A program made the translations under genes and the position numbers. Shown here piece after piece: positions 1 through 64,000 of a stretch of DNA of 64,000 nucleotides. The DNA is taken from positions 2,418,001 through 2,482,000 of the forward strand of contig NZ_LT629742.1 in the NCBI RefSeq assembly GCF_900104895.1. Reading direction: 5' to 3'. Numbering within the stretch: the stretch's first letter is position 1; each line of letters opens with the position of its first letter. This DNA comes from Microterricola viridarii. Lineage in GTDB: Bacteria > Actinomycetota > Actinomycetes > Actinomycetales > Microbacteriaceae. The notes beneath the pieces were generated by a model. It made no database searches. It had not been told where the DNA came from and was given only the letters and a program-made list of their open reading frames with translations.

Positions 1-1009
1 CGCAGAGGTCGTAGAAGCGCTGGTCGTGCTGGTAATGCGCGAGGCGCACCGTGGTGGCGCCGAGCTCCAGAAGCAGCGCGAGATCGTGCTGCTTCATCGC
101 CTCGGTGACAGCGTTGCCGACGCCTTCGTGGTCCTGATGGCGCGAGACACCGCGGAGCGGGTACTCCTCGCCGTTCAGCAGGAAGCCGCGGTGCGGATCA
201 ACTGCGAACTCGCGGCATCCGAATCGCAGCTCGACCGCGTCGAGCACGGTCTCGCCCGCGAGGAGTTCGGCTCGGGCGGTGTAGAGGTGGGGGTCGCGCA
301 GGCCGTGCCAGCGGCGCACGCCTTCGATCGTGAGCGTCGCACGCGCCACTCCGCCGACGATCGGCACGGTCTTCTCCGCCTCGCCGACGATGGTGAAGCG
401 AACGGCGGAGGCCGCGCCCGCTTCACTGGTCGATATGGCAGCGGAGACCGTCACCTCTGCGCGCTCGCCGTCGAGTTTCGGAGTGACCGTCAGGCCCGGT
501 CCGCCATGCTCGGCGAGCTCGAAGTGCTCGCGCCCAACGGTTATCAGACGCACCTCGCGGTATATTCCGCCGTAGAAGGTGAAGTCGGCCTGCTGCGGGT
601 AGACGTGGTCGTTCGCGGCGTTGTCCACGATGACCAGGAGGGTACGGGCGCCGGCAGCGAGACCGGCGGTCAGGTTCACGCGGAACGTCGAGTACCCGCC
701 GTCGTGACACGCGAGCAGTTGCCCGCCGAAGTGCACCTCGGCCGACGAGTTCACGCCGGCGAACTCGATCCAGGTGTCGACGCCGGGCACCGCGGGCTCG
801 ATCAGGCGTGCGTACGTCGAACGACCGCGACGGTACTCGCCGCCCGCCTGTCCGTCGGTCGCGTTCCAGGTGTGAGGCACGGTAACCTGCTCGCCAGCCG
901 CCGCGACATCCTCCCAGCTCGAGTCCGCAGGCCGCTCGACGGGCGCGAACGCCCAGCCGTCGTGGATCGGCACGACCAGGCGGGCGTCGGTGGCAAGGTG
1001 CGGCGTCAT
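1..1009 (-). CDS. Glycoside hydrolase family 2 protein, partial (C-terminus outside window)
   Basis: Read on the minus strand from ATG at 1009, preceded by a GGAGACTCCC ribosome-binding region, the frame stays open to the window edge, so the C-terminal part is missing. The protein starts with the sugar-binding jelly-roll domain of GH2 enzymes (FAGVNSSAEVHFGG, then DFTFYGGIYREVRL). It continues into the immunoglobulin-like domain and the start of the TIM barrel (LRGVSRHQDHEGVGNA, then VRLAHYQHDQRFYDLC). These are hallmarks of beta-galactosidase/beta-glucuronidase type enzymes. The catalytic glutamates lie beyond the edge, so the substrate cannot be assigned. It diverges from an AraC-type regulator, a likely control partner. 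Confidence 0.9.
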   Translation of the reverse strand, partial: MTPHLATDARLVVPIHDGWAFAPVERPADSSWEDVAAAGEQVTVPHTWNATDGQAGGEYRRGRSTYARLIEPAVPGVDTWIEFAGVNSSAEVHFGGQLLACHDGGYSTFRVNLTAGLAAGARTLLVIVDNAANDHVYPQQADFTFYGGIYREVRLITVGREHFELAEHGGPGLTVTPKLDGERAEVTVSAAISTSEAGAASAVRFTIVGEAEKTVPIVGGVARATLTIEGVRRWHGLRDPHLYTARAELLAGETVLDAVELRFGCREFAVDPHRGFLLNGEEYPLRGVSRHQDHEGVGNAVTEAMKQHDLALLLELGATTVRLAHYQHDQRFYDLC

Positions 1010-1157
1010 GGGAGTCTCCTTCGACGGGAATGCGCCGGCGCAAGCCGGCTGGGGTCCCACCACGATACGAACTACCACCACGCGCATGATAGAACTGGTC
1101 ACGCACGATCAGAATTGATTCAGCACCATCTGCTGTCCTGACGAACCGAGGCATCCA

Positions 1158-2384
1158 ATGACGACGACGTCGCACTCGCGTCCGCTCGACGCCCTCGACG
1201 CCCTCGACGCGGTCACGGCCGCGGTGGCCGGCGTCTTGAGCTGCCCGATCGAGCTCACGACCGACCTCGTGGTTGCGCTCGATGAGTTCGAGGCGGCGCA
1301 CTGCCTGGACTCGCGCATCCTACCCGCGTTCACTGCGTCGGCGATCCGCGGGTTCGCTCGCGACATGGAGCGGCAGGTCGTGCACGAGATCCGGGAACCG
1401 CTCGGAATGGCGATCGCGCTGGTGCACTGGGACGACCGACTGCTCGTCATCGGTCCCTACACGCATGCGCCGATGCATCCCGGCGTCGCCGAGGAGGCAT
1501 TCACCAGGCTGGGCATTCCGAGTGCCCATCTTCCGGCGTACAAGCTCTACCGCACCCGGTACCCGATCGTCGATGCCGAGTACGTGTATCGCGGGGCCGT
1601 GGCCCTGCTCCGAGCGACGGGGAGCGAGGACCTCCTCGGCAGCCTCCGCGAGGTCGAGGTCGAAGGCGGGACGATCGCGCCGGGGTTCGGCGAGACGCTG
1701 CAGTCGGCCGCATTCACCGTCATCGAAGACCGGTATCGGCTCGAGCGGGATTTCATGGACGCGGTCGCAGAGGGCTCGTCAGAACGTGCCCTCTCCGCCC
1801 TGCAGCGCATGGGGCGGATGCCCCAGACCATCAGTTACCTGAACACGCCGTTCCTCGGCACGACGATCCTGCGGATCATGGCCAGGGTCGCGGCGCAGCG
1901 GGGCGGATTGCCGCCGGTGGCCATCGATGCGATCTCGCAGGAGTACGCGCAACGTCTGCACCGGGTCGGCCACTCCTCCATCGCGGAAAGTTCGTTTGCC
2001 TTCACCGCGGAGATGGTCAACGACTTCTGCCGGCACGTGCGCCGTCACAACCAACTTGATTTTCCGCCGCTGGTGCGCCGGATCGCTGACGAGGTCGACC
2101 TTCATCTCCGCAGCCCGGTCACCACGACGGACCTCGCGGAGCGGCTCGGGGTGTCCGCCTCCACGCTCGCGCGCCGGTTCAAGTCCGCGACTGGCATGAC
2201 CATTGCCGCCTATATTGCGCAGCAGCGCGCCGAGCGCGCGGCCAGGCTGCTCGTGACGACGACGGAGAGTGTGCGTGACATCGCACTGTTCGTGGGGTAT
2301 GACGACGCGAACTACTTCGTGAAGGTGTTCCGCAGGGCGCACGGGGTGACGCCGACGGCGTACCGCGAGGCGCACACCGTCTGA
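1158..2384 (+). CDS. AraC family transcriptional regulator
   Basis: A 408-residue cytoplasmic regulator. The last ~100 residues form the double helix-turn-helix DNA-binding domain of the AraC/XylS family (TTDLAERLGVSASTLARRF for the first helix pair, VRDIALFVGYDDANYFVKVF and GVTPTAYR for the second). The N-terminal 300 residues match no domain I can name; their length and lack of an obvious cupin resemble the YSIRK-associated AraC regulators. It is divergent from the GH2 gene on its left and converges with a GPH symporter on its right, so it probably controls one or both in response to a sugar. ATG at 1158 is chosen as the first good start. Confidence 0.85.
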   Translation: MTTTSHSRPLDALDALDAVTAAVAGVLSCPIELTTDLVVALDEFEAAHCLDSRILPAFTASAIRGFARDMERQVVHEIREPLGMAIALVHWDDRLLVIGPYTHAPMHPGVAEEAFTRLGIPSAHLPAYKLYRTRYPIVDAEYVYRGAVALLRATGSEDLLGSLREVEVEGGTIAPGFGETLQSAAFTVIEDRYRLERDFMDAVAEGSSERALSALQRMGRMPQTISYLNTPFLGTTILRIMARVAAQRGGLPPVAIDAISQEYAQRLHRVGHSSIAESSFAFTAEMVNDFCRHVRRHNQLDFPPLVRRIADEVDLHLRSPVTTTDLAERLGVSASTLARRFKSATGMTIAAYIAQQRAERAARLLVTTTESVRDIALFVGYDDANYFVKVFRRAHGVTPTAYREAHTV

Positions 2385-2438
2385 CGTGAAAGCCGGCCGC
2401 CGATCGTGGGATCCGCGGCCCTCAGCACAAGCGCCTCG

Positions 2439-3941
2439 TCAGGCGAGGACGCCCTCGGTTTCACTACCCGCTGGCTGCAGTGCGTCCTTCTTCTCGGCGA
2501 CTCGCTTCTGGACCTCGATCATTTCGATGCGGTCGAGTTTGTAGCCCCGCATGGCGATGATGGTGCACGCCCAGCCGAGGATCGGCAGGCCGAAGAAGAG
2601 CAGCAGGCTGATCAGCAGGATGGGCGTCGATGGGCTGTCGGTGGGCTGGGGCATAACCGTGGTGAACCCGATGAGGGCGACGGCGCCGAGCGCGAGCGCC
2701 GCGCCGAGCGAGGAGATGATCTGGTCGACGATGTTGTACGTCGCGGTGACCGTCGCGGGGAGGAACTTACCGGAGCGGTCTAGCTCGTAGTCGATGACGT
2801 CGGCCCGCATGGCGCCCGACGCGACGGTGACCACCATGGACGCGCCGTTCAGAAGCAGGTACACGAGGAAGAACCCGATCGTGAGCCCCAGGTTGCCGAG
2901 AATTGAGCCCATGTCGACCACCAGGCAGAACACGGTCAAGATCACGGCGAGGATTATGCAGATCCAGGTCCATGTGACGGTGGCGGCCTTCGAGCCGTGC
3001 TTGCCGGTGTAACGAGCACCGAAGATCGCGAACACGATGCCCGGGAGGATCGCGATGAGGCCGAGCACCGATCCGAGTTGCATGTTGCCGAGCAGGATGC
3101 CCCACATGAGCGTGCCGATGACGGCCTGCGACTTCACAACCTGGGCGAGCTTGTCGGACGCACCGCTGATCAGGTAGCGCTGGAACGGCCCGTTCTTCGC
3201 CAGCAGGCTCCACATGTCGCGCATGGAGACGTCGGCCTTGTCTCGGTCGACCGAGATGTGGGCGAAGTTCTCGGGCTTGTCGATGCGCGAGACACCGACG
3301 CAGGCGAGGATCTGGAATACCAGCGAGCAGGCTACGTATGCGATCGCGGTCTCGCTGAGCATCTCGACCGTGAACTGGTTGCCGTGGCGAGGCAGGAAGA
3401 CCAACGTCGAGAGGATCGAGAAGATCGCGGGCACGAAGTACGCGTAGGCGGTGGACCATACTTGCACGGTGGGCCGCTGCCGAGGGTCATTGGTCAGCAC
3501 GGGGCCGGTCATCTGCCCGGCTATGTCGTTCATCGAAGATCCGATGATGTAGACGACGTATATCGCGATGAAGAACACGGCTCCGAGCCCACTGTCGGGG
3601 GCCCAGACGAAGAGCAGCAGGATCGCAAGGGATCGAATCATCCAACCACCGAGCATGAAGAAGCGCAGCTTACCGAACCGGAAGTCGACCTTCTCGATGA
3701 TGAGCGCAAGGAGCGGATCGATTAGTCCGTCGAAGACGCGGGTGAGCGTGAGGATGAGTCCTGCCGCCGCGACCGCGATGCCATAGCCGGCATTCTGCAG
3801 GTAGCTCATGAGGCCGACGAGGACGTAGAAGATCATCGCCGAGCCGTTGTTCATCTGGGAAAAGGCGATCTCCCACGTCTTGGCGCGGCGGTAGGTGATG
3901 CCGTCCGCCTCGCTGGCCGTCTGCTTTGGGTCACGCGCCAT
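2439..3941 (-). CDS. GPH-family sugar:cation symporter (MFS)
   Basis: A 500-residue integral membrane protein with about 12 hydrophobic segments. The N-terminal region carries typical glycoside-pentoside-hexuronide:cation symporter features: FDGLIDPLLALIIEKVDFRFGKLRFFM is the conserved loop after helix 2, where the family has an R-x-x-D-x-x-x-D pattern. It should bring a sugar or glycoside into the cell together with a cation. It is preceded by an AAGGAG-like site (GAAGGAGTGAACACGCA, then ATG). Nearby GH2 enzymes suggest the transported compound is a glycoside; the exact sugar is not visible in the sequence. Confidence 0.88.
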   Translation of the reverse strand: MARDPKQTASEADGITYRRAKTWEIAFSQMNNGSAMIFYVLVGLMSYLQNAGYGIAVAAAGLILTLTRVFDGLIDPLLALIIEKVDFRFGKLRFFMLGGWMIRSLAILLLFVWAPDSGLGAVFFIAIYVVYIIGSSMNDIAGQMTGPVLTNDPRQRPTVQVWSTAYAYFVPAIFSILSTLVFLPRHGNQFTVEMLSETAIAYVACSLVFQILACVGVSRIDKPENFAHISVDRDKADVSMRDMWSLLAKNGPFQRYLISGASDKLAQVVKSQAVIGTLMWGILLGNMQLGSVLGLIAILPGIVFAIFGARYTGKHGSKAATVTWTWICIILAVILTVFCLVVDMGSILGNLGLTIGFFLVYLLLNGASMVVTVASGAMRADVIDYELDRSGKFLPATVTATYNIVDQIISSLGAALALGAVALIGFTTVMPQPTDSPSTPILLISLLLFFGLPILGWACTIIAMRGYKLDRIEMIEVQKRVAEKKDALQPAGSETEGVLA

Positions 3942-4911
3942 TGCGTGTTCACTCCTTCGGGAATCCGCCCCGGCGAGCGACGGGTCGTTCCGCCGGCCGC
4001 CTCATGAGCTACAGCCACACTACGAAGGCGGTGCGCGTTCGTGATAGAAGTCGTTGGGCGGGCGTAGAAGAGAACCGGCGAATCTTGCGAGCACCGCGAT
4101 GGAGCGGAACGTCAGACGCGGCCGTTTTCGCCAGGCGATGTAGTCAAAGAATCGCACACACCATCATTGATTCGCAGCTTGGAGCCGAGGCTGGTCGTGT
4201 TGGTCGCGATGAAATCGACGGTGACGGCATCTGCGGTTCTGCCTCGCAATGCGGCCTCTAGATCGTAGTTTCCAAGAGCTCGGCTGGCGACGAGTCCGCA
4301 TCGCCGTGCAGGCTGAACTCGAGAGCAACCGGTGTCCGCGCGGAATCTAGATTGCCCCTACGCAGTCTTTTCTGTCCACACTCTCTTTGCCTCCCTCTAC
4401 GAACCATGCTCCGGCGGTGGAATCGGCGTGAAAGTCGCCCTGCCGAGCGACTTCTCGCGGTCCCTCAAGAATCACGAGCTCGGAAGCGGAATCCAGCACT
4501 TCTGACCCCGGCGCTCCGTCAATGAGCTCATGGGTGGACGCCTCCAGCCAGCCATCGGCGAGCGGCGATCCGAGCACGACTACGACGCTGAACTGCCCAC
4601 CTGTCAAGGCCAACCGGCGAGCTCGGGCGTATTCGGTGGAAGCACCGGAACTGCAGTTGTGGTGTAGGTCGGCTCCTGCGGAGCACCAGAAGCACGTCCC
4701 GCTCGCCAGGGCCAAGAATCGGATTCTGCATGCACGCAGCTGACAGCACGACACTCCAGTCTGGTCAGCAGATCGTTTCATTTGGCATCCGGATGAAGCC
4801 CAAGCATATTTCGGGGTCCGACCACAATTTCAGCACGGATGCATCATTCTCGGCGTGCTGTTGCCGACGATGAACCGACGAGGCGGAATGTGACCCGCGA
4901 AGGACGAAAGA
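3942..4911. other. Intergenic stretch of about 970 bases with one doubtful reading frame
   Basis: This region separates the symporter from the TetR gene and should contain the symporter promoter near its left end. The only frame with protein-like composition is on the minus strand at 4347-4781 (144 codons, containing GGQFSVVVVLGSPLADGWL). It has no recognisable domain, no clear ribosome-binding site and an unusually cysteine-rich start, so it could be a gene remnant or chance. No RNA gene or strong hairpin was recognised. Confidence 0.3.
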
Positions 4912-5505
4912 TCAAGGTTCCCCGAGCGCGCTCAAACTATGGAGAGCCTCAGTAATACAACCGGCGGGATCAGCCACCTCCGCGTGCAGCGCCCACCAGC
5001 TGAGTGCTTCCATGATTGCCGCGTGCATTGCTGTTCCCGCGGTGACGCATATCAAGCTATTCGGGGCAAGCTCGAGCCGGAATGCCACAAAGCGGATGAT
5101 CGCCTGGCGCCAGCCTTCAAAGGTGGCAGATCGACTCGCCTGAAGTTCAGGGGTGAGTGCGATCAGCCTCAATCGTGTGCGCATGATCGCGAGGTCGTCA
5201 GCATTCTGATCGAAAACGCCGGCAATGGCATCGGCGACTGCGTCCAGAGTGCTGCGCGCTTCGTCCGCGCTATTGAGCTCTGACACAAGGATTTCGATTG
5301 ACGACTCGATTCCGCCCCAAACGATGTCCGCTTTGGCGGGGAAATAGCGGTGCAGGGTGCGCACATTCATGCCCACGTCAGCAGCGAGAGATCCCATCGA
5401 GGCACGTTCGTACCCAAGCTGCTCGATGAGCCCGAGGAGCTGTGATCGCAGAGCCTCGGGCTCGGCTTTCGGCGGGCGGCCGATTCGCAAGCTATTTTGC
5501 TCCAT
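4912..5505 (-). CDS. TetR family transcriptional repressor
   Basis: A 197-residue TetR-type regulator. The N-terminal helix-turn-helix is clear: YERASMGSLAADVGMNVRT followed by LHRYFPAKADIVWGG, the usual TetR signature. The C-terminal ligand-binding domain is divergent, as normal for the family. The gene is transcribed away from an SDR/flavoprotein pair, and the 82-bp gap between them holds a perfect 13-bp inverted repeat, the probable operator. It most likely represses itself and the divergent oxidoreductase operon until a substrate binds. The start ATG at 5505 is the first in frame and places the DNA-binding domain at the usual distance from the N-terminus. Confidence 0.9.
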   Translation of the reverse strand: MEQNSLRIGRPPKAEPEALRSQLLGLIEQLGYERASMGSLAADVGMNVRTLHRYFPAKADIVWGGIESSIEILVSELNSADEARSTLDAVADAIAGVFDQNADDLAIMRTRLRLIALTPELQASRSATFEGWRQAIIRFVAFRLELAPNSLICVTAGTAMHAAIMEALSWWALHAEVADPAGCITEALHSLSALGEP

Positions 5506-5533
5506 CCGCTAACGCTACCCATCTAGCCAGGCA

Positions 5534-5564
5534 AATAGTTTTGCCATAGTCTGGCAAAACTATT
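5534..5564. promoter_or_regulatory. TetR operator-like inverted repeat
   Basis: A perfect 13-bp inverted repeat, AATAGTTTTGCCA at 5534-5546 and TGGCAAAACTATT at 5552-5564, with a TAGTC spacer. It lies between the divergent TetR gene and the SDR gene, 24 bases before the SDR start. It is AT-richer than its surroundings. The position and symmetry suit a TetR dimer site controlling both directions. Confidence 0.75.
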
Positions 5565-5587
5565 ACCGCATCTACCTGGAGGCCCTC

Positions 5588-6415
5588 ATGCCTTTTCCCT
5601 TTTCCGATGTGTCCGCCCGCTCGGTCGCAGATCTGATCGCGCTGAACGGCCGTTCGGCACTCATCACTGGAGGCGCGCAGGGCCTTGGCAGGGCGATCGC
5701 TGAACGGCTCGCCGAAGCCGGCGCCAACATCGCCCTCGCCGATCTCAACGGCGAGCTCGCAAGCGAAGCCGCCCTCGCTATAGGCCATCGCTTCGGTGTG
5801 ACCACCATCGGCGTACGAATGGACGTCACCGATCAGAATTCTGTTTCGGATGCCGCCGCCGAGGCCGCCGCGGTCGTCGGCGCCCCAGATATCTGGGTGA
5901 ACAACGCGGGCCTCTTCCCGAGCGTGCCAGTGCAGCACATGTCTGTCGAAGCATGGGACCAGGTGTACGCGGTCAATACTCGCGGCGCCTTTCTCGGCGC
6001 TCGCGAGGCTGCGAACCAGATGACAGGGAACGGCGGCGTCATCATCAACATTGTTTCCACCGCCGGCTTCCAGACGCCGGCCCCAGGACTTTCCGCCTAC
6101 GTCAGTTCCAAGCATGCAGTCCGCGGCATGACAAAGGCCATGGCGCTCGAGTTCGCCCCGCTCGGCATTCGGGTTCTCGGCGTTGCTCCCAGTTATGTTC
6201 CGACCGAGGGCAACATCGCCATGGCGACGGCGATGATGGAGCAGGCTGCAGCCGCGGGGGTCGAGATTCCGTCTATGGACGTGATGAGCCAGAGCCTCAT
6301 CGGGCGCATCGGCCGCCCGGACGACATCGCCCGCGTCGTGCTCTTCGCCGCGAGCGACCTGTCCATGATCATGACGGGCAGTGTGCTGCTTGCCGACGCC
6401 GGCGAAACGATCTGA
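5588..6415 (+). CDS. Short-chain dehydrogenase/reductase (SDR)
   Basis: A 275-residue classical SDR. It has the nucleotide-binding glycine motif TGGAQGLG (residues 27-34), NNAG (105-108), and the catalytic Ser157, Tyr171 and Lys175 (YVSSK). It oxidises or reduces an alcohol/ketone with NAD(P)(H). A strong ribosome-binding site, TGGAGGCCCTC, precedes the ATG. A flavoprotein gene related to 3-ketosteroid dehydrogenases starts one base after its stop, so the two are co-translated and likely act on the same substrate. A hydroxysteroid dehydrogenase role is an inference from that neighbour; the substrate is not fixed by sequence. Confidence 0.9.
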   Translation: MPFPFSDVSARSVADLIALNGRSALITGGAQGLGRAIAERLAEAGANIALADLNGELASEAALAIGHRFGVTTIGVRMDVTDQNSVSDAAAEAAAVVGAPDIWVNNAGLFPSVPVQHMSVEAWDQVYAVNTRGAFLGAREAANQMTGNGGVIINIVSTAGFQTPAPGLSAYVSSKHAVRGMTKAMALEFAPLGIRVLGVAPSYVPTEGNIAMATAMMEQAAAAGVEIPSMDVMSQSLIGRIGRPDDIARVVLFAASDLSMIMTGSVLLADAGETI

Positions 6416-6416
6416 C

Positions 6417-8021
6417 ATGGCCAGGGTAAATGAGGAGCAGAGCTACGACGTCATCGTCGTGGGATTCGGTGTCGCCGGCGCTGCTGCCGCGATCGAAGCG
6501 GCCGATCGCGGCGCGCGCGTGCTCGTGCTGGACAGCTCATACGGCGGCGGCGCCAGCGCGCTGTCCGGCGGAGTCGTGTATGCCGGGGGTGGCACTAGCC
6601 ACCAGAGCAAAGCTGGGTATGAAGACAACCCTGAGAATCTTTACGCTTATCTCAAGCAAGAGGTTGGAGACGCCGTGGACGACACAACACTGCGCCGCTT
6701 CTGCGCTGAGAGCGCTGGGATGATCCCGTGGCTGGAGCAGCAGGGAGCATCCTTCGGCAGCTCGGTCGCACCGTACAAGACGTCTTACCCCACCGACAGG
6801 CACTACCTGTACTTCTCCGGCAACGAGAAGGCGTATCCCTACCGACAGGCTGCTACTCCCGCTCCCCGTGGGCACCGCGTGCTGGCAAAGGGCCTCGCCT
6901 CGGGAATGGTTTTGTGGACTCGGCTCGCCGAGTCTGCAGTGCGGAAGGGAGTGACATTCATTCCGATCGCGAAGGTCACTGAGCTGATTATCGAAGACGG
7001 CGTCGTGACTGGCGTGAAATACCGTGTGCTTGAGCAGGCTCACCCGAGCGCAGCGCGACACCGCCGGATGACAAAGCGCACGGCAAAAATCGGCAACTGG
7101 GCGCCGGATCTTGTCAAGGGCACAACCGACCGCATCGCGCACATCTGGAAGAAAGGTGCGGTCGAGCGCGAAGCGCGCGCTTCTGCGGTCATTCTCTCTG
7201 CCGGCGGCTTCATCTACAACAAGCAATGGGTCGCGCAACACGCGCCCGGGTTCGTCAAGATCTCCCCGCTTGGCACACCCGCAGATGACGGCAGCGGTAT
7301 CCAGTTGGGAATGAATGCCGGCGGCACGACCGCGAAGATGGGAAACGTCACCGCGTGGCGGTTCCTTTCGCCACCGAGTGCATTCATCGAGGGCGTCACC
7401 GTTGGACTCAATGGCCGCCGCATCGCCAATGAGGATCTCTACGGCGCCACGCACGGCAACGTACTCATGCGCGAGTTCAGCGGCAAGGGCTGGGCCGTCT
7501 ATGACTCCGAGAACTGGAAGAAGGCCCGCGGGCAGTACTGGACGCAGACACAGATCTTCCACAAGCTCACAGCGACGTTCACGTTCACACTCGGCCACAA
7601 GCGCGCCCGAACACTCGAAACACTTGCCGCGAAGATGGGTGTCGACCCTGCCGGAATGGCGCAGACGATCTCCGCGTACAACGCGGGCATCGCTTCCAGC
7701 GCCGGCGACCCTGCACACAAAGAGGCCGACGTCTGCCATCCGATCACCAAAGCGCCGTTCTACGCGGTGAACATATCCGACGACTCGTCGCCCTTCTCCC
7801 CCATTCCCGGCCTCACGCTGGGAGGTTTGGTGGTCGAGGGAGACAGCGGACTCGTGCAGCGAGCCGACGGGTCGACCATCCCCGGCCTCTACGCTGCCGG
7901 TCGAACAGCGGTCGGGATCTGCTCGAACAGCTACGTCAGCGGACTCTCGCTCGCCGATTGCGTCTTCAGCGCCCGCCGGGCGGCAGCCCACGCGGCGGCC
8001 CGCCTCCACGCCGTGGCGTAG
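6417..8021 (+). CDS. FAD-dependent oxidoreductase, 3-ketosteroid dehydrogenase-like
   Basis: A 534-residue flavoprotein. It begins with a dinucleotide-binding fold (DVIVVGFGVAGAAAAIEAAD, with acidic Asp39 for FAD ribose). It ends with the FAD-binding segment IPGLYAAGRTAVGICSNSYV and GLSLADCVFSARRA, very similar to the close of 3-oxosteroid dehydrogenases and fumarate-reductase-type flavoproteins. It probably introduces or reduces a carbon-carbon double bond next to a ketone. The start ATG is one base beyond the SDR stop, showing a two-gene operon under the TetR operator. Whether the substrate is a steroid is inferred from family resemblance only. Confidence 0.85.
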   Translation: MARVNEEQSYDVIVVGFGVAGAAAAIEAADRGARVLVLDSSYGGGASALSGGVVYAGGGTSHQSKAGYEDNPENLYAYLKQEVGDAVDDTTLRRFCAESAGMIPWLEQQGASFGSSVAPYKTSYPTDRHYLYFSGNEKAYPYRQAATPAPRGHRVLAKGLASGMVLWTRLAESAVRKGVTFIPIAKVTELIIEDGVVTGVKYRVLEQAHPSAARHRRMTKRTAKIGNWAPDLVKGTTDRIAHIWKKGAVEREARASAVILSAGGFIYNKQWVAQHAPGFVKISPLGTPADDGSGIQLGMNAGGTTAKMGNVTAWRFLSPPSAFIEGVTVGLNGRRIANEDLYGATHGNVLMREFSGKGWAVYDSENWKKARGQYWTQTQIFHKLTATFTFTLGHKRARTLETLAAKMGVDPAGMAQTISAYNAGIASSAGDPAHKEADVCHPITKAPFYAVNISDDSSPFSPIPGLTLGGLVVEGDSGLVQRADGSTIPGLYAAGRTAVGICSNSYVSGLSLADCVFSARRAAAHAAARLHAVA

Positions 8022-8044
8022 GCAACCGACCCTTGTGACACCCA

Positions 8045-8087
8045 GGCGTCGTGAGCGGAGAGGCTTCCCCGTCCCGCTCACGACGCC
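8045..8087. terminator. Bidirectional hairpin terminator between convergent genes
   Basis: A perfect 14-bp stem, GGCGTCGTGAGCGG at 8045-8058 pairing with CCGCTCACGACGCC at 8074-8087. It lies between the end of the flavoprotein gene and the end of the convergent GH2 gene. No T-run follows, which is common for actinobacterial terminators. Confidence 0.7.
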
Positions 8088-8145
8088 GGCTGCAAATCTG
8101 TGGCGGAACGGGCCCCAAGCCGCGCTCAAGCCGAAGTCCAAACTG

Positions 8146-10563
8146 TCAGCGGACGGACGCGAGGCTCGTCGCCGTAGCGGTGGCCTGCAGTTGTAGGCTC
8201 ACCGTGCCGTGTCGGGTACTGGTTGCGGTAAGGACAATCGTTCCCGGAGCGCCTGTGCCACGAATAACTGCCAGAGCCCGACCGCGCCAGGTAGTGTGCT
8301 CATCGTCGGTGAAGCTCTCGGTCGAGGATGGGGCGGCGCTGGCAAAGCCGACGAGTTCCGCCGGACCGACGATCTCGATCGCCACGTTGTCATCGTCCAG
8401 CATCTCGATGACTCCATTGTGGTCTCTGATTTCGACGTTCACAAAGGCAACATCGCTGCCATCACTCTCAACCCAGCTGGACTCCGCCACCAGCGCGAGA
8501 GACGTGTCACTCGCGGACTTCAGGGTGCTCCGCGAAGTCTCGATGTTCCCGCAGTAACCCACGGCAGTGATCTCGCCCGCCTCGTACGGGACCCGGAAAC
8601 GAGTGACGAACCCTGCTCGAACACCGGCCCGTCGGCGGCCCAAGCTCCGCCCGTTGATGAGAAGTTCAACCTCATCGTCGGAGGAATACACTTCAATCTC
8701 TGCACGCTTGCCCTCGGAGCCTCGCCATGCCCAGCTGGCTACGGCATCCGAAGGACGCCACGCCATGCGTCGAACCTTTTGTCCGCTGCGGTCCATCGGG
8801 CGGACAGCGATGGCGGGCGCATCCAGCTCACCCCACACGGCGCGGGCTAGAAGCATGGGCGCCCCGGGAACACCGGTAATGTCGATGGCCCCACACCCCG
8901 CGGTCAGCTGTGGAAATGGCTTCGTGATTGAGCCGGATTCGGATCCGTAGGCCCACGTTCCAATTCCGGCTTCTCCGAGGTAGTCCCAGCCAGTCCACAT
9001 AAAGTCGCCGATGACATTTGGCAATTCCTTAACGAGGGGCCAGATTGAGACAATGTCTCCCGACATTGACTCGGACCCGACCACAACGCGGCTCGGGTAG
9101 TTGCGGGCATCCTTCTTGTACCGCGACCACGCGTAGTTGTAGCCGGCGACGTCGACAGCGGGAAAGACGTCCCGTGTGCTCTTGTCGGCAATCGGGAGGC
9201 CCGAGATGAATTGAGTGATCCGTCCGATCCTGTTTGAGATTACGTTCGCCATTGTGCTCGTGGCTGCGGAGGACTTCCTCACCGGAGCCTTCTTCTCGGT
9301 GGAGAACACCGACTTGCCTTGGCTGGCCATGACGTTGAGGAGAAAGTTCACCGCGAGTGTAGTGGGGCGATCGGTATCCAACTCACGCACGAACGAGGAG
9401 ATTCGACGCGCAGCATCGATCCCGGCTGTGGTTCCTGACTCAGCTATTTCGTTGCCGATCGAGTACATGATGACGCTGGGGTGGTTGCGAACCTTCGCGA
9501 CGAGCGACCGAGCGTCGTCCGGCCACAGGTCCTCGAAACGAGCAGAAAGGTCGTGCGCAGTCTTGGGCGCAAACCAGACGTCGCTGAGCTCGTCCATGAC
9601 ATACATGCCAAGTTCGTCGCAGGCATCGGTCATGTCGCGCGAGAGCGGATTGTGTGAGCTGCGGATCGCGTTGAACCCATTCTCCTTCAGGATGCGAATA
9701 CGTCGGAACTCAGCTGCGCGAAAGGTAGCGGCGCCCAAAGGGCCGTTATCGTGATGTACGCAGGCACCGCGCAGAAGCACCGTCTGCCCGTTGATGCGAA
9801 GCCCGTGCGTTGCATCAACCTCGACGGTACGGATGCCAACTCGCTGGGTGAACCGATCGAGAATACGTCCATCCTCAACGAGCTCGATCTCCGCGGTATA
9901 GAGGAAGGGGTCCTCCGCCGACCAGAGCCGAGCTCCGGGCGCTTCTACAATGTTCGACCCGATCACTCCGACGTGCTCGAGAAGTACCGAATCGCCGTCG
10001 CGCAGGGAGATCCTCACCGACGCTGCATCCGACAACGGGCCGTCGACATCCACCTCAACGCAGAGTCGTGCCCGGTCCTGAGTGGAGAGTGTCCTGATTC
10101 GCACACCGTCGAACGCGAAGCGGGTCTCGGGAGCAGAGATGAGCGAGACCGGTCGATAGACTCCGGACCCGGTGTACCAACGACTGTTTGGCGTCAGGGT
10201 GTTGTCGACGCGAACCTCCAGAAGATTCTCCTCGCCGGGCCTCAGAGCAGATGTGAGCGGCACGCTGAACTCCCGGTACGGGCTGACCGATTCGCCCACG
10301 AGCTGACCATTGAGGGAGACCTCAGTCGCTCCATAGACGCCCTCGAAATGCACTGAAAGTGTGTGGCCGGGCTCGACTTCGGCGACCCAGCGTTTCTCGT
10401 AAAGGTATCGGCCGCCGGGAAAATACGAGCTATGGTACCCGCCCGCGGCATCGGCCGAGCGGGTCTCGGAGATCATCGCATCGTGCGGGATCACCACGGC
10501 GATGTCGTCGACGCCTTCTCGTCGCAGAGTCCAGTTCTGACCGAAGGGTTGGATGATTTTCAT
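8146..10563 (-). CDS. Glycoside hydrolase family 2 (beta-galactosidase/beta-glucuronidase type)
   Basis: An 805-residue GH2 enzyme without signal peptide, so cytoplasmic. Residues ~1-150 form the sugar-binding domain, ~150-250 the immunoglobulin-like domain, ~250-560 the TIM barrel, followed by C-terminal beta domains (one resembling DUF4982). The acid/base is Glu372 in SIGNEIAESG and the nucleophile is probably Glu498 in VVVGSESMSGD. The loop LRGACVHHDNGPLGAA and RSSHNPLSRDMTDACDELG are diagnostic. The start ATG at 10563 overlaps the upstream Gfo/Idh stop as ATGA, so it is the last gene of a symporter-oxidoreductase-hydrolase operon. It should hydrolyse the imported glycoside. Confidence 0.92.
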   Translation of the reverse strand: MKIIQPFGQNWTLRREGVDDIAVVIPHDAMISETRSADAAGGYHSSYFPGGRYLYEKRWVAEVEPGHTLSVHFEGVYGATEVSLNGQLVGESVSPYREFSVPLTSALRPGEENLLEVRVDNTLTPNSRWYTGSGVYRPVSLISAPETRFAFDGVRIRTLSTQDRARLCVEVDVDGPLSDAASVRISLRDGDSVLLEHVGVIGSNIVEAPGARLWSAEDPFLYTAEIELVEDGRILDRFTQRVGIRTVEVDATHGLRINGQTVLLRGACVHHDNGPLGAATFRAAEFRRIRILKENGFNAIRSSHNPLSRDMTDACDELGMYVMDELSDVWFAPKTAHDLSARFEDLWPDDARSLVAKVRNHPSVIMYSIGNEIAESGTTAGIDAARRISSFVRELDTDRPTTLAVNFLLNVMASQGKSVFSTEKKAPVRKSSAATSTMANVISNRIGRITQFISGLPIADKSTRDVFPAVDVAGYNYAWSRYKKDARNYPSRVVVGSESMSGDIVSIWPLVKELPNVIGDFMWTGWDYLGEAGIGTWAYGSESGSITKPFPQLTAGCGAIDITGVPGAPMLLARAVWGELDAPAIAVRPMDRSGQKVRRMAWRPSDAVASWAWRGSEGKRAEIEVYSSDDEVELLINGRSLGRRRAGVRAGFVTRFRVPYEAGEITAVGYCGNIETSRSTLKSASDTSLALVAESSWVESDGSDVAFVNVEIRDHNGVIEMLDDDNVAIEIVGPAELVGFASAAPSSTESFTDDEHTTWRGRALAVIRGTGAPGTIVLTATSTRHGTVSLQLQATATATSLASVR

Positions 10564-11573
10564 GTGGGGAGTCCTAACTGGGGTTGTGAGGTGGCGCACG
10601 CTCGAATGCGGTCGAGAATCTCGGCGATCGTGATGCTGTCTTGGAGGGGGTGCAGCGGATGTTCTTTGAGGCCGTCCGCAATGGCCTCGGTCACGGCTCG
10701 CAGCATGGGGACATAGCCGAACCCTTCGCGAGGGTGCACCGTAGGGTCGGGGCGGAAGAGAGACTCCTGATCAGTCGCCCCACCCGCGAGAGAATGCAGG
10801 ACATACCGATCGGTCGCCCAAAAGGGGGGCGAGAGAGTGAGCCAACCGGCCGATCCACTAACCGCGGCACTCAGCTCCGTCCACCCAGTCATCGAGGCAG
10901 CGAGCTGCGCGAAGCGGTGGTCGCGGTACTCGAGCGTCGCGTGGACGGCGAGGTCGACACCGTCAGAGCGCACGTGCGCTGTCGCGCATAGTGACTCCGG
11001 CACTCCAAGCACATCGAGAGCGAGGGTCACGGGGTAGATTCCCTGATCGAGGAGCGTGCTGCTGCGTCGTTGTACAGTCCAGGACGCGGATTCGGGATCG
11101 CCAAAGGGAATCCCGAATGACGCGCGTACGCTTGTCACGCTCCCGATTGCTCCATTGCGTATGTCCTCGATCGCAGCCCTGTACGCGGGGGCGAAACGCA
11201 TCCACATCCCCTCCATCGCGAAGCGCCCCGACGCTCGGGCTGCGTCGGCGATGCGGCGAACATCACTAGAGTCCACCCCGGCCGGCTTCTCGACGAGCAC
11301 GTGTCGGCCAGCCTCGAGCGCGCGCACCGCGATGTCGGAGTGCGTCGCATGCGGGGTACCGATGTACAGAATGTCAACGTCCTCATCTGCGAGGAGCTCC
11401 TCAACACCGCCGTATGCGCGCTCGATCGAAAACGTATCCGCGAACTCACGCGCCCTCGGTTCTTCGCGTGAAGTGACAGCGAGTCGACGGACGCCCGGCG
11501 TCAGAGCCAGATCTGCTGCGATGGCCCGGGACACGCTACCAGTTCCGACGATGCCCCATGCCAGTTCGGTCAC
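10560..11573 (-). CDS. Gfo/Idh/MocA family oxidoreductase
   Basis: A 337-residue NAD(P)-dependent sugar oxidoreductase. The N-terminal Rossmann fold starts ELAWGIVGTGSVSRAIAADL, and the family motif EKPAG (VLVEKPAGVDSSDV) supplies the catalytic lysine. The C-terminal alpha/beta domain follows with LLDQGIYPV. The GTG start at 11573 overlaps the upstream symporter stop as GTGA; its own stop overlaps the GH2 start as ATGA, so the three genes are translationally coupled. In other actinobacteria such enzymes oxidise the 3-hydroxyl of a glycosyl group before deglycosylation; that role here is inferred. Confidence 0.9.
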   Translation of the reverse strand: MTELAWGIVGTGSVSRAIAADLALTPGVRRLAVTSREEPRAREFADTFSIERAYGGVEELLADEDVDILYIGTPHATHSDIAVRALEAGRHVLVEKPAGVDSSDVRRIADAARASGRFAMEGMWMRFAPAYRAAIEDIRNGAIGSVTSVRASFGIPFGDPESASWTVQRRSSTLLDQGIYPVTLALDVLGVPESLCATAHVRSDGVDLAVHATLEYRDHRFAQLAASMTGWTELSAAVSGSAGWLTLSPPFWATDRYVLHSLAGGATDQESLFRPDPTVHPREGFGYVPMLRAVTEAIADGLKEHPLHPLQDSITIAEILDRIRACATSQPQLGLPT

Positions 11574-13018
11574 CGCGGGTCGCCTTCTGCAGTCGCGACC
11601 GCTATGGCGCTGCGGCGAGCGGCGAGGTCGACGTGAATCTGCGGGAGGTATTTGTCGATGTTGAGGAACCACACGATGATGCCGGTGAGAATAGCAACAA
11701 TGAGTGGAAACCAGAGCTGGAGGAAGATCTCCGCCGAGATGGCCGACGGCGCCTGCAGGGCCGCCTGCCCGTCGTACGATGCCGCGGCGAGCACCCAGCC
11801 GACGATTGCGATGCCGAGACCTGCGCCGAAGTTCTGACCAGCCGTGGCGGCTGCATATGTCATGCCGTCCAACCGGGCGCCGTGCTTCCACTCGCCGTAG
11901 TCCACGATGTCGGCGACAAGAGCAAAGAGCGACGCCATGGCGGGAATGCCGCCGAATCCTCGGATGGCGGTACCGAGAATCACCAGGGGGAGATTGCTTG
12001 GGTCGATCAGCGTAATGATGGAACCGACGATGACAACGACGGTGCCGAACAGAATTGACCGTCGCTTGCCAAACCTGCTGATGACCCGGGGCATGAACCA
12101 CAGCCCAAGCAGCATTGGCGCGAGTTGAGCAACAGAGAGGAGTCCAAACGAGTTGGGATCGCCGAGCACGTCGCTCGCGAAGTAGACTCCCACCCCGCTG
12201 GTTCCTTGGAGGATAAACGTGAGGAAGAACAGTCCGAATCCGAGGAAAAAGAAGGGATTACTCAAGAGCTTCTTCAACTTGATGCCAAGAGGCATGGTCA
12301 CGACGTTGTTCGCCCCCACCGCAGGCTTCACCCTCTCCTTCGTCCCTAAGAAGAGCACGGCGAACGTGATGGTGGCGATTCCGCCGTATCCGATCATGAC
12401 ACCCGTCCAGGCGCTCTGACCAGAGCCGAGTGCTGTGATGAGAGGCATCGTGATCGCATTGACGACCAGGGTCGTAGCAAGTGCGAAGAATGTGCGGAAT
12501 ACGGTAAGAGAGACGCGCATCTTTGTGCTGCTCGTAATCACCGAGAGCAGCGTGTGATACGCGAGATTCGATGACACGAATCCCACGCCAAGGCAAAAGA
12601 AGTAGAAAGCGAATGCGTAGAGCTCCTTGCCACCCGGTGAAAGCCCGGAAGGCACATTGAATAAGAGCACGAAGGAGACCACTAGCACGGGAGTGGAGAA
12701 CAGAATCCACGGGCGCGCTTTGCCCCAACGAGTGGATGTCTTGTCGATGAGCGTCCCGACAATGAGATCTAGCGTGCCATCCATGACCCGGCCAAAGAGC
12801 AAGAGCGTGCCCGCGATCGCCGCTCCGATTCCCACGACATCAGTGAGGTAGAAGAGCAGGAAAGCGCTGATCGGAGCGAAAACGAGGTTGCCCCCGACAT
12901 CCCCCACTCCGTAGGAGAGTCGTTCCCTGATTGTGAGTCGTTCAGCGGTCGCATCGGCGCTGCTTGATGTCGCCGTTGAGTCGGCAGCCGAAATGGCGGT
13001 GGTGGAAGCACTGGTCAT
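11570..13018 (-). CDS. GPH-family sugar:cation symporter (MFS), second copy
   Basis: A 482-residue membrane transporter with about 12 helices. It carries the GPH-family loop FGRVMDGTLDLIVGTLIDKT and TRWGKARPWILFS. The start at 13018 (MTSAST) has an AAGGACGTTCC site upstream; the frame could extend to 13099, but that would place the start inside the operator palindromes. It is the first gene of the operon with the Gfo/Idh and GH2 genes and is divergent from a LacI regulator. It should import the glycoside that the operon degrades. Confidence 0.88.
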   Translation of the reverse strand: MTSASTTAISAADSTATSSSADATAERLTIRERLSYGVGDVGGNLVFAPISAFLLFYLTDVVGIGAAIAGTLLLFGRVMDGTLDLIVGTLIDKTSTRWGKARPWILFSTPVLVVSFVLLFNVPSGLSPGGKELYAFAFYFFCLGVGFVSSNLAYHTLLSVITSSTKMRVSLTVFRTFFALATTLVVNAITMPLITALGSGQSAWTGVMIGYGGIATITFAVLFLGTKERVKPAVGANNVVTMPLGIKLKKLLSNPFFFLGFGLFFLTFILQGTSGVGVYFASDVLGDPNSFGLLSVAQLAPMLLGLWFMPRVISRFGKRRSILFGTVVVIVGSIITLIDPSNLPLVILGTAIRGFGGIPAMASLFALVADIVDYGEWKHGARLDGMTYAAATAGQNFGAGLGIAIVGWVLAAASYDGQAALQAPSAISAEIFLQLWFPLIVAILTGIIVWFLNIDKYLPQIHVDLAARRSAIAVATAEGDPR

Positions 13019-13053
13019 GGAACGTCCTTGTTCGGAGGGTGCACGTGCGCGAA

Positions 13054-13101
13054 CATTGTCACGTGACAATGAGAATACACGGTCATTGTCACGTGTCAAT
13101 C
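13054..13101. promoter_or_regulatory. Paired LacI-type operator palindromes
   Basis: Two 18-bp sites: CATTGTCACGTGACAATG at 13054-13071 is a perfect palindrome, and CATTGTCACGTGTCAATC at 13084-13101 is a near copy. Their centres are 30 bp (about three helical turns) apart. They lie between the divergent symporter operon and the LacI gene, as expected for a LacI-family repressor controlling both. Confidence 0.85.
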
Positions 13102-13140
13102 ATGGGCTTTCAAGCGATCCCACTGTGCAAGACTTGCCAC

Positions 13141-14112
13141 GTGAGCGAGCAGGCGGAGCAACCATGGCGGCCAACGGCGAAAGATGTCGCCGCATTTGCT
13201 GGATTGTCCAGATCCACCGTGAGCCAGATTCTCAATGGGCACGGCGACCGCTTTCACGCTGAGACGCAGCAACGGGTCGCCCAGGCGGCCGCCGAACTGA
13301 ACTATCGACCGTCTCGGGCCGGGCGCGCCCTGTTGACCGGCCTCAGCGAGATGGTCATCGTCGTCGTGCCCAACGCCACCTTCGGCAGACACCTCCAAGA
13401 TGCCGTCGATCGAATCGCAGGGGTCACGTCCATCCATGGCAAGTCCGTGGTTGTCCGCTACTCGGGTGACGATCCCGCGGCTACCCTTACCGCGGTGCTA
13501 GATCTTCGCCCCGCAGTGGTCGTCGATCTCGGGGTCTTCAGCTCGAGCGAGCGGCGGAGAATCGCGGCGGCGGGGACAACGATCTATCCGGAGCTCACCG
13601 CGGAGAGTGGGGTGGAACAGCCGAGTGAAATGGTTGGGCGGTTGCAGGTATCCCACCTCTTGCGGCACGGCCACCGTCGGGTCGTCATCGCTTTGCTCGC
13701 GGACGAGCGATCGGACCCGTATGGGCCGTCTCGTGTTGCAGGAGCTACGGCCGAATGTCTCTCCCGCGGGCTGCCCCCGCCGGATGTCGTCTCAATCCCT
13801 TTGCGCCGCGAAGGCGCGCGTGAGGCTCTCGAGCCGTTGCTTCGCGAATCCGACGAACCCGTTGCAGTGTGCTGCTACAACGACGACGTTGGCTTGGCCG
13901 TGCTCGCTGTTGCGCACGATCTTGGCTTTGCCGTCCCCGAGCAGATCTCCGTAATCGGCGTCGACAATTCCGAAGTTGGCCAACTTGTGGAGCACCCTCT
14001 ATCCACGATCAGCGTCGACATGCCGTCAATCGTGGCCTCTTTCTTCGCCGAAGTCCCATCCGACAACCGTTTTGATCGATTCGTAACGATCGTGCCTGGC
14101 GCCACCACATGA
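13141..14112 (+). CDS. LacI family transcriptional regulator
   Basis: A LacI/GalR-type regulator of about 323 residues. The DNA-binding helix-turn-helix is TAKDVAAFAGLSRSTVSQIL and the hinge region is FHAETQQRVAQAAAELNYRPS; a periplasmic-binding-like sensor domain follows and ends in ISVIGVDNSEV. Start choice: GTG at 13141 puts the helix-turn-helix at residue ~11, typical of the family. An alternative ATG at 13102 would abut the second operator and give a longer tail. It is divergent from the symporter-Gfo/Idh-GH2 operon and most likely represses it until a sugar binds. Confidence 0.88.
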   Translation: MSEQAEQPWRPTAKDVAAFAGLSRSTVSQILNGHGDRFHAETQQRVAQAAAELNYRPSRAGRALLTGLSEMVIVVVPNATFGRHLQDAVDRIAGVTSIHGKSVVVRYSGDDPAATLTAVLDLRPAVVVDLGVFSSSERRRIAAAGTTIYPELTAESGVEQPSEMVGRLQVSHLLRHGHRRVVIALLADERSDPYGPSRVAGATAECLSRGLPPPDVVSIPLRREGAREALEPLLRESDEPVAVCCYNDDVGLAVLAVAHDLGFAVPEQISVIGVDNSEVGQLVEHPLSTISVDMPSIVASFFAEVPSDNRFDRFVTIVPGATT

Positions 14113-14570
14113 GAATTCACGCCACGAGTTGCCTCACTCACGCCTCGTGGCCTCGAACGGTCTGCAGCCGAATGAGGGCGACAGGACTAGCCACGCTAAA
14201 CCTGAGTAGAGTTCACGCTAACTAGAAGCAAGGAACGTACCTTCCAGCCCGTCCGAGCCGCCAACGTCGAATAACTCGGTGAACTACACCACGGTCGTGG
14301 CACGCTGGGTGAGAAGGAACACCACCGCATACCCCACAGGCCGCGACATGTGGGGAGCGCGTCGATCGCGCTGTTCGTCGGCACTGAATGCAGGGCACGA
14401 TGCCTTGTATTCGGTCGCCGGCGGCGCGCTCCCGCCCCACGGACGTCACTTCGGGCAGCTTAAGGGTTCAGGCCGAATCTCTCGCCTCTTCGAGCGATTC
14501 GCTGTCGACTAGCTCACGTATCGCATCGAGGCTTTGCGCGACCTCAACCGTCGAGGTTCGATCGTGCCAC
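14113..14570. other. Gene-free stretch before the IS element
   Basis: About 460 bases between the LacI stop and the left inverted repeat of the IS3 element. Small frames exist on both strands but none has a ribosome-binding site, domain or protein-like composition. No hairpin or RNA gene recognised. It may be debris from insertion or recombination. Confidence 0.4.
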
Positions 14571-14640
14571 GGGTCTGCTGCACGGTTAGGTGACATCTGA
14601 TTTGGCTTGCCCGGGAGGGCGGGCCTGGAAGGATGTTGCT

Positions 14641-14931
14641 GTGCCCAAGCCCTACCCCACTGAGTTCCGTGACGACGTCGTGCGCGTTGCGAGGAACCGC
14701 GAACCCGGAGTGACGATCGAGCAGATCGCGAAAGACTTCGGCGTCCACCCGATGACGTTGCAGAAGTGGCTGAGCCGCGCCGCGGTGGACGCGGGCGTCA
14801 AGCCCGGCCAGACGCGCAGCGAGGCGGTCGAGTTGCGCGAGGCGCGGAAGAGGATCCGGCTGTTGGAGCAGGAGAACGAGGTCCTCCGGCGGGCGGCGGC
14901 GTATCTGTCGCAGGCGAACCTGCCGGGAAAG
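14641..14931 (+). CDS. IS3-family transposase OrfA (expected stop missing)
   Basis: Begins GTG at 14641 (VPKPYPTEFRDDVVRVARNR) and contains the helix-turn-helix IEQIAKDFGVHPMTLQKWL and the coiled-coil region RKRIRLLEQENEVLRRAAAYL. In IS3 elements OrfA normally ends at a stop overlapping OrfB, and OrfB is reached by a -1 frameshift. Here the OrfA frame has no stop in this place; the expected TGA (14946-14948) is in a different frame, as if one base had been lost in the GGGAAAGG run at 14925-14932. The end given is where the IS3-like sequence stops matching. Confidence 0.75.
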
Positions 14932-14944
14932 GCTCTACCCGCTC

Positions 14945-15832
14945 GTGAGCGAGCTCGCCGGATCGGGGATCCCCGTGACGGTGGCGTGCCGGGTCCTCAA
15001 GCTCTCACGTCAGCCCTACTACCGGTGGCTGGCGGACCCTGTCACGCCCAGCGAGCTGGCGGAGGCGTATCGGGCGAACGCGTTGTTCGACGCCCACCGG
15101 GACGACCCGGAGTTCGGGCACCGGCTGCTGGCCGACGAGGCCCGCGACGCCGGCGAGCCGATGGCCGACCGGACCGCCTGGCGGATCTCGTTGGCCAACG
15201 GCTGGTGGAGCGCGTTCGGGAAGAAGCGGGGACGGAAGGGGAAGAAGCCGGGGCCCGCGGTCCACGACGACCTCTGCACCGTCACCGACGAGAACGGGCG
15301 GACCCGGCACGAGTTCACCGCGGACGCCCCGAACAGGCTCTGGCTCACCGACATCACCGAACACAAGACCGCCGAGGGCAAGCTCTACCTCTGCGCGATC
15401 AAAGACGTGTACTCGAACAAGATCGTCGGCTACTCGATCGACTCGAGGATGAAGTCCAGTCTGGCCGTCAGCGCACTCAACAACGCTGTGGCCATGCGCG
15501 GGAACGTCGCCGGCTGCGTGGTACACAGCGACAGAGGATCGCAATTTCGAAGCAGGAGGTTCCTCCGCACCCTGGCGCGGCACGGCATGGCCGGGTCCAT
15601 GGGGCGGGTGGCTTCGTGCGGGGACAACGCCGCGATGGAAAGCTTCTTCAGCCTGCTGCAGAAGAACGTCCTGAACCGCCGCTCGTGGAGCGCACGGGAA
15701 GAGCTGCGAATCGCGATCGTGACCTGGATCGAGCGAACCTACCACCGCCGACGCCGCCAGCCCCGCCTGGGCCGTTTGACCCCGATCGAGTTCGAGGCCA
15801 TCATGAACACGCCAGCCACTCTGGCCGCGTGA
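14945..15832 (+). CDS. IS3-family transposase OrfB (DDE integrase domain)
   Basis: A 295-residue frame beginning at GTG 14945 (SELAGSGIPVTVACRVLKLS), though similar sequence extends upstream as LYPLV, consistent with production by frameshift from OrfA. It has the HTH_21 region, then the rve/DDE catalytic core: Asp in LWLTDITEHK, Asp in VVHSDRGSQF and Glu in NAAMESFFSLLQ, with the conserved C-terminal YHRRRRQPRLGRLTPIEFE. All three acidic residues are intact, so the catalytic part looks functional even if the OrfA-OrfB junction is altered. Confidence 0.9.
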   Translation: MSELAGSGIPVTVACRVLKLSRQPYYRWLADPVTPSELAEAYRANALFDAHRDDPEFGHRLLADEARDAGEPMADRTAWRISLANGWWSAFGKKRGRKGKKPGPAVHDDLCTVTDENGRTRHEFTADAPNRLWLTDITEHKTAEGKLYLCAIKDVYSNKIVGYSIDSRMKSSLAVSALNNAVAMRGNVAGCVVHSDRGSQFRSRRFLRTLARHGMAGSMGRVASCGDNAAMESFFSLLQKNVLNRRSWSAREELRIAIVTWIERTYHRRRRQPRLGRLTPIEFEAIMNTPATLAA

Positions 15833-15865
15833 CTACAACCTGTCACCTATTTGTGCAGCAGACCC

Positions 15866-16330
15866 GAGCGATCTTCTTGGGTATGTATTGTGAGCTGCCC
15901 GCAACAGAGTCGCCGAATTGCGCACTACCGCTCTGGCTAGAGGCGGACCGTGTCCCCGAACTCCAAGCGACCCCAACCTCAAGTCGCAATCACGGAGGAA
16001 CCCCATCAGTCGTCGCCGAAGTGCCCATCCGCACACACCTTCACAGGCCTCGGTGGAGACGTTGAGGCATTTCATGCGCGATTCGATCGGTTTCGCATCA
16101 CTCGCAACGGTCTTGCTGGATGGATGTGCCCTGACGTCTGAAGAGATGGCAACAACTCTCCACGCCAAATCTGATGTCACGATCCCGCCGAGGCTGCAAC
16201 CGGAGACGGCGGAGGTGTTGGTGCCCACGCCACCAGAAACAGAGGATCGATGTCACGTCGACGGTCCGGTCTCGGCGAATGCGATGACCGGGGCCAAGCG
16301 AGAAGAGACAACTCTCAGGCGGCAGCACCA
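15866..16330. other. Gene-free stretch between IS element and conjugative genes
   Basis: About 465 bases after the right inverted repeat of the IS. Frames on both strands have low-complexity, non-domain translations and no ribosome-binding sites. I saw no copy of the tRNA 3' end here that could serve as the left attachment site. Nothing else recognised. Confidence 0.4.
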
Positions 16331-16663
16331 TCAGTGTGCCGGAGGCGGAAGCTGATTCGAGATTCCTTCACGGCGGCGCACATTCAACAGTGCCAAGAGC
16401 GTCCCCGGCCCCGCGACGAGAAACTTCAGTGCATTCCAGAGAGACAGAAGCGAAAGCAATGAGAGCCAGCCTCCGTCGCCTGCCTCGAACAAGCCCGCAC
16501 AGTAGACGGCTGCGAGTCCGTACGGGATCGCGAGCAGCATCGCGGGGGTGCCCCATTTGAGTCCGCGGCGCGAGTGAATCGCGTCGAGCAGAACATTCGT
16601 CGGCGCGAACCGGCGGATGAAGTGGTATAGGCGAGCGGCGATCGCCAAGCCAAAACCGAACAT
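16331..16663 (-). CDS. Small membrane protein next to relaxase
   Basis: A 110-residue protein with two hydrophobic segments (PAMLLAIPYGLAAVYCAGLF and LSLWNALKFLVAGPGTLLALL) after an amphipathic start. Start chosen at ATG 16663 because GAAGAGGTTCC lies just upstream; the frame extends further but without a site. It resembles the small 'sulfate permease'-annotated membrane proteins commonly found beside TraA relaxase genes on actinobacterial plasmids. It is downstream of and on the same strand as the relaxase, so probably co-transcribed. Function unknown; a helper of mating is an inference. Confidence 0.75.
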   Translation of the reverse strand: MFGFGLAIAARLYHFIRRFAPTNVLLDAIHSRRGLKWGTPAMLLAIPYGLAAVYCAGLFEAGDGGWLSLLSLLSLWNALKFLVAGPGTLLALLNVRRREGISNQLPPPAH

Positions 16664-16772
16664 GAAGGAACCTCTTCGTTTCAGCAACAAGAGGTCGAGT
16701 GGGCTTCCCGTCGCGGGGAGCCATGTCATCGCGACGAGCGATGGCGCGGGTAGGAGGTTGCTTGCTGGCAGT

Positions 16773-19700
16773 CTAAACCCGAAGCACGGCTCCCGAAAGT
16801 GGTCGATGAGCAGTCACCAGCTGCGCTCCGAACTGACCGGAATCTTGTTGCGCGAGTGCGCTTGCCACCTCCATTGCGGCCCGCGCTCGTCCGGCATCGA
16901 TCGCTTGAATGTCGGTCGCAGGCGCGGCTCCCAGCGGCCGCGCACTCGAGATTCCGTACCGCTCACGATATGCAGCGACGATGCGTGCACTACGCCGCCA
17001 AACGGCCTGACTCGAGGACCGCACTGGTGGGGAACCGAGGCTCCGGATCCACGCTTCCCTGCCGTCAATCGCCTTCCGAACCAGTGCATCCGCCCGCGCT
17101 TCGATGAGGCGGTGGCGCTCCGCCAAGGCCAGGGCATACTCGGTCGGCATCGGCCCGTCGGCTAGTGGGATCAAACCCGCGATCAGCCGTGGCGCGTTCC
17201 GCGTGCGGGCTGCACCGGCATTCCTTACACCCACCCTCATGATTCGGGCGCGGAGCACAGCGGCGATGTCTTGCGCATCGTCGAAGCCACGCGCACGCAC
17301 GACTCGCCCAAGCAAGCTCTCGACGTTCGAGTGGTGAGCTTCTGCCCTACGCAGTTCTGCTCCCAACGACCCGAAGGCGTCGGAGGCGATGGCGGATGCC
17401 GCTTGCTCGGCGCTGAGGCCGCTCCCCTGCACCAGCGCGGCCCACCGTTCATGTTGGGCGGATGCCGCAATCGTCTCGTACTCGGCCGTAAGCTGCGCAA
17501 TTGAACCCCAGCCGTCCTGCTCGGCCGCAAGCGTCTCGTGCGCGGACGGATCGGAACTGACATGCTGCAGCACCCCGGCCAGAACGCTGCGCCCGGTCGG
17601 TACGACCTCATCTCCCGGCAGCGGCGCACTATGCACGGCATCGGGCCGCTCAATCGCGACGTATGCGGTGTTCGAGTCACGCCCACGAGTCATCGCCACG
17701 TAGAAGCTTTCCCTCGTCCCTCCCGGTGCAACCACCACGTGGGCGGTGTCGGTAGTGAGCCCCTGGGCGCGAAACGCACTCACGGCATAGCCCAGCTCAA
17801 CGTGGCGCTCCGCATACTCGCCCGGAAGCACGACCGTACTCCCCCACTGCCTGCCAAGCCTGCGCACTTCGAGCGCGCCGTTCCTCCGCACTGCCAGCAC
17901 CGTCCAGCGGTCCCCATTTCGCACCCATGTCCCTGTCGCGCGCAGGTCTCGGTCGTTGCGGCGGGTGATGATCGTGTCACCGACTGCCGCGGCCGTGCCG
18001 TCATGCAGGGCGGTCTCGCGGCGGGCATCGATGCGGCCGGCCAGGATGCCGTCGGCGCGGGCCCGCGCGTTCAGCGCAGCGAGGGCTTCGTTCGAGCCGC
18101 TCACCAGCACGCTGACTTTGGCGGCGCGGGTGTCCTCCCGCCACGCGACGTAGGCGGCATCCGCCATGTCGTCGGCGCTGCCTTCGTGCACGCGACCGTG
18201 GGCGACGTAATCGTCGACGGCCTCGGTATTTCCGTGACGCAGTTCGAGCGAAGCCGCGCGCTCCCACTCCTGGGTGAATCGGCGCACCTCCAGGAGCTCC
18301 GGCGCATCCGTGCGGTCGTGAACGAGCAGCGCGAAGGCGCCGCCTGCATCGGCCGACTGCAGCTGGGCATGGTCGCCGACGAGCAGCACTTTCGCCCCGG
18401 CACCCGAAGCAAGGCGTGTGATGCGATCCAATGCCATGGTGCCGGCCAGGGACGCCTCATCGATGATCACCAGCTGGCCAGACTCGAAGGTCGTACCGTG
18501 CGTGAGGTGGTTCTGCCACCACATCGCCAGGTTCTCCGTCGGGATGCCGAGGTCCTGGGCGAGCACGCCCGCTGCCGCCGCGGACGGCGCGAGGCCCAGC
18601 ACCGAGCCCGGCCCGCGTTGCGCCTCCCAGGCATGACGCAGCGCACTCATCGTGGTCGTCTTCCCGGCTCCGGCCGGGCCCACCAACACGTCGAGCACAT
18701 GACCCGAGCCGGCAACGGCTATCACGGCTCTGAGCTGGTCATCGCCCAGGGCATCCCAGCCGCCGGCCGCCCGGCGCACGCTCTCCGTTGGCGCCATCGC
18801 TGTCACACGCGGCCCCGATGTATCCGCGCCGCGCTGCAACAACCGGGTCTCCGCATCGAGCAACTCCGTCGAGCTGAACACGGTGGAGTACCGGGGGCGG
18901 AAGACCGATGTGCCATCCTCACGACGAAAAGCGGCCGGGCTTGTTGCGAGCTCGGGCGGAGAGAGCCGCAGTGAGGCTTGTTCCGCCGCGGCAACGACGC
19001 GCTCGATCACCTGTTCCCGGTCGGATGCCGTCGCGAATCGGAAGCCCATGGTCTGACGGGCCGCCTCCGCGAGGAGATTCCAATGCCGCCATGTGGAGCG
19101 CTTCTCGCTGACCGCGCCCATCACGCTCCGCCCGATTGTATTGAACGCAGTGGCCGGCAGTTCGTCCGCCCGCAAGGTCGATGCCACCGGGGTGGATGTC
19201 GCGCTCTTCGCCCACTGCCCTGCGTCCGCTCCGAGGACGCGGTTTGCCTGCTGGCGCCACGTCGCGGTGAGCTCCGCCAGCGAATGCACCTCCTTCGCGG
19301 GCCGGGTCGCGAGAGTCGCTTGAGCGCGGAGCTTCATGACCGTCGTGGGCTTCGGGCGGTGCCCATGCGCGCTCACAAAAGCACTGATCAGTCGGTCGGT
19401 CTCCTCATCGATGTGCTTGGCCCGGGTCGAGAACTCGGCGACGAGCGCTACCGGCACGGAACTGATCGCCCAGGTCGGGTTACGGTCACGGCCCCGCTCG
19501 CGTTTCTCCCACTGCACCCCGAGGGCACGGGTGAGAGCGTCCGCGAACAGCGTCTCGTGCAGCTCCGACAGGGCGACGACCGCGCCGTGCAGGGGCCGAC
19601 CATCGAGGGAGCGCCACTTGCCGTCGAGCACGGTCCGCACCTTGTTGCTCACCACGACGTGGGTGTGCAGGTGCGGGTCGCCCGCCCTACTGTCGAAATG

Positions 19701-20333
19701 GTCGAACGCCGTCGCGATCAGCCCCGACACATCGACCTGCGCGGCAGCCCCGTTGCCGGCCGTCGCACCCGTCCGGGTCGCAGCGACCTCGCGTTCCATG
19801 AACGCCACTACGTCGGCCACCGCCTCGTGGTGCGCTCGTGCGATGATGGCCTGCGTCGGCGCATCTGCGATGCCCCACAAGATGCTCGCCGACTTCGGAA
19901 TCGAAAAGGTGAAGTCGTAGCCCGCAACTGCGCGGCGCACGCATGCGGCCTCAGGCTGGCCTGTGACCGGCTCTGCTGCCACGGGCTCAGTTGGACCAAG
20001 CACGGTCTGGGCCTCGGTGGTTGGCGCACCGTTCCGCGCAGCAGCGGAGTAGGCCGGGTATGCCCGACCCAGTTGTTCACCGCTCACGGGATCGCGACCC
20101 AAACCGATAAGCAGCTGCAGCTGCCGTTCTGTGACCGCGTCGCCCCGTCGGATGCCGCCGCTTCCCAGTCCGGAAACACCGCCGCCCATCCACAGCCCGG
20201 GCGGGGTTCCCTTGGCGCTGTAGTAGCGGGTCAGCGGTGTCGACAGCGAACGGTCTCCGTCACCAGCGGCGATCGTGCGAAGCAGGTACTTGTATCCGTC
20301 CCCCGCGCTCATCACACGCATCGACACCGTCAC
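16773..20333 (-). CDS. MobF-family relaxase/helicase (TraA/TrwC-like)
   Basis: A 1186-residue conjugative relaxase that nicks one strand at the origin of transfer and unwinds it. The TrwC domain has the catalytic tyrosine pair in TRYYSAKGTPPG (Tyr37/Tyr38) and the three-histidine metal site DHFDSRAGDPHLHTH (His212 and His221-225). A RecD/TraI-like helicase follows, with Walker A VGPAGAGKTT (551-560), Walker B VIIDEA, and the UvrD-like motif AFRAQGLTTDTAHVV then VAMTRGRDS. Start: GTG at 20333 with GGAGGTGG upstream gives the usual family N-terminus (TVSMRVMSAGDGYKYLLRT). Confidence 0.95.
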   Translation of the reverse strand: MTVSMRVMSAGDGYKYLLRTIAAGDGDRSLSTPLTRYYSAKGTPPGLWMGGGVSGLGSGGIRRGDAVTERQLQLLIGLGRDPVSGEQLGRAYPAYSAAARNGAPTTEAQTVLGPTEPVAAEPVTGQPEAACVRRAVAGYDFTFSIPKSASILWGIADAPTQAIIARAHHEAVADVVAFMEREVAATRTGATAGNGAAAQVDVSGLIATAFDHFDSRAGDPHLHTHVVVSNKVRTVLDGKWRSLDGRPLHGAVVALSELHETLFADALTRALGVQWEKRERGRDRNPTWAISSVPVALVAEFSTRAKHIDEETDRLISAFVSAHGHRPKPTTVMKLRAQATLATRPAKEVHSLAELTATWRQQANRVLGADAGQWAKSATSTPVASTLRADELPATAFNTIGRSVMGAVSEKRSTWRHWNLLAEAARQTMGFRFATASDREQVIERVVAAAEQASLRLSPPELATSPAAFRREDGTSVFRPRYSTVFSSTELLDAETRLLQRGADTSGPRVTAMAPTESVRRAAGGWDALGDDQLRAVIAVAGSGHVLDVLVGPAGAGKTTTMSALRHAWEAQRGPGSVLGLAPSAAAAGVLAQDLGIPTENLAMWWQNHLTHGTTFESGQLVIIDEASLAGTMALDRITRLASGAGAKVLLVGDHAQLQSADAGGAFALLVHDRTDAPELLEVRRFTQEWERAASLELRHGNTEAVDDYVAHGRVHEGSADDMADAAYVAWREDTRAAKVSVLVSGSNEALAALNARARADGILAGRIDARRETALHDGTAAAVGDTIITRRNDRDLRATGTWVRNGDRWTVLAVRRNGALEVRRLGRQWGSTVVLPGEYAERHVELGYAVSAFRAQGLTTDTAHVVVAPGGTRESFYVAMTRGRDSNTAYVAIERPDAVHSAPLPGDEVVPTGRSVLAGVLQHVSSDPSAHETLAAEQDGWGSIAQLTAEYETIAASAQHERWAALVQGSGLSAEQAASAIASDAFGSLGAELRRAEAHHSNVESLLGRVVRARGFDDAQDIAAVLRARIMRVGVRNAGAARTRNAPRLIAGLIPLADGPMPTEYALALAERHRLIEARADALVRKAIDGREAWIRSLGSPPVRSSSQAVWRRSARIVAAYRERYGISSARPLGAAPATDIQAIDAGRARAAMEVASALAQQDSGQFGAQLVTAHRPLSGAVLRV

Positions 20334-20650
20334 CGCGCCACCTCCGCCATCACAGAGGAGGTGCGCTACCTCGATCTGCAAGAGGCGTGGGCCGACCAAT
20401 GAGAACGCGGAAGCTCGAGGCGTTGCAATCACATCCCGCCGACGGCGACGCCCTGAGTCGCGACTGTCGAGTCTCGCCACAGGAACGAGCCCTTGTCCGG
20501 CCTAACGAGTCGAAGCGTCCGGGCCCCTTTCGCCGCTGGAGACCGCCCGTCCATTGGCCGGGTAGGCGCCTGACAAGTCAGTACAACGAGGCGGTCCGGA
20601 AAGATCTTCGATCCTCAGTACTCTGAGAAGTCACGCCTGAAAGGAACCCA
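20334..20650. other. Intergenic region upstream of the relaxase; candidate oriT location
   Basis: About 320 bases between two divergent transcription units. The relaxase ribosome-binding site is at the left edge. Short inverted repeats are present (for example CTGAC-AA-GTCAG near 20570-20582 and CTCAG-TACT-CTGAG near 20614-20627). MobF oriT sites usually lie beside the relaxase gene, so this is the best place to look, but I recognise no specific nic sequence. Confidence 0.35.
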
Positions 20651-20770
20651 ATGAAGAGTGACCGATCGCATGCACCTCATGTCATCGTCGAACGATGCGG
20701 CGCCGACAGTAGGGAAGTCGTATTTTCTGACTCGATCGTCGAAGTAACGCTCGACACGACAAAGGCCTGA
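20651..20770 (+). CDS. 39-residue hypothetical protein upstream of OLD nuclease
   Basis: A very short frame beginning ATG at 20651 with AAAGGAACCC just upstream, a convincing ribosome-binding site. The 39-residue product ends VVFSDSIVEVTLDTTKA and has no recognisable domain or signal peptide. Its stop is four bases before the start of the OLD-family ATPase gene, so the two are almost certainly translated from one message. It could be a small partner or inhibitor of the nuclease, or a leader peptide; nothing in the sequence separates these. Confidence 0.55.
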   Translation: MKSDRSHAPHVIVERCGADSREVVFSDSIVEVTLDTTKA

Positions 20771-20774
20771 GTGA

Positions 20775-22511
20775 ATGTCGATTCAACACGGCATCCACGT
20801 GACCAAGGTCAGGATCGAGAAGTTTCGTGCGATTGGGAAAGCGGAAGTCGAGCTCCAGGAGGCAACTGCTCTCGTTGGGCAGAACGGCTCAGGAAAATCG
20901 TCGGTTCTCCGGGCGCTGAACTCCTTCTTCAATTTTGAGGAGGAGAGGGCTGACTTCGAGGCGGGAAGACATGCATATCAGAAGGGAACGGGAAGCACCA
21001 TCGAGCTGACAATCACGGGGCTCGCATCCGATCCCGCGCTCCCATACGTGCAGCCCGGCGGCACGACTCTTAGGGCACAGTTCAAGTTCACTCGTCTGAA
21101 AGCTTCGTGGCACGTTTATACCGGTGGCCGATGGCAAAAGGCACCCGACGGTTTCCGCGACGCGTTGCGAAAGCAGATTTCCTTTGCCTTGATTCCCACT
21201 CGGCGTGATCACGAGGTCGCGCACGGCGCAGAACACGGTCTACTCGGTCGCGCAGCAGGAGAGTGGATCGCCGCCAATAGGCAGCGGGATCGAGTAAGCC
21301 CGAGACTCGTTGAGATCGGGGCTTCCTTCAAGAAGAACGCGCTCACTGGGTTCCAGAAACAGCTTCGCCAAGTCGCCCCGATGAACGGTCCCTTCAGTTT
21401 TGAGTTGGAGTTCTCCACCGACCCGGACTACCGACTACTTCTTCCGAACCTAGCGTTGACGGTGCGGGAAGGAGGCCAGTCCATACGGCTTGAAGACAGC
21501 GGGTCCGGAACTCAGAGTATTGCCATCTTCGCTCTCTACGCATATCTCGCAGAACTAGAGGGCAAGGCGTTCATTATTGGAATGGAGGAACCGGAACAAA
21601 ACCTCCACCCTCAGGCGCAACGACAGCTCATGGCACACCTTGTCGGCATGGGTCTGCAAGTAGTGTTCACAACACACTCACCCACGATTGTGGACACCCT
21701 TGAGCACGAGCAGGTCATTCTGTGTCGGCGCGTAATTGGGAAGTCTCGCGGATTGGAGTCGCAACTCACCCAGGTGGGGTCAAACTTCTTCACGAGATAC
21801 GGGATTGATCGAGCTAGCTACTACCGATTCCATCGAAGACTGAACTCTGAGTTCTTGTTTGCGGACTTTGTCGTAGTCGTTGAGGGTCCGGCCGACACGG
21901 CGGTAGTCAACACACTGATGCAGGATGCTGGGGTGGATACCGCCGAACTGGGAATGAACATTGTGACCCTTGGCGGCGTTACGTCTATCGCCCACATGTA
22001 CTACCTCATGCGGGAGCTTGACATCGCATCTGCATACGTAGTCGACAAGGACTATTTCCTGCCGTACAGCAAGTCTGATCGGGCGGCCAGTTTGGACAGC
22101 GCTGGATACCCGCAGTATCAATCTGTTGCCAAGTCCGGGACCCTCCTTCCGGTACTTTTCCCCAAAACCTCGGATCAGGCCACCCTCACAAGGCACCTTC
22201 ACCGAAACCATGCAGAGGCCATGAAGATGTTGCGGCCCCTAGGGTTCTTCTGTTTTCGCTATGCACTTGAGGTGGACCTTGTGGCGGCGCAGAAGCCGCG
22301 GGCGAAGATGTTCGCGAGTTTGAAGGTTGCGGCTAGTGACCAAAACGAAAAGCATCTTCTCACCAAACGATATGCATCCAAAGGAATCAAGAGTCTCGAG
22401 GTGATCGTTGATGCCATTACAGGCATTCCACCAGTGGCTCTTCCGAACTCGTATAAGGCTCTCCGTCGTGAGCTCCCCCTGATGGCGCAGGCCGCGCGCA
22501 AACGCCCTTGA
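20775..22511 (+). CDS. OLD-family ATPase with TOPRIM nuclease domain
   Basis: A 578-residue protein of the overcoming-lysogenization-defect family, which couples an ABC/SMC-type ATPase to a TOPRIM nuclease and often serves in phage defence. Walker A is VGQNGSGKSSVL (35-43 core), the signature is EDSGSGTQSI (~240-249), Walker B ends in Glu271-Glu272 (IIGMEEPEQNLHP) and the switch histidine is His301 (TTHSPT). The TOPRIM domain has Glu370 (VVVEGPADTAVV) and DKD at 424-426. No GajB-type helicase or AriB gene adjoins it, so it appears to be a stand-alone (class 1) OLD protein with only the 39-codon frame upstream. Confidence 0.88.
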   Translation: MSIQHGIHVTKVRIEKFRAIGKAEVELQEATALVGQNGSGKSSVLRALNSFFNFEEERADFEAGRHAYQKGTGSTIELTITGLASDPALPYVQPGGTTLRAQFKFTRLKASWHVYTGGRWQKAPDGFRDALRKQISFALIPTRRDHEVAHGAEHGLLGRAAGEWIAANRQRDRVSPRLVEIGASFKKNALTGFQKQLRQVAPMNGPFSFELEFSTDPDYRLLLPNLALTVREGGQSIRLEDSGSGTQSIAIFALYAYLAELEGKAFIIGMEEPEQNLHPQAQRQLMAHLVGMGLQVVFTTHSPTIVDTLEHEQVILCRRVIGKSRGLESQLTQVGSNFFTRYGIDRASYYRFHRRLNSEFLFADFVVVVEGPADTAVVNTLMQDAGVDTAELGMNIVTLGGVTSIAHMYYLMRELDIASAYVVDKDYFLPYSKSDRAASLDSAGYPQYQSVAKSGTLLPVLFPKTSDQATLTRHLHRNHAEAMKMLRPLGFFCFRYALEVDLVAAQKPRAKMFASLKVAASDQNEKHLLTKRYASKGIKSLEVIVDAITGIPPVALPNSYKALRRELPLMAQAARKRP

Positions 22512-22667
22512 TTGAGCTGACAGCGAGCGGATCCTTCGGACGTGAGAGGCCGATGTCGCGCGTCGTGGAGCCGGAACTGCCCAGCGCGACTGATGCGCGA
22601 GGATACATCTATGGGCGCATAGACGCTTGCCAAGGGCGAATCTGTTTGGGAGGACTAACAGCTGCGA

Positions 22668-23831
22668 TCAACCTTTGGCATGTTCCGGTTCACCGCACGA
22701 TTCCAGGAACGAAAGAACGGCGACTCGCCACCGATCCCTGTCTGAGTTCCATGTCATTGCATGGTCTACGTGGAACTTTTGGAGCTGCACGAGGTCCGGG
22801 CGGCGATCGCGGAGGCGTGATGAGATCGCAAACGGCACCGACGTGTCGGTTGAACCATGCAGGATGAGAGTCGGGACGGCGAGTTCGTCGGCGCGCGCGG
22901 TCCAGTCAAAATCGCGCAGTCGAGCGCGACCGCCAGGGCCGGTGATGCGAGCGAGAAACCCGCTATCCAGCCAAGGGACAGCGAAAGTGCCTGCCCATGC
23001 TGGCAATCCCGACCGCACGCAATTCGCCTTGATCGTCGAAACCCAGTCAAGAACTGGCGATTCGAGCACGAGCCCGGCAACGACGCCGCGGAGTTCAGTG
23101 TCGACGGCGAGCTGCAGTGCGATCGCGGCGCCCATGGACCAGCCGAAGAGGACGATGCGGCTCGCACCATGCGCGAGCGCGTAGCGCACGGCATCCCGCA
23201 CGTCGTCGACTTCCGTGGCGCCCAATGTCGAACGACCTGACCCGACCGCCGGGCCTTCGCGGTCATTCCGGTACGTCACGACAAGTGACGTGAGCCCAGC
23301 ATCAGCGGCGACTTGTACGCCGCGAAGCGTCGCAGCGCGACTGCTCCCGAGCCCGTGGATATGGATCGCCCAGGTCGACGACGGCCCCCCTGCGGGGTTG
23401 ATGAGCCATGCGGGTGCCACGCCGACATCCGTCTCGATATCGACGTCCACTGCCTCGAGGCCGGCGTCTTCCGGGCTCGCGAAATAGATGCCACTCCAGG
23501 ATGCCCGCGAGCCGGATCTCACACTAGGGTCAAGCGGCCCCAGGACTTCGCGGCCAACAAGTGTTGGACCGTGGTCTTTGACTGCGCGCGACAGCCGCAC
23601 TAGGCCGCCACTTTCGAGCAGGAGACAGTAGGCGCCGGGCGCGGCAGTGCGTGGTGTGCGGTCGAGGAGAACGACCGGTCGCTCCCCCGACCTATCGACA
23701 CCTCGAATCGTGAGCTCATAGCGTCGCTCGCCGACGGAGGCAGTGAGGCGCCTCGCAATGACCAGGCCGAGGCCCCCCAAAGTTGCGCCGGCCGCAGCCG
23801 CCGCACTCGTGACCACCCAACCCAGCCTCAT
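22668..23831 (-). CDS. Alpha/beta hydrolase with N-terminal membrane anchor
   Basis: A 387-residue serine hydrolase. Residues ~5-27 are a hydrophobic N-terminal segment (VVTSAAAAAGATLGGLGLVI), either anchor or signal. The hydrolase core has the nucleophile elbow LFGWSMGAAIAL, an Asp in LHGSTDTSVP and the His in FHVDHAMTW. The oxyanion region is HIHGLGSSR. Its start overlaps the stop of the membrane protein gene upstream as ATGA, so it is the last gene of a four-gene unit starting with an EspR-like regulator. Substrate unknown; the fold suggests an esterase or lipase acting at the membrane. Confidence 0.85.
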   Translation of the reverse strand: MRLGWVVTSAAAAAGATLGGLGLVIARRLTASVGERRYELTIRGVDRSGERPVVLLDRTPRTAAPGAYCLLLESGGLVRLSRAVKDHGPTLVGREVLGPLDPSVRSGSRASWSGIYFASPEDAGLEAVDVDIETDVGVAPAWLINPAGGPSSTWAIHIHGLGSSRAATLRGVQVAADAGLTSLVVTYRNDREGPAVGSGRSTLGATEVDDVRDAVRYALAHGASRIVLFGWSMGAAIALQLAVDTELRGVVAGLVLESPVLDWVSTIKANCVRSGLPAWAGTFAVPWLDSGFLARITGPGGRARLRDFDWTARADELAVPTLILHGSTDTSVPFAISSRLRDRRPDLVQLQKFHVDHAMTWNSDRDRWRVAVLSFLESCGEPEHAKG

Positions 23832-24850
23832 GCGCGCTGCTGCCCGTCGACTATCTCAATCCTCGACATCGAACTGCTAGGTATGCCCGTCGAACTTGCT
23901 CCGAGGAGGTGCAGCTCGGCACGCTCAAGCAGCTGTCTCTCTCCTTCGCTCAGCTCGAACGACACCCGGGTATCGATCATCGCGTCACGGATCTCCACGA
24001 CATGGCGGTGAAGAAGAGTTTCGGGCTCGTCCGCGTTGAATGCAGCCGTCTCGTTCTGGCTGATGCCTGGCCGTAGCGCCGTCGCTGCAGCCCAGAGCGG
24101 ATCGAGCTCACGCACGAGCATCCGCGCTCTTTGTTCTCGCGAACGCGTCTGCATGGCCCGGGCCGCTGGCTGGCCGGCAAATCCCAGGCAGAGAAAAAGG
24201 AATGTCAAGAGGTTCAGCGGCCCATATGCCTCAGATACCGCCGACATCAGGCCCAGGTTGCCCGCCACGTGCGCAAGGTTCATCACGATGACGATCACGG
24301 CCAGCATGACTCCGAGGACGCTTCCGAGGAGGAGAGAAACGGATGGCAACCGCAGGGCACCCTCGTTGACACGGATTTGCCTCGCCGACAGCACCGCCAT
24401 CGCCGCAACCACAATTCCGTAGTAGAGGAAGTGGATTGTCGAGTAGGCAGCCGCGGCAGGCTGATTGCCCAGATCAAGCATGAAGTTCGTGGTGGTGGCG
24501 CCACGATCGATGAGGAAGAAGGTGACGACAGCGCACACGAAGGCGATCGCGAGCACGGCCCGCCCGAGTGCGAGTTGCACGGCTCGCGACTGGTGATCGG
24601 ATGCCCGGTTAACGCCGCGACCGAGGAAGAAGATGCCGACCATCAGGGCGAGATCGGCGACAAGCGTGACGAAGTTGGTGCCGCCCGCAAGACCGTCAAG
24701 CGTTTCGTAGACGGAGTCGATGTTCAGGGTCATCGCGATTGCGATGGTGAGCGCGGCGTAGGTGATGCTGCGTTCACCGCGCCCGCGCCGCAGAATGAGC
24801 AAGCTCGCGAGAAGCGTCCACATGAGGGCTGATACGAGAACTGGGATCAC
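23828..24850 (-). CDS. Seven-helix membrane protein, MAB_1171c-like
   Basis: A 340-residue integral membrane protein with about seven hydrophobic helices in the first 240 residues and a soluble C-terminal tail of ~100 residues (LDPLWAAATALRPGISQNE, then LHRHVVEIRDAMIDTR). This layout, including a DPLW...ALRP segment and an IRD motif, matches the actinobacterial MAB_1171c family annotated as putative transporters. Both ends overlap neighbouring genes as ATGA (ImmA/IrrE upstream, hydrolase downstream). The family is often beside XRE regulators and ImmA-type peptidases; its real activity is not established. Confidence 0.75.
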   Translation of the reverse strand: MIPVLVSALMWTLLASLLILRRGRGERSITYAALTIAIAMTLNIDSVYETLDGLAGGTNFVTLVADLALMVGIFFLGRGVNRASDHQSRAVQLALGRAVLAIAFVCAVVTFFLIDRGATTTNFMLDLGNQPAAAAYSTIHFLYYGIVVAAMAVLSARQIRVNEGALRLPSVSLLLGSVLGVMLAVIVIVMNLAHVAGNLGLMSAVSEAYGPLNLLTFLFLCLGFAGQPAARAMQTRSREQRARMLVRELDPLWAAATALRPGISQNETAAFNADEPETLLHRHVVEIRDAMIDTRVSFELSEGERQLLERAELHLLGASSTGIPSSSMSRIEIVDGQQRA

Positions 24851-25311
24851 CCGAAGATCTCCAGGAATTTGGAGCCGTGCATTGTCGAACCCCTGATGGC
24901 CGCGGCGAGCTTGTCGGCCAGTGACTCCGCCACGATCTCGTCGGCAGTGTCCAGATTCTGGCGCCGGAGAAGGCGCCGGCGTGTCTCGGACGGGATGTCG
25001 GGCAGGAGGACGTCGGGCATATCTGGATCATCATGGTTGCCGTGATTGAGCAGGATGTGCGCGAACTCGTGCAGCACGAACTGCTGCCGATGCAGCGCCG
25101 AGTCGCTGTGGGCGTGAAGCACCAGGTCCTCGGCGTCCGTCATCAGCCAAACAGCACAGAGCCCGTCGTGATCGCCGAGTTCAGCCAGTTCGATGATGCG
25201 CAGGCGGCGCTGGCGGCGCTCTTGCACCGCGCCAACCAGCTCGTCGAAGGAGAACGTGTCGCCGAGTGCGAGTTCGTCGAAAGCTGCCGACACGATCACG
25301 TCTGTGTTCAC
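24847..25311 (-). CDS. ImmA/IrrE-family metallopeptidase
   Basis: A 154-residue zinc metallopeptidase. The HExxH motif is HEFAH (His81, Glu82, His85) in QQFVLHEFAHILLNHG, with a downstream E (EIVAESLADKLAAAI) that can supply the third ligand. Enzymes of this family cleave a partner repressor in mobile elements. Start chosen at GTG 25311 because GAAGGGAAG precedes it; the frame is open further upstream but overlaps the regulator. It follows the EspR-like regulator gene, so cleavage or control of that protein is a reasonable inference. Confidence 0.85.
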   Translation of the reverse strand: MNTDVIVSAAFDELALGDTFSFDELVGAVQERRQRRLRIIELAELGDHDGLCAVWLMTDAEDLVLHAHSDSALHRQQFVLHEFAHILLNHGNHDDPDMPDVLLPDIPSETRRRLLRRQNLDTADEIVAESLADKLAAAIRGSTMHGSKFLEIFG

Positions 25312-25375
25312 GATGTCGTCACTTCCCTTCGGACGTGCCTGGATCCCCGCGTCCCCGGCGCACTCAGACAGCTGG

Positions 25376-25813
25376 CTATGTTTGGGCGATCTCCTCGTCG
25401 AGGAACTTGCTAATCGCCTGAAGCGCGTTGGGTGAGATGTCTCCCAAAGTGCGAGCCGCATACGACTTCACCCGCGCGGCGCGCATGGAACGCACCAGAT
25501 CGAGCTGTGCGCTCACCCGGGCGGGGGTTTCGGCCCCTTCCGCGCCCATCAGGAATGCGGGATCCACGTTGAAGAACTCGGCGAGGCCGTCGAAGAGCGC
25601 CTCATCCTGCACGTACCGATGGCCGTTCACCATGTACGTCCAGCGAGAGCGCGAGAGGTTGGACCCACGTTCCTCAAGAAATGCTGCGATCTGCGAAAAC
25701 GTCGGCTCGGCACCGGTCTCGGCGATCGCAACATCGAGCAAGAGCCGGAGGCGCTTGGCGAGGTCCTCCGCGGCGGCTTTGCTCTCTGCCTCGGTCAAGT
25801 CGCGGATCACCAT
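25376..25813 (-). CDS. EspR-like helix-turn-helix regulator
   Basis: A 145-residue DNA-binding protein. Residues ~38-90 (TFSQIAAFLEERGSNLSRS, then WTYMVNGHRYV and LFDGLAEFFNVDPAFLMG) form a XRE/EspR-type helix-turn-helix; EspR is the mycobacterial nucleoid-associated regulator of ESX-1. The C-terminal ~50 residues are likely a dimerisation helix. It heads the unit ImmA, membrane protein, hydrolase. Just upstream lie four copies of an AT-rich 8-14 bp inverted motif, the likely binding sites, shared with the divergent ArdC-primase operon. Confidence 0.8.
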   Translation of the reverse strand: MVIRDLTEAESKAAAEDLAKRLRLLLDVAIAETGAEPTFSQIAAFLEERGSNLSRSRWTYMVNGHRYVQDEALFDGLAEFFNVDPAFLMGAEGAETPARVSAQLDLVRSMRAARVKSYAARTLGDISPNALQAISKFLDEEIAQT

Positions 25814-25875
25814 TCACCACCTCTGGGTAGGCACACCACCATCATCAGCCCGCCGCAAATCGTAGAACATTGGGA

Positions 25876-25972
25876 ATGCTCAATTTACTCCTTGAGCATG
25901 CCCAAATCAAGGGTTGCGCATGCTCAATTCGAGTGTTAGAACGTATCCATCCACTGCATTGAGCATGCTCAA
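25876..25972. promoter_or_regulatory. Array of four TTGAGCATGC operator motifs
   Basis: The motif TTGAGCATGC or its complement occurs at 25876-25883 (ATGCTCAA), 25892-25901, 25918-25927 and as a perfect 14-bp palindrome TTGAGCATGCTCAA at 25959-25972. They lie between the divergent EspR-like regulator and the ArdC-like gene. The density and symmetry indicate a cooperative repressor site that controls ICE replication genes and the cargo operon together. Confidence 0.8.
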
Positions 25973-26139
25973 AGGGAGGCGCCAACACGTTCTAGTTGTA
26001 GCCACGGACTCCGCACCGCTGCCGCGTGCGGAGTCCGCGAAGTTCGCACTCTGCGCCCGGGCCAGCCGTGCGCAGCGGAGCACACCTATGTGTCGTCCAC
26101 GCCTCTTATGTGTGGCGACGACCCGGGAAGGTGATCGAT

Positions 26140-27201
26140 GTGTCGATGAACCCGCAGCCTCATCACGAGTGGGAGGAAAAGCTCACTGAGCTTCATGAGC
26201 ATCTGGTCTCCGCCGTTGAGGCGCTTGTCACCGGCGATGAGTGGAAACGCGCGCTGGAGTTTGTGGCCCGCTTTCGATCACGCTCGTTCAACAACACGCT
26301 TCTGATCTGGTCGCAGCATGACGCCGCGTACCGGCGCGGGCTCGTCCCGGACCCAGTTCCGAGCTACGTGGCCGGTTTCAAGCAGTGGCAGACGCTCGGC
26401 CGGCACGTCGTGGCTGGCCAAAAGGGGTACATGATCTTCGCCCCCGTAACCGCGCGGTTCGCATCATCCTCGCCCAGCGACCCTGGCTCGTGGCGAAGGC
26501 TCAACCCCTCCGAGAGACCGCGATCGGGCGAGGTCGTGCGCCCGCGCATGATTGGCGTCAAGCCGGCGTACGTCTGGGACGTTTCGCAAACCGACGGACA
26601 GCCACTTCCCGACAGTTCCACACCGCACCTGTTGAAGGGTGAAGCGCCGGCCGGGCTCTGGGATGGTCTCGCGTCGCTCGTCCGAGGCGATGGATTCAGC
26701 CTGTCGCTGGCACAAGATGCCCAAACGCTCGGCGGCGCGAACGGCATGACCGGCTTCGGCTTGCGAGCTGTCACCGTGCGAGCTGACATGGATGCCGCGG
26801 CTCGCGTCAAGACGCTGGCGCACGAACTCGCCCACATCCGGATGCACGAGCCCAACGGCGAAGCACGCTCTCACCGTGGGACCGGTGAGGTTGAAGCCGA
26901 ATCGGTGGCCCTGATGATCGGTGCGGCGCACGGCATGGACACCACCGCGTACACGATCCCCTACGTGTCCACATGGGCGGCTTCGGTGTCGGGCACGACA
27001 GCCGTCGAGGTCGTGCAGGCAACCGGCGAGCGGGTGCGTAGAACCGCCGTAGCGATACTCGACCAGCTCCCCACCGCGCAGAGCGGGGCGGGTGATACCC
27101 CGGGGCTCGACCGGTCGAAGCCGGCGCAGGTCATCGCCGACACGGCCCCTAAGCCGTCAACCGCCCAAACGGCGGTGCAACGTGGAGCACTGACGCTGTG
27201 A
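26140..27201 (+). CDS. ArdC-like ssDNA-binding/metallopeptidase domain protein
   Basis: A protein of about 353 residues. The N-terminal ~110 residues resemble the ArdC ssDNA-binding domain (ALEFVARFRSRSFNNTLLIW, then GFKQWQTLGRHVVAGQKGYM). The middle has a zinc-peptidase motif HELAHIRMH (residue ~228) and EVEAESVALMIG. ArdC-type proteins protect incoming single-stranded DNA from restriction during conjugation. Start at GTG 26140 is favoured since GGGAAGG lies nine bases upstream; ATG 26146 is an alternative. It heads the replication/transfer operon, overlapping the primase gene by 4 nt, under the four-motif operator. Confidence 0.85.
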   Translation: MSMNPQPHHEWEEKLTELHEHLVSAVEALVTGDEWKRALEFVARFRSRSFNNTLLIWSQHDAAYRRGLVPDPVPSYVAGFKQWQTLGRHVVAGQKGYMIFAPVTARFASSSPSDPGSWRRLNPSERPRSGEVVRPRMIGVKPAYVWDVSQTDGQPLPDSSTPHLLKGEAPAGLWDGLASLVRGDGFSLSLAQDAQTLGGANGMTGFGLRAVTVRADMDAAARVKTLAHELAHIRMHEPNGEARSHRGTGEVEAESVALMIGAAHGMDTTAYTIPYVSTWAASVSGTTAVEVVQATGERVRRTAVAILDQLPTAQSGAGDTPGLDRSKPAQVIADTAPKPSTAQTAVQRGALTL

Positions 27202-28106
27202 TGGACGTCGCTGACGTGCTCTTCACGACGCGCGGGATGCCGTCGCTCGATGCCGCGCTCGCCTTCGCCCGCGCCGGCATCCGAATCTTCCCGTGTGCCA
27301 GCGGCGGCAAACGCCCACTCACGCACGCGGGCTTTCACGACGCCAGCCGCGACGTCGCCCAGGTGCGCTCATGGTGGACTCGATGGCCTGCTGCGAACCT
27401 GGGGCTGCCAACGGGCAGCGCCTCGGGCATCGAAGTCGTCGACATCGATGTAGCGGATGCCGGTTCGGGCTTCGTCACGTTCGAACGCGCGAGTGCGGCC
27501 GGGATGGTCGCGGGCGAGCTTGCTCGGGTTCGCACGCCGTCTGGCGGCCTGCACGTCTATTTCCCCGCTTTGCCGAGCCACCCACAGCGGTGCTGGCAGT
27601 CCGCCGTCGCGCACATCGACTTCCGCGGTGAGGGCGGCTACGTCGTCGTGCCTCCCTCGGCGCTGGTGACGAACAACGGAAGAGTGGCCTATCGCGTTGT
27701 CTCCCTGTTTTCTTCTGGTTCAACGTCAGTCGATGCTGCCGCGCTCCGGGACTTCATCGACCCCGGGCATAGCCGATCAGAACCACCGCCCGACGGAGCC
27801 GCGGCCGCTGCGCCTGCACCAACCCGGCTAGCGCGCTGGATCGCCAATCTTCACGAGGGCGAGCGGAACAGCGGCTTGTTCTGGGCTGCCTGCCGCCTGT
27901 TGGAGGCCGGCAGCCGACCCGCCGAGGTCGAAGCGGCGCTCGCGCCTGCCGCGGCGAGCGCCGGACTTTCGGAGCGAGAGATCAGAACGACCATCCACTC
28001 GGCGAACCGGCAAAGCGTCAGAATGCCGCTGGGTTCAACTGCCGCGACGTGGTCGTATCCGGTCACTCCGCGACACAGAGATGGAGACGCGCCGTGCCTC
28101 TCGTGA
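27198..28106 (+). CDS. Bifunctional DNA primase/polymerase (prim-pol)
   Basis: A 302-residue replication protein. It begins with the prim-pol fold: GIRIFPCASGGKRPLTHAGF, then WWTRWPAANLGLPTG, the metal-binding pair in VVDIDVADAG and the catalytic segment RTPSGGLHVYFP with FRGEGGYVVVPPS. A C-terminal helical region (LARWIANLHEGERNSGLFWA) resembles the PriCT domain. It probably primes or copies the element after transfer or during an extrachromosomal phase. GTG at 27198 overlaps the upstream stop. No separate helicase gene is adjacent; the relaxase helicase may serve. Confidence 0.9.
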   Translation: MMDVADVLFTTRGMPSLDAALAFARAGIRIFPCASGGKRPLTHAGFHDASRDVAQVRSWWTRWPAANLGLPTGSASGIEVVDIDVADAGSGFVTFERASAAGMVAGELARVRTPSGGLHVYFPALPSHPQRCWQSAVAHIDFRGEGGYVVVPPSALVTNNGRVAYRVVSLFSSGSTSVDAAALRDFIDPGHSRSEPPPDGAAAAAPAPTRLARWIANLHEGERNSGLFWAACRLLEAGSRPAEVEAALAPAAASAGLSEREIRTTIHSANRQSVRMPLGSTAATWSYPVTPRHRDGDAPCLS

Positions 28107-28765
28107 AGTGGCCGCGCACAGAAGGCGTCCGGCTGGCGATGGTCACCGCGATCATAGGGACGGTGTTCATCGCGGCCGGCGCGTTCTGGCTGTCGTTCAC
28201 GTCACTCACCGATCTCGCCCGCCGTTCGGGCATCGATGCGGCTCGAGCATGGGTCTGGCCGCTCATCGTCGACGGAATCATTGTCGTCGCGACTGTAGCC
28301 GTGGTCGCGCTCGCACGATCGCGCGCGGCTTGGTACCCGTGGATGCTGCTCATCGCGGGCGCCGCGATCTCTGTCGCAGCAAACGCGACCCACGCGCTCG
28401 TTGCCGGAGCGACCGACGTCCCAATCCTGCTCGCGGCATGCGTCTCTGCAGTCCCTCCCCTGGTGATCCTCGCGATCACGCACCTCACATCGGTGCTCAT
28501 GCGGCACGAGACGGGCAGGGCCGTGGCCCCCGCGACGCAAGACGTTGTCGTGCCGGCCGTCGAGACCCTATTCGATGCGGATGCCGCCGCAGTCGGCGAA
28601 GGCCAGGCCGACGCGTCGTCGCTCCGGGCGCTTGGCTGGTCGAACTCGGCGATCGCACGGCGCCTGGGCGTGCATCCGTCTACCGTCGGGCGGTGGTTTC
28701 GGGTTCACGCGGGTGCACCTGCTGTCCAGACCACAACAGTAGGCGAGGGCATGAGCGATGAATGA
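28094..28765 (+). CDS. DUF2637 membrane protein with C-terminal helix-turn-helix
   Basis: A 223-residue protein with four membrane segments (~15-120), matching the actinobacterial DUF2637 family: FWLSFTSLTDLARRSG and WVWPLIVDGIIVVATVAVV are its usual signature. The C-terminal ~40 residues carry a helix-turn-helix (LRALGWSNSAIARRLGVHPS then TVGRWF). DUF2637 genes are standard in actinobacterial conjugative elements next to replication genes; they are linked to Spd-type spread functions, but the role is not firmly established. GTG start at 28094 has GGAGA upstream and overlaps the primase by 13 bases. Confidence 0.85.
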   Translation: MPLVKWPRTEGVRLAMVTAIIGTVFIAAGAFWLSFTSLTDLARRSGIDAARAWVWPLIVDGIIVVATVAVVALARSRAAWYPWMLLIAGAAISVAANATHALVAGATDVPILLAACVSAVPPLVILAITHLTSVLMRHETGRAVAPATQDVVVPAVETLFDADAAAVGEGQADASSLRALGWSNSAIARRLGVHPSTVGRWFRVHAGAPAVQTTTVGEGMSDE

Positions 28766-29165
28766 CCACGAGGTTGAAGAGGCACTCCTGACGGAACACC
28801 TCGATGCGGCTGCCAACGCAGAGGGCACGCACCCGGTGCAGGCCGAGCGCTCTCTGCCCTCCGCAGCCCCCCGGCGCTCGCAGGCGCTTAGACATCCGGG
28901 CCGTTCCACTCTGGTGAGGCCTGACTACCGCTCGGGCATCGTCTGGGTTCGCGCATCGGACCTCCTGAACACCGGCACCGGCCGCATTGCCGGTCGTGGG
29001 CTCGACTTCGAGTCGGAGCTGGTCCGTCGTATGCGGCGAGCGCCCGCGACAACTCGTCGGGCGATCCGCGAGCGCACCGACCGGCTGCCCCCGCTCTCCG
29101 CGTTTGGGCGGTCGACCGAGAGTGCGTCGGTCGCGCAGCATGGCCTTGGACGGCGCGAGCTATGA
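28758..29165 (+). CDS. Small hypothetical protein in replication/transfer operon
   Basis: A 135-residue charged protein, no recognisable domain or membrane segment. The middle has a plausible folded core (LVRPDYRSGIVWVRASDLLN then GRIAGRGLDFESELVRRM). Its ATG overlaps the end of the DUF2637 gene and its stop overlaps the next start, so it belongs to the same operon. Genes of this type, short and Arg-rich, are common at this place in related elements. Function unknown. Confidence 0.7.
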   Translation: MNDHEVEEALLTEHLDAAANAEGTHPVQAERSLPSAAPRRSQALRHPGRSTLVRPDYRSGIVWVRASDLLNTGTGRIAGRGLDFESELVRRMRRAPATTRRAIRERTDRLPPLSAFGRSTESASVAQHGLGRREL

Positions 29166-30040
29166 ACACCCCACTGCACACGGCATCCCCTACCGTTCCT
29201 GCTGCACCCGCCGCGATAGGCCGGACCGGGCAACGGACTTCTGGCTCGGAGGCGTTCCGCGACTCCGAGGGTCTGCGCACGCTGCTTCGCCGGTTGCAGG
29301 CTGACGACGGTTCCGCCTGGCGGACCGACCGTGAGGCGGCCGAGCTCATGCGCTTCGTTGCGGAGCGCTACGCCGCGCTGGCACGCAAGCACGGCTTGGA
29401 TCCCTGGGAGGCGGCGGCCGCCGCGTTCGACGCGATGCGGGCGCCGTCTGCTCTGCGCGCCGATGACCCGTGGGCGATCGTCACCCGCGCAGTGCAGGTC
29501 ACCTGCATCGCCGAAGAACGCGCACACGGACTGCTCTGCGCGGTGCACCAGGCACGCAGACCCCGCCTCTCGGGATACCACGACGCCGAACGCTTCAGCG
29601 ATCGCGAGCACCCTCTGCCGGACTACCACCCAGCGTTCCACACCAGCCCGGTCGAGGAACCCGACGAACCTCCGCTCGGCGTGCAGTCGGCTGTCGAAAA
29701 CGCGATCGAGTTGTTCCGCTTGCTTGGCTGGCCGCCCGACCGTGCACGTGACGGTGTCGAGTACATTTGCAGCCGGCTCGCGGATGCCGCGTCCCGACCC
29801 TCGGCCTACGAGTCCCTGCGGCGGGACTACGCCGCCCGGGCCCTCCTCGACCTCCCGCAGCGCGCGTGGATGACGATGCTCCGTACACTCCTGGGATGCG
29901 GTGACCCGCTGCAGGCCCACACGGCGGCTGGCCGCGGCATCCTGCTGCGATTGATAGTCGGCGAACCGCTCGATGTGCTGCTTCGGGATGACGAGCTGGT
30001 GTCGGACATCGTGGCCAACGTTCCGGGCGTCGGGCCGTGA
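29162..30040 (+). CDS. Conserved hypothetical protein of actinobacterial ICE
   Basis: A 292-residue soluble protein without membrane segments, signal or familiar motifs. It contains the tract RYAALARKHGLDPWEAAAAA, then a helical middle and an acidic C-terminus (LLRDDELVSDIVANVPG). It overlaps both neighbours by 4 nt (ATGA at the 5' end, GTGA with ParB at the 3' end), so it is part of the same translational chain. A role in DNA segregation or transfer is only inferred from its place directly before a ParB-like gene. Confidence 0.75.
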   Translation: MNTPLHTASPTVPAAPAAIGRTGQRTSGSEAFRDSEGLRTLLRRLQADDGSAWRTDREAAELMRFVAERYAALARKHGLDPWEAAAAAFDAMRAPSALRADDPWAIVTRAVQVTCIAEERAHGLLCAVHQARRPRLSGYHDAERFSDREHPLPDYHPAFHTSPVEEPDEPPLGVQSAVENAIELFRLLGWPPDRARDGVEYICSRLADAASRPSAYESLRRDYAARALLDLPQRAWMTMLRTLLGCGDPLQAHTAAGRGILLRLIVGEPLDVLLRDDELVSDIVANVPGVGP

Positions 30041-31134
30041 CCAGCACCCCGGGGCACATCGAGTTGGAGCGATCGATCGACTCCATCCGAATCGGTGCGC
30101 GGCATCGCACCGACCTCGGCGACATCGACGCACTCGCCGCCTCAATCGAGCGACAGGGACTTCTCCAGCCGATCACAGTAACCCCTGACGGCATTCTCGT
30201 CTGCGGAGCCCGCCGGCTGGCCGCCCTCCGGCAACTCGGAGTGCGCAAGCTCAACGTATGGGTTCGCTCCGGCATCTCGGACCGGCTCACCCAGCTGCTC
30301 GCCGAGCAGGACGACAACGCGCTGCACAAGTCCCTGAGCCCGACCGAAGCAGCCACCCTGTACCGCGAGGTGAAGGCACTTCTCGCCGAAGAGGCACGGC
30401 ATCGGCAGGAGTCGTCGCGATTCGGCGCGGCCCCGGAGAACCGCCGATCAGGTGGTGCTGCCACCGTGGCAGCACCGGTGACGCTGCTCGACGGCTACGC
30501 CCGGGCACAAGCGGCACTTCTGGTGACCGGGCGGCGCTCGTACACGACGCTCGATCGCATCAGCGACGTACAACGCATCACGGCCGACGAGAGCGTGGAC
30601 CCCACGATCCGCGAGCAGGCACAGCGCGAGCTAAGTGCGATTGAGGCCGGCGGCTCCGTCGCTTCGGCGCACCGCCGCTTGAACACGCAGCTCACACTTG
30701 CTGAGCTGGAGCATTTGGCAGCGGATGCCGCGCAGCCCGCGGGCATCCGCCAGGCCTCGTCGGTGGCTGCCGCACGCGTGCATGCCGCTGAGCGCTCGGT
30801 GACTGCGGCCGAACTCGAGCAGCTGGCGCGGGAGGCCCTCGCCCGCGTGAAGGCAGCACCGAAGGCAAAGGGCTCCCGACCGGCGCATCCGTCAGCGTCG
30901 ACCGCCATCACTTCGAAGTTGCCGACCCGATCATTCGTCTTCCTCTGGAATGACTTGCACGACTGGTGGCTCCGCTACGACGTCGCTGAAATCGCCGCCG
31001 AACTCACCGAGGAGCAGTGGGAGCAGTTTGAAGCGGCGCTGGCAGGCACGCTCACCTTCGCCGAGCGGATGCGCGCGCAGCGCTCGGACGTGCAGGCGGC
31101 GGCCCGCGAAGCGCAGGCGGGTGCACCTTCCTAA
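30037..31134 (+). CDS. ParB-like nuclease/partition domain protein
   Basis: A 365-residue protein. The N-terminal ParB/Srx domain is clear: IDALAASIERQGLLQPITV, then CGARRLAALRQLGV with the CTP/phosphate-binding GxRR box and the adjacent NALHKSLSPTEAATL helix. The C-terminal region is helical. It starts GTG with a GTGA overlap. No ParA gene is visible in the element, so it may act as a regulator or replication adaptor rather than in partition. Last gene of the ArdC-primase chain; the transfer genes follow after 37 bases. Confidence 0.85.
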   Translation: MTSTPGHIELERSIDSIRIGARHRTDLGDIDALAASIERQGLLQPITVTPDGILVCGARRLAALRQLGVRKLNVWVRSGISDRLTQLLAEQDDNALHKSLSPTEAATLYREVKALLAEEARHRQESSRFGAAPENRRSGGAATVAAPVTLLDGYARAQAALLVTGRRSYTTLDRISDVQRITADESVDPTIREQAQRELSAIEAGGSVASAHRRLNTQLTLAELEHLAADAAQPAGIRQASSVAAARVHAAERSVTAAELEQLAREALARVKAAPKAKGSRPAHPSASTAITSKLPTRSFVFLWNDLHDWWLRYDVAEIAAELTEEQWEQFEAALAGTLTFAERMRAQRSDVQAAAREAQAGAPS

Positions 31135-31171
31135 CGTCCGGGTCCATCGCCCCGGCCCCGAGGAGCAGACA

Positions 31172-31825
31172 ATGCACGTCCCACACAGGCGCCGCCCGAT
31201 CATCGCGATAGCCGGTAGCACCATCGCGCTGCTGATGCTCACAGCGATCGGCGTGTACGGGCTGTTCCGGGGGCCGTCGCCCGCGGCTCGACCGGCGCCG
31301 GCGGCGAACAACGGATCCTTTTCATCGACGGTGCCCGATCGCGTCGACCAGCCGCAACCGGTGGCGGTGACGTCTGATCCCAAACTGTTCGCCCGCAGTG
31401 TCGCGCGAGCACTGTTCACCTGGGACACGCGCCACGAGGGCGGCCCCGGCCCGTGGGCGCAGGTGCTCGTCGACGCCGCCGATGTCGACGAGGCGGCCGC
31501 CGTGGCATCCGATGTTCGCGGCTTTCTCCCGGGCGTCGAGATGTGGCAGCGGCTTGGCACCTACGGCACGCGCCAGTGGCTCGAACTGCGGTCAGTCGCC
31601 GTTCCGGATGCCTGGTCGACAGCGCTCGAGCAGGCAGCACCTGGGCAGCTCCCCCGCGGCGCCACGGCTTTGAAAGTGGTGGGCACCCGCCATCGGGCAG
31701 GGACGTGGGACACCGAGCTCGTGCGCACAGACCGCTCCGTGTCTTTCACGATCTTTGTCGCGTGCCCGGGCGTGGACCCGTGCGTGCTCCTGCGGCTCTC
31801 GCAGCTCGACCGGCCACTGGAATGA
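31172..31825 (+). CDS. TcpC/VirB8-like conjugal transfer protein
   Basis: A 217-residue protein with one N-terminal membrane helix (IIAIAGSTIALLMLTAIGVYGLF, residues ~9-31) and an outward-facing soluble domain, ending in a Cys pair near VACPGVDPCVLL. This topology and operon position match TcpC/VirB8-like assembly factors of Gram-positive type IV secretion systems; the match is by layout, not by clear sequence identity. The ATG at 31172 has GAGGAGCAGAC upstream. It is directly before the M23 peptidase gene, the usual order. Confidence 0.65.
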   Translation: MHVPHRRRPIIAIAGSTIALLMLTAIGVYGLFRGPSPAARPAPAANNGSFSSTVPDRVDQPQPVAVTSDPKLFARSVARALFTWDTRHEGGPGPWAQVLVDAADVDEAAAVASDVRGFLPGVEMWQRLGTYGTRQWLELRSVAVPDAWSTALEQAAPGQLPRGATALKVVGTRHRAGTWDTELVRTDRSVSFTIFVACPGVDPCVLLRLSQLDRPLE

Positions 31826-31834
31826 GGCCGGGAG

Positions 31835-33001
31835 ATGAAGAGACTCATCGGCTTCCTTGGAATCATCCTGCTGGCCGGCCCGCTACTTGGACTGATGGGC
31901 GTCGCCGCACTCATGAACCCCGCTGAGATCTCATGCGGCTGGGGATCACTTGCCGTCGGTCGCATTCCCGACTCGCTCACCGCGCACACGCGAGACGGCG
32001 GGTCGATATCGCTCAACCGACAGCAGCTCACCCATGCAGCGACGATTCTCGCTGTCGGAGGGCAGCTGCCTGGCGTCGGCCGCCAGGGCGCACTCATCGC
32101 ACTGATGGCCGCACTGACAGAGTCGACATTGCGCATGCTCACCAATCCAACCGCGCACCCCGAGTCTGCGAGCTACCCCAACGACGGTGTCGGCTCCGAT
32201 CACGACTCGCTGGGGCTCTTCCAAATGCGATCGGCCTCGGGCTGGGGCACCGTCGCCGATCTCATGGACCCTGAATACCAGGCGCGGGCATTCTTCGGTG
32301 GACCGTCGGGGCCGAATGCCGGATCGCCACGCGGGCTGCTCGACGTTGACGGCTGGCAGTTCATCGACCCGGGCGAAGCCGCGCAGGCAGTGGAAGTCAG
32401 CGCGTACCCGGATCGGTACCAGAACTACCAGCCGGTCGCGGAAGCGATCATCACCGCACTCACTCAGCCGACGTCGACGAAGCCGAGCGCTGCCGGTGTG
32501 ACCGTTCAGGAGACGTCACGCATCGTGTTCCCTCTTCCGGCCGGCACATACACCGGAACCGACAGCTTCGGCTGGCGAACCGACCCCGTCACCGGGGCCC
32601 AGGCATTCCACGCGGGCAGCGACCTGGCTGCACCGGCCGGAACACCGATCCTCGCGGTTGCGGACGGAATCGTTGGTTTCGCCGGTCAACGCGGCAGCTA
32701 CGGCGGGCTGATCGTCATCGAACACACGGTCGCCGGTGGGCCGGTTGCTTCGTACTACGCGCACATGTACGACGATGGAATCCTTGTCGCGGTGGGCGAG
32801 CGCGTGGCCGCGGGCCAGCACATAGGCGACGTCGGCTCCGCGGGCAAGTCGACCGGCCCGCACCTCCACGTCGAGATCCACCCGGGCGGTGAGCGCGAAC
32901 CGGCTGTCAACGCGATGGAATGGCTCGCGGAGCACGGTGCGGCGGGACTCGCCGGTGCCGAGGCAGGCTCGACCGGGTGCAGACCAGGCAAGGCGGCATG
33001 A
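31835..33001 (+). CDS. M23 family cell-wall peptidase of conjugation machinery
   Basis: A 388-residue secreted or anchored enzyme. Residues ~5-25 form a membrane/signal segment (FLGIILLAGPLLGLMGVAAL). The middle (~60-200) looks like a lysozyme-type/helper domain (LMAALTESTLRMLTNPTA, then SLGLFQMR). The last ~150 residues are an M23 lysostaphin-type peptidase with zinc ligands in FHAGSDLAAPAGTP and TGPHLHVEIHPG. It should open peptidoglycan for the mating channel. RBS GGGAG precedes the start; it is in the transfer operon. Confidence 0.9.
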   Translation: MKRLIGFLGIILLAGPLLGLMGVAALMNPAEISCGWGSLAVGRIPDSLTAHTRDGGSISLNRQQLTHAATILAVGGQLPGVGRQGALIALMAALTESTLRMLTNPTAHPESASYPNDGVGSDHDSLGLFQMRSASGWGTVADLMDPEYQARAFFGGPSGPNAGSPRGLLDVDGWQFIDPGEAAQAVEVSAYPDRYQNYQPVAEAIITALTQPTSTKPSAAGVTVQETSRIVFPLPAGTYTGTDSFGWRTDPVTGAQAFHAGSDLAAPAGTPILAVADGIVGFAGQRGSYGGLIVIEHTVAGGPVASYYAHMYDDGILVAVGERVAAGQHIGDVGSAGKSTGPHLHVEIHPGGEREPAVNAMEWLAEHGAAGLAGAEAGSTGCRPGKAA

Positions 33002-33002
33002 C

Positions 33003-33269
33003 ATGGACGTGTTCCCCGACTTCGGTGCCGTGGGCGGCGCCGCCGAGCTCCAGAGCATCGTTGGCGCGCTACTGACTCTCGTACTCATCGTGGCAGTGCT
33101 GATGATGGTCATCAGTGGGGTCACTTGGGCGCTCGCCACGGCGAACGGCCATTTCCAAACCGCCACAAAAGCCCGGACCGGGCTCTGGATAGCGTGCGGG
33201 GCGGCTGCACTTGCTGGCGCCGCCGTCGCCCTGGTCAATTTCCTGCTCTATGTAGGTGCGGGGCTCTGA
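33003..33269 (+). CDS. DUF6112-like small membrane protein (copy 1)
   Basis: An 88-residue protein with two membrane helices (SIVGALLTLVLIVAVLMMVI and LWIACGAAALAGAAVALVNF). It starts MDVFPDFGAVGGAAELQ, the usual start of DUF6112 proteins, which sit between the peptidase and TrbL-like genes in actinobacterial transfer operons and are candidate pilin-like or channel subunits. The start is one base after the M23 stop. A second related gene is at 36416-36685; the two are separated here by foreign genes. Confidence 0.8.
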   Translation: MDVFPDFGAVGGAAELQSIVGALLTLVLIVAVLMMVISGVTWALATANGHFQTATKARTGLWIACGAAALAGAAVALVNFLLYVGAGL

Positions 33270-33431
33270 CGACCGGCCCTCATGCCGAGAACCGCGCTGA
33301 CAACACGACGTCATGAAACTCGGACGGCTCAGACCTATCTATCAAACTGCCAGCAGCAGCCATCCCCGAAAACGACTGCGCAGATGCCAAGAATCGTCTG
33401 CGAATCAGTTTCATGCCCGCAGGCCAAGGGC
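33270..33431. other. Left edge of inserted cargo within the transfer operon
   Basis: Short gene-free stretch between the first DUF6112 gene and the cargo genes. From here to about 36415 the base composition is less GC-rich and codon use differs from the transfer genes. No IS end or repeat was recognised at the junction. Confidence 0.4.
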
Positions 33432-33749
33432 CTATTGAGCCTCGCCTCTCTCTCGAACTATTCTCCGAACCCATCTGACGGAATCCAGCATGTCTGCCCA
33501 ATCCAATGCACCAGAACGGCCGATCTCGAAGACGATCTGTTTCAGCAACTCTCGCAACTCCTCATCGCTAAGCGGCCCGATCATATCGAGACGATCTGGC
33601 GTAGAGGCGAGGGCGAGGCGAGTTGCCTCGACCCAGCGCCGTTCGGCCGCTTTCCTCTGGAACCGTGCGAACAACGCCTTGCAGCCCCACCAGATCGCTA
33701 TCACTAGAGCCGCAAGTCCGGCGAGGACAATCGTCAAATCGGGAAGCAT
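33432..33749 (-). CDS. Small single-helix membrane protein, hypothetical
   Basis: A 105-residue protein with one N-terminal membrane helix (LTIVLAGLAALVIAIWWGC, residues ~5-23) followed by a charged soluble part (SDEELRELLKQIVFEIGRSG). No named domain. It is transcribed against the transfer operon. Start at ATG 33749 is chosen; an upstream TTG at 33773 is possible. Being near a P-loop ATPase gene, it may be part of the same cargo, but function cannot be read. Confidence 0.55.
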   Translation of the reverse strand: MLPDLTIVLAGLAALVIAIWWGCKALFARFQRKAAERRWVEATRLALASTPDRLDMIGPLSDEELRELLKQIVFEIGRSGALDWADMLDSVRWVRRIVRERGEAQ

Positions 33750-33884
33750 GAGCCGGAGTCTATGAGTCAGCAAATACGAGCTCCAGCCCCAGAACTGGTC
33801 CTGCCGCCCCTCGGCCGCGCGCCAACGCTTAGGTCGATGTCAAAGCATTGTGACGATAGGTATGGAGAGCGAATCGGGCTCAGC

Positions 33885-34088
33885 TCACCGGAATAGTCTG
33901 TCCATGGTGATCCTTCGGATGTAGTGGTTCGCATCTCCACGTGGGGCGAACGACGATAATGGGTCCCTTTGTTGAAACTCTTCGACAAGAAATTCCGCCA
34001 CTATTTCGCCCAGCCGCGTCTCTGCCGCCCAATCTTGCGCCTGGAACGGCATTTCGGCTGGGACGGCTGAAGCTATGACAGCCGTCAT
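33885..34088 (-). CDS. Possible 67-residue hypothetical protein
   Basis: A short frame with protein-like composition (EIVAEFLVEEFQQRDPLSSF, then GDANHYIRRITMDRLFR). No clear ribosome-binding site and no domain. It lies divergent to the P-loop ATPase. It could be a fragment of a larger lost gene; a frame of the same orientation extends upstream to 34169 without a better start. Confidence 0.3.
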   Translation of the reverse strand: MTAVIASAVPAEMPFQAQDWAAETRLGEIVAEFLVEEFQQRDPLSSFAPRGDANHYIRRITMDRLFR

Positions 34089-34199
34089 CGCGCAATGATG
34101 CTGCACGTCGCGGCCGACACGCCCCCTTGCGGCAAGCCGACGGGCCATCCATCGATAGGTTGTAGGCAATCACTTGACTACAGAGGATTCGAAACTCCG

Positions 34200-35756
34200 A
34201 TGATTTACAGCTCGTTTATCGCTACCGCGGGATTCATCAGCGATCCGTTTGCTTCGACCGATTCCGATCGTGAAGAGAGATTATCCGAGTACTTCGTACC
34301 GCCGCCGTACTTCGCAAGTGTGATGGGCGATCCCAGTGATCCCGAAGCCTCGATTGTGTTCTCGCCAAGAGGTACGGGCAAATCGGCGCTGCGACGAATG
34401 GTTGAGGAAGGCGCGTCAAATCCTACGACGCCGTACCTCGCGTTGACCTACATGGATTTTGAGTGGGCGGCCGGCCAGACTCCGACCGTCGAAGACCACC
34501 AGCTTGCCGTGGCACGCTTACTCACGCTCGCTATCCTTACTGAGCTCGACGCAGAGCCCAACGGCGCAGATCTGTATCTCGATGAGCACGACAAGAACGT
34601 CCTCAAAACAGCCGCGAGCGCTCTACTCACAAGCTTGACCACGTCGCAGTATCGCGACGCGATGTCAGCGGTCAAGACCCTTCACGACAAGGCGAGCGAA
34701 GCGTGGCACAAATACGGTGGCGTTGTGGCGACCGTGGTCGGCGCACTTATGGCGAAAGCGGGAATTGAAGGTTCGACCATCGACCGCGACCTAGTCTCCA
34801 CACCTGCCTCGCTCGCCGCGGGGGCGAGAGACCTGCTCACAGACCTGCTGGCGATCTCGAAGAAGCTCTTCTGGCGTTCGGTCTACGTCCTAGTTGACCG
34901 GGTAGACGAGACATCGGCGACTGCGAACAGCCCTCAGGCGGCCTTCGACATAGTGTCGAAGCTACTAATCAGCCTGCCCACGATCCAACAAACGGGAGTT
35001 GGGTTCAAATTCTTCCTGTGGGACCAGACTGAACGCTTTTTCATGGAAGCTGGGGGGCGCCCCGACCGAGTCATGATCCACCGACTACGTTGGTCCGTTG
35101 AAGAGCTCACCGAGATGCTTTCACGGCGGCTACGAGCGCATTCTGAGAAAAGAATCGGCTCGCTCAACGACCTCCTTTCGTCCGAAGCCGGACTTGACGC
35201 CCACTTGCTCATTTGCCATGTCGCTCATGGCTCACCGAGAGACATGATCCGCATTGCGAAGCAAGTGATTGCGGAGGCCACAAAATCCCAAGTCGGTGAG
35301 GCGCGGATATCTCGAGACAATGTGATGATTGGGATCGGTGAGTTTTCGAAGCAACGAGTCGACGAACTCTACCCGCGATTCTCCGCAGAATTTTCGCGCG
35401 TACCGAACGCCAACTTCACGACACCTCAACTGGCGAATGACGTCTTCCGGATTACGACACAGGCAATGCGACAAAAGATCCTCCAATGGGTAGAAGTAGG
35501 GGCGGTGCGTAAAGTTGCGGAGCAGCCGACGGGAGAGAACCGCCCCCTGCACGTGTACGCCTTCAGCGATCCACGGATTCTCCTCCGTGGATTTCACGCC
35601 TCGACAATCGAGCTGAACTTGGACAACTACCTGCTCGAGTGCGAGCATTGCCGTTTGATCGCGATCGGCTCGGACGCCGCTTTCACATGTGCCGAATGCG
35701 GGTCAGACGTGGTACTCAAGGATGCGCGAAGCCTCCTCGAAATTGTGTCCATCTAG
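34200..35756 (+). CDS. P-loop ATPase, Sll1717-like, with C-terminal zinc ribbon
   Basis: A 518-residue cytoplasmic ATPase. Walker A is FSPRGTGKSALRR (Lys61, Ser62), Walker B is VYVLVDRVDE (middle third), and a sensor-like segment FKFFLWDQTERFF follows. This pattern matches the 'P-loop ATPase, Sll1717 family', found in bacterial accessory regions and often near defence genes. A treble-clef/zinc-ribbon end is visible: Cys481, Cys484, Cys497, Cys500. The gene is less GC-rich than the transfer genes and sits between two DUF6112 copies, so it is cargo. A defence role is an inference; no effector domain is visible in it or its small neighbours. Confidence 0.75.
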   Translation: MIYSSFIATAGFISDPFASTDSDREERLSEYFVPPPYFASVMGDPSDPEASIVFSPRGTGKSALRRMVEEGASNPTTPYLALTYMDFEWAAGQTPTVEDHQLAVARLLTLAILTELDAEPNGADLYLDEHDKNVLKTAASALLTSLTTSQYRDAMSAVKTLHDKASEAWHKYGGVVATVVGALMAKAGIEGSTIDRDLVSTPASLAAGARDLLTDLLAISKKLFWRSVYVLVDRVDETSATANSPQAAFDIVSKLLISLPTIQQTGVGFKFFLWDQTERFFMEAGGRPDRVMIHRLRWSVEELTEMLSRRLRAHSEKRIGSLNDLLSSEAGLDAHLLICHVAHGSPRDMIRIAKQVIAEATKSQVGEARISRDNVMIGIGEFSKQRVDELYPRFSAEFSRVPNANFTTPQLANDVFRITTQAMRQKILQWVEVGAVRKVAEQPTGENRPLHVYAFSDPRILLRGFHASTIELNLDNYLLECEHCRLIAIGSDAAFTCAECGSDVVLKDARSLLEIVSI

Positions 35757-35884
35757 GGCTAGCTTTTTTGAGCTCGGTCACGTCCCATGGACTCCTCTTG
35801 ACTCACAGCGGCGGCGGCGGCGTACGCTCGTTTGTTATCGAACATAAGTTCGACTGAAGCAAGTTTCGAGAGAATGCAGGAATC

Positions 35885-36148
35885 ATGCGCACCGTCACCG
35901 ACGCTGTAACACTGTGGCTGCACGGCGGGGTCCCAACACGAATGATCTGGCGGGGATCACGATGGCGAGTCACCGACACACCCACCGAGCTCTTCCGCGA
36001 CGTTGGGTCACTCCCAACAATGATCACGCACCCGCCTGTAATTCCGGTCGGCTGGCGATTCCAAGCTGCCGATAGCGCCGGGCTCAACCGCATCTTCGAC
36101 GTTCGACGTGATGGCCTGAGCTGGTTACTCGAGCACGTCTATGAGTAG
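35885..36148 (+). CDS. Small hypothetical protein, DUF6504-like
   Basis: An 87-residue protein with segments VTLWLHGGVPTRMIWRGSRW and RVTDTPTELF, reminiscent of DUF6504 proteins (short beta-rich proteins found with DNA polymerase/translesion genes). It has a GCAGGA site before the ATG. It lies in the cargo between the ATPase and the second DUF6112 gene. Function unknown. Confidence 0.6.
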   Translation: MRTVTDAVTLWLHGGVPTRMIWRGSRWRVTDTPTELFRDVGSLPTMITHPPVIPVGWRFQAADSAGLNRIFDVRRDGLSWLLEHVYE

Positions 36149-36415
36149 CGGCAGGCTTGGCCGTTGTGGGATGCGCCACGTTTCCGACCCTGATGGAAAG
36201 TCCATCAAGTTGGCGCCGAAGTCCCACGACAGCGTGATCAGCGTCATCAGCGCTCGCTAGTTGTGCGGAAGCGTCGTCGGCGATATCCGATGATCTGCGT
36301 GCCAAGAGAACGGTCCGGCTTCGTTTGCATACGCAATGGCGCGTTCCTCTGTAGCTCGCGGAAGCGCTGTGCGCTCCTCACGTTCGTACCCATTCAACGA
36401 GCGAGGGAGCACCCT

Positions 36416-36685
36416 GTGATCGACATCGACCCGAACGGGACCGGCCTTCCGGGCATCGAGCAGCTGCGCGTCATCGTCGGCGCGGTGATGACGGTCGGGC
36501 TGATCCTGAGCGTGCTCGCCCTGATCATCTCGGCGATCGTCTGGGGGTTCGGCGCCAACTCGTCCAACCCGCACCTGGCGTCGCGCGGCAAGCTCGGCGT
36601 ACTGGTGTCGTGTGGCGCAGCGATCATCTGCGGCGCGGCCGTCACACTCATCAACTTCTTCTGGGGCGTCGGACAAACCGTCTGA
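36416..36685 (+). CDS. DUF6112-like small membrane protein (copy 2)
   Basis: An 89-residue protein with two membrane helices (VIVGAVMTVGLILSVLALII and VLVSCGAAIICGAAVTLINF) and the family beginning GTGLPGIEQL. GTG at 36416 with GAGGGAGC upstream is the start. It resembles the copy at 33003-33269 in length and topology. It is directly before the TrbL/VirB6-like gene and so has the standard place for this family; the pair probably forms part of the channel. Confidence 0.8.
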   Translation: MIDIDPNGTGLPGIEQLRVIVGAVMTVGLILSVLALIISAIVWGFGANSSNPHLASRGKLGVLVSCGAAIICGAAVTLINFFWGVGQTV

Positions 36686-36710
36686 CCCAGCGAGACAACC
36701 GGTCAGAGCG

Positions 36711-38099
36711 ATGAGTGTCTGCGACATCCCCGTCATCGCCGAGGTGTGCAGCACCGTCGGCGAAGGCACCGCTTCGCTGATCGCGGCACCGTTCGACTGG
36801 CTCGCGAGCGCGATGGGCGCGGCCGCGGCCTGGCTCTTCGAAGCCGTCTGGGCAGCATTCGACACAACGACTCTCGTCGACGTCACCGACCCCGGATACC
36901 TCGACGTGTACAACGTGCTCTTCGGCGTCGCCGTCTTCGTCACCCTGGTGCTCTTCTGCCTGCAACTCATCACCGGGCTGGTGCACCGCGACCCGACTGC
37001 GCTCTCCCGAGCCGCGCTCGGCCTCGCCAAGTCGGTGCTCGGTTCCTTCGTGCTCATCACCCTCACTGGCCTGATGCTTGAGATCACCGATCATTTGGCG
37101 ATCGGCGTCGTGCAGGCCAGCGGCAACACCATGGAGGGAATGGGCGACCGCATCGCGCTTCTCGCCGGCGGTCTCACGACGATCAGTATCGCTGCCCCCG
37201 GTGTCGGTGCGATCGTGACGATCTTTCTCTCAGCGCTCGCAATCAGTGCAGCCGCGATCGTGTGGTTCTCGCTCCTCGTCCGCAAGGCACTGCTACTCGT
37301 CGCGATCGTGTTTGGGCCGATCGCTCTCGCGGGCGCAACCTGGGACGCGTCGAAGGGGTGGTTCACGAAGTGGGTCGCGTTCGTGCTCGCCTTGATCCTG
37401 TCGAAGCTGGTGCTCGTCGTCATCTTCCTGGTTGCCGTTTCCCAGGTCTCCGCGCCCATCGATGCGGACCTCGCCTCGATCAGCGATCCGATCGCGGGCA
37501 TCGTGCTGATGTTCATCGCCGCTTTCGCACCTTACATCACCTACAAGTTCCTGAGCTTCGTCGGGTTCGACATGTACCACGCGATGTCGAGCGAGCAGGA
37601 AGCCAAGTCCGCACTGAACCGGCCCGTTCCTGTGCCGAGCACACCGATGGCGGAGAACGCGAAGAAGATCCTCGGCCCGAGCAAGGACATCGAGAACGCG
37701 ACACCTGCAGAGGGCCGCGCTGTGCCTACCGCCGCACAGGGTGGTCGCGGTTCTGCCACTGCAGGCGGCACTGCCACCCCAGCCACCTCGAGCGCTGGCA
37801 CGGCGGGCGGTGGCGGCGCCAGAGCGGGCACCGCGGGCGCGGGCACCACCGCAGTGCCGGCCGCAGCGGCCGTGACCGTCGGTGCGTCAGTAGTCGGTGG
37901 AGCGGCCAAGGCCGGCCCGCAAGTCGGCAATGCGATCGGCCGGAAGGCCGACGCCCACGCGCCATCAGCCGACGACGTCGCTGCGCCTGCCCCGGCGAGT
38001 CCAGCACCGCCGGTCGTCGGCCGCCGGCGCCCGCGGGTTTCCTCGCCGTCACCAGGTGCGCATTCCCCCATCACCGCACAAGCACGAAGGGACGTGTGA
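36711..38099 (+). CDS. TrbL/VirB6-like membrane channel protein
   Basis: A 462-residue polytopic membrane protein. After a short start it has about six to seven helices between residues ~25 and 310 (VLFGVAVFVTLVLFCLQLI, then ALLLVAIVFGPIALAGATW, the latter typical of TrbL/VirB6). The last ~150 residues are a low-complexity Ala/Gly/Pro/Thr-rich tail facing the cytoplasm. It should form the inner membrane pore of the type IV secretion system. Follows DUF6112 by 25 bases, and SCO6880-like starts 2 bases after its stop. Confidence 0.85.
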   Translation: MSVCDIPVIAEVCSTVGEGTASLIAAPFDWLASAMGAAAAWLFEAVWAAFDTTTLVDVTDPGYLDVYNVLFGVAVFVTLVLFCLQLITGLVHRDPTALSRAALGLAKSVLGSFVLITLTGLMLEITDHLAIGVVQASGNTMEGMGDRIALLAGGLTTISIAAPGVGAIVTIFLSALAISAAAIVWFSLLVRKALLLVAIVFGPIALAGATWDASKGWFTKWVAFVLALILSKLVLVVIFLVAVSQVSAPIDADLASISDPIAGIVLMFIAAFAPYITYKFLSFVGFDMYHAMSSEQEAKSALNRPVPVPSTPMAENAKKILGPSKDIENATPAEGRAVPTAAQGGRGSATAGGTATPATSSAGTAGGGGARAGTAGAGTTAVPAAAAVTVGASVVGGAAKAGPQVGNAIGRKADAHAPSADDVAAPAPASPAPPVVGRRRPRVSSPSPGAHSPITAQARRDV

Positions 38100-38101
38100 T
38101 C

Positions 38102-39565
38102 ATGACCGCGGACGGCAACCGCACCGCGTATCAGCTCTCCCCCGTGCAGTTCTCACGGCTGGCCCGCCGCGGCATCCTGCTCGGGCTCTCGCTGCCGCAA
38201 CTGATCGCCGTGTCGACCGGGGTACTCACCCTTGTCACCGCGCTCTACACGGCGGGCGCCCCGGGCATCGCCTGGACGAGCCCGATCTGGGGCACGGCGG
38301 CGCTCACTGCCGCCATCGCGATCGGCGGACGCAAACTCGTCGAGTGGATGCCGATCGTCAGCCGCTGGATGTGGCGCAGCGCACGCGGCCAACTCACCTA
38401 CCGGCGCCGCGTCATCCGCCCACGCCCCGTCGGCACCCTCGCTCTCCCCGGCGACGCGGCCTCGTTGCGTGAGTGGAACGATCCGGAGTCTGGCGCCGTG
38501 ATGGTGCACGACCCGCACGAACAGACGCTGACTGCGATCGTCGCGGTGTCGCACCCGGCTTTCGCGCTGCTCGACCCGGGCGAGCAGAACCGCCGCGTGG
38601 CCGGGTGGGGCCGCGTGCTTGCCGGCGCGTGCCGATCTGGCCGCATCGCCCGCCTGCAGCTGTCGGAGCGCACCCTGCCCGACTCCGGCACCGGTCTCGC
38701 AGAGTGGTGGGAGCAGCACGGCATCAACGATGACGGCTGGGCGGCCGCCACGTACCGCGACCTGATCGAACGTGCCGGCCCGGCTGGCGAACGCCACGCG
38801 ACCACGATCAGTCTCGCGCTCGACCTCCACGCCGCGTCCCGACAGATCCACACGCAGGGCGGTGGCATGCGCGGGGCGGCGACGGTGCTCAGACAGGAGA
38901 TGGCCGCCCTCACCGGCGCCCTGCGCGCAGCGGATCTCGCAGTCGGCGGGTGGCTCACGGCCGACGAGCTCGCCAACATCCTGCGCACGGCATATGACCC
39001 CGCCGTCGGCGTCGCCCTGGAACGCCACCGCGAAGTCGGACGTGACCTGGCCACCGCCGGCCCAGTGGCCGTCACCGAGAGCTGGGATCGGCTCCGCACC
39101 GACAGCGCATTCCACGCGGTGCTGTGGATCAGCGAATGGCCACGCTCACAGGTGTACCCCGGCTTCCTCTCCCCCGTCGTCTTCACCAACGGTGTGCTGC
39201 GCACGGTGTCGCTGCACTACCTGCCCGTGCGCGCCGATCAAGCGGCCCGCGACCTCCGCAAGAAGAAGACCGAGCTGATCAGCGACGCCCACCAGCGCAA
39301 GCGCATCGGCCAGATCGAGGATGCCGGCGCGAATGCCGAGTACGAAGATGTGCTGCAGCAGGAGGCCGACCTCACCGCCGGCCACGGTGTGCTGCATACG
39401 ACCGGTCTCATCTGCATTACAGCCTCAAGCGCCGATAATCTGGACGCGGCGGTCTCCACGATCGAGCAGGCCGCCATCCAGGCGTCGTGCGAGACGCGCC
39501 GACTCGTCGGACAGCAAGCGCAGGCGTTCACGGCGGCCGCCTTGCCGCTGTGTCGGAGCGTTTGA
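38102..39565 (+). CDS. SCO6880-like type IV secretion membrane protein
   Basis: A 487-residue protein of the actinobacterial SCO6880 family. It begins YQLSPVQFSRLARRGILLGL, has two to three membrane helices within the first ~80 residues, then a large soluble domain ending AFTAAALPLCRSV, the family's usual end. In these systems the protein replaces the N-terminal part of VirB4 or pairs with PrgI. It should couple the channel to the VirB4-like ATPase. Downstream the operon is interrupted by about 1.1 kb before the next transfer gene. Confidence 0.82.
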   Translation: MTADGNRTAYQLSPVQFSRLARRGILLGLSLPQLIAVSTGVLTLVTALYTAGAPGIAWTSPIWGTAALTAAIAIGGRKLVEWMPIVSRWMWRSARGQLTYRRRVIRPRPVGTLALPGDAASLREWNDPESGAVMVHDPHEQTLTAIVAVSHPAFALLDPGEQNRRVAGWGRVLAGACRSGRIARLQLSERTLPDSGTGLAEWWEQHGINDDGWAAATYRDLIERAGPAGERHATTISLALDLHAASRQIHTQGGGMRGAATVLRQEMAALTGALRAADLAVGGWLTADELANILRTAYDPAVGVALERHREVGRDLATAGPVAVTESWDRLRTDSAFHAVLWISEWPRSQVYPGFLSPVVFTNGVLRTVSLHYLPVRADQAARDLRKKKTELISDAHQRKRIGQIEDAGANAEYEDVLQQEADLTAGHGVLHTTGLICITASSADNLDAAVSTIEQAAIQASCETRRLVGQQAQAFTAAALPLCRSV

Positions 39566-40708
39566 TCGCTAGGTCCGGCGCCAAGATTATGGGGCCATGG
39601 TCGGCGATATCAGGGAACTTCATGTAAATCTTTTGTTCTGACATCGGGACGGCTGTCGCTGGTAAAGGGAGTTCGATCGAGGTTGTGTCCGCCGCTCAGC
39701 ATTGGCGAGGGATAGCCAACCATCGACACGACGTCATCGTGACGTCCTTCGTCGAATTGGTGGAGACAGCTGGTCAACGGATACCTCCCAAACCCGATCT
39801 ATGCGGACGCAAGGATGCTGGCTGGAGTACTTGCCTGGCAGTCACCTCGACCACACCCTGGAGCTTCGCTGGCAGGTACGCCCGGACGGAGAGCATTGAT
39901 CGACCCGAGCTTCCACCTGCAGATCTCGGCTCGGCAGCAAACGGAATCCGCTCGCAATGCGCAACTTGGTTCCAGTTTGAAGCCAACGGGTCTGCTTCCG
40001 CGCAAGACATCAAGCCCACGCTCGATCTAAGCGCCTGCACTGCACGCTCCCCATGACAGGAGTAGGCCTAGTAAAAGCGCTCGAGGACCTCGGCGACGTC
40101 GAAGCCAGCCGCCTTCGCTTGCTCAATGAGGTCGTGGCACGGCCCGCGACTGGTGAACCCGTTCCTGCCAAACCTACTGTCACAGTCCGGGTCGTCGAAC
40201 TTCACGCCGTAGGGGCGTTTCGCCCATCTATCGTCGTCAATCTCAATAGTTGCTTGTACAGCCATCACTGATCCTTCTTATTCGCAGCCGGTGAGGAACC
40301 GAACCTCGTCAGATTGCGGCGAGGCCGCCCTGAGGAGATCCTCGCAGATACGCGCGCATGTCGAAGCGTTTAGGCGGCACGTCTCCCGTGCAGAAGACGT
40401 ATGACGGGGGTCACCGCCTGTTTTGGGGGTACCCGGGAGATACCCGTCGCACCCACAGCGTCGGTCATGTGCACTATTTCCTTTAGCAGTGATCGCAACT
40501 ACGACCTCGAACCGTCAGTGCTGCGCGCGTTCGGTGTCGACTTTCACATGCCAGCATTCACGGGCTCTCGCCCGAAACGCGGGCAGCTCTCGTGAAGTGT
40601 GGCTAACGCGTTCAGGTTAGTAGGGGCGCTGACAGTGCTTTTCGCCCGCGCGAAGGGGTATGGGAGCCGTGCGCACCTGTTGGGCAGAAGTCCCTGATTG
40701 GAGTCGCC
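39566..40708. other. 1.1-kb stretch interrupting the transfer operon
   Basis: Apart from the short minus-strand gene at 40068-40265, I recognise no gene. Frames near 39685-40056 (plus) and 39774-40040 (minus) have partly protein-like composition but no domain or ribosome-binding site. The normal neighbour order in related elements has the next transfer gene close behind SCO6880, so this is probably inserted or decayed DNA. Confidence 0.4.
40068..40265 (-). CDS. 65-residue hypothetical protein
   Basis: A small acidic protein (AVQATIEIDDDRWAKRPYGV, then CHDLIEQAKAAGFDVAEVLERFY). The ATG at 40265 is preceded by AGAAGGATC, a good ribosome-binding site. It has no membrane segment or known domain. 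It is opposite in orientation to the transfer genes. Confidence 0.55.
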   Translation of the reverse strand: MAVQATIEIDDDRWAKRPYGVKFDDPDCDSRFGRNGFTSRGPCHDLIEQAKAAGFDVAEVLERFY

Positions 40709-41149
40709 ATGTTCAATGATCGCGGCAGAGCCCCGGCATCCCGCTGGATCAGCATCATCTTCCTGCAGGGCGGCGAGGCCGACGACCTCCTTGATTTAAT
40801 CGATCACAGCGGCCCCGCTGCGGCGATCGAGTATCTGCAACAGTGGGACTTCGGCAACGAGACGGTCGACGCCGCGCTCATGAACGGCTATGTGTACGAC
40901 CGCATCCCGGCCGGGCACACCGACCGGACAGTTGAAGTTTTCGGCTCCCCCTACGCGTTGACCTACAACGCATCGTTCGGGTACGTCTCGCTCCTCCGCC
41001 GTTACAGTGCCGATCCTGAACGGACGCTCGTCACCGCGCCGAGAGCACCCGTCGCTCAGTCGCTTCGAGCTCGTCAGGACGTCGCCGACACCTGGGCCGG
41101 CAGCGGCGACCGGGCGACGAGCAAGACCGGGCACGCGGTCTCATTGTGA
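40709..41149 (+). CDS. Conserved hypothetical protein upstream of VirB4-like gene
   Basis: A 146-residue soluble protein with no named domain. Its N-terminal two-thirds (SRWISIIFLQGGEADDLLDL, AAIEYLQQWDFGNETVDAAL, LTYNASFGYVSLLRR) is of the type regularly seen directly before the VirB4-like ATPase in actinobacterial elements. GGAGTCGCC precedes the ATG. Its stop overlaps the next gene's GTG start, so they are coupled. Role unknown. Confidence 0.7.
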   Translation: MFNDRGRAPASRWISIIFLQGGEADDLLDLIDHSGPAAAIEYLQQWDFGNETVDAALMNGYVYDRIPAGHTDRTVEVFGSPYALTYNASFGYVSLLRRYSADPERTLVTAPRAPVAQSLRARQDVADTWAGSGDRATSKTGHAVSL

Positions 41150-42633
41150 ACAGGTCTGGAGATGAACGGCTGCACACCACCGCGCTGATCGAACCGCGCG
41201 GCGAACTTCGGCGAGACCGACATGCACGCCGGCGTGAAGCATCCACCATAGAAGCTGATGCTCGCCGCACCAATCAGCGCGAGGCGCGCGCCCGCTGGCG
41301 GGCTGAGCGCGACGAAGCCCGCCAGTCGGCCTGCCTCCCCGCTGGCGGCGAGGCGGGCCCCGCACAGCTGCGGATGCCGGGGCGGCTGCGCCTGCCGAAG
41401 CACCAAGACACGTCCGCGACGCTGTCCGGCCACTATCCGTTCCTCGCCGAGGCCGGGCTCGGCTCGGCCGGCGTCTTCGTCGGCCAAGACCTCTACTCGG
41501 GGGCATCCTTCGTCTACGACCCGTGGGTGCTCTACCAGCGCGGGATGATCACCGCTCCCAACGTCGTCCTGGCCGGCATCGTCGGCTCCGGCAAGTCCTC
41601 GCTGGCCAAGTCGCTCTACACGCGCTCGCTCCCCTTCGGTCGACGCGTCTACGTGCCCGGCGACCCGAAGGGCGAGCACACCGCTGTCGCCGAGGCCGTC
41701 GGCGGCAAGGCGATCATCCTCGGCCACGGCTTGCGCAACCGGCTGAATCCGCTCGATGAGGGCCACCGCGCGGCATCCGCCACCGACACCGAATGGGCGG
41801 CGCAGCTGGCCGCACGGCGACGCGAGCTGATCGGCGCCCTCGCCGAGACGGTGCTCGATCGACCCCTCAGCCCGCTCGAGCACACGGCGATCGATCTGGC
41901 GCTGGCCGATGCTGTGCGAAGCGCCGAGGTGCCGATCCTGCCCATGGTCGTTGAGCGCATCCTCGCCCCGAACCCCGAAGACGACGAAGGCCGGCTCGCG
42001 GACGACGGACGCCTCGTAGGCCATGCGCTGCGACGCCTCGTCGCTGGCGACCTCGCTGGGCTCTTCGATGGACCGTCCACCGTGCGCTTCGACCCCTCGC
42101 TGCCGATGGTTTCCCTCGATCTCTCGCGGGTGGCGGAGAACTCGACGCTGATCTCCGTGCTGATGACGTGCTCGTCGGCGTGGATGGAGTCGGCGCTCGC
42201 CGACCCGGCGGGCGGCCAACAATGGGTGATCTACGACGAGGCGTGGCGCCTCATGGCCTACCCGGCACTCCTCCGCCGCATGGACGCCCACTGGCGCCTC
42301 GCCCGGCACTACGGCATCGCGAACATGCTCATCTTCCACAAGCTCAGCGACCTCGACAACGTCGGCGACTCGGACTCCGCGATGCGCGCCCTCGCGTCAT
42401 CGCTGCTGGCGAACGCCGAAACGCGCATCGTCTACCGGCAAGAGGCCGACCAACTCGGGTCCACGGCGAGCGCGCTCGGGCTCAGCGGCACTGAGCAGAA
42501 GTTGCTTCCCGCGCTCGGCACCGGGCAGGGCCTGTGGCGGGTGAAGGATCGCAGCTTCGTTGTGCAGCACCAGCTGCACCCCGATGAGCTCGCGGTGTTC
42601 GACACCACGGGCCGGATGACCGCGGGCATGTAG
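41146..42633 (+). CDS. VirB4-like conjugation ATPase
   Basis: A 495-residue cytoplasmic ATPase. The first ~75 residues are Arg-rich and poorly ordered. Walker A is LAGIVGSGKSSLAK (core 144-152) and Walker B is WVIYDEAWRLMA; the C-terminal RRMDAHWRLARHYGIANMLI and LFHKLSDL-like segments are typical of VirB4/TraC ATPases. It powers assembly of the secretion channel and substrate transfer. GTG start by GTGA overlap with the preceding small gene. Confidence 0.88.
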   Translation: MNRSGDERLHTTALIEPRGELRRDRHARRREASTIEADARRTNQREARARWRAERDEARQSACLPAGGEAGPAQLRMPGRLRLPKHQDTSATLSGHYPFLAEAGLGSAGVFVGQDLYSGASFVYDPWVLYQRGMITAPNVVLAGIVGSGKSSLAKSLYTRSLPFGRRVYVPGDPKGEHTAVAEAVGGKAIILGHGLRNRLNPLDEGHRAASATDTEWAAQLAARRRELIGALAETVLDRPLSPLEHTAIDLALADAVRSAEVPILPMVVERILAPNPEDDEGRLADDGRLVGHALRRLVAGDLAGLFDGPSTVRFDPSLPMVSLDLSRVAENSTLISVLMTCSSAWMESALADPAGGQQWVIYDEAWRLMAYPALLRRMDAHWRLARHYGIANMLIFHKLSDLDNVGDSDSAMRALASSLLANAETRIVYRQEADQLGSTASALGLSGTEQKLLPALGTGQGLWRVKDRSFVVQHQLHPDELAVFDTTGRMTAGM

Positions 42634-42683
42634 GCACGCGTGTGCCGGGGCGCACCTGTGATGTGGATCGAGGAGGCAGGGCG

Positions 42684-43679
42684 ATGGCTGCGAATGCTGA
42701 CGAAGCGAGAGAGGCGCGGATGACGCTGGCTGCGCTGTCGGAGCCGGGCGACACCATCACGGGCACGCTGCTCGCCCGGCTTGGCGCGATTGAGACCGTG
42801 CAGCTGATCACGTCCGGCGATCGTCTCCCGAATGGAGTCGATCCGGCGGAGGGTGAGCTGTGGCGGCGAAGGCTTGCCCCACGCCTCAACCCCGGTCAGG
42901 CAGACCGCATTCGTGGCGACATGGAGCGCACCGGCATGCGGTTGCTGACTCCGGAGGACGTTGAGTGGCCGGGCGAGCTGCAACAGCTCGGCGTGGGTGC
43001 GCCGATTGCGCTCTGGCTCCGGGGCGATCCGGGACTGCTATCGGCCGGGCTCCCCGGCAAGGTCACCGTCGTCGGAGCCCGCGCCGCGACGGCGTATGGC
43101 GAGTATGTCTCCACCGAGCTGGCCTCGGCGCTCGCATCCCAGGGGCGCGTGATCCTCTCCGGGGGCGCGTACGGCATCGACGGCTCCGTGCACCGCGCCG
43201 CGACCGCGACCTCCCCCGGTTCAACTATCGCTGTGCTCGCGGGCGGGCTCGACCGGCTCTACCCCACCGGCCATGAACAACTCTTCGAACGCATCGAGCA
43301 GAGCGGCGGCCTGCTTCTCACCGAGCTGCCACCGGGTTCCATCCCGACGCGGTGGCGTTTCCTGCAGCGCAACCGAATTCTCGCGGCGCTCTCCGGCGCA
43401 ACGGTCGTCGTCGAAGCCGGGCATCGCTCCGGATCACTGAACGTCGCCAGCCAAGCGCACGCTCTCGGCCGACCGGTCGGCGCGGTCCCCGGCCCGGTGA
43501 CGAGCGCGGCGAGCTCGGGCTGTCATCGGCTGATCCACGAGGGCATCGCGAGCCTCGTCACCGACGCACAAGACGTCACCGACCTGCTGGACTCAACCGC
43601 CGGGTTCTCCGGCGACCGAACATTTGTGCACGCGCCCAGTCGAAACGCCGCGCGGACCGGCCCCGGTCTGGTGCTCTGA
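42684..43679 (+). CDS. DprA/Smf-like DNA-processing protein in transfer operon
   Basis: A 331-residue protein with a DprA-type Rossmann core: VVGARAATAYGEYVSTELA, then GRVILSGGAYGIDGSVHRA, GGLDRLYPTGH, LLLTELPPGSIPTRWRF and LNVASQAHALGRPVGAVPG. DprA binds single-stranded DNA and loads RecA in natural transformation. As an element-encoded copy it may protect the incoming strand. Start ATG 42684 with GAGGAGGCAGG before it. It is between the VirB4-like and VirD4 genes, on the same strand. Confidence 0.88.
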   Translation: MAANADEAREARMTLAALSEPGDTITGTLLARLGAIETVQLITSGDRLPNGVDPAEGELWRRRLAPRLNPGQADRIRGDMERTGMRLLTPEDVEWPGELQQLGVGAPIALWLRGDPGLLSAGLPGKVTVVGARAATAYGEYVSTELASALASQGRVILSGGAYGIDGSVHRAATATSPGSTIAVLAGGLDRLYPTGHEQLFERIEQSGGLLLTELPPGSIPTRWRFLQRNRILAALSGATVVVEAGHRSGSLNVASQAHALGRPVGAVPGPVTSAASSGCHRLIHEGIASLVTDAQDVTDLLDSTAGFSGDRTFVHAPSRNAARTGPGLVL

Positions 43680-43707
43680 ACACCGCCGAGAGAGTGGCGA
43701 CGCTGCA

Positions 43708-45519
43708 ATGAGCACCACACGAGCCCAAGGCACACTCGGCGACGAGCTCACCAACCTCGGCGTCGGGCTCCTGATCGGTGCCGCAGCCCTCGCCCTGCTG
43801 CTCCGAGCCGCAGGCGCAGTCGCGGCCTGGGCGACGGGCATCGCGCAACCCTCCGGCGGGCCGGCATCCGGGCTCGCGGTGCTCTTCAACCTGGGCAACC
43901 CATCCGCGGCACTGAACGCACCGGACCTCAGCCCATTTGCGTACTGGCTCGCGGTCGCCGTGCTGCTCGGGATAGCGGTGACCGCGACGATCTGGCTGTG
44001 GAGGATGCTGCGCGACTCAGGACGCACCGCCAGGTACGACCCGCATCGCATCCCCGGCATTGCCACCCGCGCCGAAGTCGCCCGCGCCGCTTCACGCTCA
44101 GCCCTCATGAAGCGCGCGGCACACCTACGCCCCTCCCTGACGAAGGCCCGACCAAGCGACGTCGGCTACCGCATCGGCCGAGCACGCGGCACCACGGTGT
44201 GGGCAAGCGTCGAAGACTCGATCCTCGTCATCGGCCCACCACGCTCCGGCAAAGGGGCACACATCGTGATCAACTCCATCCTCGACGCCCCCGGCCCCGT
44301 CGTCACCACCTCCACGCGCCCTGACAACCTCACCGCCACATTGCGGGCTCGGCAACGGCTCGGCCCGGTTGCTGTGTTCGACCCGCAACAGCTCGCTGCG
44401 GGCATCCCGGTGGGGCTGCGCTGGTCGCCGATCCGCGGATGCGAAGACCCGCTCACGGCCATGATCCGGGCGACGGGGCTGGCCGCCGGCACCGGGTTGG
44501 CCGCGGGTGGTGTCGACGGCGGCGGATTCTGGGAGGCGAAGACCCGCACGGCACTCCAATCGTTGCTGCACGCGGCGGCCCTCGACCACAGCTCGCCCGC
44601 TGAGCTCTTCCGCTGGACCCTCGATCCCGCCGCCGCCCACGACGCGGTGTCCATCCTGCTCAGCACCCCGGCCGCCGCCACCGGCTGGGGAGACTCGCTG
44701 CAAGCGATGCTCGAGGCCGACCCGCGCACACGCGACTCCATCTGGCAGGGCGTCTCCCTCGCCTTGGGAGCGTTGGCCGACCCTCGAGTGCTGGATGCCG
44801 TCTCCCCCGACGACGGCGAAGGCTTCGACCCTGAGCGCTTCCTGCGCAGCAACGGCACCCTGTATTTGCTCGCCACCGGCGCCGGCGCGAACAACTCCGC
44901 TGCACTCGTCGCGGCGTTTGTTGAAGACCTCATCGAGACCGCCCGCCGCATCGCCGCGCGCAACACCGGAGCCCGTCTCGACCCGCCCCTGCTGCTGGCA
45001 CTCGACGAGATCGGCAACCTCGCTCCCCTCCCGTCGCTCCCGAACCTCATGGCGGAGGGTGGAGGCACCGGCATCACGACGATTCCCGTTCTGCAATCAC
45101 TCGCGCAGGCGCGCACCAAGTGGAGCGACAACGCGGCCGGCGCCATCTGGGACGCGTCGATCGTCAAGATCGTGCTCGGCGGAGCATCCAACTCGCGAGA
45201 CCTGCACGACCTCTCGACCCTGATCGGCGAGCGCGACGAGTCCACCAACTCGTCGACGATTGGCGACCGCGGTTCCCGCTCTTCACAACGCTCGATCCGC
45301 CGCGTCGCGATCATGCCGCCCGACACGATCCGCACCCTCCCATTCGGCACCGGCCTCATCATGCTGCGCGCGGCTCCGCCCGTCGTTGCCCAGTTCCGCA
45401 TGTGGACGGAACGCAAGGACGCGAAAGTACTGCGAGCGAATCGCACGGAGATCGAGTCGTTCTTGCGTCTGCCGGCTCACCAGGCGCCTCCCGAGCATCC
45501 GATCACCGATGCAGAATGA
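43708..45519 (+). CDS. VirD4/TraG-type coupling protein
   Basis: A 603-residue type IV coupling protein that docks the relaxase-DNA complex to the channel. Two membrane helices lie in the first ~100 residues (~20-40 and ~80-98). Walker A is IGPPRSGKGAHIV (176-183 core) and Walker B is LLLALDEIGNLAPLP, followed by VLQSLAQARTKW and a helix-turn-helix-like all-alpha insertion in the middle. The ATG at 43708 follows the DprA stop by 28 bases. Confidence 0.92.
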   Translation: MSTTRAQGTLGDELTNLGVGLLIGAAALALLLRAAGAVAAWATGIAQPSGGPASGLAVLFNLGNPSAALNAPDLSPFAYWLAVAVLLGIAVTATIWLWRMLRDSGRTARYDPHRIPGIATRAEVARAASRSALMKRAAHLRPSLTKARPSDVGYRIGRARGTTVWASVEDSILVIGPPRSGKGAHIVINSILDAPGPVVTTSTRPDNLTATLRARQRLGPVAVFDPQQLAAGIPVGLRWSPIRGCEDPLTAMIRATGLAAGTGLAAGGVDGGGFWEAKTRTALQSLLHAAALDHSSPAELFRWTLDPAAAHDAVSILLSTPAAATGWGDSLQAMLEADPRTRDSIWQGVSLALGALADPRVLDAVSPDDGEGFDPERFLRSNGTLYLLATGAGANNSAALVAAFVEDLIETARRIAARNTGARLDPPLLLALDEIGNLAPLPSLPNLMAEGGGTGITTIPVLQSLAQARTKWSDNAAGAIWDASIVKIVLGGASNSRDLHDLSTLIGERDESTNSSTIGDRGSRSSQRSIRRVAIMPPDTIRTLPFGTGLIMLRAAPPVVAQFRMWTERKDAKVLRANRTEIESFLRLPAHQAPPEHPITDAE

Positions 45520-45615
45520 CGGTGCCTGCCTGCGCTCGAAACCATGGCCCGTCTGGCGCACCTCCAAGTAGAAGCGGATCTCAACGAATCCGCCCATCAT
45601 TTGGAGGACAGTCCC

Positions 45616-46074
45616 ATGGCATTCCACACGCAGCAATCGCTCTCAGGCTTCATCGCTTCGGAACCGCAACAGTCTGTCACCGAAGCCGGCGACACGCGCT
45701 TCTACGTGCGCATCGGCCAACCGCACTTCCGCCGCGATGACGGCGGCGGCTTTACGGAGCTGGAGCCAACATTCCACGACATGGTCGCCTACCGCGCCAC
45801 CGCTGAACGGGCGTACACGCGGTTCGCGAAGGGTGACAGTTTCGTTGCCGAAGGCTATGTGCGCTCGTTCACCTTCGTCCATGACGGCATGGCCTTGGAG
45901 CGAGAGGAATTTGTCGCGAAGAAGATCGGCCATGACCTGGCCCGCACGAACTACGACGTCGACCGCGCCCGCCGCTCGTCCACGAGCCCCGACCATGAGC
46001 ACCCGATCGCACAACTGGACGCCCAGCCAACCCCGATTCCAGATCGGGCCCGCTCAGTCGCACGCGTGATGTGA
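45616..46074 (+). CDS. SSB-like OB-fold protein
   Basis: A 152-residue protein resembling single-stranded DNA-binding proteins: a beta-rich core starts LSGFIASEPQQSVTEAGDTR, then FYVRIGQPHF, MVAYRATAERAYTRFAKGDS and FVAEGYVRSF, which correspond to OB-fold strands. The C-terminal tail is charged and lacks the acidic DDDIPF-type tip of housekeeping SSB. TTGGAGGACAGT precedes the ATG. It likely coats transferred or replicating single-stranded element DNA. Confidence 0.8.
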   Translation: MAFHTQQSLSGFIASEPQQSVTEAGDTRFYVRIGQPHFRRDDGGGFTELEPTFHDMVAYRATAERAYTRFAKGDSFVAEGYVRSFTFVHDGMALEREEFVAKKIGHDLARTNYDVDRARRSSTSPDHEHPIAQLDAQPTPIPDRARSVARVM

Positions 46075-46664
46075 GCGGCACGATGTCGGCCTACTCGGGC
46101 GAGTGGCCCACTGGCGATACGGATGCACCGCAAAGCGCAGCTGCTTACGACGATGTTGACGGGCCGATTGACGCTGAGCCGCCACACCCGGTGAACTGGA
46201 ATCTCCTGACCGCTGAAGACGCCCAGACCGAATGGATTGAGCTCAACCGGTGGGTGAACTGGCTACGGCGCACGTACGGTCTCCCTGCGTCAATCGTGCC
46301 GCCGTTCTGGCACCGACACCCAGAGCTCGTCTGGGAGCTCTCCGCACTCCACCTGCACTGGCTCTGCGCCTACGACCCTGACCAACACGGCTCGGCCCCG
46401 CTCGGCTGGCACCGCGACTTCGCTGACGCGCGCCAACGCCTCCACGACTGGGTCGCTACGTCGGGCACTCGCCTCGATCGAGACCGGCCGACACGGCAAA
46501 CCTCCTGGCCTGGTGAGCCGGCTGCCACGGACATCGACGGAGTCCAGATCGATAGACGCGACGATGACTTTGCACAGTTCGTAGTGGATGACGTCACCAA
46601 ACGAAACGCGGCCGAAGCGGACTTTTACGCACAGCTGCCCGGGGATGATCCAGCCTCGCTGTAG
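46071..46664 (+). CDS. DUF4913 family protein
   Basis: A 197-residue soluble protein with the DUF4913 pattern: LNRWVNWLRRTYGL, then PPFWHRHPELVWELSALHLH and WHRDFADARQRLHDW. This family is regularly the last gene of actinobacterial conjugation operons. The GTG start overlaps the SSB-like gene by four bases; ATG 46083 is an alternative. Exact function unknown. A strong hairpin about 180 bases downstream is the likely operon terminator. Confidence 0.82.
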   Translation: MSGTMSAYSGEWPTGDTDAPQSAAAYDDVDGPIDAEPPHPVNWNLLTAEDAQTEWIELNRWVNWLRRTYGLPASIVPPFWHRHPELVWELSALHLHWLCAYDPDQHGSAPLGWHRDFADARQRLHDWVATSGTRLDRDRPTRQTSWPGEPAATDIDGVQIDRRDDDFAQFVVDDVTKRNAAEADFYAQLPGDDPASL

Positions 46665-46842
46665 AGCTCCGCAAGAATACTGGCGGGACTATGCATCCGC
46701 GCTATTGCAAACCGCTGCCGTACAGCTGCGTCACATTGGGGTCAGGGGGCTTTGATCTAACGCCGGTGACGCGTTTCACACAGCTGTCACGGGAGACGAC
46801 GGTGAAGCCCCAATTCGTCAGCTTTGTGCGCTTGCCAACCCC

Positions 46843-46877
46843 AACGCTGGCTTGGCTGTTGAAGCCAAGCCAGCGTT
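46843..46877. terminator. Strong hairpin after the conjugation operon
   Basis: Perfect 15-bp stem: AACGCTGGCTTGGCT at 46843-46857 and AGCCAAGCCAGCGTT at 46863-46877, loop GTTGA. It lies between the DUF4913 gene and the convergent secreted-protein gene, so it can stop both. No T-run follows. Confidence 0.75.
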
Positions 46878-46942
46878 CAGATTGCGGCCGAGAACACTCG
46901 ACCGCTTGTCCGACGACGGTGTGAGGTTGGATTGACCTCGTC

Positions 46943-47413
46943 CTACTTCACTCCGGCGCCCCTGCTTTGTGTGACCTGGCCGACGACGAGAAATTCCCCG
47001 AGAACCGTTGACCCGTCAACCCCGTAGACCGGGATTACGTGGTCCTTCGCCCCTTCGGTCGCCTGCCATTTCAGAGCGTCCTCCGGAGATTTGAACGATG
47101 CCTGAGCCGCTGTCCCATTGACGGCATCAAGCTCAGTCTTCCTGACGAAACCTTCCTTGCCGTTGGTCGCCACTGCTTGAATCAGGTCAGGCTCTGTCTC
47201 AGGTGAGATGGCATCGACTGCGGAACCGTAAGTGAGACCCTGCCGGTTCATTTCATACTCGGGTGCGGGTAGGGGCTTCGATTGCATGCCCTCCGCAGTC
47301 AGCCCTGCAGGGGCGAAGAGCGTGGGAACGTATGCGACTGCTGTTCCCGTGCCAAGGCCGGCGAGCGCGAGAACCGCTACGCCAACTGCGAGTGTGGTGG
47401 TGCGTTTCTTCAT
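46943..47413 (-). CDS. Secreted protein, unrecognised
   Basis: A 156-residue protein with a clear signal peptide (KKRTTTLAVGVAVLALAGLG, cleavage probably after AVA near residue 27). The mature part has no named domain; it has a TPDLIQAV-like helix region (ETEPDLIQAVATNGKEGFV) and a beta-rich tail (VIPVYGVDGSTVLGEFLVVG). AGGAAGGACGGTC precedes the ATG. It is 15 bases downstream of another secreted protein gene and likely co-transcribed with it. Confidence 0.75.
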   Translation of the reverse strand: MKKRTTTLAVGVAVLALAGLGTGTAVAYVPTLFAPAGLTAEGMQSKPLPAPEYEMNRQGLTYGSAVDAISPETEPDLIQAVATNGKEGFVRKTELDAVNGTAAQASFKSPEDALKWQATEGAKDHVIPVYGVDGSTVLGEFLVVGQVTQSRGAGVK

Positions 47414-47428
47414 GATTGACCGTCCTTC

Positions 47429-47920
47429 CTAGGAGTTCTGGAGTCGGGATTGGAAGGTGTAGACCGGATTATAGCCGCTCCCGTTCCAGCCGTACGATAC
47501 GCCGTATGAGTACCAGGATCCCGTTTGCCATCTAGTGCAAGAGTCTCCGTTGGCGTAGGACGCCCCTGAGTTGTAGGTGATGTTGCCCTCGCAGCTCAGG
47601 GAATTGTTGCTAGTGAATAGCCTCCCCTTGGAACCCATGTCCCCGTTCTGAGCCCCCGGTCGTGAGGTCGTTGTCCTTGCCGATGCCCAGTGTCCGGAGG
47701 TGTTGCCCGTTACGGTCGCGTAATTTGTGTAGGTCTTGCCGGAAACTGTGAACGTTCCAGTGTCGCTACTGGCGTCGCCAGCCGATGCCGGCTGGAGGCC
47801 GAAACCAACGAGAAAGGTCATGACAAATGTCCCGACTAGTAGCATCAACCCGCGACGGCGATGCCCCGGGTCGCGCGTTTCGGAAGGCTCGAGATTCTCT
47901 CGAGTTGCGGCTAGATTCAT
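47429..47920 (-). CDS. Secreted small protein, unrecognised
   Basis: A 163-residue protein. An extended N-terminus with Arg-rich stretch (DPGHRRRGLMLLVGTFVMTF) leads into a signal peptide ending at PASA/G (about residue 48). The mature ~115 residues are rich in Ser, Thr, Gly, Tyr and Asn with two cysteines (SLSCEGN, DSCTRW), ending SYGVSYGWNGSGYNPVYTF. It superficially recalls small bacteriocin-like secreted proteins, but I cannot match it to a family. AGAAAGGAACCG precedes ATG 47920. It is divergent from a truncated sigma-factor remnant. Confidence 0.7.
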   Translation of the reverse strand: MNLAATRENLEPSETRDPGHRRRGLMLLVGTFVMTFLVGFGLQPASAGDASSDTGTFTVSGKTYTNYATVTGNTSGHWASARTTTSRPGAQNGDMGSKGRLFTSNNSLSCEGNITYNSGASYANGDSCTRWQTGSWYSYGVSYGWNGSGYNPVYTFQSRLQNS

Positions 47921-48048
47921 GGGCGGTTCCTTTCTCATCGATGTCGGCCCCAGGCGCAGGCTTACTAAGAGATGTCCGGATCGCCGCGAATGGTTCACGT
48001 CTGACCTGATATCCCTCGCGTTCGTAGAATGACCGATGAGGGGTGCAA

Positions 48049-48168
48049 GTGAAGAGCGAACAAAAGTCGGATTCCGCGCTGTGGCTAGAAGCAATCTCGG
48101 GAACCGAGCGCCTTTTCCTAGTGATCTTCGATCGCTACCGAGACCGCACCTTTCGTGCCTCGCCATAG
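48049..48168 (+). pseudogene. Truncated ECF-like sigma factor
   Basis: A 39-codon frame, GTG at 48049, encodes SDSALWLEAISGTERLFLVI and FDRYRDRTFRAS before TAG. This matches the first 37 residues of the intact sigma gene at 49909-50520 (SDAALWLEAVSGTERAFAVI, FDRHRARVFRAA). The rest is missing; a degraded IS701-like transposase sequence starts at the break. It is therefore a duplicated sigma factor cut by an IS. Confidence 0.85.
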
Positions 48169-48870
48169 GGCCCAGCGGATCAAGCGGTGTGGGTTGCGGG
48201 CTCGGGGCCATACGAGCCATGCGATGAGGTGCCTGATGCCAGGAACTGAGAGTTTTGCCAGTTGCCCGTAGCCTGGTTCTTGGCCCCCAAGCTTGAGCAG
48301 CTGGTGCCAAGGCAGGCGGGGCGAACATGGAGAGAACGATGTGCCGATACCAGCCGGTGTTCTGGCGGACTTGGTAGTGATCGAGTCCGGTCTCGCCTTT
48401 GGAGGTTTGACAGGTTTCCTCAATGGCCCGCGGGCTCTGGCAGCCCTCGCGGGCTCAATGAGGGTGACGTTCTACGGAGTGTGGCAGATGAAGTGGGCCA
48501 AGTCTGATGGATCTTTCACCGACCGGCAGCCCAGTAGCCAGTGCTCGCCGGTTCCGGTCGAGCGGTTGATGCGGATCCGGGCTCAGGCGTAGAGCTTCTC
48601 GCCCTTGATGGCAGCACCAGCGGTGCGGGTGCGCCAGGCGCATACGTCTAGAGAAGCGAAGAGCTGATGGGGTCGGCTACCGGAGCCTCGTTCTCTAGGG
48701 CTCGGAATCATGGTGCTGGTGGCGCGATGATCTCCGTCGAGCTCCCACCGCTGCTCGAGCTGAGCGCTAGCCAGTTTCACGAGTTGAGGTCGACGTGATC
48801 TGGACCGCGTACGTCTCATCGGACATCTCATGTCAAAGGGCTTACGAGGAGCTCTCTGTTCCAGGAGGAA
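48160..48870 (-). pseudogene. Degraded IS701-like transposase
   Basis: The minus strand, read through frame changes, encodes pieces of an IS701-type DDE transposase: INRSTGTGEHWLLGCRS, DLAHFICHTP, then TGWYRHIVLSMFA and finally KLSVPGIRHLIAWLVWPRAR with NPHRLIRWALWR. At least two frameshifts and an early stop separate these, so it cannot give an active protein. It appears to have cut the neighbouring sigma factor. Confidence 0.75.
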
Positions 48871-48873
48871 GTT

Positions 48874-49407
48874 GTGAAGAATCGAATCGTTCAATGTGTG
48901 GGGGCGGTCATCGGGGCTGTGGCACTCAGCTTGGGCTCGGCTACGACGGCGGTGGCCGTCGAGAGTTCACCCGCCGTAGAGCATTGTGCTGTTGAGGCAG
49001 CTCAGCTCGGCTCAACGGAGGAGTTGGCCGAGCCGGTGTGCTTCGGCACGACCGATGGGCTGAATGCGTTTCTGGAGAAGGTGGGTGCAGGCAACGCTGC
49101 ACGAGGGGTTACCGCGAACGTGCTGCTCGGGACCGTCTACAAAGATGCCAATGGAACAGGTGCAAGCCTGGCGTTCTACGGCTCGAGCGGTTGCGCGGAG
49201 GTGACGTTCGGATTTTCGACGCTGACGGCGGGATGGGACAACAGCATTAGCTCAGCCCGAGGCTCGAATGGGTGTTGGCTCACCCTATACACGGCCACAA
49301 ACTACGGTGGAAGCAAACTGAATTGCACCCCGTACTGCTCTTCAATCGGAGGCTGGAACGACAACGTGAAGTCTCTCGTTTTCCGGCCGGCGGGCACGTT
49401 TGGGTAG
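48874..49407 (+). CDS. Secreted beta/gamma-crystallin-like (peptidase inhibitor I36-type) protein
   Basis: A 177-residue exported protein. The signal peptide (VGAVIGAVALSLGSATTAVA) ends near residue 28. The mature C-terminal half looks like a Greek-key beta/gamma-crystallin or I36-type inhibitor domain: GASLAFYGSSGCAEVTFGF, then WDNSISSARGSNGCWLTLY, NYGGSKLNCTPYC and GWNDNVKSLVF, with the usual WxxxxSS repeat. AGGAGGAAGTT precedes the GTG. It ends two bases before the convergent anti-sigma-like gene. Antimicrobial, inhibitor or stress roles are all possible. Confidence 0.82.
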   Translation: MKNRIVQCVGAVIGAVALSLGSATTAVAVESSPAVEHCAVEAAQLGSTEELAEPVCFGTTDGLNAFLEKVGAGNAARGVTANVLLGTVYKDANGTGASLAFYGSSGCAEVTFGFSTLTAGWDNSISSARGSNGCWLTLYTATNYGGSKLNCTPYCSSIGGWNDNVKSLVFRPAGTFG

Positions 49408-49409
49408 AT

Positions 49410-49922
49410 CTACTCGCGGTCGAGTGGCGCCATTCCGAGCGAGAGACAAATCGATTCTGAAGAACTCGGAACGACCGCTGCGCTTCCGTCTCGGAGCACG
49501 CAAATTTGCAGCGGTGGCGCGACTCCCGGCGCATGTGCGGGAGCTGTGGGGTCTGAGTCATCACTGAGCGCGCCCTCTTCCCACATCTGCGTGCACAGCA
49601 CTATTGCATCTGCTACGTGACCTGATCCGCCACCGTTCTCGAGGGTTGCAGACGACCCGGGGTAGCTTCCGTCAGGGTTGACATCGGTGGAGCTGAGGCA
49701 GTGAACGAGGTTCATGTTGGACATATGGGTGGCATTTAGAACGATCGCCGCTCCCGTGGCGAAACCACCAACGAGGAGCAAACCCGCGAAGCTTCCTGCG
49801 AGGATTCGCCGCCGTGTTCGCCGTGCTACTTCGTGAGGCTCGCCGCGAAGGCGCTGCATTAACAGCTCACGGATCGCATCAGTTCGTTCCGGAGTCATGG
49901 CGGGTACGTCATAGGTGTTCAC
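49410..49922 (-). CDS. Membrane-anchored protein, probable anti-sigma partner
   Basis: A 170-residue protein with a cytoplasmic N-terminus (~45 residues, TPERTDAIRELLMQRLRG), one membrane helix (ILAGSFAGLLLVGGFATGAA) and an outside domain with several Cys residues. Its start overlaps the sigma factor gene by 14 bases. That arrangement and topology are typical of anti-sigma factors, although the ZAS zinc motif HxxxCxxC is not present, so the assignment is from context. Confidence 0.6.
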   Translation of the reverse strand: MNTYDVPAMTPERTDAIRELLMQRLRGEPHEVARRTRRRILAGSFAGLLLVGGFATGAAIVLNATHMSNMNLVHCLSSTDVNPDGSYPGSSATLENGGGSGHVADAIVLCTQMWEEGALSDDSDPTAPAHAPGVAPPLQICVLRDGSAAVVPSSSESICLSLGMAPLDRE

Positions 49923-50520
49923 GGTGCGCGCCTCCTCTCGTTATCTCGCCGTCTGCTACTGATGTGTCCACATCCGTCAATTCGGTACGGAGTTGGCCGC
50001 GTGCTCGATGAAGTCGCGATTTTACGGTGCCCGCGGGAATGCCCAGAACAGCGGCAGCGGCAGCGATTGGCAGCTCTTCGACCAGACATAGATCGACCAC
50101 TGCACGATCGGCTGGGGCAAGTTTCCGGAGCGCCTGAGCGAGGCGGTTCCCGCGCATATGAAGATCTATCCGTGCATCGATCTGGGGTGCCGCGTCTTCG
50201 GCTGAGGGGCTGGGCGGAAGATTGCCGATGAGGCGCCTGTAGCGGCGCTGAGCTCGCGTCAGATTCCGTGTGACGTTGGTTGTCACAGTCAGGAGCCACG
50301 GAAGAAGCGAGCCGTCAACGATCCGCACTTTCTTGCGGAGTCGCCACGCCTCGAGGAAGACGATTGCGACGGCGTCCTCAGCATCAGCGACGTTACCGAC
50401 CCGCCGATACGCCGCACGGAATACTCTGGCTCGATGCCGGTCGAAGATGACAGCGAAGGCACGCTCGGTGCCAGAAACCGCCTCTAACCACAGGGCCGCA
50501 TCTGAGTCTCGTTCCTCCAC
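49909..50520 (-). CDS. ECF-type RNA polymerase sigma factor
   Basis: A 203-residue sigma-70 family protein. Region 2 is AVIFDRHRARVFRAAYRRVG with DAEDAVAIVFLEAWR, and region 4 is APADRAVVDLCLVEELPIAA with AAVLGIPAGTVKSRLHRARG. GTG at 50520 has GGGAGCTG before it. It is co-translated with the membrane protein that follows, the usual sigma/anti-sigma design. A truncated relative lies at 48049-48168 next to a secreted protein gene, so this sigma may control the small secreted proteins around it. Confidence 0.88.
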   Translation of the reverse strand: MEERDSDAALWLEAVSGTERAFAVIFDRHRARVFRAAYRRVGNVADAEDAVAIVFLEAWRLRKKVRIVDGSLLPWLLTVTTNVTRNLTRAQRRYRRLIGNLPPSPSAEDAAPQIDARIDLHMRGNRLAQALRKLAPADRAVVDLCLVEELPIAAAAAVLGIPAGTVKSRLHRARGQLRTELTDVDTSVADGEITRGGAHREHL

Positions 50521-50694
50521 CAGCTCCCACCCCCCGTTCGCGCATCCAGCTTACGGGTTGAGTCCGAATCGAAGGGGAAGCAATCAACCTTTCATCCACG
50601 CGCCGAGCATCCCCTAGCAACGGCCTATTGGAGACCAATATCCCTCAAGCCTCGAAAGGCAATGGGAGATGGATTTGAGTAGAAGAATAGCCAT
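50521..50694. promoter_or_regulatory. Divergent promoter region of sigma gene
   Basis: Region between the sigma gene and a broken secreted-protein gene; it should hold the promoter for the sigma/anti-sigma pair. The sequence is less GC-rich than neighbouring coding DNA, with no operator symmetry that I could pick out. Confidence 0.35.
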
Positions 50695-51042
50695 ATGGGG
50701 GTGGTGGCGGTCGGATCGATCGGTGCCCTCCTGATCTTGGGGAGTGCGTTGCCGGTGTCGGCCAGCTCCTCTGGTAAGGATTCGAGACGGAGCTAGGAGT
50801 CCGTCGCCTCGTCGATCAGCGCATCGAAGCAAGCCACCGCGGAAAGCTTCGCCGCGAAGTTCGTCTTCGAGGACCCCGTCCACGAAAACGCTCTCGGTTT
50901 ATCAGCGACGGAGTTCGCGGCGTACAACGATCAGCTCGAAATCGACTTTGACCCCGGCGAGTGGACACCTCACAGCAGAGAATGCTCACTCTGGCAAGGA
51001 CACATCGGCCGCTCACTCCCGAGCACAAGGACGAGGCCGTGA
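50695..51042 (+). pseudogene. Broken secreted-protein gene (in-frame amber stop)
   Basis: ATG at 50695 begins a signal peptide (GVVAVGSIGALLILGSALPV, then SASSSG). TAG at 50794-50796 stops it after 33 codons, but the same frame continues with protein-like sequence (SFAAKFVFEDPVHENALGLS, then EFAAYNDQLEIDFDPGEW) until about 50975, where IS3 sequence takes over. So it was a secreted protein gene that acquired a nonsense codon and lost its 3' end to an IS. Confidence 0.75.
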
Positions 51043-51578
51043 AGCTGGTCATCACGACCGGCAAGGCAGTCGCCACCGTTGCACGTGAGCTCGGCATCAA
51101 CGAGGCCACTTGGGTCGTTTGGTGATCGCGTTCAAGGCCCGCAACGAGACCGGGCAGGCGGACGTGACAGAGTCCAGGCGGGCCGAGCTGTTAAGGCTGC
51201 GGATAGAGAATGCAGACCTGAAACTGGATCGGACGCTCTTGAAAAAGCGTTCACCTTCTTCGCCCAGGAAGCCACGCGACGGCGGTGAGGATCCAGGACG
51301 TGCACCCGAAGAACTACGGCGTCTACGGCGCCCCGAAGGTGCACGCGCAGCTGCGCCGCGACGGCCATCCGGTCGCGCGGAGCACGGTGGAACGGCTGAT
51401 GCGCCGCGTGGGGCTGCTGGGCGTGTCCCGGCGGAAGGGGCCGCCGCCGACAGTGTCGGGGCCGTTCTCGGACCGGGCGGGCGACCTCGTCGACAGGCCC
51501 TGCACCGCGCCGGCGCGGACGGCCTGTGGGGGGCCAGGCAAAACCATACGAACCCGAAGGCGCCTCGAGTTTGACTAG
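50982..51578 (+). pseudogene. Remnant of an IS3-family transposase
   Basis: An OrfA start (ARTHRPLTPEHKDEAVKLVI, then ATVARELGINEAT) changes frame near 51108-51112 to GRLVIAFKARNETGQADVTE. It continues as an OrfB start (IQDVHPKNYGVYGAPKVHAQ, RSTVERLMRRVGLLG) that ends about 51578 without the DDE catalytic core. Several frameshifts and the 3' truncation make it non-functional. It differs from the intact IS3 element at 14571-15865. Confidence 0.85.
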
Positions 51579-51908
51579 CGTCCAGCGGTCCGCAAAAGCC
51601 AGCGCTAGCTGTCCAATTGTGAAGATCAGCGCGTCTGCCTGAGCAACCCTGCAGGCGACATGGTGTAGATGCGGAGGCGACTACGAGTAGTCAGGCGCAA
51701 CGTCGTCGCCCATACCCGGAACCTAGCAAGCTGCGCAACTCTCGTAGGCGAGAGTGTCCCCGGTCAATGGCGACTCATGCAGCTGTCATTCGCAATGCAC
51801 CGCGTCAATCGAGAATCGATGTCTCGTTGATCAGAGAGCTACATGCGTCCCTCGGCATGGCGTCCACGATGTGTCAGGAACCCGAATCTCCTGCCTCCCC
51901 ACATGTCG
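51579..51908. other. Gene-free stretch between IS remnant and integrase
   Basis: About 330 bases with no gene, hairpin or repeat that I could recognise. The integrase gene ends at its right edge, so this stretch lies downstream of it. Confidence 0.4.
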
Positions 51909-53099
51909 CTACAGCGAGTCCGGCCCCAAACGTTGCAGCACCTCCGCCGGCGCAGACTTCACCGTGCGATCCGGCTCGGCGTAGTGCTCCTTCGTCGTCG
52001 AGGTCGAGGTGTGCCCGAGCATGTCAGCCGCGGCCTGGATGCCGAGCTCGTTGGCAAGCAGCGTCGCGCCCGTTCGGCGGAACGCGTGCGGGGTGATCTC
52101 CATCTCCTCGAGGCCCGCGAGCTTGAGGATCTCGCGGAAGTTGCGCCTGACGTTGTTTGGGGCGAGCGGAGTGCCATTCCGCGAGATGAACAACAGATGC
52201 TCTGCATCCTCCCCGGCTATCAATGCCAGACGATGTCGAATCACCTCAGCAGCGAACGCCGGCACGGCCAAGACGCGATTCGACTCGTGCGTTTTCGGAT
52301 GCTCCTGCCGGTACACGCCCTTGCCCGTGCCGACGATCACCGTGCCGTTGATGTACACGCGGGGCGGGTCGGCTGCCATGTCGACGTCACACTTGCGGAG
52401 CGCTAGCGTCTCACCGATGCGCGTCGCCGTGCCGAGCATCACCTCAATGAGATCCCGCACCTGACCGTCGGGCCGCGGCCCCAGCGTGCCCGGGGCAGAG
52501 CGCCAGTCCCGCGCGGCGATGCGGATCGCGGAGATCTGCTCCATGGTGAGGGCTTTGGGTGTGTGCGGCGGCTTCTTCATCCGCGTGGTTTCCTTGACCG
52601 GGTTGCGCGGAATGATCTCGCGCCGCACGGCGAAGCCCAGCACCATGCCGAGGATGGTTTTGGAGTGCTTCGCACGCGGGTAGGACTTTGCCCGCTGCAC
52701 CTTGAGAAAACGCTCAATACGGCTGACGGTCACCTCACGCACCGTGAAGTGCTCAAAGGTCGGCAACACGAGGGTGCGCAGTTCTCGCTCATAGATTTCT
52801 TTCGTGCTGTCCGCACGGTCCATGTCGAGCATGAGGTCTTCCAGCCAGGCTTCAGCGAGCACAGTGAACGGTGAGCCCGCATCCAGCGAGGCTGTCGTGT
52901 CGCCGACGTGCATACGCTGCGCCAGATCGGCCTTGAGCGCGGTGATCGCACCGTTGCGGCTCGACGCCGTGCTCGTGACCTGCCGGTTCTGCCCGTCCCA
53001 GTCGCGAAAACGGGTCCAAGACCGATAGCGATCGGGCCCGAGGCGCGTCGTCTGGATGGCGCCGAAAGTGCCGACAGGGAGGCGGGGCCGACCGGCCAT
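51909..53099 (-). CDS. Tyrosine-family site-specific integrase
   Basis: A 396-residue phage-type integrase. The N-terminal ~60 residues form the arm-type DNA-binding region (VGTFGAIQTTRLGPDRYRSW), then a SAM-like core-binding domain. The catalytic domain has Arg in MLGTATRIGETLALR, H-x-x-R in HAFRRTGATLLANEL, and the nucleophile Tyr in STSTTKEHYAEP. It integrates and excises the element at the tRNA gene to its right. The ATG overlaps the excisionase stop by one base (TGATG), so the two are coupled. Confidence 0.93.
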   Translation of the reverse strand: MAGRPRLPVGTFGAIQTTRLGPDRYRSWTRFRDWDGQNRQVTSTASSRNGAITALKADLAQRMHVGDTTASLDAGSPFTVLAEAWLEDLMLDMDRADSTKEIYERELRTLVLPTFEHFTVREVTVSRIERFLKVQRAKSYPRAKHSKTILGMVLGFAVRREIIPRNPVKETTRMKKPPHTPKALTMEQISAIRIAARDWRSAPGTLGPRPDGQVRDLIEVMLGTATRIGETLALRKCDVDMAADPPRVYINGTVIVGTGKGVYRQEHPKTHESNRVLAVPAFAAEVIRHRLALIAGEDAEHLLFISRNGTPLAPNNVRRNFREILKLAGLEEMEITPHAFRRTGATLLANELGIQAAADMLGHTSTSTTKEHYAEPDRTVKSAPAEVLQRLGPDSL

Positions 53100-53335
53100 C
53101 AGCGCACCTTCTGACCGAGCGCCAGAGTCGCGGCTGGTTCGTGGAGCCCGTCCAACCAACAGACGACATCGGAGATGCGATAGCGAATCTCTCGCCCCAC
53201 CCGCATGCCGGAGGGCCCGCGGCCATCGGCGCGCAGATCATAGATAGCCTGCACGTGCACGCCGAGGTACTCTGCGAGCTCACTCGTGGTAAGAACCGGC
53301 TCGAGGCCGAGCCCGGCGAGGCGATCGGTGTTCAT
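53099..53335 (-). CDS. Excisionase/AlpA-like helix-turn-helix protein
   Basis: A 78-residue DNA-binding protein with the MerR-like HTH_17 pattern: LTTSELAEYLGVHVQAIYDL, then GPSGMRVGREIRYRISDVVCWL. Such proteins bend attachment-site DNA and favour excision. The start ATG at 53335 is chosen since the homologous part begins there; the frame extends to 53455 without features. It sits between the tRNA attachment site and the integrase, which it precedes in the same operon. Confidence 0.88.
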   Translation of the reverse strand: MNTDRLAGLGLEPVLTTSELAEYLGVHVQAIYDLRADGRGPSGMRVGREIRYRISDVVCWLDGLHEPAATLALGQKVR

Positions 53336-53506
53336 AACACGTAGGTGTTCGAGGCCAACCCAGCTCAATCGAACCGGGCCGAATACGGGGTTGGCGTGGC
53401 GCCGCAGAGTCGCGTTTTCTTCGAATAAGTGTTGAATAAACGTTGAATGTATCAAGTTTCTGCCTTTTCACTAAGACAAGAAACCCTGATCAGTTCGTTA
53501 TTACAG

Positions 53507-53580
53507 TAGGGCGGACGGGACTTGAACCCGTGACCGGCGGATTATGAGTCCGATGCTCTAACCAGCTGAGCTACCGCCCC
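53507..53580 (-). tRNA. tRNA-Met (anticodon CAU); probable ICE attachment site
   Basis: A 74-nt cloverleaf on the minus strand. The acceptor stem is GGGGCGG with CCGCCCT, discriminator A, D-stem GCTC, anticodon loop ACTCATAATC (CAU) and T-arm CGGGTTCAAGTCCCG. CCA is not encoded. CAU could also mean tRNA-Ile2, which needs a modified C; I judge elongator Met more likely. Its 3' end faces the excisionase/integrase genes, the typical place of a tRNA-directed ICE attachment site. Confidence 0.88.
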
Positions 53581-53608
53581 GTGCGCCTGCCGGCATCCGG
53601 CCAGAAGA

Positions 53609-54871
53609 TCAGTCTTCTGCGGATGCGGCGGAGGCGACGTTGGTGACCGGATCGGTCACCGGCTCCCCACGATACAGGCTCTCGAAGGTGCTGATCGTCC
53701 GCTGGATGTCGTGCACGACGATGCGGTCGAGCGACTCCTGCTTCATGGCGGTGAGCTCGTCCGGGGCCATCTCGAGCACGGCGCGGAGCTTCGCGGCGAG
53801 AGCGGCCGGGTTGCTCGGCTCGAACAGGAAACCGTTATGGCCGTCGGCGACGAGGTGCGGCAGCGCCATAGCGTTGGCGGCGACGATCGGCAGCCCGGAG
53901 GCCATGGCCTCCATGGTCGCGATGCTCTGCAGCTCGGCGATCGACGGCATGGCGAAGACGGTGGCGGCCGTGTACTCGGCGCGCAGCTCCTCCTCGGTGA
54001 CGTAGCCGCGGAAGACGACGCGGTCGGCGAGGCCCAGGCTCTCGGCCAGGTGCTGCAGGTTGCGCATCTGGTCGCCGCCGCCGACGATGTGCAGCTTGGT
54101 GTCCAGCTCGGGCGGCAGCTGGCTGATCGCCTTGAGCAGCACGTCGATCTGCTTCTCACCGGTGACACGGCCGACGAAGAGCACCGTGTTGCCGGTGCGC
54201 GGCTCGAAGTTCGGGGTGTACTCGTGGGCGTCGATGCCGCAGGAGATCGCGTGCACGTTCTCGAGCCCGGTGTACTGCTCGAGGAACTGGGCGGCCTTGG
54301 CGGTCGGCGTCGTGACGGACTCCGCGCGGCCGAAGGTGCGCTTGGCCGCCTTCCAGGCCAGGCCGATGGCCCATTCCTGCCAGGCCTTGGGCAGCAGCGT
54401 GAACTCAAGCAGGTTCTCGGGCATGAAGTGGTTGGTTCCGACGATGCGGATGCCGCGCTTCTCGGCCTCGATGGTGAGGCCGCGCCCGACGATGATGTGC
54501 GACTGGAAGTGCACGACATCCGGCTTGACCAGGTCGAGCACCCGGGCGCTGTTCTGCCGGATCCGCCACGGCAGCGCGAAGCGCAGCCAGTCGTGCGGGT
54601 ACCAGCGCCAGCTGTACAGGCGGTGCGCCATCATCTTCTGGCCCTCGTGCACCTCTTCCCAGCTGCCGTGCTTGCGGGAGGCGGCCGGAGCCATGATGTG
54701 CACCTCGTGGCCGCGGGCGACGAGGCCGGCGGCAAGGCGCTCGGCGAAGCGTGCGGCACCGTTCACATCGGGGGCGAAGGTGTCGGCGCCGATCAGCACA
54801 CGCAATGGCTTCTGCGCGGACTGCGCGCCGTCCGCGGGGGCGGCGGGAGACGAGCCTGGCGTTTCAGTCAA
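53609..54871 (-). CDS. GT4 glycosyltransferase (diacylglycerol glycosyltransferase-like)
   Basis: A 420-residue enzyme with the GT-B fold. The N-terminal acceptor domain (VLIGADTFAPDVNGAARFAE, then GHEVHIMAP and GTNHFMPENLLEF) resembles bacterial 1,2-diacylglycerol and mannosyl glycosyltransferases. The C-terminal nucleotide-sugar domain has FVGRVTGEKQIDVLL, GGGDQMRNL and the E-x7-E motif (MPSIAELQSIATMEAMASG). It likely makes a glycolipid at the membrane. TTG at 54871 with GAGGGAACC before it is the best start. Chromosomal backbone. Confidence 0.85.
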   Translation of the reverse strand: MTETPGSSPAAPADGAQSAQKPLRVLIGADTFAPDVNGAARFAERLAAGLVARGHEVHIMAPAASRKHGSWEEVHEGQKMMAHRLYSWRWYPHDWLRFALPWRIRQNSARVLDLVKPDVVHFQSHIIVGRGLTIEAEKRGIRIVGTNHFMPENLLEFTLLPKAWQEWAIGLAWKAAKRTFGRAESVTTPTAKAAQFLEQYTGLENVHAISCGIDAHEYTPNFEPRTGNTVLFVGRVTGEKQIDVLLKAISQLPPELDTKLHIVGGGDQMRNLQHLAESLGLADRVVFRGYVTEEELRAEYTAATVFAMPSIAELQSIATMEAMASGLPIVAANAMALPHLVADGHNGFLFEPSNPAALAAKLRAVLEMAPDELTAMKQESLDRIVVHDIQRTISTFESLYRGEPVTDPVTNVASAASAED

Positions 54872-55022
54872 GTGGAAGGTTCCCTCACGGTGATGGGCCG
54901 GGAAATGTCGTCCGGCGAAAAGTCAATGGGCCGCGGTGAAGCGGGATTGGTGCCCCCAGTCTAAACCGGGTCGGCTGTGACCCTACCAAATAGCGCCCGG
55001 AGCGTCGCAACTGGGCATGTGT

Positions 55023-55943
55023 TCAGGATTTGGTCTGCGGGTGGTGCTTGGCCAGCAGGAAGACGCCCCAGATCGCGATCGCCCCGGCGACCACGAAGCC
55101 GATGTTGGCCCAGAGCGGGGCCTGTGAGGCCTCGTCCAGCACGAAGATCCCGATCGCTACCGCCACCAGGGGGTCGACGACGGTGAGGCCGGCGATGACC
55201 AGGTCCGGCGGGCCGGACGAGTACGCGTTCTGCACGAAGTAGGCGCCGAGGGCGGCCGCGGCGAGCAGCGCGACGACGCACACGAGGGTGAGCCACTCGA
55301 AGTTCTGGTGCTGGATCCGGTTGATGATCACCTTGGCCAGGGTGGCGACGAAGCCGTACAGGACGCCGGCGCCGAGGATGTAGAACAGCGCCTTGAACCG
55401 GTTGCGCAGCGTCGCGAACGCCACGACGAAGGCGACGAGCACGATGGCGAGGATCACCAGGATCGTCACCAGGTCCTCATCCGTCACCGGCTTGTCGACG
55501 GCGGTGAACGCGGCGATCGTCACGAACAGGGCGACGCCGCCGACGCACATGCAGATGGCGATGATGGAGGCCCGGTTCAGCGCCACCCTGCTGATGCGCG
55601 CGTTGACGATGGCCGTCAGCACCAGCGCGACCGCGCCGAGCGGCTGCACGACGATGATCGGGGCCAGCGAGAGGCTGGAGAGCTGCAGAACGACGGCGAA
55701 GCCCAGCATGAGCGTGCCGATGACCCAGGAGGGGCGCGCGAGCAGCAGCATGAGCTGCTGGATGTTCAGCCCGCTCCCACCGGTCTCCTGCGTGTTGCGC
55801 TCGACCTTGACGACGCCCCGGTGCTGGAACTGCGCGCCGAGCGAGAGGAAGACTGCCCCGATGAGCGCCAGCACGATACCGAAGACGACCTTCGGGTCTT
55901 GCGGGATCAGTTCCTCGGCGAGGTCAACGATTTCGAAGGGCAC
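55023..55943 (-). CDS. DMT-type membrane transporter
   Basis: A 306-residue integral membrane protein with nine to ten helices in two repeats: FGIVLALIGAVFLSLGAQFQ and VIGTLMLGFAVVLQLSSLSL with QPLGAVALVLTAIVNA in the first, GPPDLVIAGLTVVDPLVAVA in the second. This is the layout of EamA/DMT-type exporters. GTG start. Divergent from the peptide deformylase gene. The substrate is not recognisable. Confidence 0.85.
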   Translation of the reverse strand: MPFEIVDLAEELIPQDPKVVFGIVLALIGAVFLSLGAQFQHRGVVKVERNTQETGGSGLNIQQLMLLLARPSWVIGTLMLGFAVVLQLSSLSLAPIIVVQPLGAVALVLTAIVNARISRVALNRASIIAICMCVGGVALFVTIAAFTAVDKPVTDEDLVTILVILAIVLVAFVVAFATLRNRFKALFYILGAGVLYGFVATLAKVIINRIQHQNFEWLTLVCVVALLAAAALGAYFVQNAYSSGPPDLVIAGLTVVDPLVAVAIGIFVLDEASQAPLWANIGFVVAGAIAIWGVFLLAKHHPQTKS

Positions 55944-55982
55944 CCCACGACACTAACGTGAACGGGCCGATATTCTGTGAAC

Positions 55983-56549
55983 ATGGCCGTTCTTCCCATC
56001 CGGATCTCCGGAGACCCCGTGCTGCACTCCCCCGCAGCCCCCGTGACCGTTTTCGACGACGAGCTGCGCACCCTCGTCGCCGACATGTTCGAGACGATGG
56101 ATGCCGCCCCCGGCGTCGGCCTCGCCGGGCCGCAGGTGGGTGTGCCGCTGCGCCTGTTCACCTTCACCTGGGTCGAGGACGACGGCACGAAGTGGCGCGA
56201 TGTCGCCATCAACCCCGAGCTCTGGCTGAGCCCGCTCACCGTCGGCCCCACCGACGAGGACGAGGAGTCGGAGGGCTGCCTGTCCTTCCCCGGCGAGCGT
56301 TTCCCGCTGCGCCGCGCCGAGCGCGCCATCCTGCGGGCGACGAACCTCGAGGGCGAGCGGTATGAGATCGTCGCGGAGGGCTGGCTGGCCCGCATCTTCC
56401 AGCACGAGTACGACCACCTGGACGGCCTGCTCTACGTCGACCGCGTCGAGGAGGGCTACCAGCGCCTGATCGGCAAGATCACGCGCAAGCGCGGCTGGGG
56501 CGTTCCCGGCAACTCCTGGATGCCCGGCGTCGACGACCTCGACGACTAG
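55983..56549 (+). CDS. def: Peptide deformylase
   Basis: A 188-residue enzyme removing the formyl group from the N-terminal methionine of new proteins. The three family motifs are complete: GVGLAGPQVG (44-53), EGCLS (97-101) with the metal ligand Cys99, and HEYDHLDG (141-148) with His141, Glu142, His145. A TATTCT box ends six bases before the ATG and there is no ribosome-binding site, suggesting a leaderless message. Confidence 0.96.
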   Translation: MAVLPIRISGDPVLHSPAAPVTVFDDELRTLVADMFETMDAAPGVGLAGPQVGVPLRLFTFTWVEDDGTKWRDVAINPELWLSPLTVGPTDEDEESEGCLSFPGERFPLRRAERAILRATNLEGERYEIVAEGWLARIFQHEYDHLDGLLYVDRVEEGYQRLIGKITRKRGWGVPGNSWMPGVDDLDD

Positions 56550-56561
56550 GGCGCGGCGCGC

Positions 56562-56867
56562 TCAGACGAAGGCGCGGATGCCGGCCGCCACCAGGGCGGC
56601 GGCGATCACCACGACGATGAACGGCGCCCGCAGGGCGAGCAGCCCCGCGGCCACGATCACGGCCGGCACGCGCGCGTCGAGCACGACCTCCTGCCCGTGC
56701 GCGAACGTCTGCACGCCGATCAGGGCTGCCAGCAGCGCGACGGTGAGCAGCTCGGCGATCCTGGAGACCGCCGGGTTCTGCAGCACCCGCGGCGGCACCA
56801 TGTAGCCCGCCATCTTCATCGCCACACAGGCGATGGAGGCGGCGATCACGATCTGCCACATGGTCAT
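56562..56867 (-). CDS. azlD: AzlD family branched-chain amino acid exporter subunit
   Basis: A 101-residue membrane protein with about three helices, beginning MWQIVIAASIACVAMKMAGY and PPRVLQNPAVSRIAELLTVA, typical of AzlD. It pairs with AzlC to export branched-chain amino acids or analogues. The ATG at 56867 overlaps the AzlC stop as ATGA. Confidence 0.9.
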   Translation of the reverse strand: MTMWQIVIAASIACVAMKMAGYMVPPRVLQNPAVSRIAELLTVALLAALIGVQTFAHGQEVVLDARVPAVIVAAGLLALRAPFIVVVIAAALVAAGIRAFV

Positions 56868-57580
56868 GCCCGCTCCTCCCGCCCGAGCCAGTTGAAGGCG
56901 CCGACGATGACGGCGACGAGCGCGGCGACGAGCACCGGCAGCCCGGGCATCAGCACGGGCGTCAGCATGGTGGCGACCAGCGCCGCGGCGACGGCGACGG
57001 CGCTGGCCTGCACGCGCTTCAGGCGCGGCCAGAGCAGGGCGAGGAAGGCGGCGGCGGCCGCCGCGTCCAGGCCGTAGACGCGCGGATCGCCGAGGGCGTC
57101 GCCGATCAGGGCGCCGATCAGGGTGGTCAGGTTCCAGCCGACGAAGATGACGGCCGCGGTCACCCAGAAGCCGACCCGGCGCAGGTGCGCGGTCGGCTGG
57201 GCGAGGGCGACGGCCGTCGACTCGTCGATCGTGCCCCAGGCCGCGGCGAGCCTCGTCCACCAGCGGCCGCCCAACACGGAGGCCATCCGCATGCCGTAGA
57301 TCGCGTTGCGGCTGCCGAGCAGCGCGGCGCTGGCGATCGCGGTGGGCCCGGCGGCGACGCCGCCGGAGGCCAGCACGCCGACGAGGGCGTACTGCGAGCC
57401 GCCGGTGAACATGACGAGGCTGAGGAAGCAGGCCTGCCAGACGTCGAGGCCGGCGGCGACGGCCAGTGCGCCGAAGGAGATGCCGTAGGCCGCGGTCGCG
57501 ATGCCGACCGCCCAGGCCTCGCGCACGACGACGGCGCGCGCGGCGCGCTCATCGAGGACTTCGGCCTGCGCTGTGGTCAT
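56864..57580 (-). CDS. azlC: AzlC family amino acid exporter
   Basis: A 238-residue membrane protein with six to eight helices. It has the AzlC signature AAYGISFGALAVAAGLDVWQ, then SLVMFTGGSQYALVG and SRNAIYGMRM. It forms the large subunit of the AzlCD exporter. Its start overlaps the stop of the sensor-kinase-like gene (ATGA), so three genes form an operon. Confidence 0.92.
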   Translation of the reverse strand: MTTAQAEVLDERAARAVVVREAWAVGIATAAYGISFGALAVAAGLDVWQACFLSLVMFTGGSQYALVGVLASGGVAAGPTAIASAALLGSRNAIYGMRMASVLGGRWWTRLAAAWGTIDESTAVALAQPTAHLRRVGFWVTAAVIFVGWNLTTLIGALIGDALGDPRVYGLDAAAAAAFLALLWPRLKRVQASAVAVAAALVATMLTPVLMPGLPVLVAALVAVIVGAFNWLGREERA

Positions 57581-58482
57581 CGAGACAGATTAACGCTGTG
57601 CACCCCGTTGTGGAAGCGCAGCGCCGGGAATATGACGGAGACGGAGAATCCGACGCCGGGAACGGTGCGGGCCTGGAACACGCCGCCGTACAGTTCGGCG
57701 CGCTGCTTCATCTGGGTGAGCCCCGCGCCGGTGAGGTTCGCGGTGAGCGCGTGCAGGTCGTCGTCGATCGTGTACGCCGTGTCGCGGTTGATGCCGTCGG
57801 CGTCGAGGCCGGCGCGCCGGGCCTTGGCGCGGATGCCGTCATCGTCCACGAGCAGCTGCAGGCCGTCGCGGGTCCAGCTGAAGCTGACCTTGGCCTCGGT
57901 GCCGGTGCCGCCGTGGGTGAGCGCGTTGGCCAGCGCGCCCTGCAGGATGCGGAAGATGGCCAGCTCGGCGCCGGGCTTCAGCTCGTAGCGCTCCCCCGAC
58001 TCGTCGAAGACGATGGTGAGTCCGGCATCGCGCATCACGCGGAAGAGGTCGCGGGCCGACTGCAGGCCGGGCTGGCGCGAGGAGACGGACTCGCCCTCGC
58101 GGGCCACGGTGAGCACGCGGCGCATGTCGCCGACGGCCTCGCGGCCGGACTCGACGAGGGCGCTGACGACGCGGGAGGCCGAGCTCGGGTCGCTCTCGAC
58201 CGTGTACTTGGCGCCCTCGGCCTGGGTGATCAGCCTGGACACGTTGAGCACGGCGACATCCTGCAGCTCGCGCACGATTCCGAGCCGACCGGTCTGCTCG
58301 GCCAGCGAGAGCTCCAGGTCGATGCGGGTGCGCTCGGCGCTGATCCAGTCGCGGTCGGTGCGGCGCAGCCGGCGTGCGGCGCGCAGCCAGAGCCAGAGCA
58401 GTACCGCCAGGGCGAGGAGCAGGACCCCCGCCGCGATGATCAGTACTGTCGGCGCCGATTCGCCCTGTAGCCATTCGGCCAT
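57577..58482 (-). CDS. Sensor histidine kinase-like protein lacking phosphoacceptor His
   Basis: A 301-residue protein with one membrane helix (VLIIAAGVLLLALAVLLWLW) and a cytoplasmic NarL-type kinase layout. The helix that normally reads RELHDV reads RELQDV here: Gln74 replaces the phosphoacceptor His, and the second conserved His is also lost. The ATPase domain seems intact (FRILQGALANALTHGGTGTE, LLVDDDGI, GLTQMKQRAELYGG). GGAGGCAACACAC precedes the ATG. It may sense or regulate without autophosphorylation, possibly controlling AzlCD or pairing with the complete system nearby. Confidence 0.85.
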   Translation of the reverse strand: MAEWLQGESAPTVLIIAAGVLLLALAVLLWLWLRAARRLRRTDRDWISAERTRIDLELSLAEQTGRLGIVRELQDVAVLNVSRLITQAEGAKYTVESDPSSASRVVSALVESGREAVGDMRRVLTVAREGESVSSRQPGLQSARDLFRVMRDAGLTIVFDESGERYELKPGAELAIFRILQGALANALTHGGTGTEAKVSFSWTRDGLQLLVDDDGIRAKARRAGLDADGINRDTAYTIDDDLHALTANLTGAGLTQMKQRAELYGGVFQARTVPGVGFSVSVIFPALRFHNGVHSVNLSR

Positions 58483-58550
58483 GTGTGTTGCCTCCGCTTT
58501 CGTGCGGGCAGAACGCCGTGCTGCCCGCACTCGACTTTAGCGGCTGCGGG

Positions 58551-58859
58551 CTACTCCGGCGGCCGGTTCGCGCGCAACACCTCCAGCCGGGCCCGGTACT
58601 CGGTCTCGTCGATGTCGCCGCGGGCGAAGCGTTCGGAGAGCGTCTGCTCTGCGGCCTGACTGACCGACCAGCCGCGCGGGCCGTGCGGCCCGTAGCCGCG
58701 GCCGGCCGCGCGCCAGCGCCGCCCGAAGATGGCGAAGAGCACGACGAACAGGAGGATCCAGAAGAACGGAATGAAGAAGAAGAACCAGCCGGGGAACCCC
58801 CAGCCCGCGCCGGGGTAGACGACGTGCAGGGCGGGCGAGGTGAGCAGGGCGGTGATCAT
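58551..58859 (-). CDS. SHOCT domain membrane protein
   Basis: A 102-residue protein with one strong membrane segment (GWFFFFIPFFWILLFVVLFA) and a C-terminal SHOCT motif (LSERFARGDIDETEYRARLE). These short domains mediate oligomerisation. GGAGCCTC precedes the ATG. It lies between the kinase-like gene and the response regulator on the same strand. Confidence 0.85.
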   Translation of the reverse strand: MITALLTSPALHVVYPGAGWGFPGWFFFFIPFFWILLFVVLFAIFGRRWRAAGRGYGPHGPRGWSVSQAAEQTLSERFARGDIDETEYRARLEVLRANRPPE

Positions 58860-58990
58860 GAGGCTCCAATCAGCGGCGGCGCGGCCGGATCCGGCCACAA
58901 CCCCAGCCTCGCCGCGCCGGCGGCCCGGCACATCCGCCCGCCGGCGTCACCTCGGCTACTCCCCCGGGAGTAGCCGGCCGGCTCGGGGCG

Positions 58991-59653
58991 CTAGTTCCAG
59001 CCGGGCCGCACTAGCCCGGTCTCGTAGGCCGTCACGACGAGGTGCACCCTGTCCCGGGCGCCGAGCTTGCTCATCATCCGCGACACGTGGGTCTTCGCCG
59101 TCAGCGGGCTGAGCACGAGCTCCGCGGCGATCTCGTCGTTGCTGAGCCCGCGGCCGACGAGGGCGAGCACCTCGCGCTCCCGCTCGGTCAGCAGCGCCAG
59201 CTGGTCCGAGTGCGGGGCCTCCTTGAGGCCGGATGCCATCCGCGCCAGCAGCCGGCGGGTGACCCCCGGCGAGAGCAGCGCATCCCCGGCGGCCACCACG
59301 CGCACCGCGCGGATGAGCTCGACGGGCTCGGTGTCCTTGACCAGGAAGCCGCTGGCCCCGGCCCGGATCGCCTCCGCCACGTAGTCGTCGAGCTCGAAGG
59401 TGGTGACCACCACGACGTGGGTGTGGGCGAGGCTCGGGTCGGCCGTGATCTCGCCTGTGGCCCACAGGCCGTCGCCGTCCGGCATCCGGATGTCCATCAG
59501 CACCACGTCGGGCCGGGTGCGCCGCACGCCGTCGAGGGCCGCGCGGCCGCTCGCCGCCTCCCCGACGACCTCGAAGTCGGCCTCGGACTCCAGCAGCGCG
59601 CGGAACCCGCCCCGCACGAGCGCCTGGTCGTCGGCGAGGAAGATCCCGGTCAC
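58991..59653 (-). CDS. NarL/FixJ-type response regulator
   Basis: A 220-residue regulator. The receiver domain has the acidic pair Asp8-Asp9 (FLADDQALVRGGFRALL), phosphoacceptor Asp54 (VVLMDIRMPDGDG), and the K in FLVKDTEP. The LuxR-type helix-turn-helix is LTEREREVLALVGRGLSNDE, then LSPLTAKTHVSRMM. The GTG at 59653 overlaps the kinase stop as GTGA. It should act with the histidine kinase encoded just upstream. Confidence 0.93.
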   Translation of the reverse strand: MTGIFLADDQALVRGGFRALLESEADFEVVGEAASGRAALDGVRRTRPDVVLMDIRMPDGDGLWATGEITADPSLAHTHVVVVTTFELDDYVAEAIRAGASGFLVKDTEPVELIRAVRVVAAGDALLSPGVTRRLLARMASGLKEAPHSDQLALLTEREREVLALVGRGLSNDEIAAELVLSPLTAKTHVSRMMSKLGARDRVHLVVTAYETGLVRPGWN

Positions 59654-60822
59654 GACTCCGCCCCCGGTGTGGCCGGGAGCCGCAGCACGACCCGGAAGCC
59701 GCCGCCCGGCTGCCATCCGGCCTCGAGCGTGCCGCCGACGAGGGCGGCCCGCTCGCGCATGCCGAGCAGCCCGCGCCCCTCCACGAGCGCTGCGTCGGCC
59801 GGGGTTGCCCCGTCATCCCGAACCGTCACGGTGCAGATTCCGCCGTCGAGCGCGAAGTCGACGCCGGCGCGCTTCGACGTGGAATGCCTGCTCACATTGG
59901 TCAACGCCTCCTGCACGACCCGGTAGACAGTGAGCTCGGCCAGCTGGGGCAGGCCCTCCGGCGCCGTCCCGGTGACCTCGACCGGCAGGCCGTCGACCGC
60001 GAAGGAGTCGAGCAGGGCGGGCAGGCGCTCCAGCTGGGGTTGCGGGGTGCGCCGGTCGGACTCCGGCTCGTCGACGGCGCCGCGCAGGAAGCCGAGCACG
60101 CCGCGCACCTCCTCGAGTGCCGCCTTGCTGGTCTGCTTGATGTTGGCCAGGGCCTCCGCCGCCTTCTCCGGCTGCTCGTCTATCAGGTGCAGGCCGACGC
60201 CGGCCTGCACGTTGATCGAGGAGAGGGAGTGGGCCAGCACGTCGTGCAGCTCGCGGGCGATGCGCACCCGTTCGCGCTCCGCCTCGCCCTGGCGGCGGCG
60301 GGCGGCCTCCGCGCGATACTCGAGGAAGCGCTCGCGCCGGTTGCGGGCCGCCTCGCCGATGCCGACGAGCACGCTGAGCACGAGGAGCACGACGAGCGGG
60401 CGCACCAGCTCGCGCGGGCTCGGCGCGGCGATGAAACCCAGCACGAGGGCCAGCAGCAGCGCCCCGCCCACGGTCGCCCAGACCCACGCCCGTGCACCCT
60501 GCGCGGTCGCGCCGATCACGGCGAAGGCCAGTGGCAGGGCAACGATCACGGGCAGCGTGGTGAGCGCGACGGTCGGCAGCGTGAGCAGTGCGATCAGCAC
60601 GAGCGTGGGTCCCGGGTGGCGGCGGAGCCAGAGCAGCGCGATGGAGGAGAGCATCGCGGCCGCCACGGCGGCGATGTCGCCGGGCCGGCCGCCGCCGGTC
60701 AGCGCGAACAGCCCGACGACGAGTTGCACGAGCAGCGCGATGACCACCGGGATCCAGCGCAGGCTCCGCGGCGGGCCGCCCCAGGCGTTGACCCGTGCGT
60801 TCTCGACCTCTGCCCGCATCAT
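59650..60822 (-). CDS. NarL-type sensor histidine kinase
   Basis: A 390-residue kinase. About six membrane helices lie within the first ~155 residues (ALLVQLVVGLFALTG, then IALLWLRRHPGP and others). The HisKA_3 domain has phosphoacceptor His193 in RIARELHDVLAHSL, and the ATPase domain has the N box VQEALTNVSRHS, G1 VRDDGATPA and GLLGMRERAALVGG. It phosphorylates the response regulator translated directly after it. No ribosome-binding site is visible before the double ATG at 60822/60819. Confidence 0.9.
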   Translation of the reverse strand: MMRAEVENARVNAWGGPPRSLRWIPVVIALLVQLVVGLFALTGGGRPGDIAAVAAAMLSSIALLWLRRHPGPTLVLIALLTLPTVALTTLPVIVALPLAFAVIGATAQGARAWVWATVGGALLLALVLGFIAAPSPRELVRPLVVLLVLSVLVGIGEAARNRRERFLEYRAEAARRRQGEAERERVRIARELHDVLAHSLSSINVQAGVGLHLIDEQPEKAAEALANIKQTSKAALEEVRGVLGFLRGAVDEPESDRRTPQPQLERLPALLDSFAVDGLPVEVTGTAPEGLPQLAELTVYRVVQEALTNVSRHSTSKRAGVDFALDGGICTVTVRDDGATPADAALVEGRGLLGMRERAALVGGTLEAGWQPGGGFRVVLRLPATPGAES

Positions 60823-60878
60823 GGATGAAAGCGTAGCGAGGCTTTCTGCGCGCCGGAGCAAAAACACCGGGGCACAAA

Positions 60879-60913
60879 AAAGGCCACCAGGGGTGGAGCC
60901 CGTGGTGGCCTTT
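60879..60913 (-). terminator. Terminator of tRNA-Asn transcript
   Basis: An 11-bp perfect stem, AAAGGCCACCA at 60879-60889 and TGGTGGCCTTT at 60903-60913. On the minus strand it follows the tRNA-Asn 3' end and is followed by a run of U (A-run at 60876-60881 on plus), a typical intrinsic terminator. Confidence 0.85.
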
Positions 60914-60915
60914 CG

Positions 60916-60988
60916 CTCCCCGACTTGGACTCGAACCAAGAACCTGTCGGTTAACAGCCGACTGCTCTGCCAATTGAGCTATCGAGGA
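60916..60988 (-). tRNA. tRNA-Asn (anticodon GUU)
   Basis: A 73-nt cloverleaf on the minus strand: acceptor TCCTCGA/TCGGGGA (one G-U pair), D-stem GCTC with AATTGG loop, anticodon stem GTCGG/CCGAC with loop CTGTTAA (GTT) and T-arm CTTGGTTCGAGTCCAAG. Discriminator G; CCA not encoded. A terminator follows at once. Confidence 0.95.
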
Positions 60989-61121
60989 TTAGGGAGGTGC
61001 TGTACTGCTTGTGTTTCTGTTGCTGCGGTGTTGATCGCTGCGTAGCTACTTTAGCAAAGGATTCGGATCTACCAAATCCGGCGCACCCGGGTGTGTCGCG
61101 CCGCCCGGGCCGCCGCGCCGC

Positions 61122-62126
61122 TCAGTAGCCGCGTTCGGGGTCGACGACGCCCACAAATCGGGCGTCGCCGAGGAATGCCCGCACGTTCAGCCGAATCCGC
61201 TCGGCCAGCAGCGGCGCCGTCATCGTCGGTGTGTCGGCCATATGGGGCGTCACGATCACGTTGGGCGCGGTCCACAACGGATGCCCGTCCGGCAATGGCT
61301 CGGGCGAGGTGACGTCGACGGCCGCACCGGCGATGGTGCCCTGGTGCAGCGCGTGTACGAGGGCGTCGGTGTCGACGAGCCCGCCGCGCGCCACGTTCAC
61401 GAAGTATGCCGCCTCGGGCATGAGCGCGAACTCGCGCGCCCCGAACAGGCCGCGGGTGGAGCCGGTGAGCGCGGCGGCGACGACGACGAGGTCGGCATCC
61501 GGCAGCACGTCGTGCAGCGCGTCGCTGGACACCGTGACGTCCGCCCCCGGCAGCGGCTCCGCACTGCGGCGCACCACGGTGACGTGGGCGCGGAAGGCCT
61601 GCAGCAGCCGGAGCAGCTCGATGGCGATGCCGCCCGCCCCGACGATGACGACCCGAAGGCCGTAGAGCGAGACGCCGTCCGGCCGGTCGTCCCAGGAGGT
61701 GGCCCGGATCCGGCGCGGCAGGAAGCGGGCCAGGGCGAGGCTGAGCGCCAGCGCGTGCTCGGCGACGGGCTGCGCGTAGGCGCCCTTGGCGCTGGTCCAG
61801 AGCAGGCCGTCCCTGTGCTCGCTGCGCATCACCTCGGCGAAGGCGTCGACACCGGCCCAGGGCAGCTGCACCCAGCCGATCTGCGGGTTCGCCCGCAGCA
61901 CCCCGGCCAGCTCCCCCGCCCGCCGGTAGTCGAGCCAGACGACGCCGCGGGTGTCGGTCGAGAGTGGCGCGACGGCGCCTCCGCCGGATTCGACGGCGGC
62001 CACGAAGACGGGGTCCGGTTCGGGCAGCACGGCGATCGGGCCGGGCGCCGGGCGGTCCGAGACGGCGAGGACGGTCGCGGATTCGGCGAGCACGGCGCGG
62101 TGCCGCGGCTCCGGGGCGGCGTTCAT
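61122..62126 (-). CDS. D-isomer-specific 2-hydroxyacid dehydrogenase
   Basis: A 334-residue NAD-dependent dehydrogenase. The Rossmann segment is VVIVGAGGIAIELLRLLQAF, and active-site Arg is in NVARGGLVDTDALV, Glu in DVTSPEPLPDGHPLW and His in VIVTPHMAD. It probably converts a 2-keto acid and its D-hydroxy acid. The ATG at 62126 overlaps the TfoX stop as ATGA. Exact substrate unknown. Confidence 0.92.
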   Translation of the reverse strand: MNAAPEPRHRAVLAESATVLAVSDRPAPGPIAVLPEPDPVFVAAVESGGGAVAPLSTDTRGVVWLDYRRAGELAGVLRANPQIGWVQLPWAGVDAFAEVMRSEHRDGLLWTSAKGAYAQPVAEHALALSLALARFLPRRIRATSWDDRPDGVSLYGLRVVIVGAGGIAIELLRLLQAFRAHVTVVRRSAEPLPGADVTVSSDALHDVLPDADLVVVAAALTGSTRGLFGAREFALMPEAAYFVNVARGGLVDTDALVHALHQGTIAGAAVDVTSPEPLPDGHPLWTAPNVIVTPHMADTPTMTAPLLAERIRLNVRAFLGDARFVGVVDPERGY

Positions 62127-62464
62127 GCGGCTCCCCTGGGCGTGCGCGGCTTCTTCGGCGGCGGCGTCGGCAGGGCGTCCGCCGTGGCCTGGACGGCCTC
62201 CTGCAGCCACTCCCGGTCCTCCAGCGCCTCGCCCGGCACGCGGCGGTAGAGTTTCGCCCCCGGGTAGGGCGGGGCCGGCTCGGTGCGCGCGAACAGCTCG
62301 GCCGCGGCGTCCGACGGCTTGATGAACAGCGTGTCGTCGCAGATCAGGCCGACGATCTTCTCGTCGCAGTAGATGCCGTACTCGCCGAACATGGCGGCGG
62401 TGCGAATCGCGAGCGTGCCGAGCTGGTCTTCGATGAACTGGACGGTCCCCGGGCTAGTCGACAT
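62123..62464 (-). CDS. TfoX N-terminal domain protein
   Basis: A 113-residue protein with the TfoX_N fold: FIEDQLGTLAIRTAAMFGEY, then GIYCDEKIVGLICDDTLFIK. The C-terminus is a Pro/Lys-rich tail (TPPPKKPRTPRGAA). TfoX_N proteins are small and of unclear function; many have nothing to do with competence. The ATG at 62464 overlaps the ABC ATPase gene by 11 bases. Confidence 0.88.
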   Translation of the reverse strand: MSTSPGTVQFIEDQLGTLAIRTAAMFGEYGIYCDEKIVGLICDDTLFIKPSDAAAELFARTEPAPPYPGAKLYRRVPGEALEDREWLQEAVQATADALPTPPPKKPRTPRGAA

Positions 62465-63275
62465 CGTGGAAGCTCTCTGCCAGCCGGGCCACGTAGGGGT
62501 GGCTCGGGTCGTCGAACACCTCGTCGATGGTGCCGAGCCCCACCAGCACGCCCTGCTGCAGCACAGCGATGCGGTCGGCGACGGCGCGCAGGACGGCGAC
62601 GTCGTGGCTGATGACGAGCGCGGTGAATGCCCGGTCCCGCTGCAGCTCTGCGAAGAGTTCGCTGATGGCCGCGCGCACCGTGACGTCAACGCCGGCGGTC
62701 GGCTCGTCGGCGATGAGCAGGGTCGGCTCGAGGATGAGGGCGCGGGCCAGGGCGACGCGCTGCCGCTGGCCGCTGCTCAGCTCGTAGGGGAACTTGCTCA
62801 GGATGCTGAGCGGCAGGCGCACGGCGTCGATCATCGTGACGACCATGCCCTCGAGCTCGCGCCGGTCGAAGTGCTTCTCGCGCCGCAGGACCGGCTCGGC
62901 GACGAGCTCGGCCACGGTCGAGCCGGAGTCCAGGGTGCTGCCGGCATCCTGCGCCAGGAACCCGACGTTGAAGCTCAGCTTGGCGGCCTTGCGCCGGCTC
63001 AGGCCGCGCAGCGACACCCCGAAGAGCAGGGCGTCACCGCCGGTGATGACGGGGCGCAGCTCGGGCCCCGGATCGACGAAGGCCGCGGAGAGCACGCGGG
63101 CGACGGTGCTCTTGCCGGAGCCGCTCTCGCCGAGGAGCCCCAGCACCTCGCCGGGGGCCACCCGCAGGCTCAGCCCGCGCACGGCCACGTGCGCGGGGCT
63201 CGCGCCGTGCGGCGGGTACTCGATCGTGAGATCGCTCGTCGCGATCGGGTACCCATGCGCCACAGTGCCTGCCAT
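62454..63275 (-). CDS. Peptide/nickel-type ABC transporter ATPase
   Basis: A 273-residue ATP-binding subunit of the Opp/Dpp type. Walker A LGESGSGKSTVARVL, Q-loop FLAQDAGSTLDSG, signature LSSGQRQRVALARAL, Walker B LLIADEPTAGVDV and switch His in VISHDVAVL. The C-terminal DDPSHPYVARL tail is typical of oligopeptide transporter ATPases. It follows a second ATPase gene by five bases; together they energise one importer whose permease genes would be outside the window. Confidence 0.92.
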   Translation of the reverse strand: MAGTVAHGYPIATSDLTIEYPPHGASPAHVAVRGLSLRVAPGEVLGLLGESGSGKSTVARVLSAAFVDPGPELRPVITGGDALLFGVSLRGLSRRKAAKLSFNVGFLAQDAGSTLDSGSTVAELVAEPVLRREKHFDRRELEGMVVTMIDAVRLPLSILSKFPYELSSGQRQRVALARALILEPTLLIADEPTAGVDVTVRAAISELFAELQRDRAFTALVISHDVAVLRAVADRIAVLQQGVLVGLGTIDEVFDDPSHPYVARLAESFHDVD

Positions 63276-63280
63276 GCCTC

Positions 63281-64000
63281 CTAGTCTGCCCCACGCAGCC
63301 GGGCCAGCGCCTCCCGGCGCTCGGCCTGTTCCCTCGGGTCCGGCACCGGCAGCGAGGCCAGCAGGCGCTGGGTGTACGGATGCCGGGGCGCCCCGAGCAC
63401 CTCCAGGCCCGTGCCCTCCTCGACCAGCTTGCCTTTGTACAGCACGGCGATCCGGTCGGCGACGATGTCGACGACGGCCAGGTCGTGGCTGATGAACAGG
63501 GCGGCGAAGCCGAACTCCTTCTGCAGCTCGGCGAACAGCTCGAGCACCCGCGCCTGCACCGAGACGTCGAGCGCCGAGGTGGGCTCATCGGCGATCAGCA
63601 GCGACGGCTTCAGGGCGAGCGCACGGGCGAGGCTGGCGCGCTGGCGCTGGCCGCCGGAGAGCTCGTGGGGGTAGCGGTCCCCGTAGGCGCTCGGCAGCTG
63701 CACCGCCTCCAGCAGCTCGTTCACTCGCGCCCGGGCATCCGCCGCCGAGGAGGCGTAGTGGTGGATGATGAGCGGCTCCGCCACGCAGTCGGCGATCGTG
63801 AGCAGCGGGTTGAAGCTCGACGCCGGGTCTTGGAAGACGAAGCCGATGTCGCTGCGCACCGGCTTGAAGTTGCGCTCCTTCATGCCGCGCATCTCGTGCC
63901 CGAGCACGGAGAGCGAGCCGCCGGTGACCCGGGTGAGGCCGGCGATGGCCCGCCCGATCGTGGTCTTGCCCGAGCCGCTCTCCCCCACGAGGCCGAGCAC
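63281..64000 (-). CDS. Peptide-type ABC transporter ATPase, partial (N-terminus outside window)
   Basis: At least 239 residues of a second Opp/Dpp-type ATPase running off the right edge; the leftmost visible codons are the Walker A region (LGLVGESGSGKTTIGRAI). It has the Q-loop FVFQDPASSFNP, signature LSGGQRQRASLARAL, Walker B LLIADEPTSALDV, switch HDLAVV, and the C-terminal GAPRHPYTQRLLASLP that marks peptide transporters. Its true start lies beyond 64000. Confidence 0.92.
   Translation of the reverse strand: MLGLVGESGSGKTTIGRAIAGLTRVTGGSLSVLGHEMRGMKERNFKPVRSDIGFVFQDPASSFNPLLTIADCVAEPLIIHHYASSAADARARVNELLEAVQLPSAYGDRYPHELSGGQRQRASLARALALKPSLLIADEPTSALDVSVQARVLELFAELQKEFGFAALFISHDLAVVDIVADRIAVLYKGKLVEEGTGLEVLGAPRHPYTQRLLASLPVPDPREQAERREALARLRGAD

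What the first reader, a model, noticed from the sequence alone, without database searches (positions are those of the whole stretch)
46943..50520. Sigma/anti-sigma pair amid small secreted proteins
An ECF-like sigma factor with a membrane-anchored partner is surrounded by three secreted-protein genes, and a truncated relative of the sigma gene lies directly beside one of them. The repeated pairing of sigma genes with secreted-protein genes suggests a dedicated module controlling secreted effectors (bacteriocin or stress proteins) on the ICE.
Basis: partly seen in the sequence, partly recalled or inferred. Interest (0 to 1): 0.65.

Follow-up and report, generated by a model that had tools for sequence, protein, structure and literature searches.

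The report
Mobile sigma switch for secreted proteins
A conjugative element in an actinobacterium carries a sigma factor and membrane partner whose predicted DNA target sequence sits in front of neighbouring genes for small exported proteins, and the same genes and target recur in many related bacteria and plasmids, so this looks like a portable, so far undescribed switch for exported proteins.

Summary
The window has an ECF sigma gene (49909-50520 -), an overlapping single-span membrane partner (49410-49922 -), three secreted-protein genes and a 38-codon sigma remnant beside one of them (48049-48162 +). The proposed regulatory link is strongly supported by comparison, not by experiment. A promoter-like motif, GAACC-N14-GGACAT, lies 51 bp upstream of secB (perfect) and 47 bp upstream of the I36/crystallin gene (one mismatch). 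Every relative in one sigma clade has the motif at its module; sigma loci outside it do not. Background for <=1 mismatch is 3 per 841,318 positions. The crystallin gene adjoins sigma/anti-sigma in 17 of 21 loci. On Arthrobacter-type plasmids the anti-sigma's outer domain is homologous to exported SecA; one plasmid carries sigma, anti-sigma, secB and secA in a row. Not shown: that sigma binds the motif, that the partner inhibits it, what the exported proteins do. The bacteriocin idea has no sequence support. This copy is partly decayed, and the host chromosome encodes a second sigma of the same clade with the same motif, so control may be shared. Verdict: real, a new variant of a known kind.

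The parts
49909..50520 (-). ECF sigma factor gene (203 aa)
   Evidence: Sigma70_r2/r4; tree places it in a clade with L027, L042, L187, L188, L028
49410..49922 (-). putative anti-sigma factor: ~33-residue basic N-terminus, one TM span, outer domain with four Cys (three invariant, one nearly so)
   Evidence: alignment A1 of 12 homologues; overlaps sigma; AF2 model of middling confidence
49964..49988 (-). promoter-like site inside the 3' end of sigma, before the anti-sigma gene (GTACC-N14-GGACAC, 2 mismatches)
   Evidence: the equivalent site is a perfect match in L027 7637-7661 and L042 10515-10539, 45-48 bp before anti-sigma
48874..49407 (+). secreted I36/beta-gamma-crystallin protein (177 aa), contains DNSISS, a Ca-binding-type sequence
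   Evidence: PF03995 above cut-off; crystallin relatives in PDB
48802..48826 (+). motif GGACC-N14-GGACAT, 47 bp upstream of the I36 gene, 1 mismatch
47429..47920 (-). secB, secreted protein of an unnamed family (163 aa)
   Evidence: alignment A3; no Pfam/NCBIfam family
46943..47413 (-). secA, secreted protein of an unnamed family (156 aa), 15 bp after secB
   Evidence: alignment A2; pair with secB recurs in L024, L025, L112, L113, L114, L175 and, with SecB interrupted by one stop, L174
47972..47996 (-). motif GAACC-N14-GGACAT, perfect, 51 bp upstream of secB
48049..48162 (+). 5' remnant of a second sigma gene of the same clade
   Evidence: 25/35 identical to the intact sigma and 26/35 to the L027 sigma
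48310..48543 (+). IS701-type transposase remnant between the sigma remnant and I36
50688..50965 (+). broken gene divergent from sigma: signal peptide, then an in-frame stop, then cut off by a transposase remnant
   Evidence: (translation); its upstream sequence at about 50583-50615 resembles a decayed motif (inspection only)
51909..53159 (-). tyrosine integrase of the element
   Evidence: Phage_integrase E 1.6e-21
53506..53540 (.). 35-bp att core, 3' end of tRNA-Met

Best explanation
A cargo module on a tRNA-Met-integrated conjugative element. The ECF sigma is held at the membrane by its partner. When the partner's Cys-rich outer domain senses an unknown extracellular cue, sigma is released and directs RNA polymerase to GAACC-N14-GGACAT promoters in front of the I36/crystallin gene and the secB-secA operon, and probably in front of its own anti-sigma gene as feedback. 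The secB promoter was most likely served originally by the now truncated second sigma and is now recognised by the intact one. Shown: gene order, motif, positions, recurrence. Inferred: binding, inhibition, cue, roles of the exported proteins.
For: In the whole 3.84-Mb genome GRACC-N14-GGACATC occurs only twice, at these two genes (control 0). The same motif lies 37-47 bp before I36 in six loci, 45-48 bp before anti-sigma in two, and 8-9 bp before sigma in four. A perfect or near (<=2 mismatch) motif is found at the module in all 14 loci of one sigma clade on the tree, plus L253, and at none of the 10 modules outside the clade that were scanned. Background for <=1 mismatch is 3 per 841,318 positions. 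I36 is next to sigma/anti-sigma in 17 of 21 loci, reciprocally 13 of 15. pAD51 has sigma, anti-sigma, secB, secA in order with a perfect motif in front.
Against: No expression or binding data. The partner lacks a zinc anti-sigma motif and its inhibitory role rests on context. Most secB-secA pairs elsewhere (L024, L025, L112, L113, L174, L175) have neither this sigma nor the motif nearby. The copy is partly decayed: second sigma truncated, divergent target broken, anti-sigma site with 2 mismatches, no clear own promoter for sigma. A chromosomal sigma of the same clade has the same motif.
Confidence: 0.78

Rival explanations
1. The secreted genes are really controlled by the host's chromosomal sigma (G000:C1 about 2289275-2289853), whose own promoter carries the same motif; the element's sigma is a relic or a modulator.
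For: GAACC-N14-GGACAT lies 8 bp before that sigma; it falls in the same clade; this element copy has broken parts.
Against: In other genomes I36 and motif travel with the sigma/anti-sigma pair that is closest to the window's. The intact sigma and partner are open and conserved.
Confidence: 0.25
2. The secreted proteins are bacteriocins or other antagonists, and sigma/anti-sigma is a competition sensor.
For: Small secreted proteins on mobile elements; SecB-SecA pairing and fusion (L116) would fit an active protein plus a partner or immunity protein; a membrane-active-looking secreted protein sits beside the module in L042.
Against: No family match to any bacteriocin in Pfam or NCBIfam for SecB or SecA; I36 is a crystallin-type protein; no dedicated exporter or immunity gene seen.
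Confidence: 0.15
3. Neighbourhood by chance: cargo genes accumulated at the end of an element by IS activity.
For: IS701 and IS3 remnants flank the genes; secB-secA usually occurs without the sigma.
Against: Motif at similar distance upstream of both transcription units and recurrent linkage across genera.
Confidence: 0.03

Closest known systems
Membrane-tethered ECF sigma / anti-sigma pairs of actinobacteria
   Same: ECF sigma with r2 and r4, overlapping single-span partner, target genes nearby with a shared promoter-like motif
   Different: Partner has no zinc anti-sigma motif, a very short cytoplasmic part and an outer domain of no known family; targets are dedicated secreted proteins on mobile elements
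SigI-RsgI systems of Clostridium thermocellum (PMC4711584, PMC12203970; abstracts only)
   Same: Anti-sigma outer domain related to exported products: on pAD51, p2MP and pASPHE301 the outer domain of the anti-sigma is homologous to exported SecA
   Different: Different sigma family and domains; in the window itself the anti-sigma outer domain is not detectably related to I36 or SecA
NCBIfam CU044_5270 proteins (NF038083)
   Same: N-terminal parts of the window partner, of the p2MP anti-sigma and of the chromosomal anti-sigma all give weak matches to the same N-terminal stretch
   Different: All far below the family cut-off; outer domains differ
Peptidase inhibitor I36 (SMPI) / beta-gamma-crystallin, Myxococcus protein S
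   Same: PF03995 match; crystallin relatives by sequence; Ca-binding-type DNSISS
   Different: Extra N-terminal Cys-containing region; linked to a sigma factor; inhibitor activity untested

Membership tests
ECF sigma factor | regions 2 and 4 present, region 3 absent | tested here: met
   r2 26-93, r4_2 126-177 of 203 aa, no region 3 matched
ECF sigma factor | assignment to a numbered ECF group | not testable with these tools
   ECF group models not held; classification paper not in the library
Class I (zinc) anti-sigma factor | HxxxCxxC anti-sigma domain in the cytoplasmic part | tested here: not met
   no Cys or such motif in the N-terminal 60 residues
Anti-sigma factor (functional) | binds and inhibits the cognate sigma | not testable with these tools
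   context only: the gene follows or overlaps sigma in all loci
Peptidase inhibitor family I36 | score above Pfam gathering cut-off | tested here: met
   31.8 against 21.1 bits
Peptidase inhibitor family I36 | inhibits a protease | not testable with these tools
   needs an assay
Known bacteriocin families | match to a bacteriocin profile | tested here: not met
   none for SecB or SecA in Pfam or NCBIfam
SigI-RsgI type logic | anti-sigma outer domain homologous to the exported product | tested here: inconclusive
   met in L114 (SecA domain in anti-sigma and exported SecA in one row), SecA-type anti-sigma also in L115 and L253; not met for the window anti-sigma against I36 or SecA
Integrative conjugative element | integrase, tRNA att repeats, conjugation coupling protein | tested here: met
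Integrative conjugative element | relaxase | not tested
   left part of the element lies outside the window and was not annotated

The most novel reading that the evidence does not exclude
A mobile family of self-monitoring export switches: each sigma/anti-sigma pair travels with its own exported protein, and the anti-sigma's outer domain is derived from or tuned to that exported protein (SecA domain in the plasmid forms, four-Cys domain with crystallin in this form), so that the pair senses the fate of its own product outside the cell.
Probability: 0.2. Interest if true: 0.8.

Novelty: new variant of a known kind. Interest (0 to 1): 0.6.

Why it matters
A sigma clade with a recognisable promoter gives a way to find unknown exported cargo of actinobacterial conjugative elements simply by scanning for the motif, and the plasmid forms in which the anti-sigma sensor is homologous to the exported protein make a specific sensing hypothesis directly testable. 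It also shows how an orphaned promoter on an element could be captured by a second sigma on the element or by a host sigma of the same clade.

Tried and rejected
SecB structure prediction from a single sequence: pLDDT 35, unusable, not searched. Anti-sigma model from three sequences: pLDDT 62; Foldseek against PDB gave no match with E below 3.9. Profile comparison of anti-sigma with I36 and with SecA: probability 9% and 1%, no relation claimed. SecB in IMG/VR and in phages: nothing. SecB profile against PDB: only chance-level hits. Lactococcin-972-like reading of SecB, suggested by composition only: no Pfam match, dropped. The sigma scan of GTDB contigs gave mostly generic ECF factors beyond L041 and L042. 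Literature: no paper found linking ECF sigma with I36 or naming this anti-sigma type; the library lacks most subscription journals. Motif hits with 13-base spacing elsewhere in genomes mostly look like chance.

Full report
WHAT IS THERE. On the minus strand an ECF sigma gene (49909-50520) overlaps by 14 bp a gene for a 170-residue membrane protein (49410-49922). Convergent to it is an I36/beta-gamma-crystallin gene (48874-49407, PF03995 above its cut-off). Further left lie secB (47429-47920) and secA (46943-47413), a likely operon on the minus strand. Between secB and I36 lies a sigma remnant that starts with GTG at 48049 and breaks off near 48162; it matches the first 35 residues of the intact sigma at 25 positions, and an IS701-type remnant follows.

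THE ELEMENT. The genes lie between conjugation genes (T4SS coupling protein 43624-45519) and an integrase/excisionase pair next to tRNA-Met. The 35-bp 3' end of that tRNA recurs three more times 84, 93 and 98 kb to the left, without a tRNA there. This fits an integrated element of about 84 kb, possibly in a tandem array. Three other species of the same genus lack secB and the anti-sigma. The family is taken to be Microbacteriaceae because G155 and the named record of L041 (Microbacteriaceae bacterium 3FA27C10) have the same contig.

RECURRENCE. The anti-sigma protein alone, searched in 200 genomes of the family, retrieved 17 loci in 15 other genomes. With profiles for all five proteins, 21 distinct sigma/anti-sigma loci were examined, and an I36 gene is adjacent in 17: convergent to anti-sigma in one group, divergent from or beside sigma in others. 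One of the four exceptions ends at a contig edge just after anti-sigma. Conversely, an I36 profile found 15 places in 12 of 200 genomes; 13 lie near such a pair (12 within about 0.7 kb, one at 3.9 kb), and the other two are at contig ends. That profile was made from linked members, so the reciprocal figure leans towards linkage; the search does not have that bias.

THE MOTIF. Comparing upstream regions showed GAACC-N14-GGACAT. In the window it lies upstream of secB (perfect) and of I36 (one mismatch), and for GRACC-N14-GGACATC the whole genome has exactly these two sites. Twenty perfect sites (13-15 spacing) were found in 444 kb of examined loci, nearly all at modules. With 14-base spacing and up to one mismatch, the rate outside modules was 3 in 841,318 positions, or 0.0002 per 60-base start region. 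Distances are regular: 37-47 bp before I36 in six loci, 51 bp before secB, 45-48 bp before anti-sigma in two loci where the site lies inside the end of sigma, and 8-9 bp before sigma in L114, L189, L030 and the host chromosome. On a tree of the sigma proteins all loci with the motif form one clade, in which every member has it with at most two mismatches; the other sigma clade, also linked to I36, lacks it and shows a different shared upstream sequence (inspection). The motif was found by eye with the window included, so the figures are not a blind test; but the consensus is the same without the window. In a 64-kb scan allowing two mismatches the number of hits is what chance gives; the strength lies in the zero- and one-mismatch sites and their positions.

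THE PLASMID FORMS. SecA and SecB belong to families absent from Pfam and NCBIfam. They occur as a pair in several genomes and plasmids, including Paenibacillus, and fused in one protein on a Streptomyces plasmid. On Arthrobacter pAD51 the order is sigma, anti-sigma, secB, secA, with a perfect motif before sigma; the anti-sigma's outer part is a SecA domain. On p2MP and pASPHE301 the sigma is likewise followed by an anti-sigma with a SecA domain. So SecA-type domains serve both as exported proteins and as sensors in this sigma clade. Most other SecA genes in the class have no such sigma near.

HOW IT PROBABLY WORKS. Sigma is kept at the membrane by its partner; a signal at the Cys-rich outer domain frees it; it transcribes I36, secB-secA and anti-sigma. 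The sigma remnant with secB divergent to it suggests that secB-secA had its own sigma, of the same clade and hence the same promoter, and that the surviving sigma has taken over. Against full function: the gene divergent from the intact sigma is broken, the anti-sigma site has two mismatches, and sigma has no clear own promoter. A chromosomal sigma of the same clade could also read these promoters.

WHAT IS NOT KNOWN. Signal, inhibition, transcription, and roles of the exported proteins. I36 relatives include calcium-binding crystallins, and DNSISS in the window protein fits a calcium site (own knowledge of the motif). Nothing points to a bacteriocin beyond size and setting.

NOVELTY. ECF sigma/anti-sigma control of neighbouring genes is known; the clade, its mobile form with dedicated exported proteins, the two unnamed families and the shared sensor/export domain were not found described in the papers searched, which exclude most subscription journals.

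Noticed in passing
L222 3743-3767 and 3776-5097 (G000:C1 about 2289242-2290596): The host chromosome has a second sigma/anti-sigma pair of the same clade with a perfect motif 8 bp before the sigma start; cross-talk with the element is possible.
   Followed up: partly
L116 4473-5285: SecB and SecA domains fused in one open reading frame on a Streptomyces plasmid, annotated there as an ATP-dependent Lon protease.
   Followed up: partly
L029, L031, L034 between sigma and I36: The divergent I36 group lacks GAACC-N14-GGACAT but shares other upstream blocks (about TATATATGTG and CGTTACCC), perhaps the promoter of the other sigma clade.
   Followed up: no
window 42642-43679: A DprA-like DNA processing protein (PF02481, E 1.1e-63) is encoded among the conjugation genes of the element.
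   Followed up: no
L042 11857-12459: A secreted protein with a long hydrophobic Gly/Ala-rich stretch starts 87-126 bp after a one-mismatch motif, divergent from I36; bacteriocin-like in look only.
   Followed up: no
L027 6264-7001: A perfect motif precedes a divergent secreted-protein gene next to sigma; the broken window gene at 50688-50965 may be a distant remnant of the same kind of target.
   Followed up: partly
G000:C1:2373682, 2378217, 2387120, 2471509: Four copies of the tRNA-Met 3' end in one orientation suggest a tandem array of integrated elements.
   Followed up: partly
window 50961-51574: Remnant of an IS3-type transposase that cuts the gene divergent from sigma (family named from the look of the reading frames only).
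   Followed up: no
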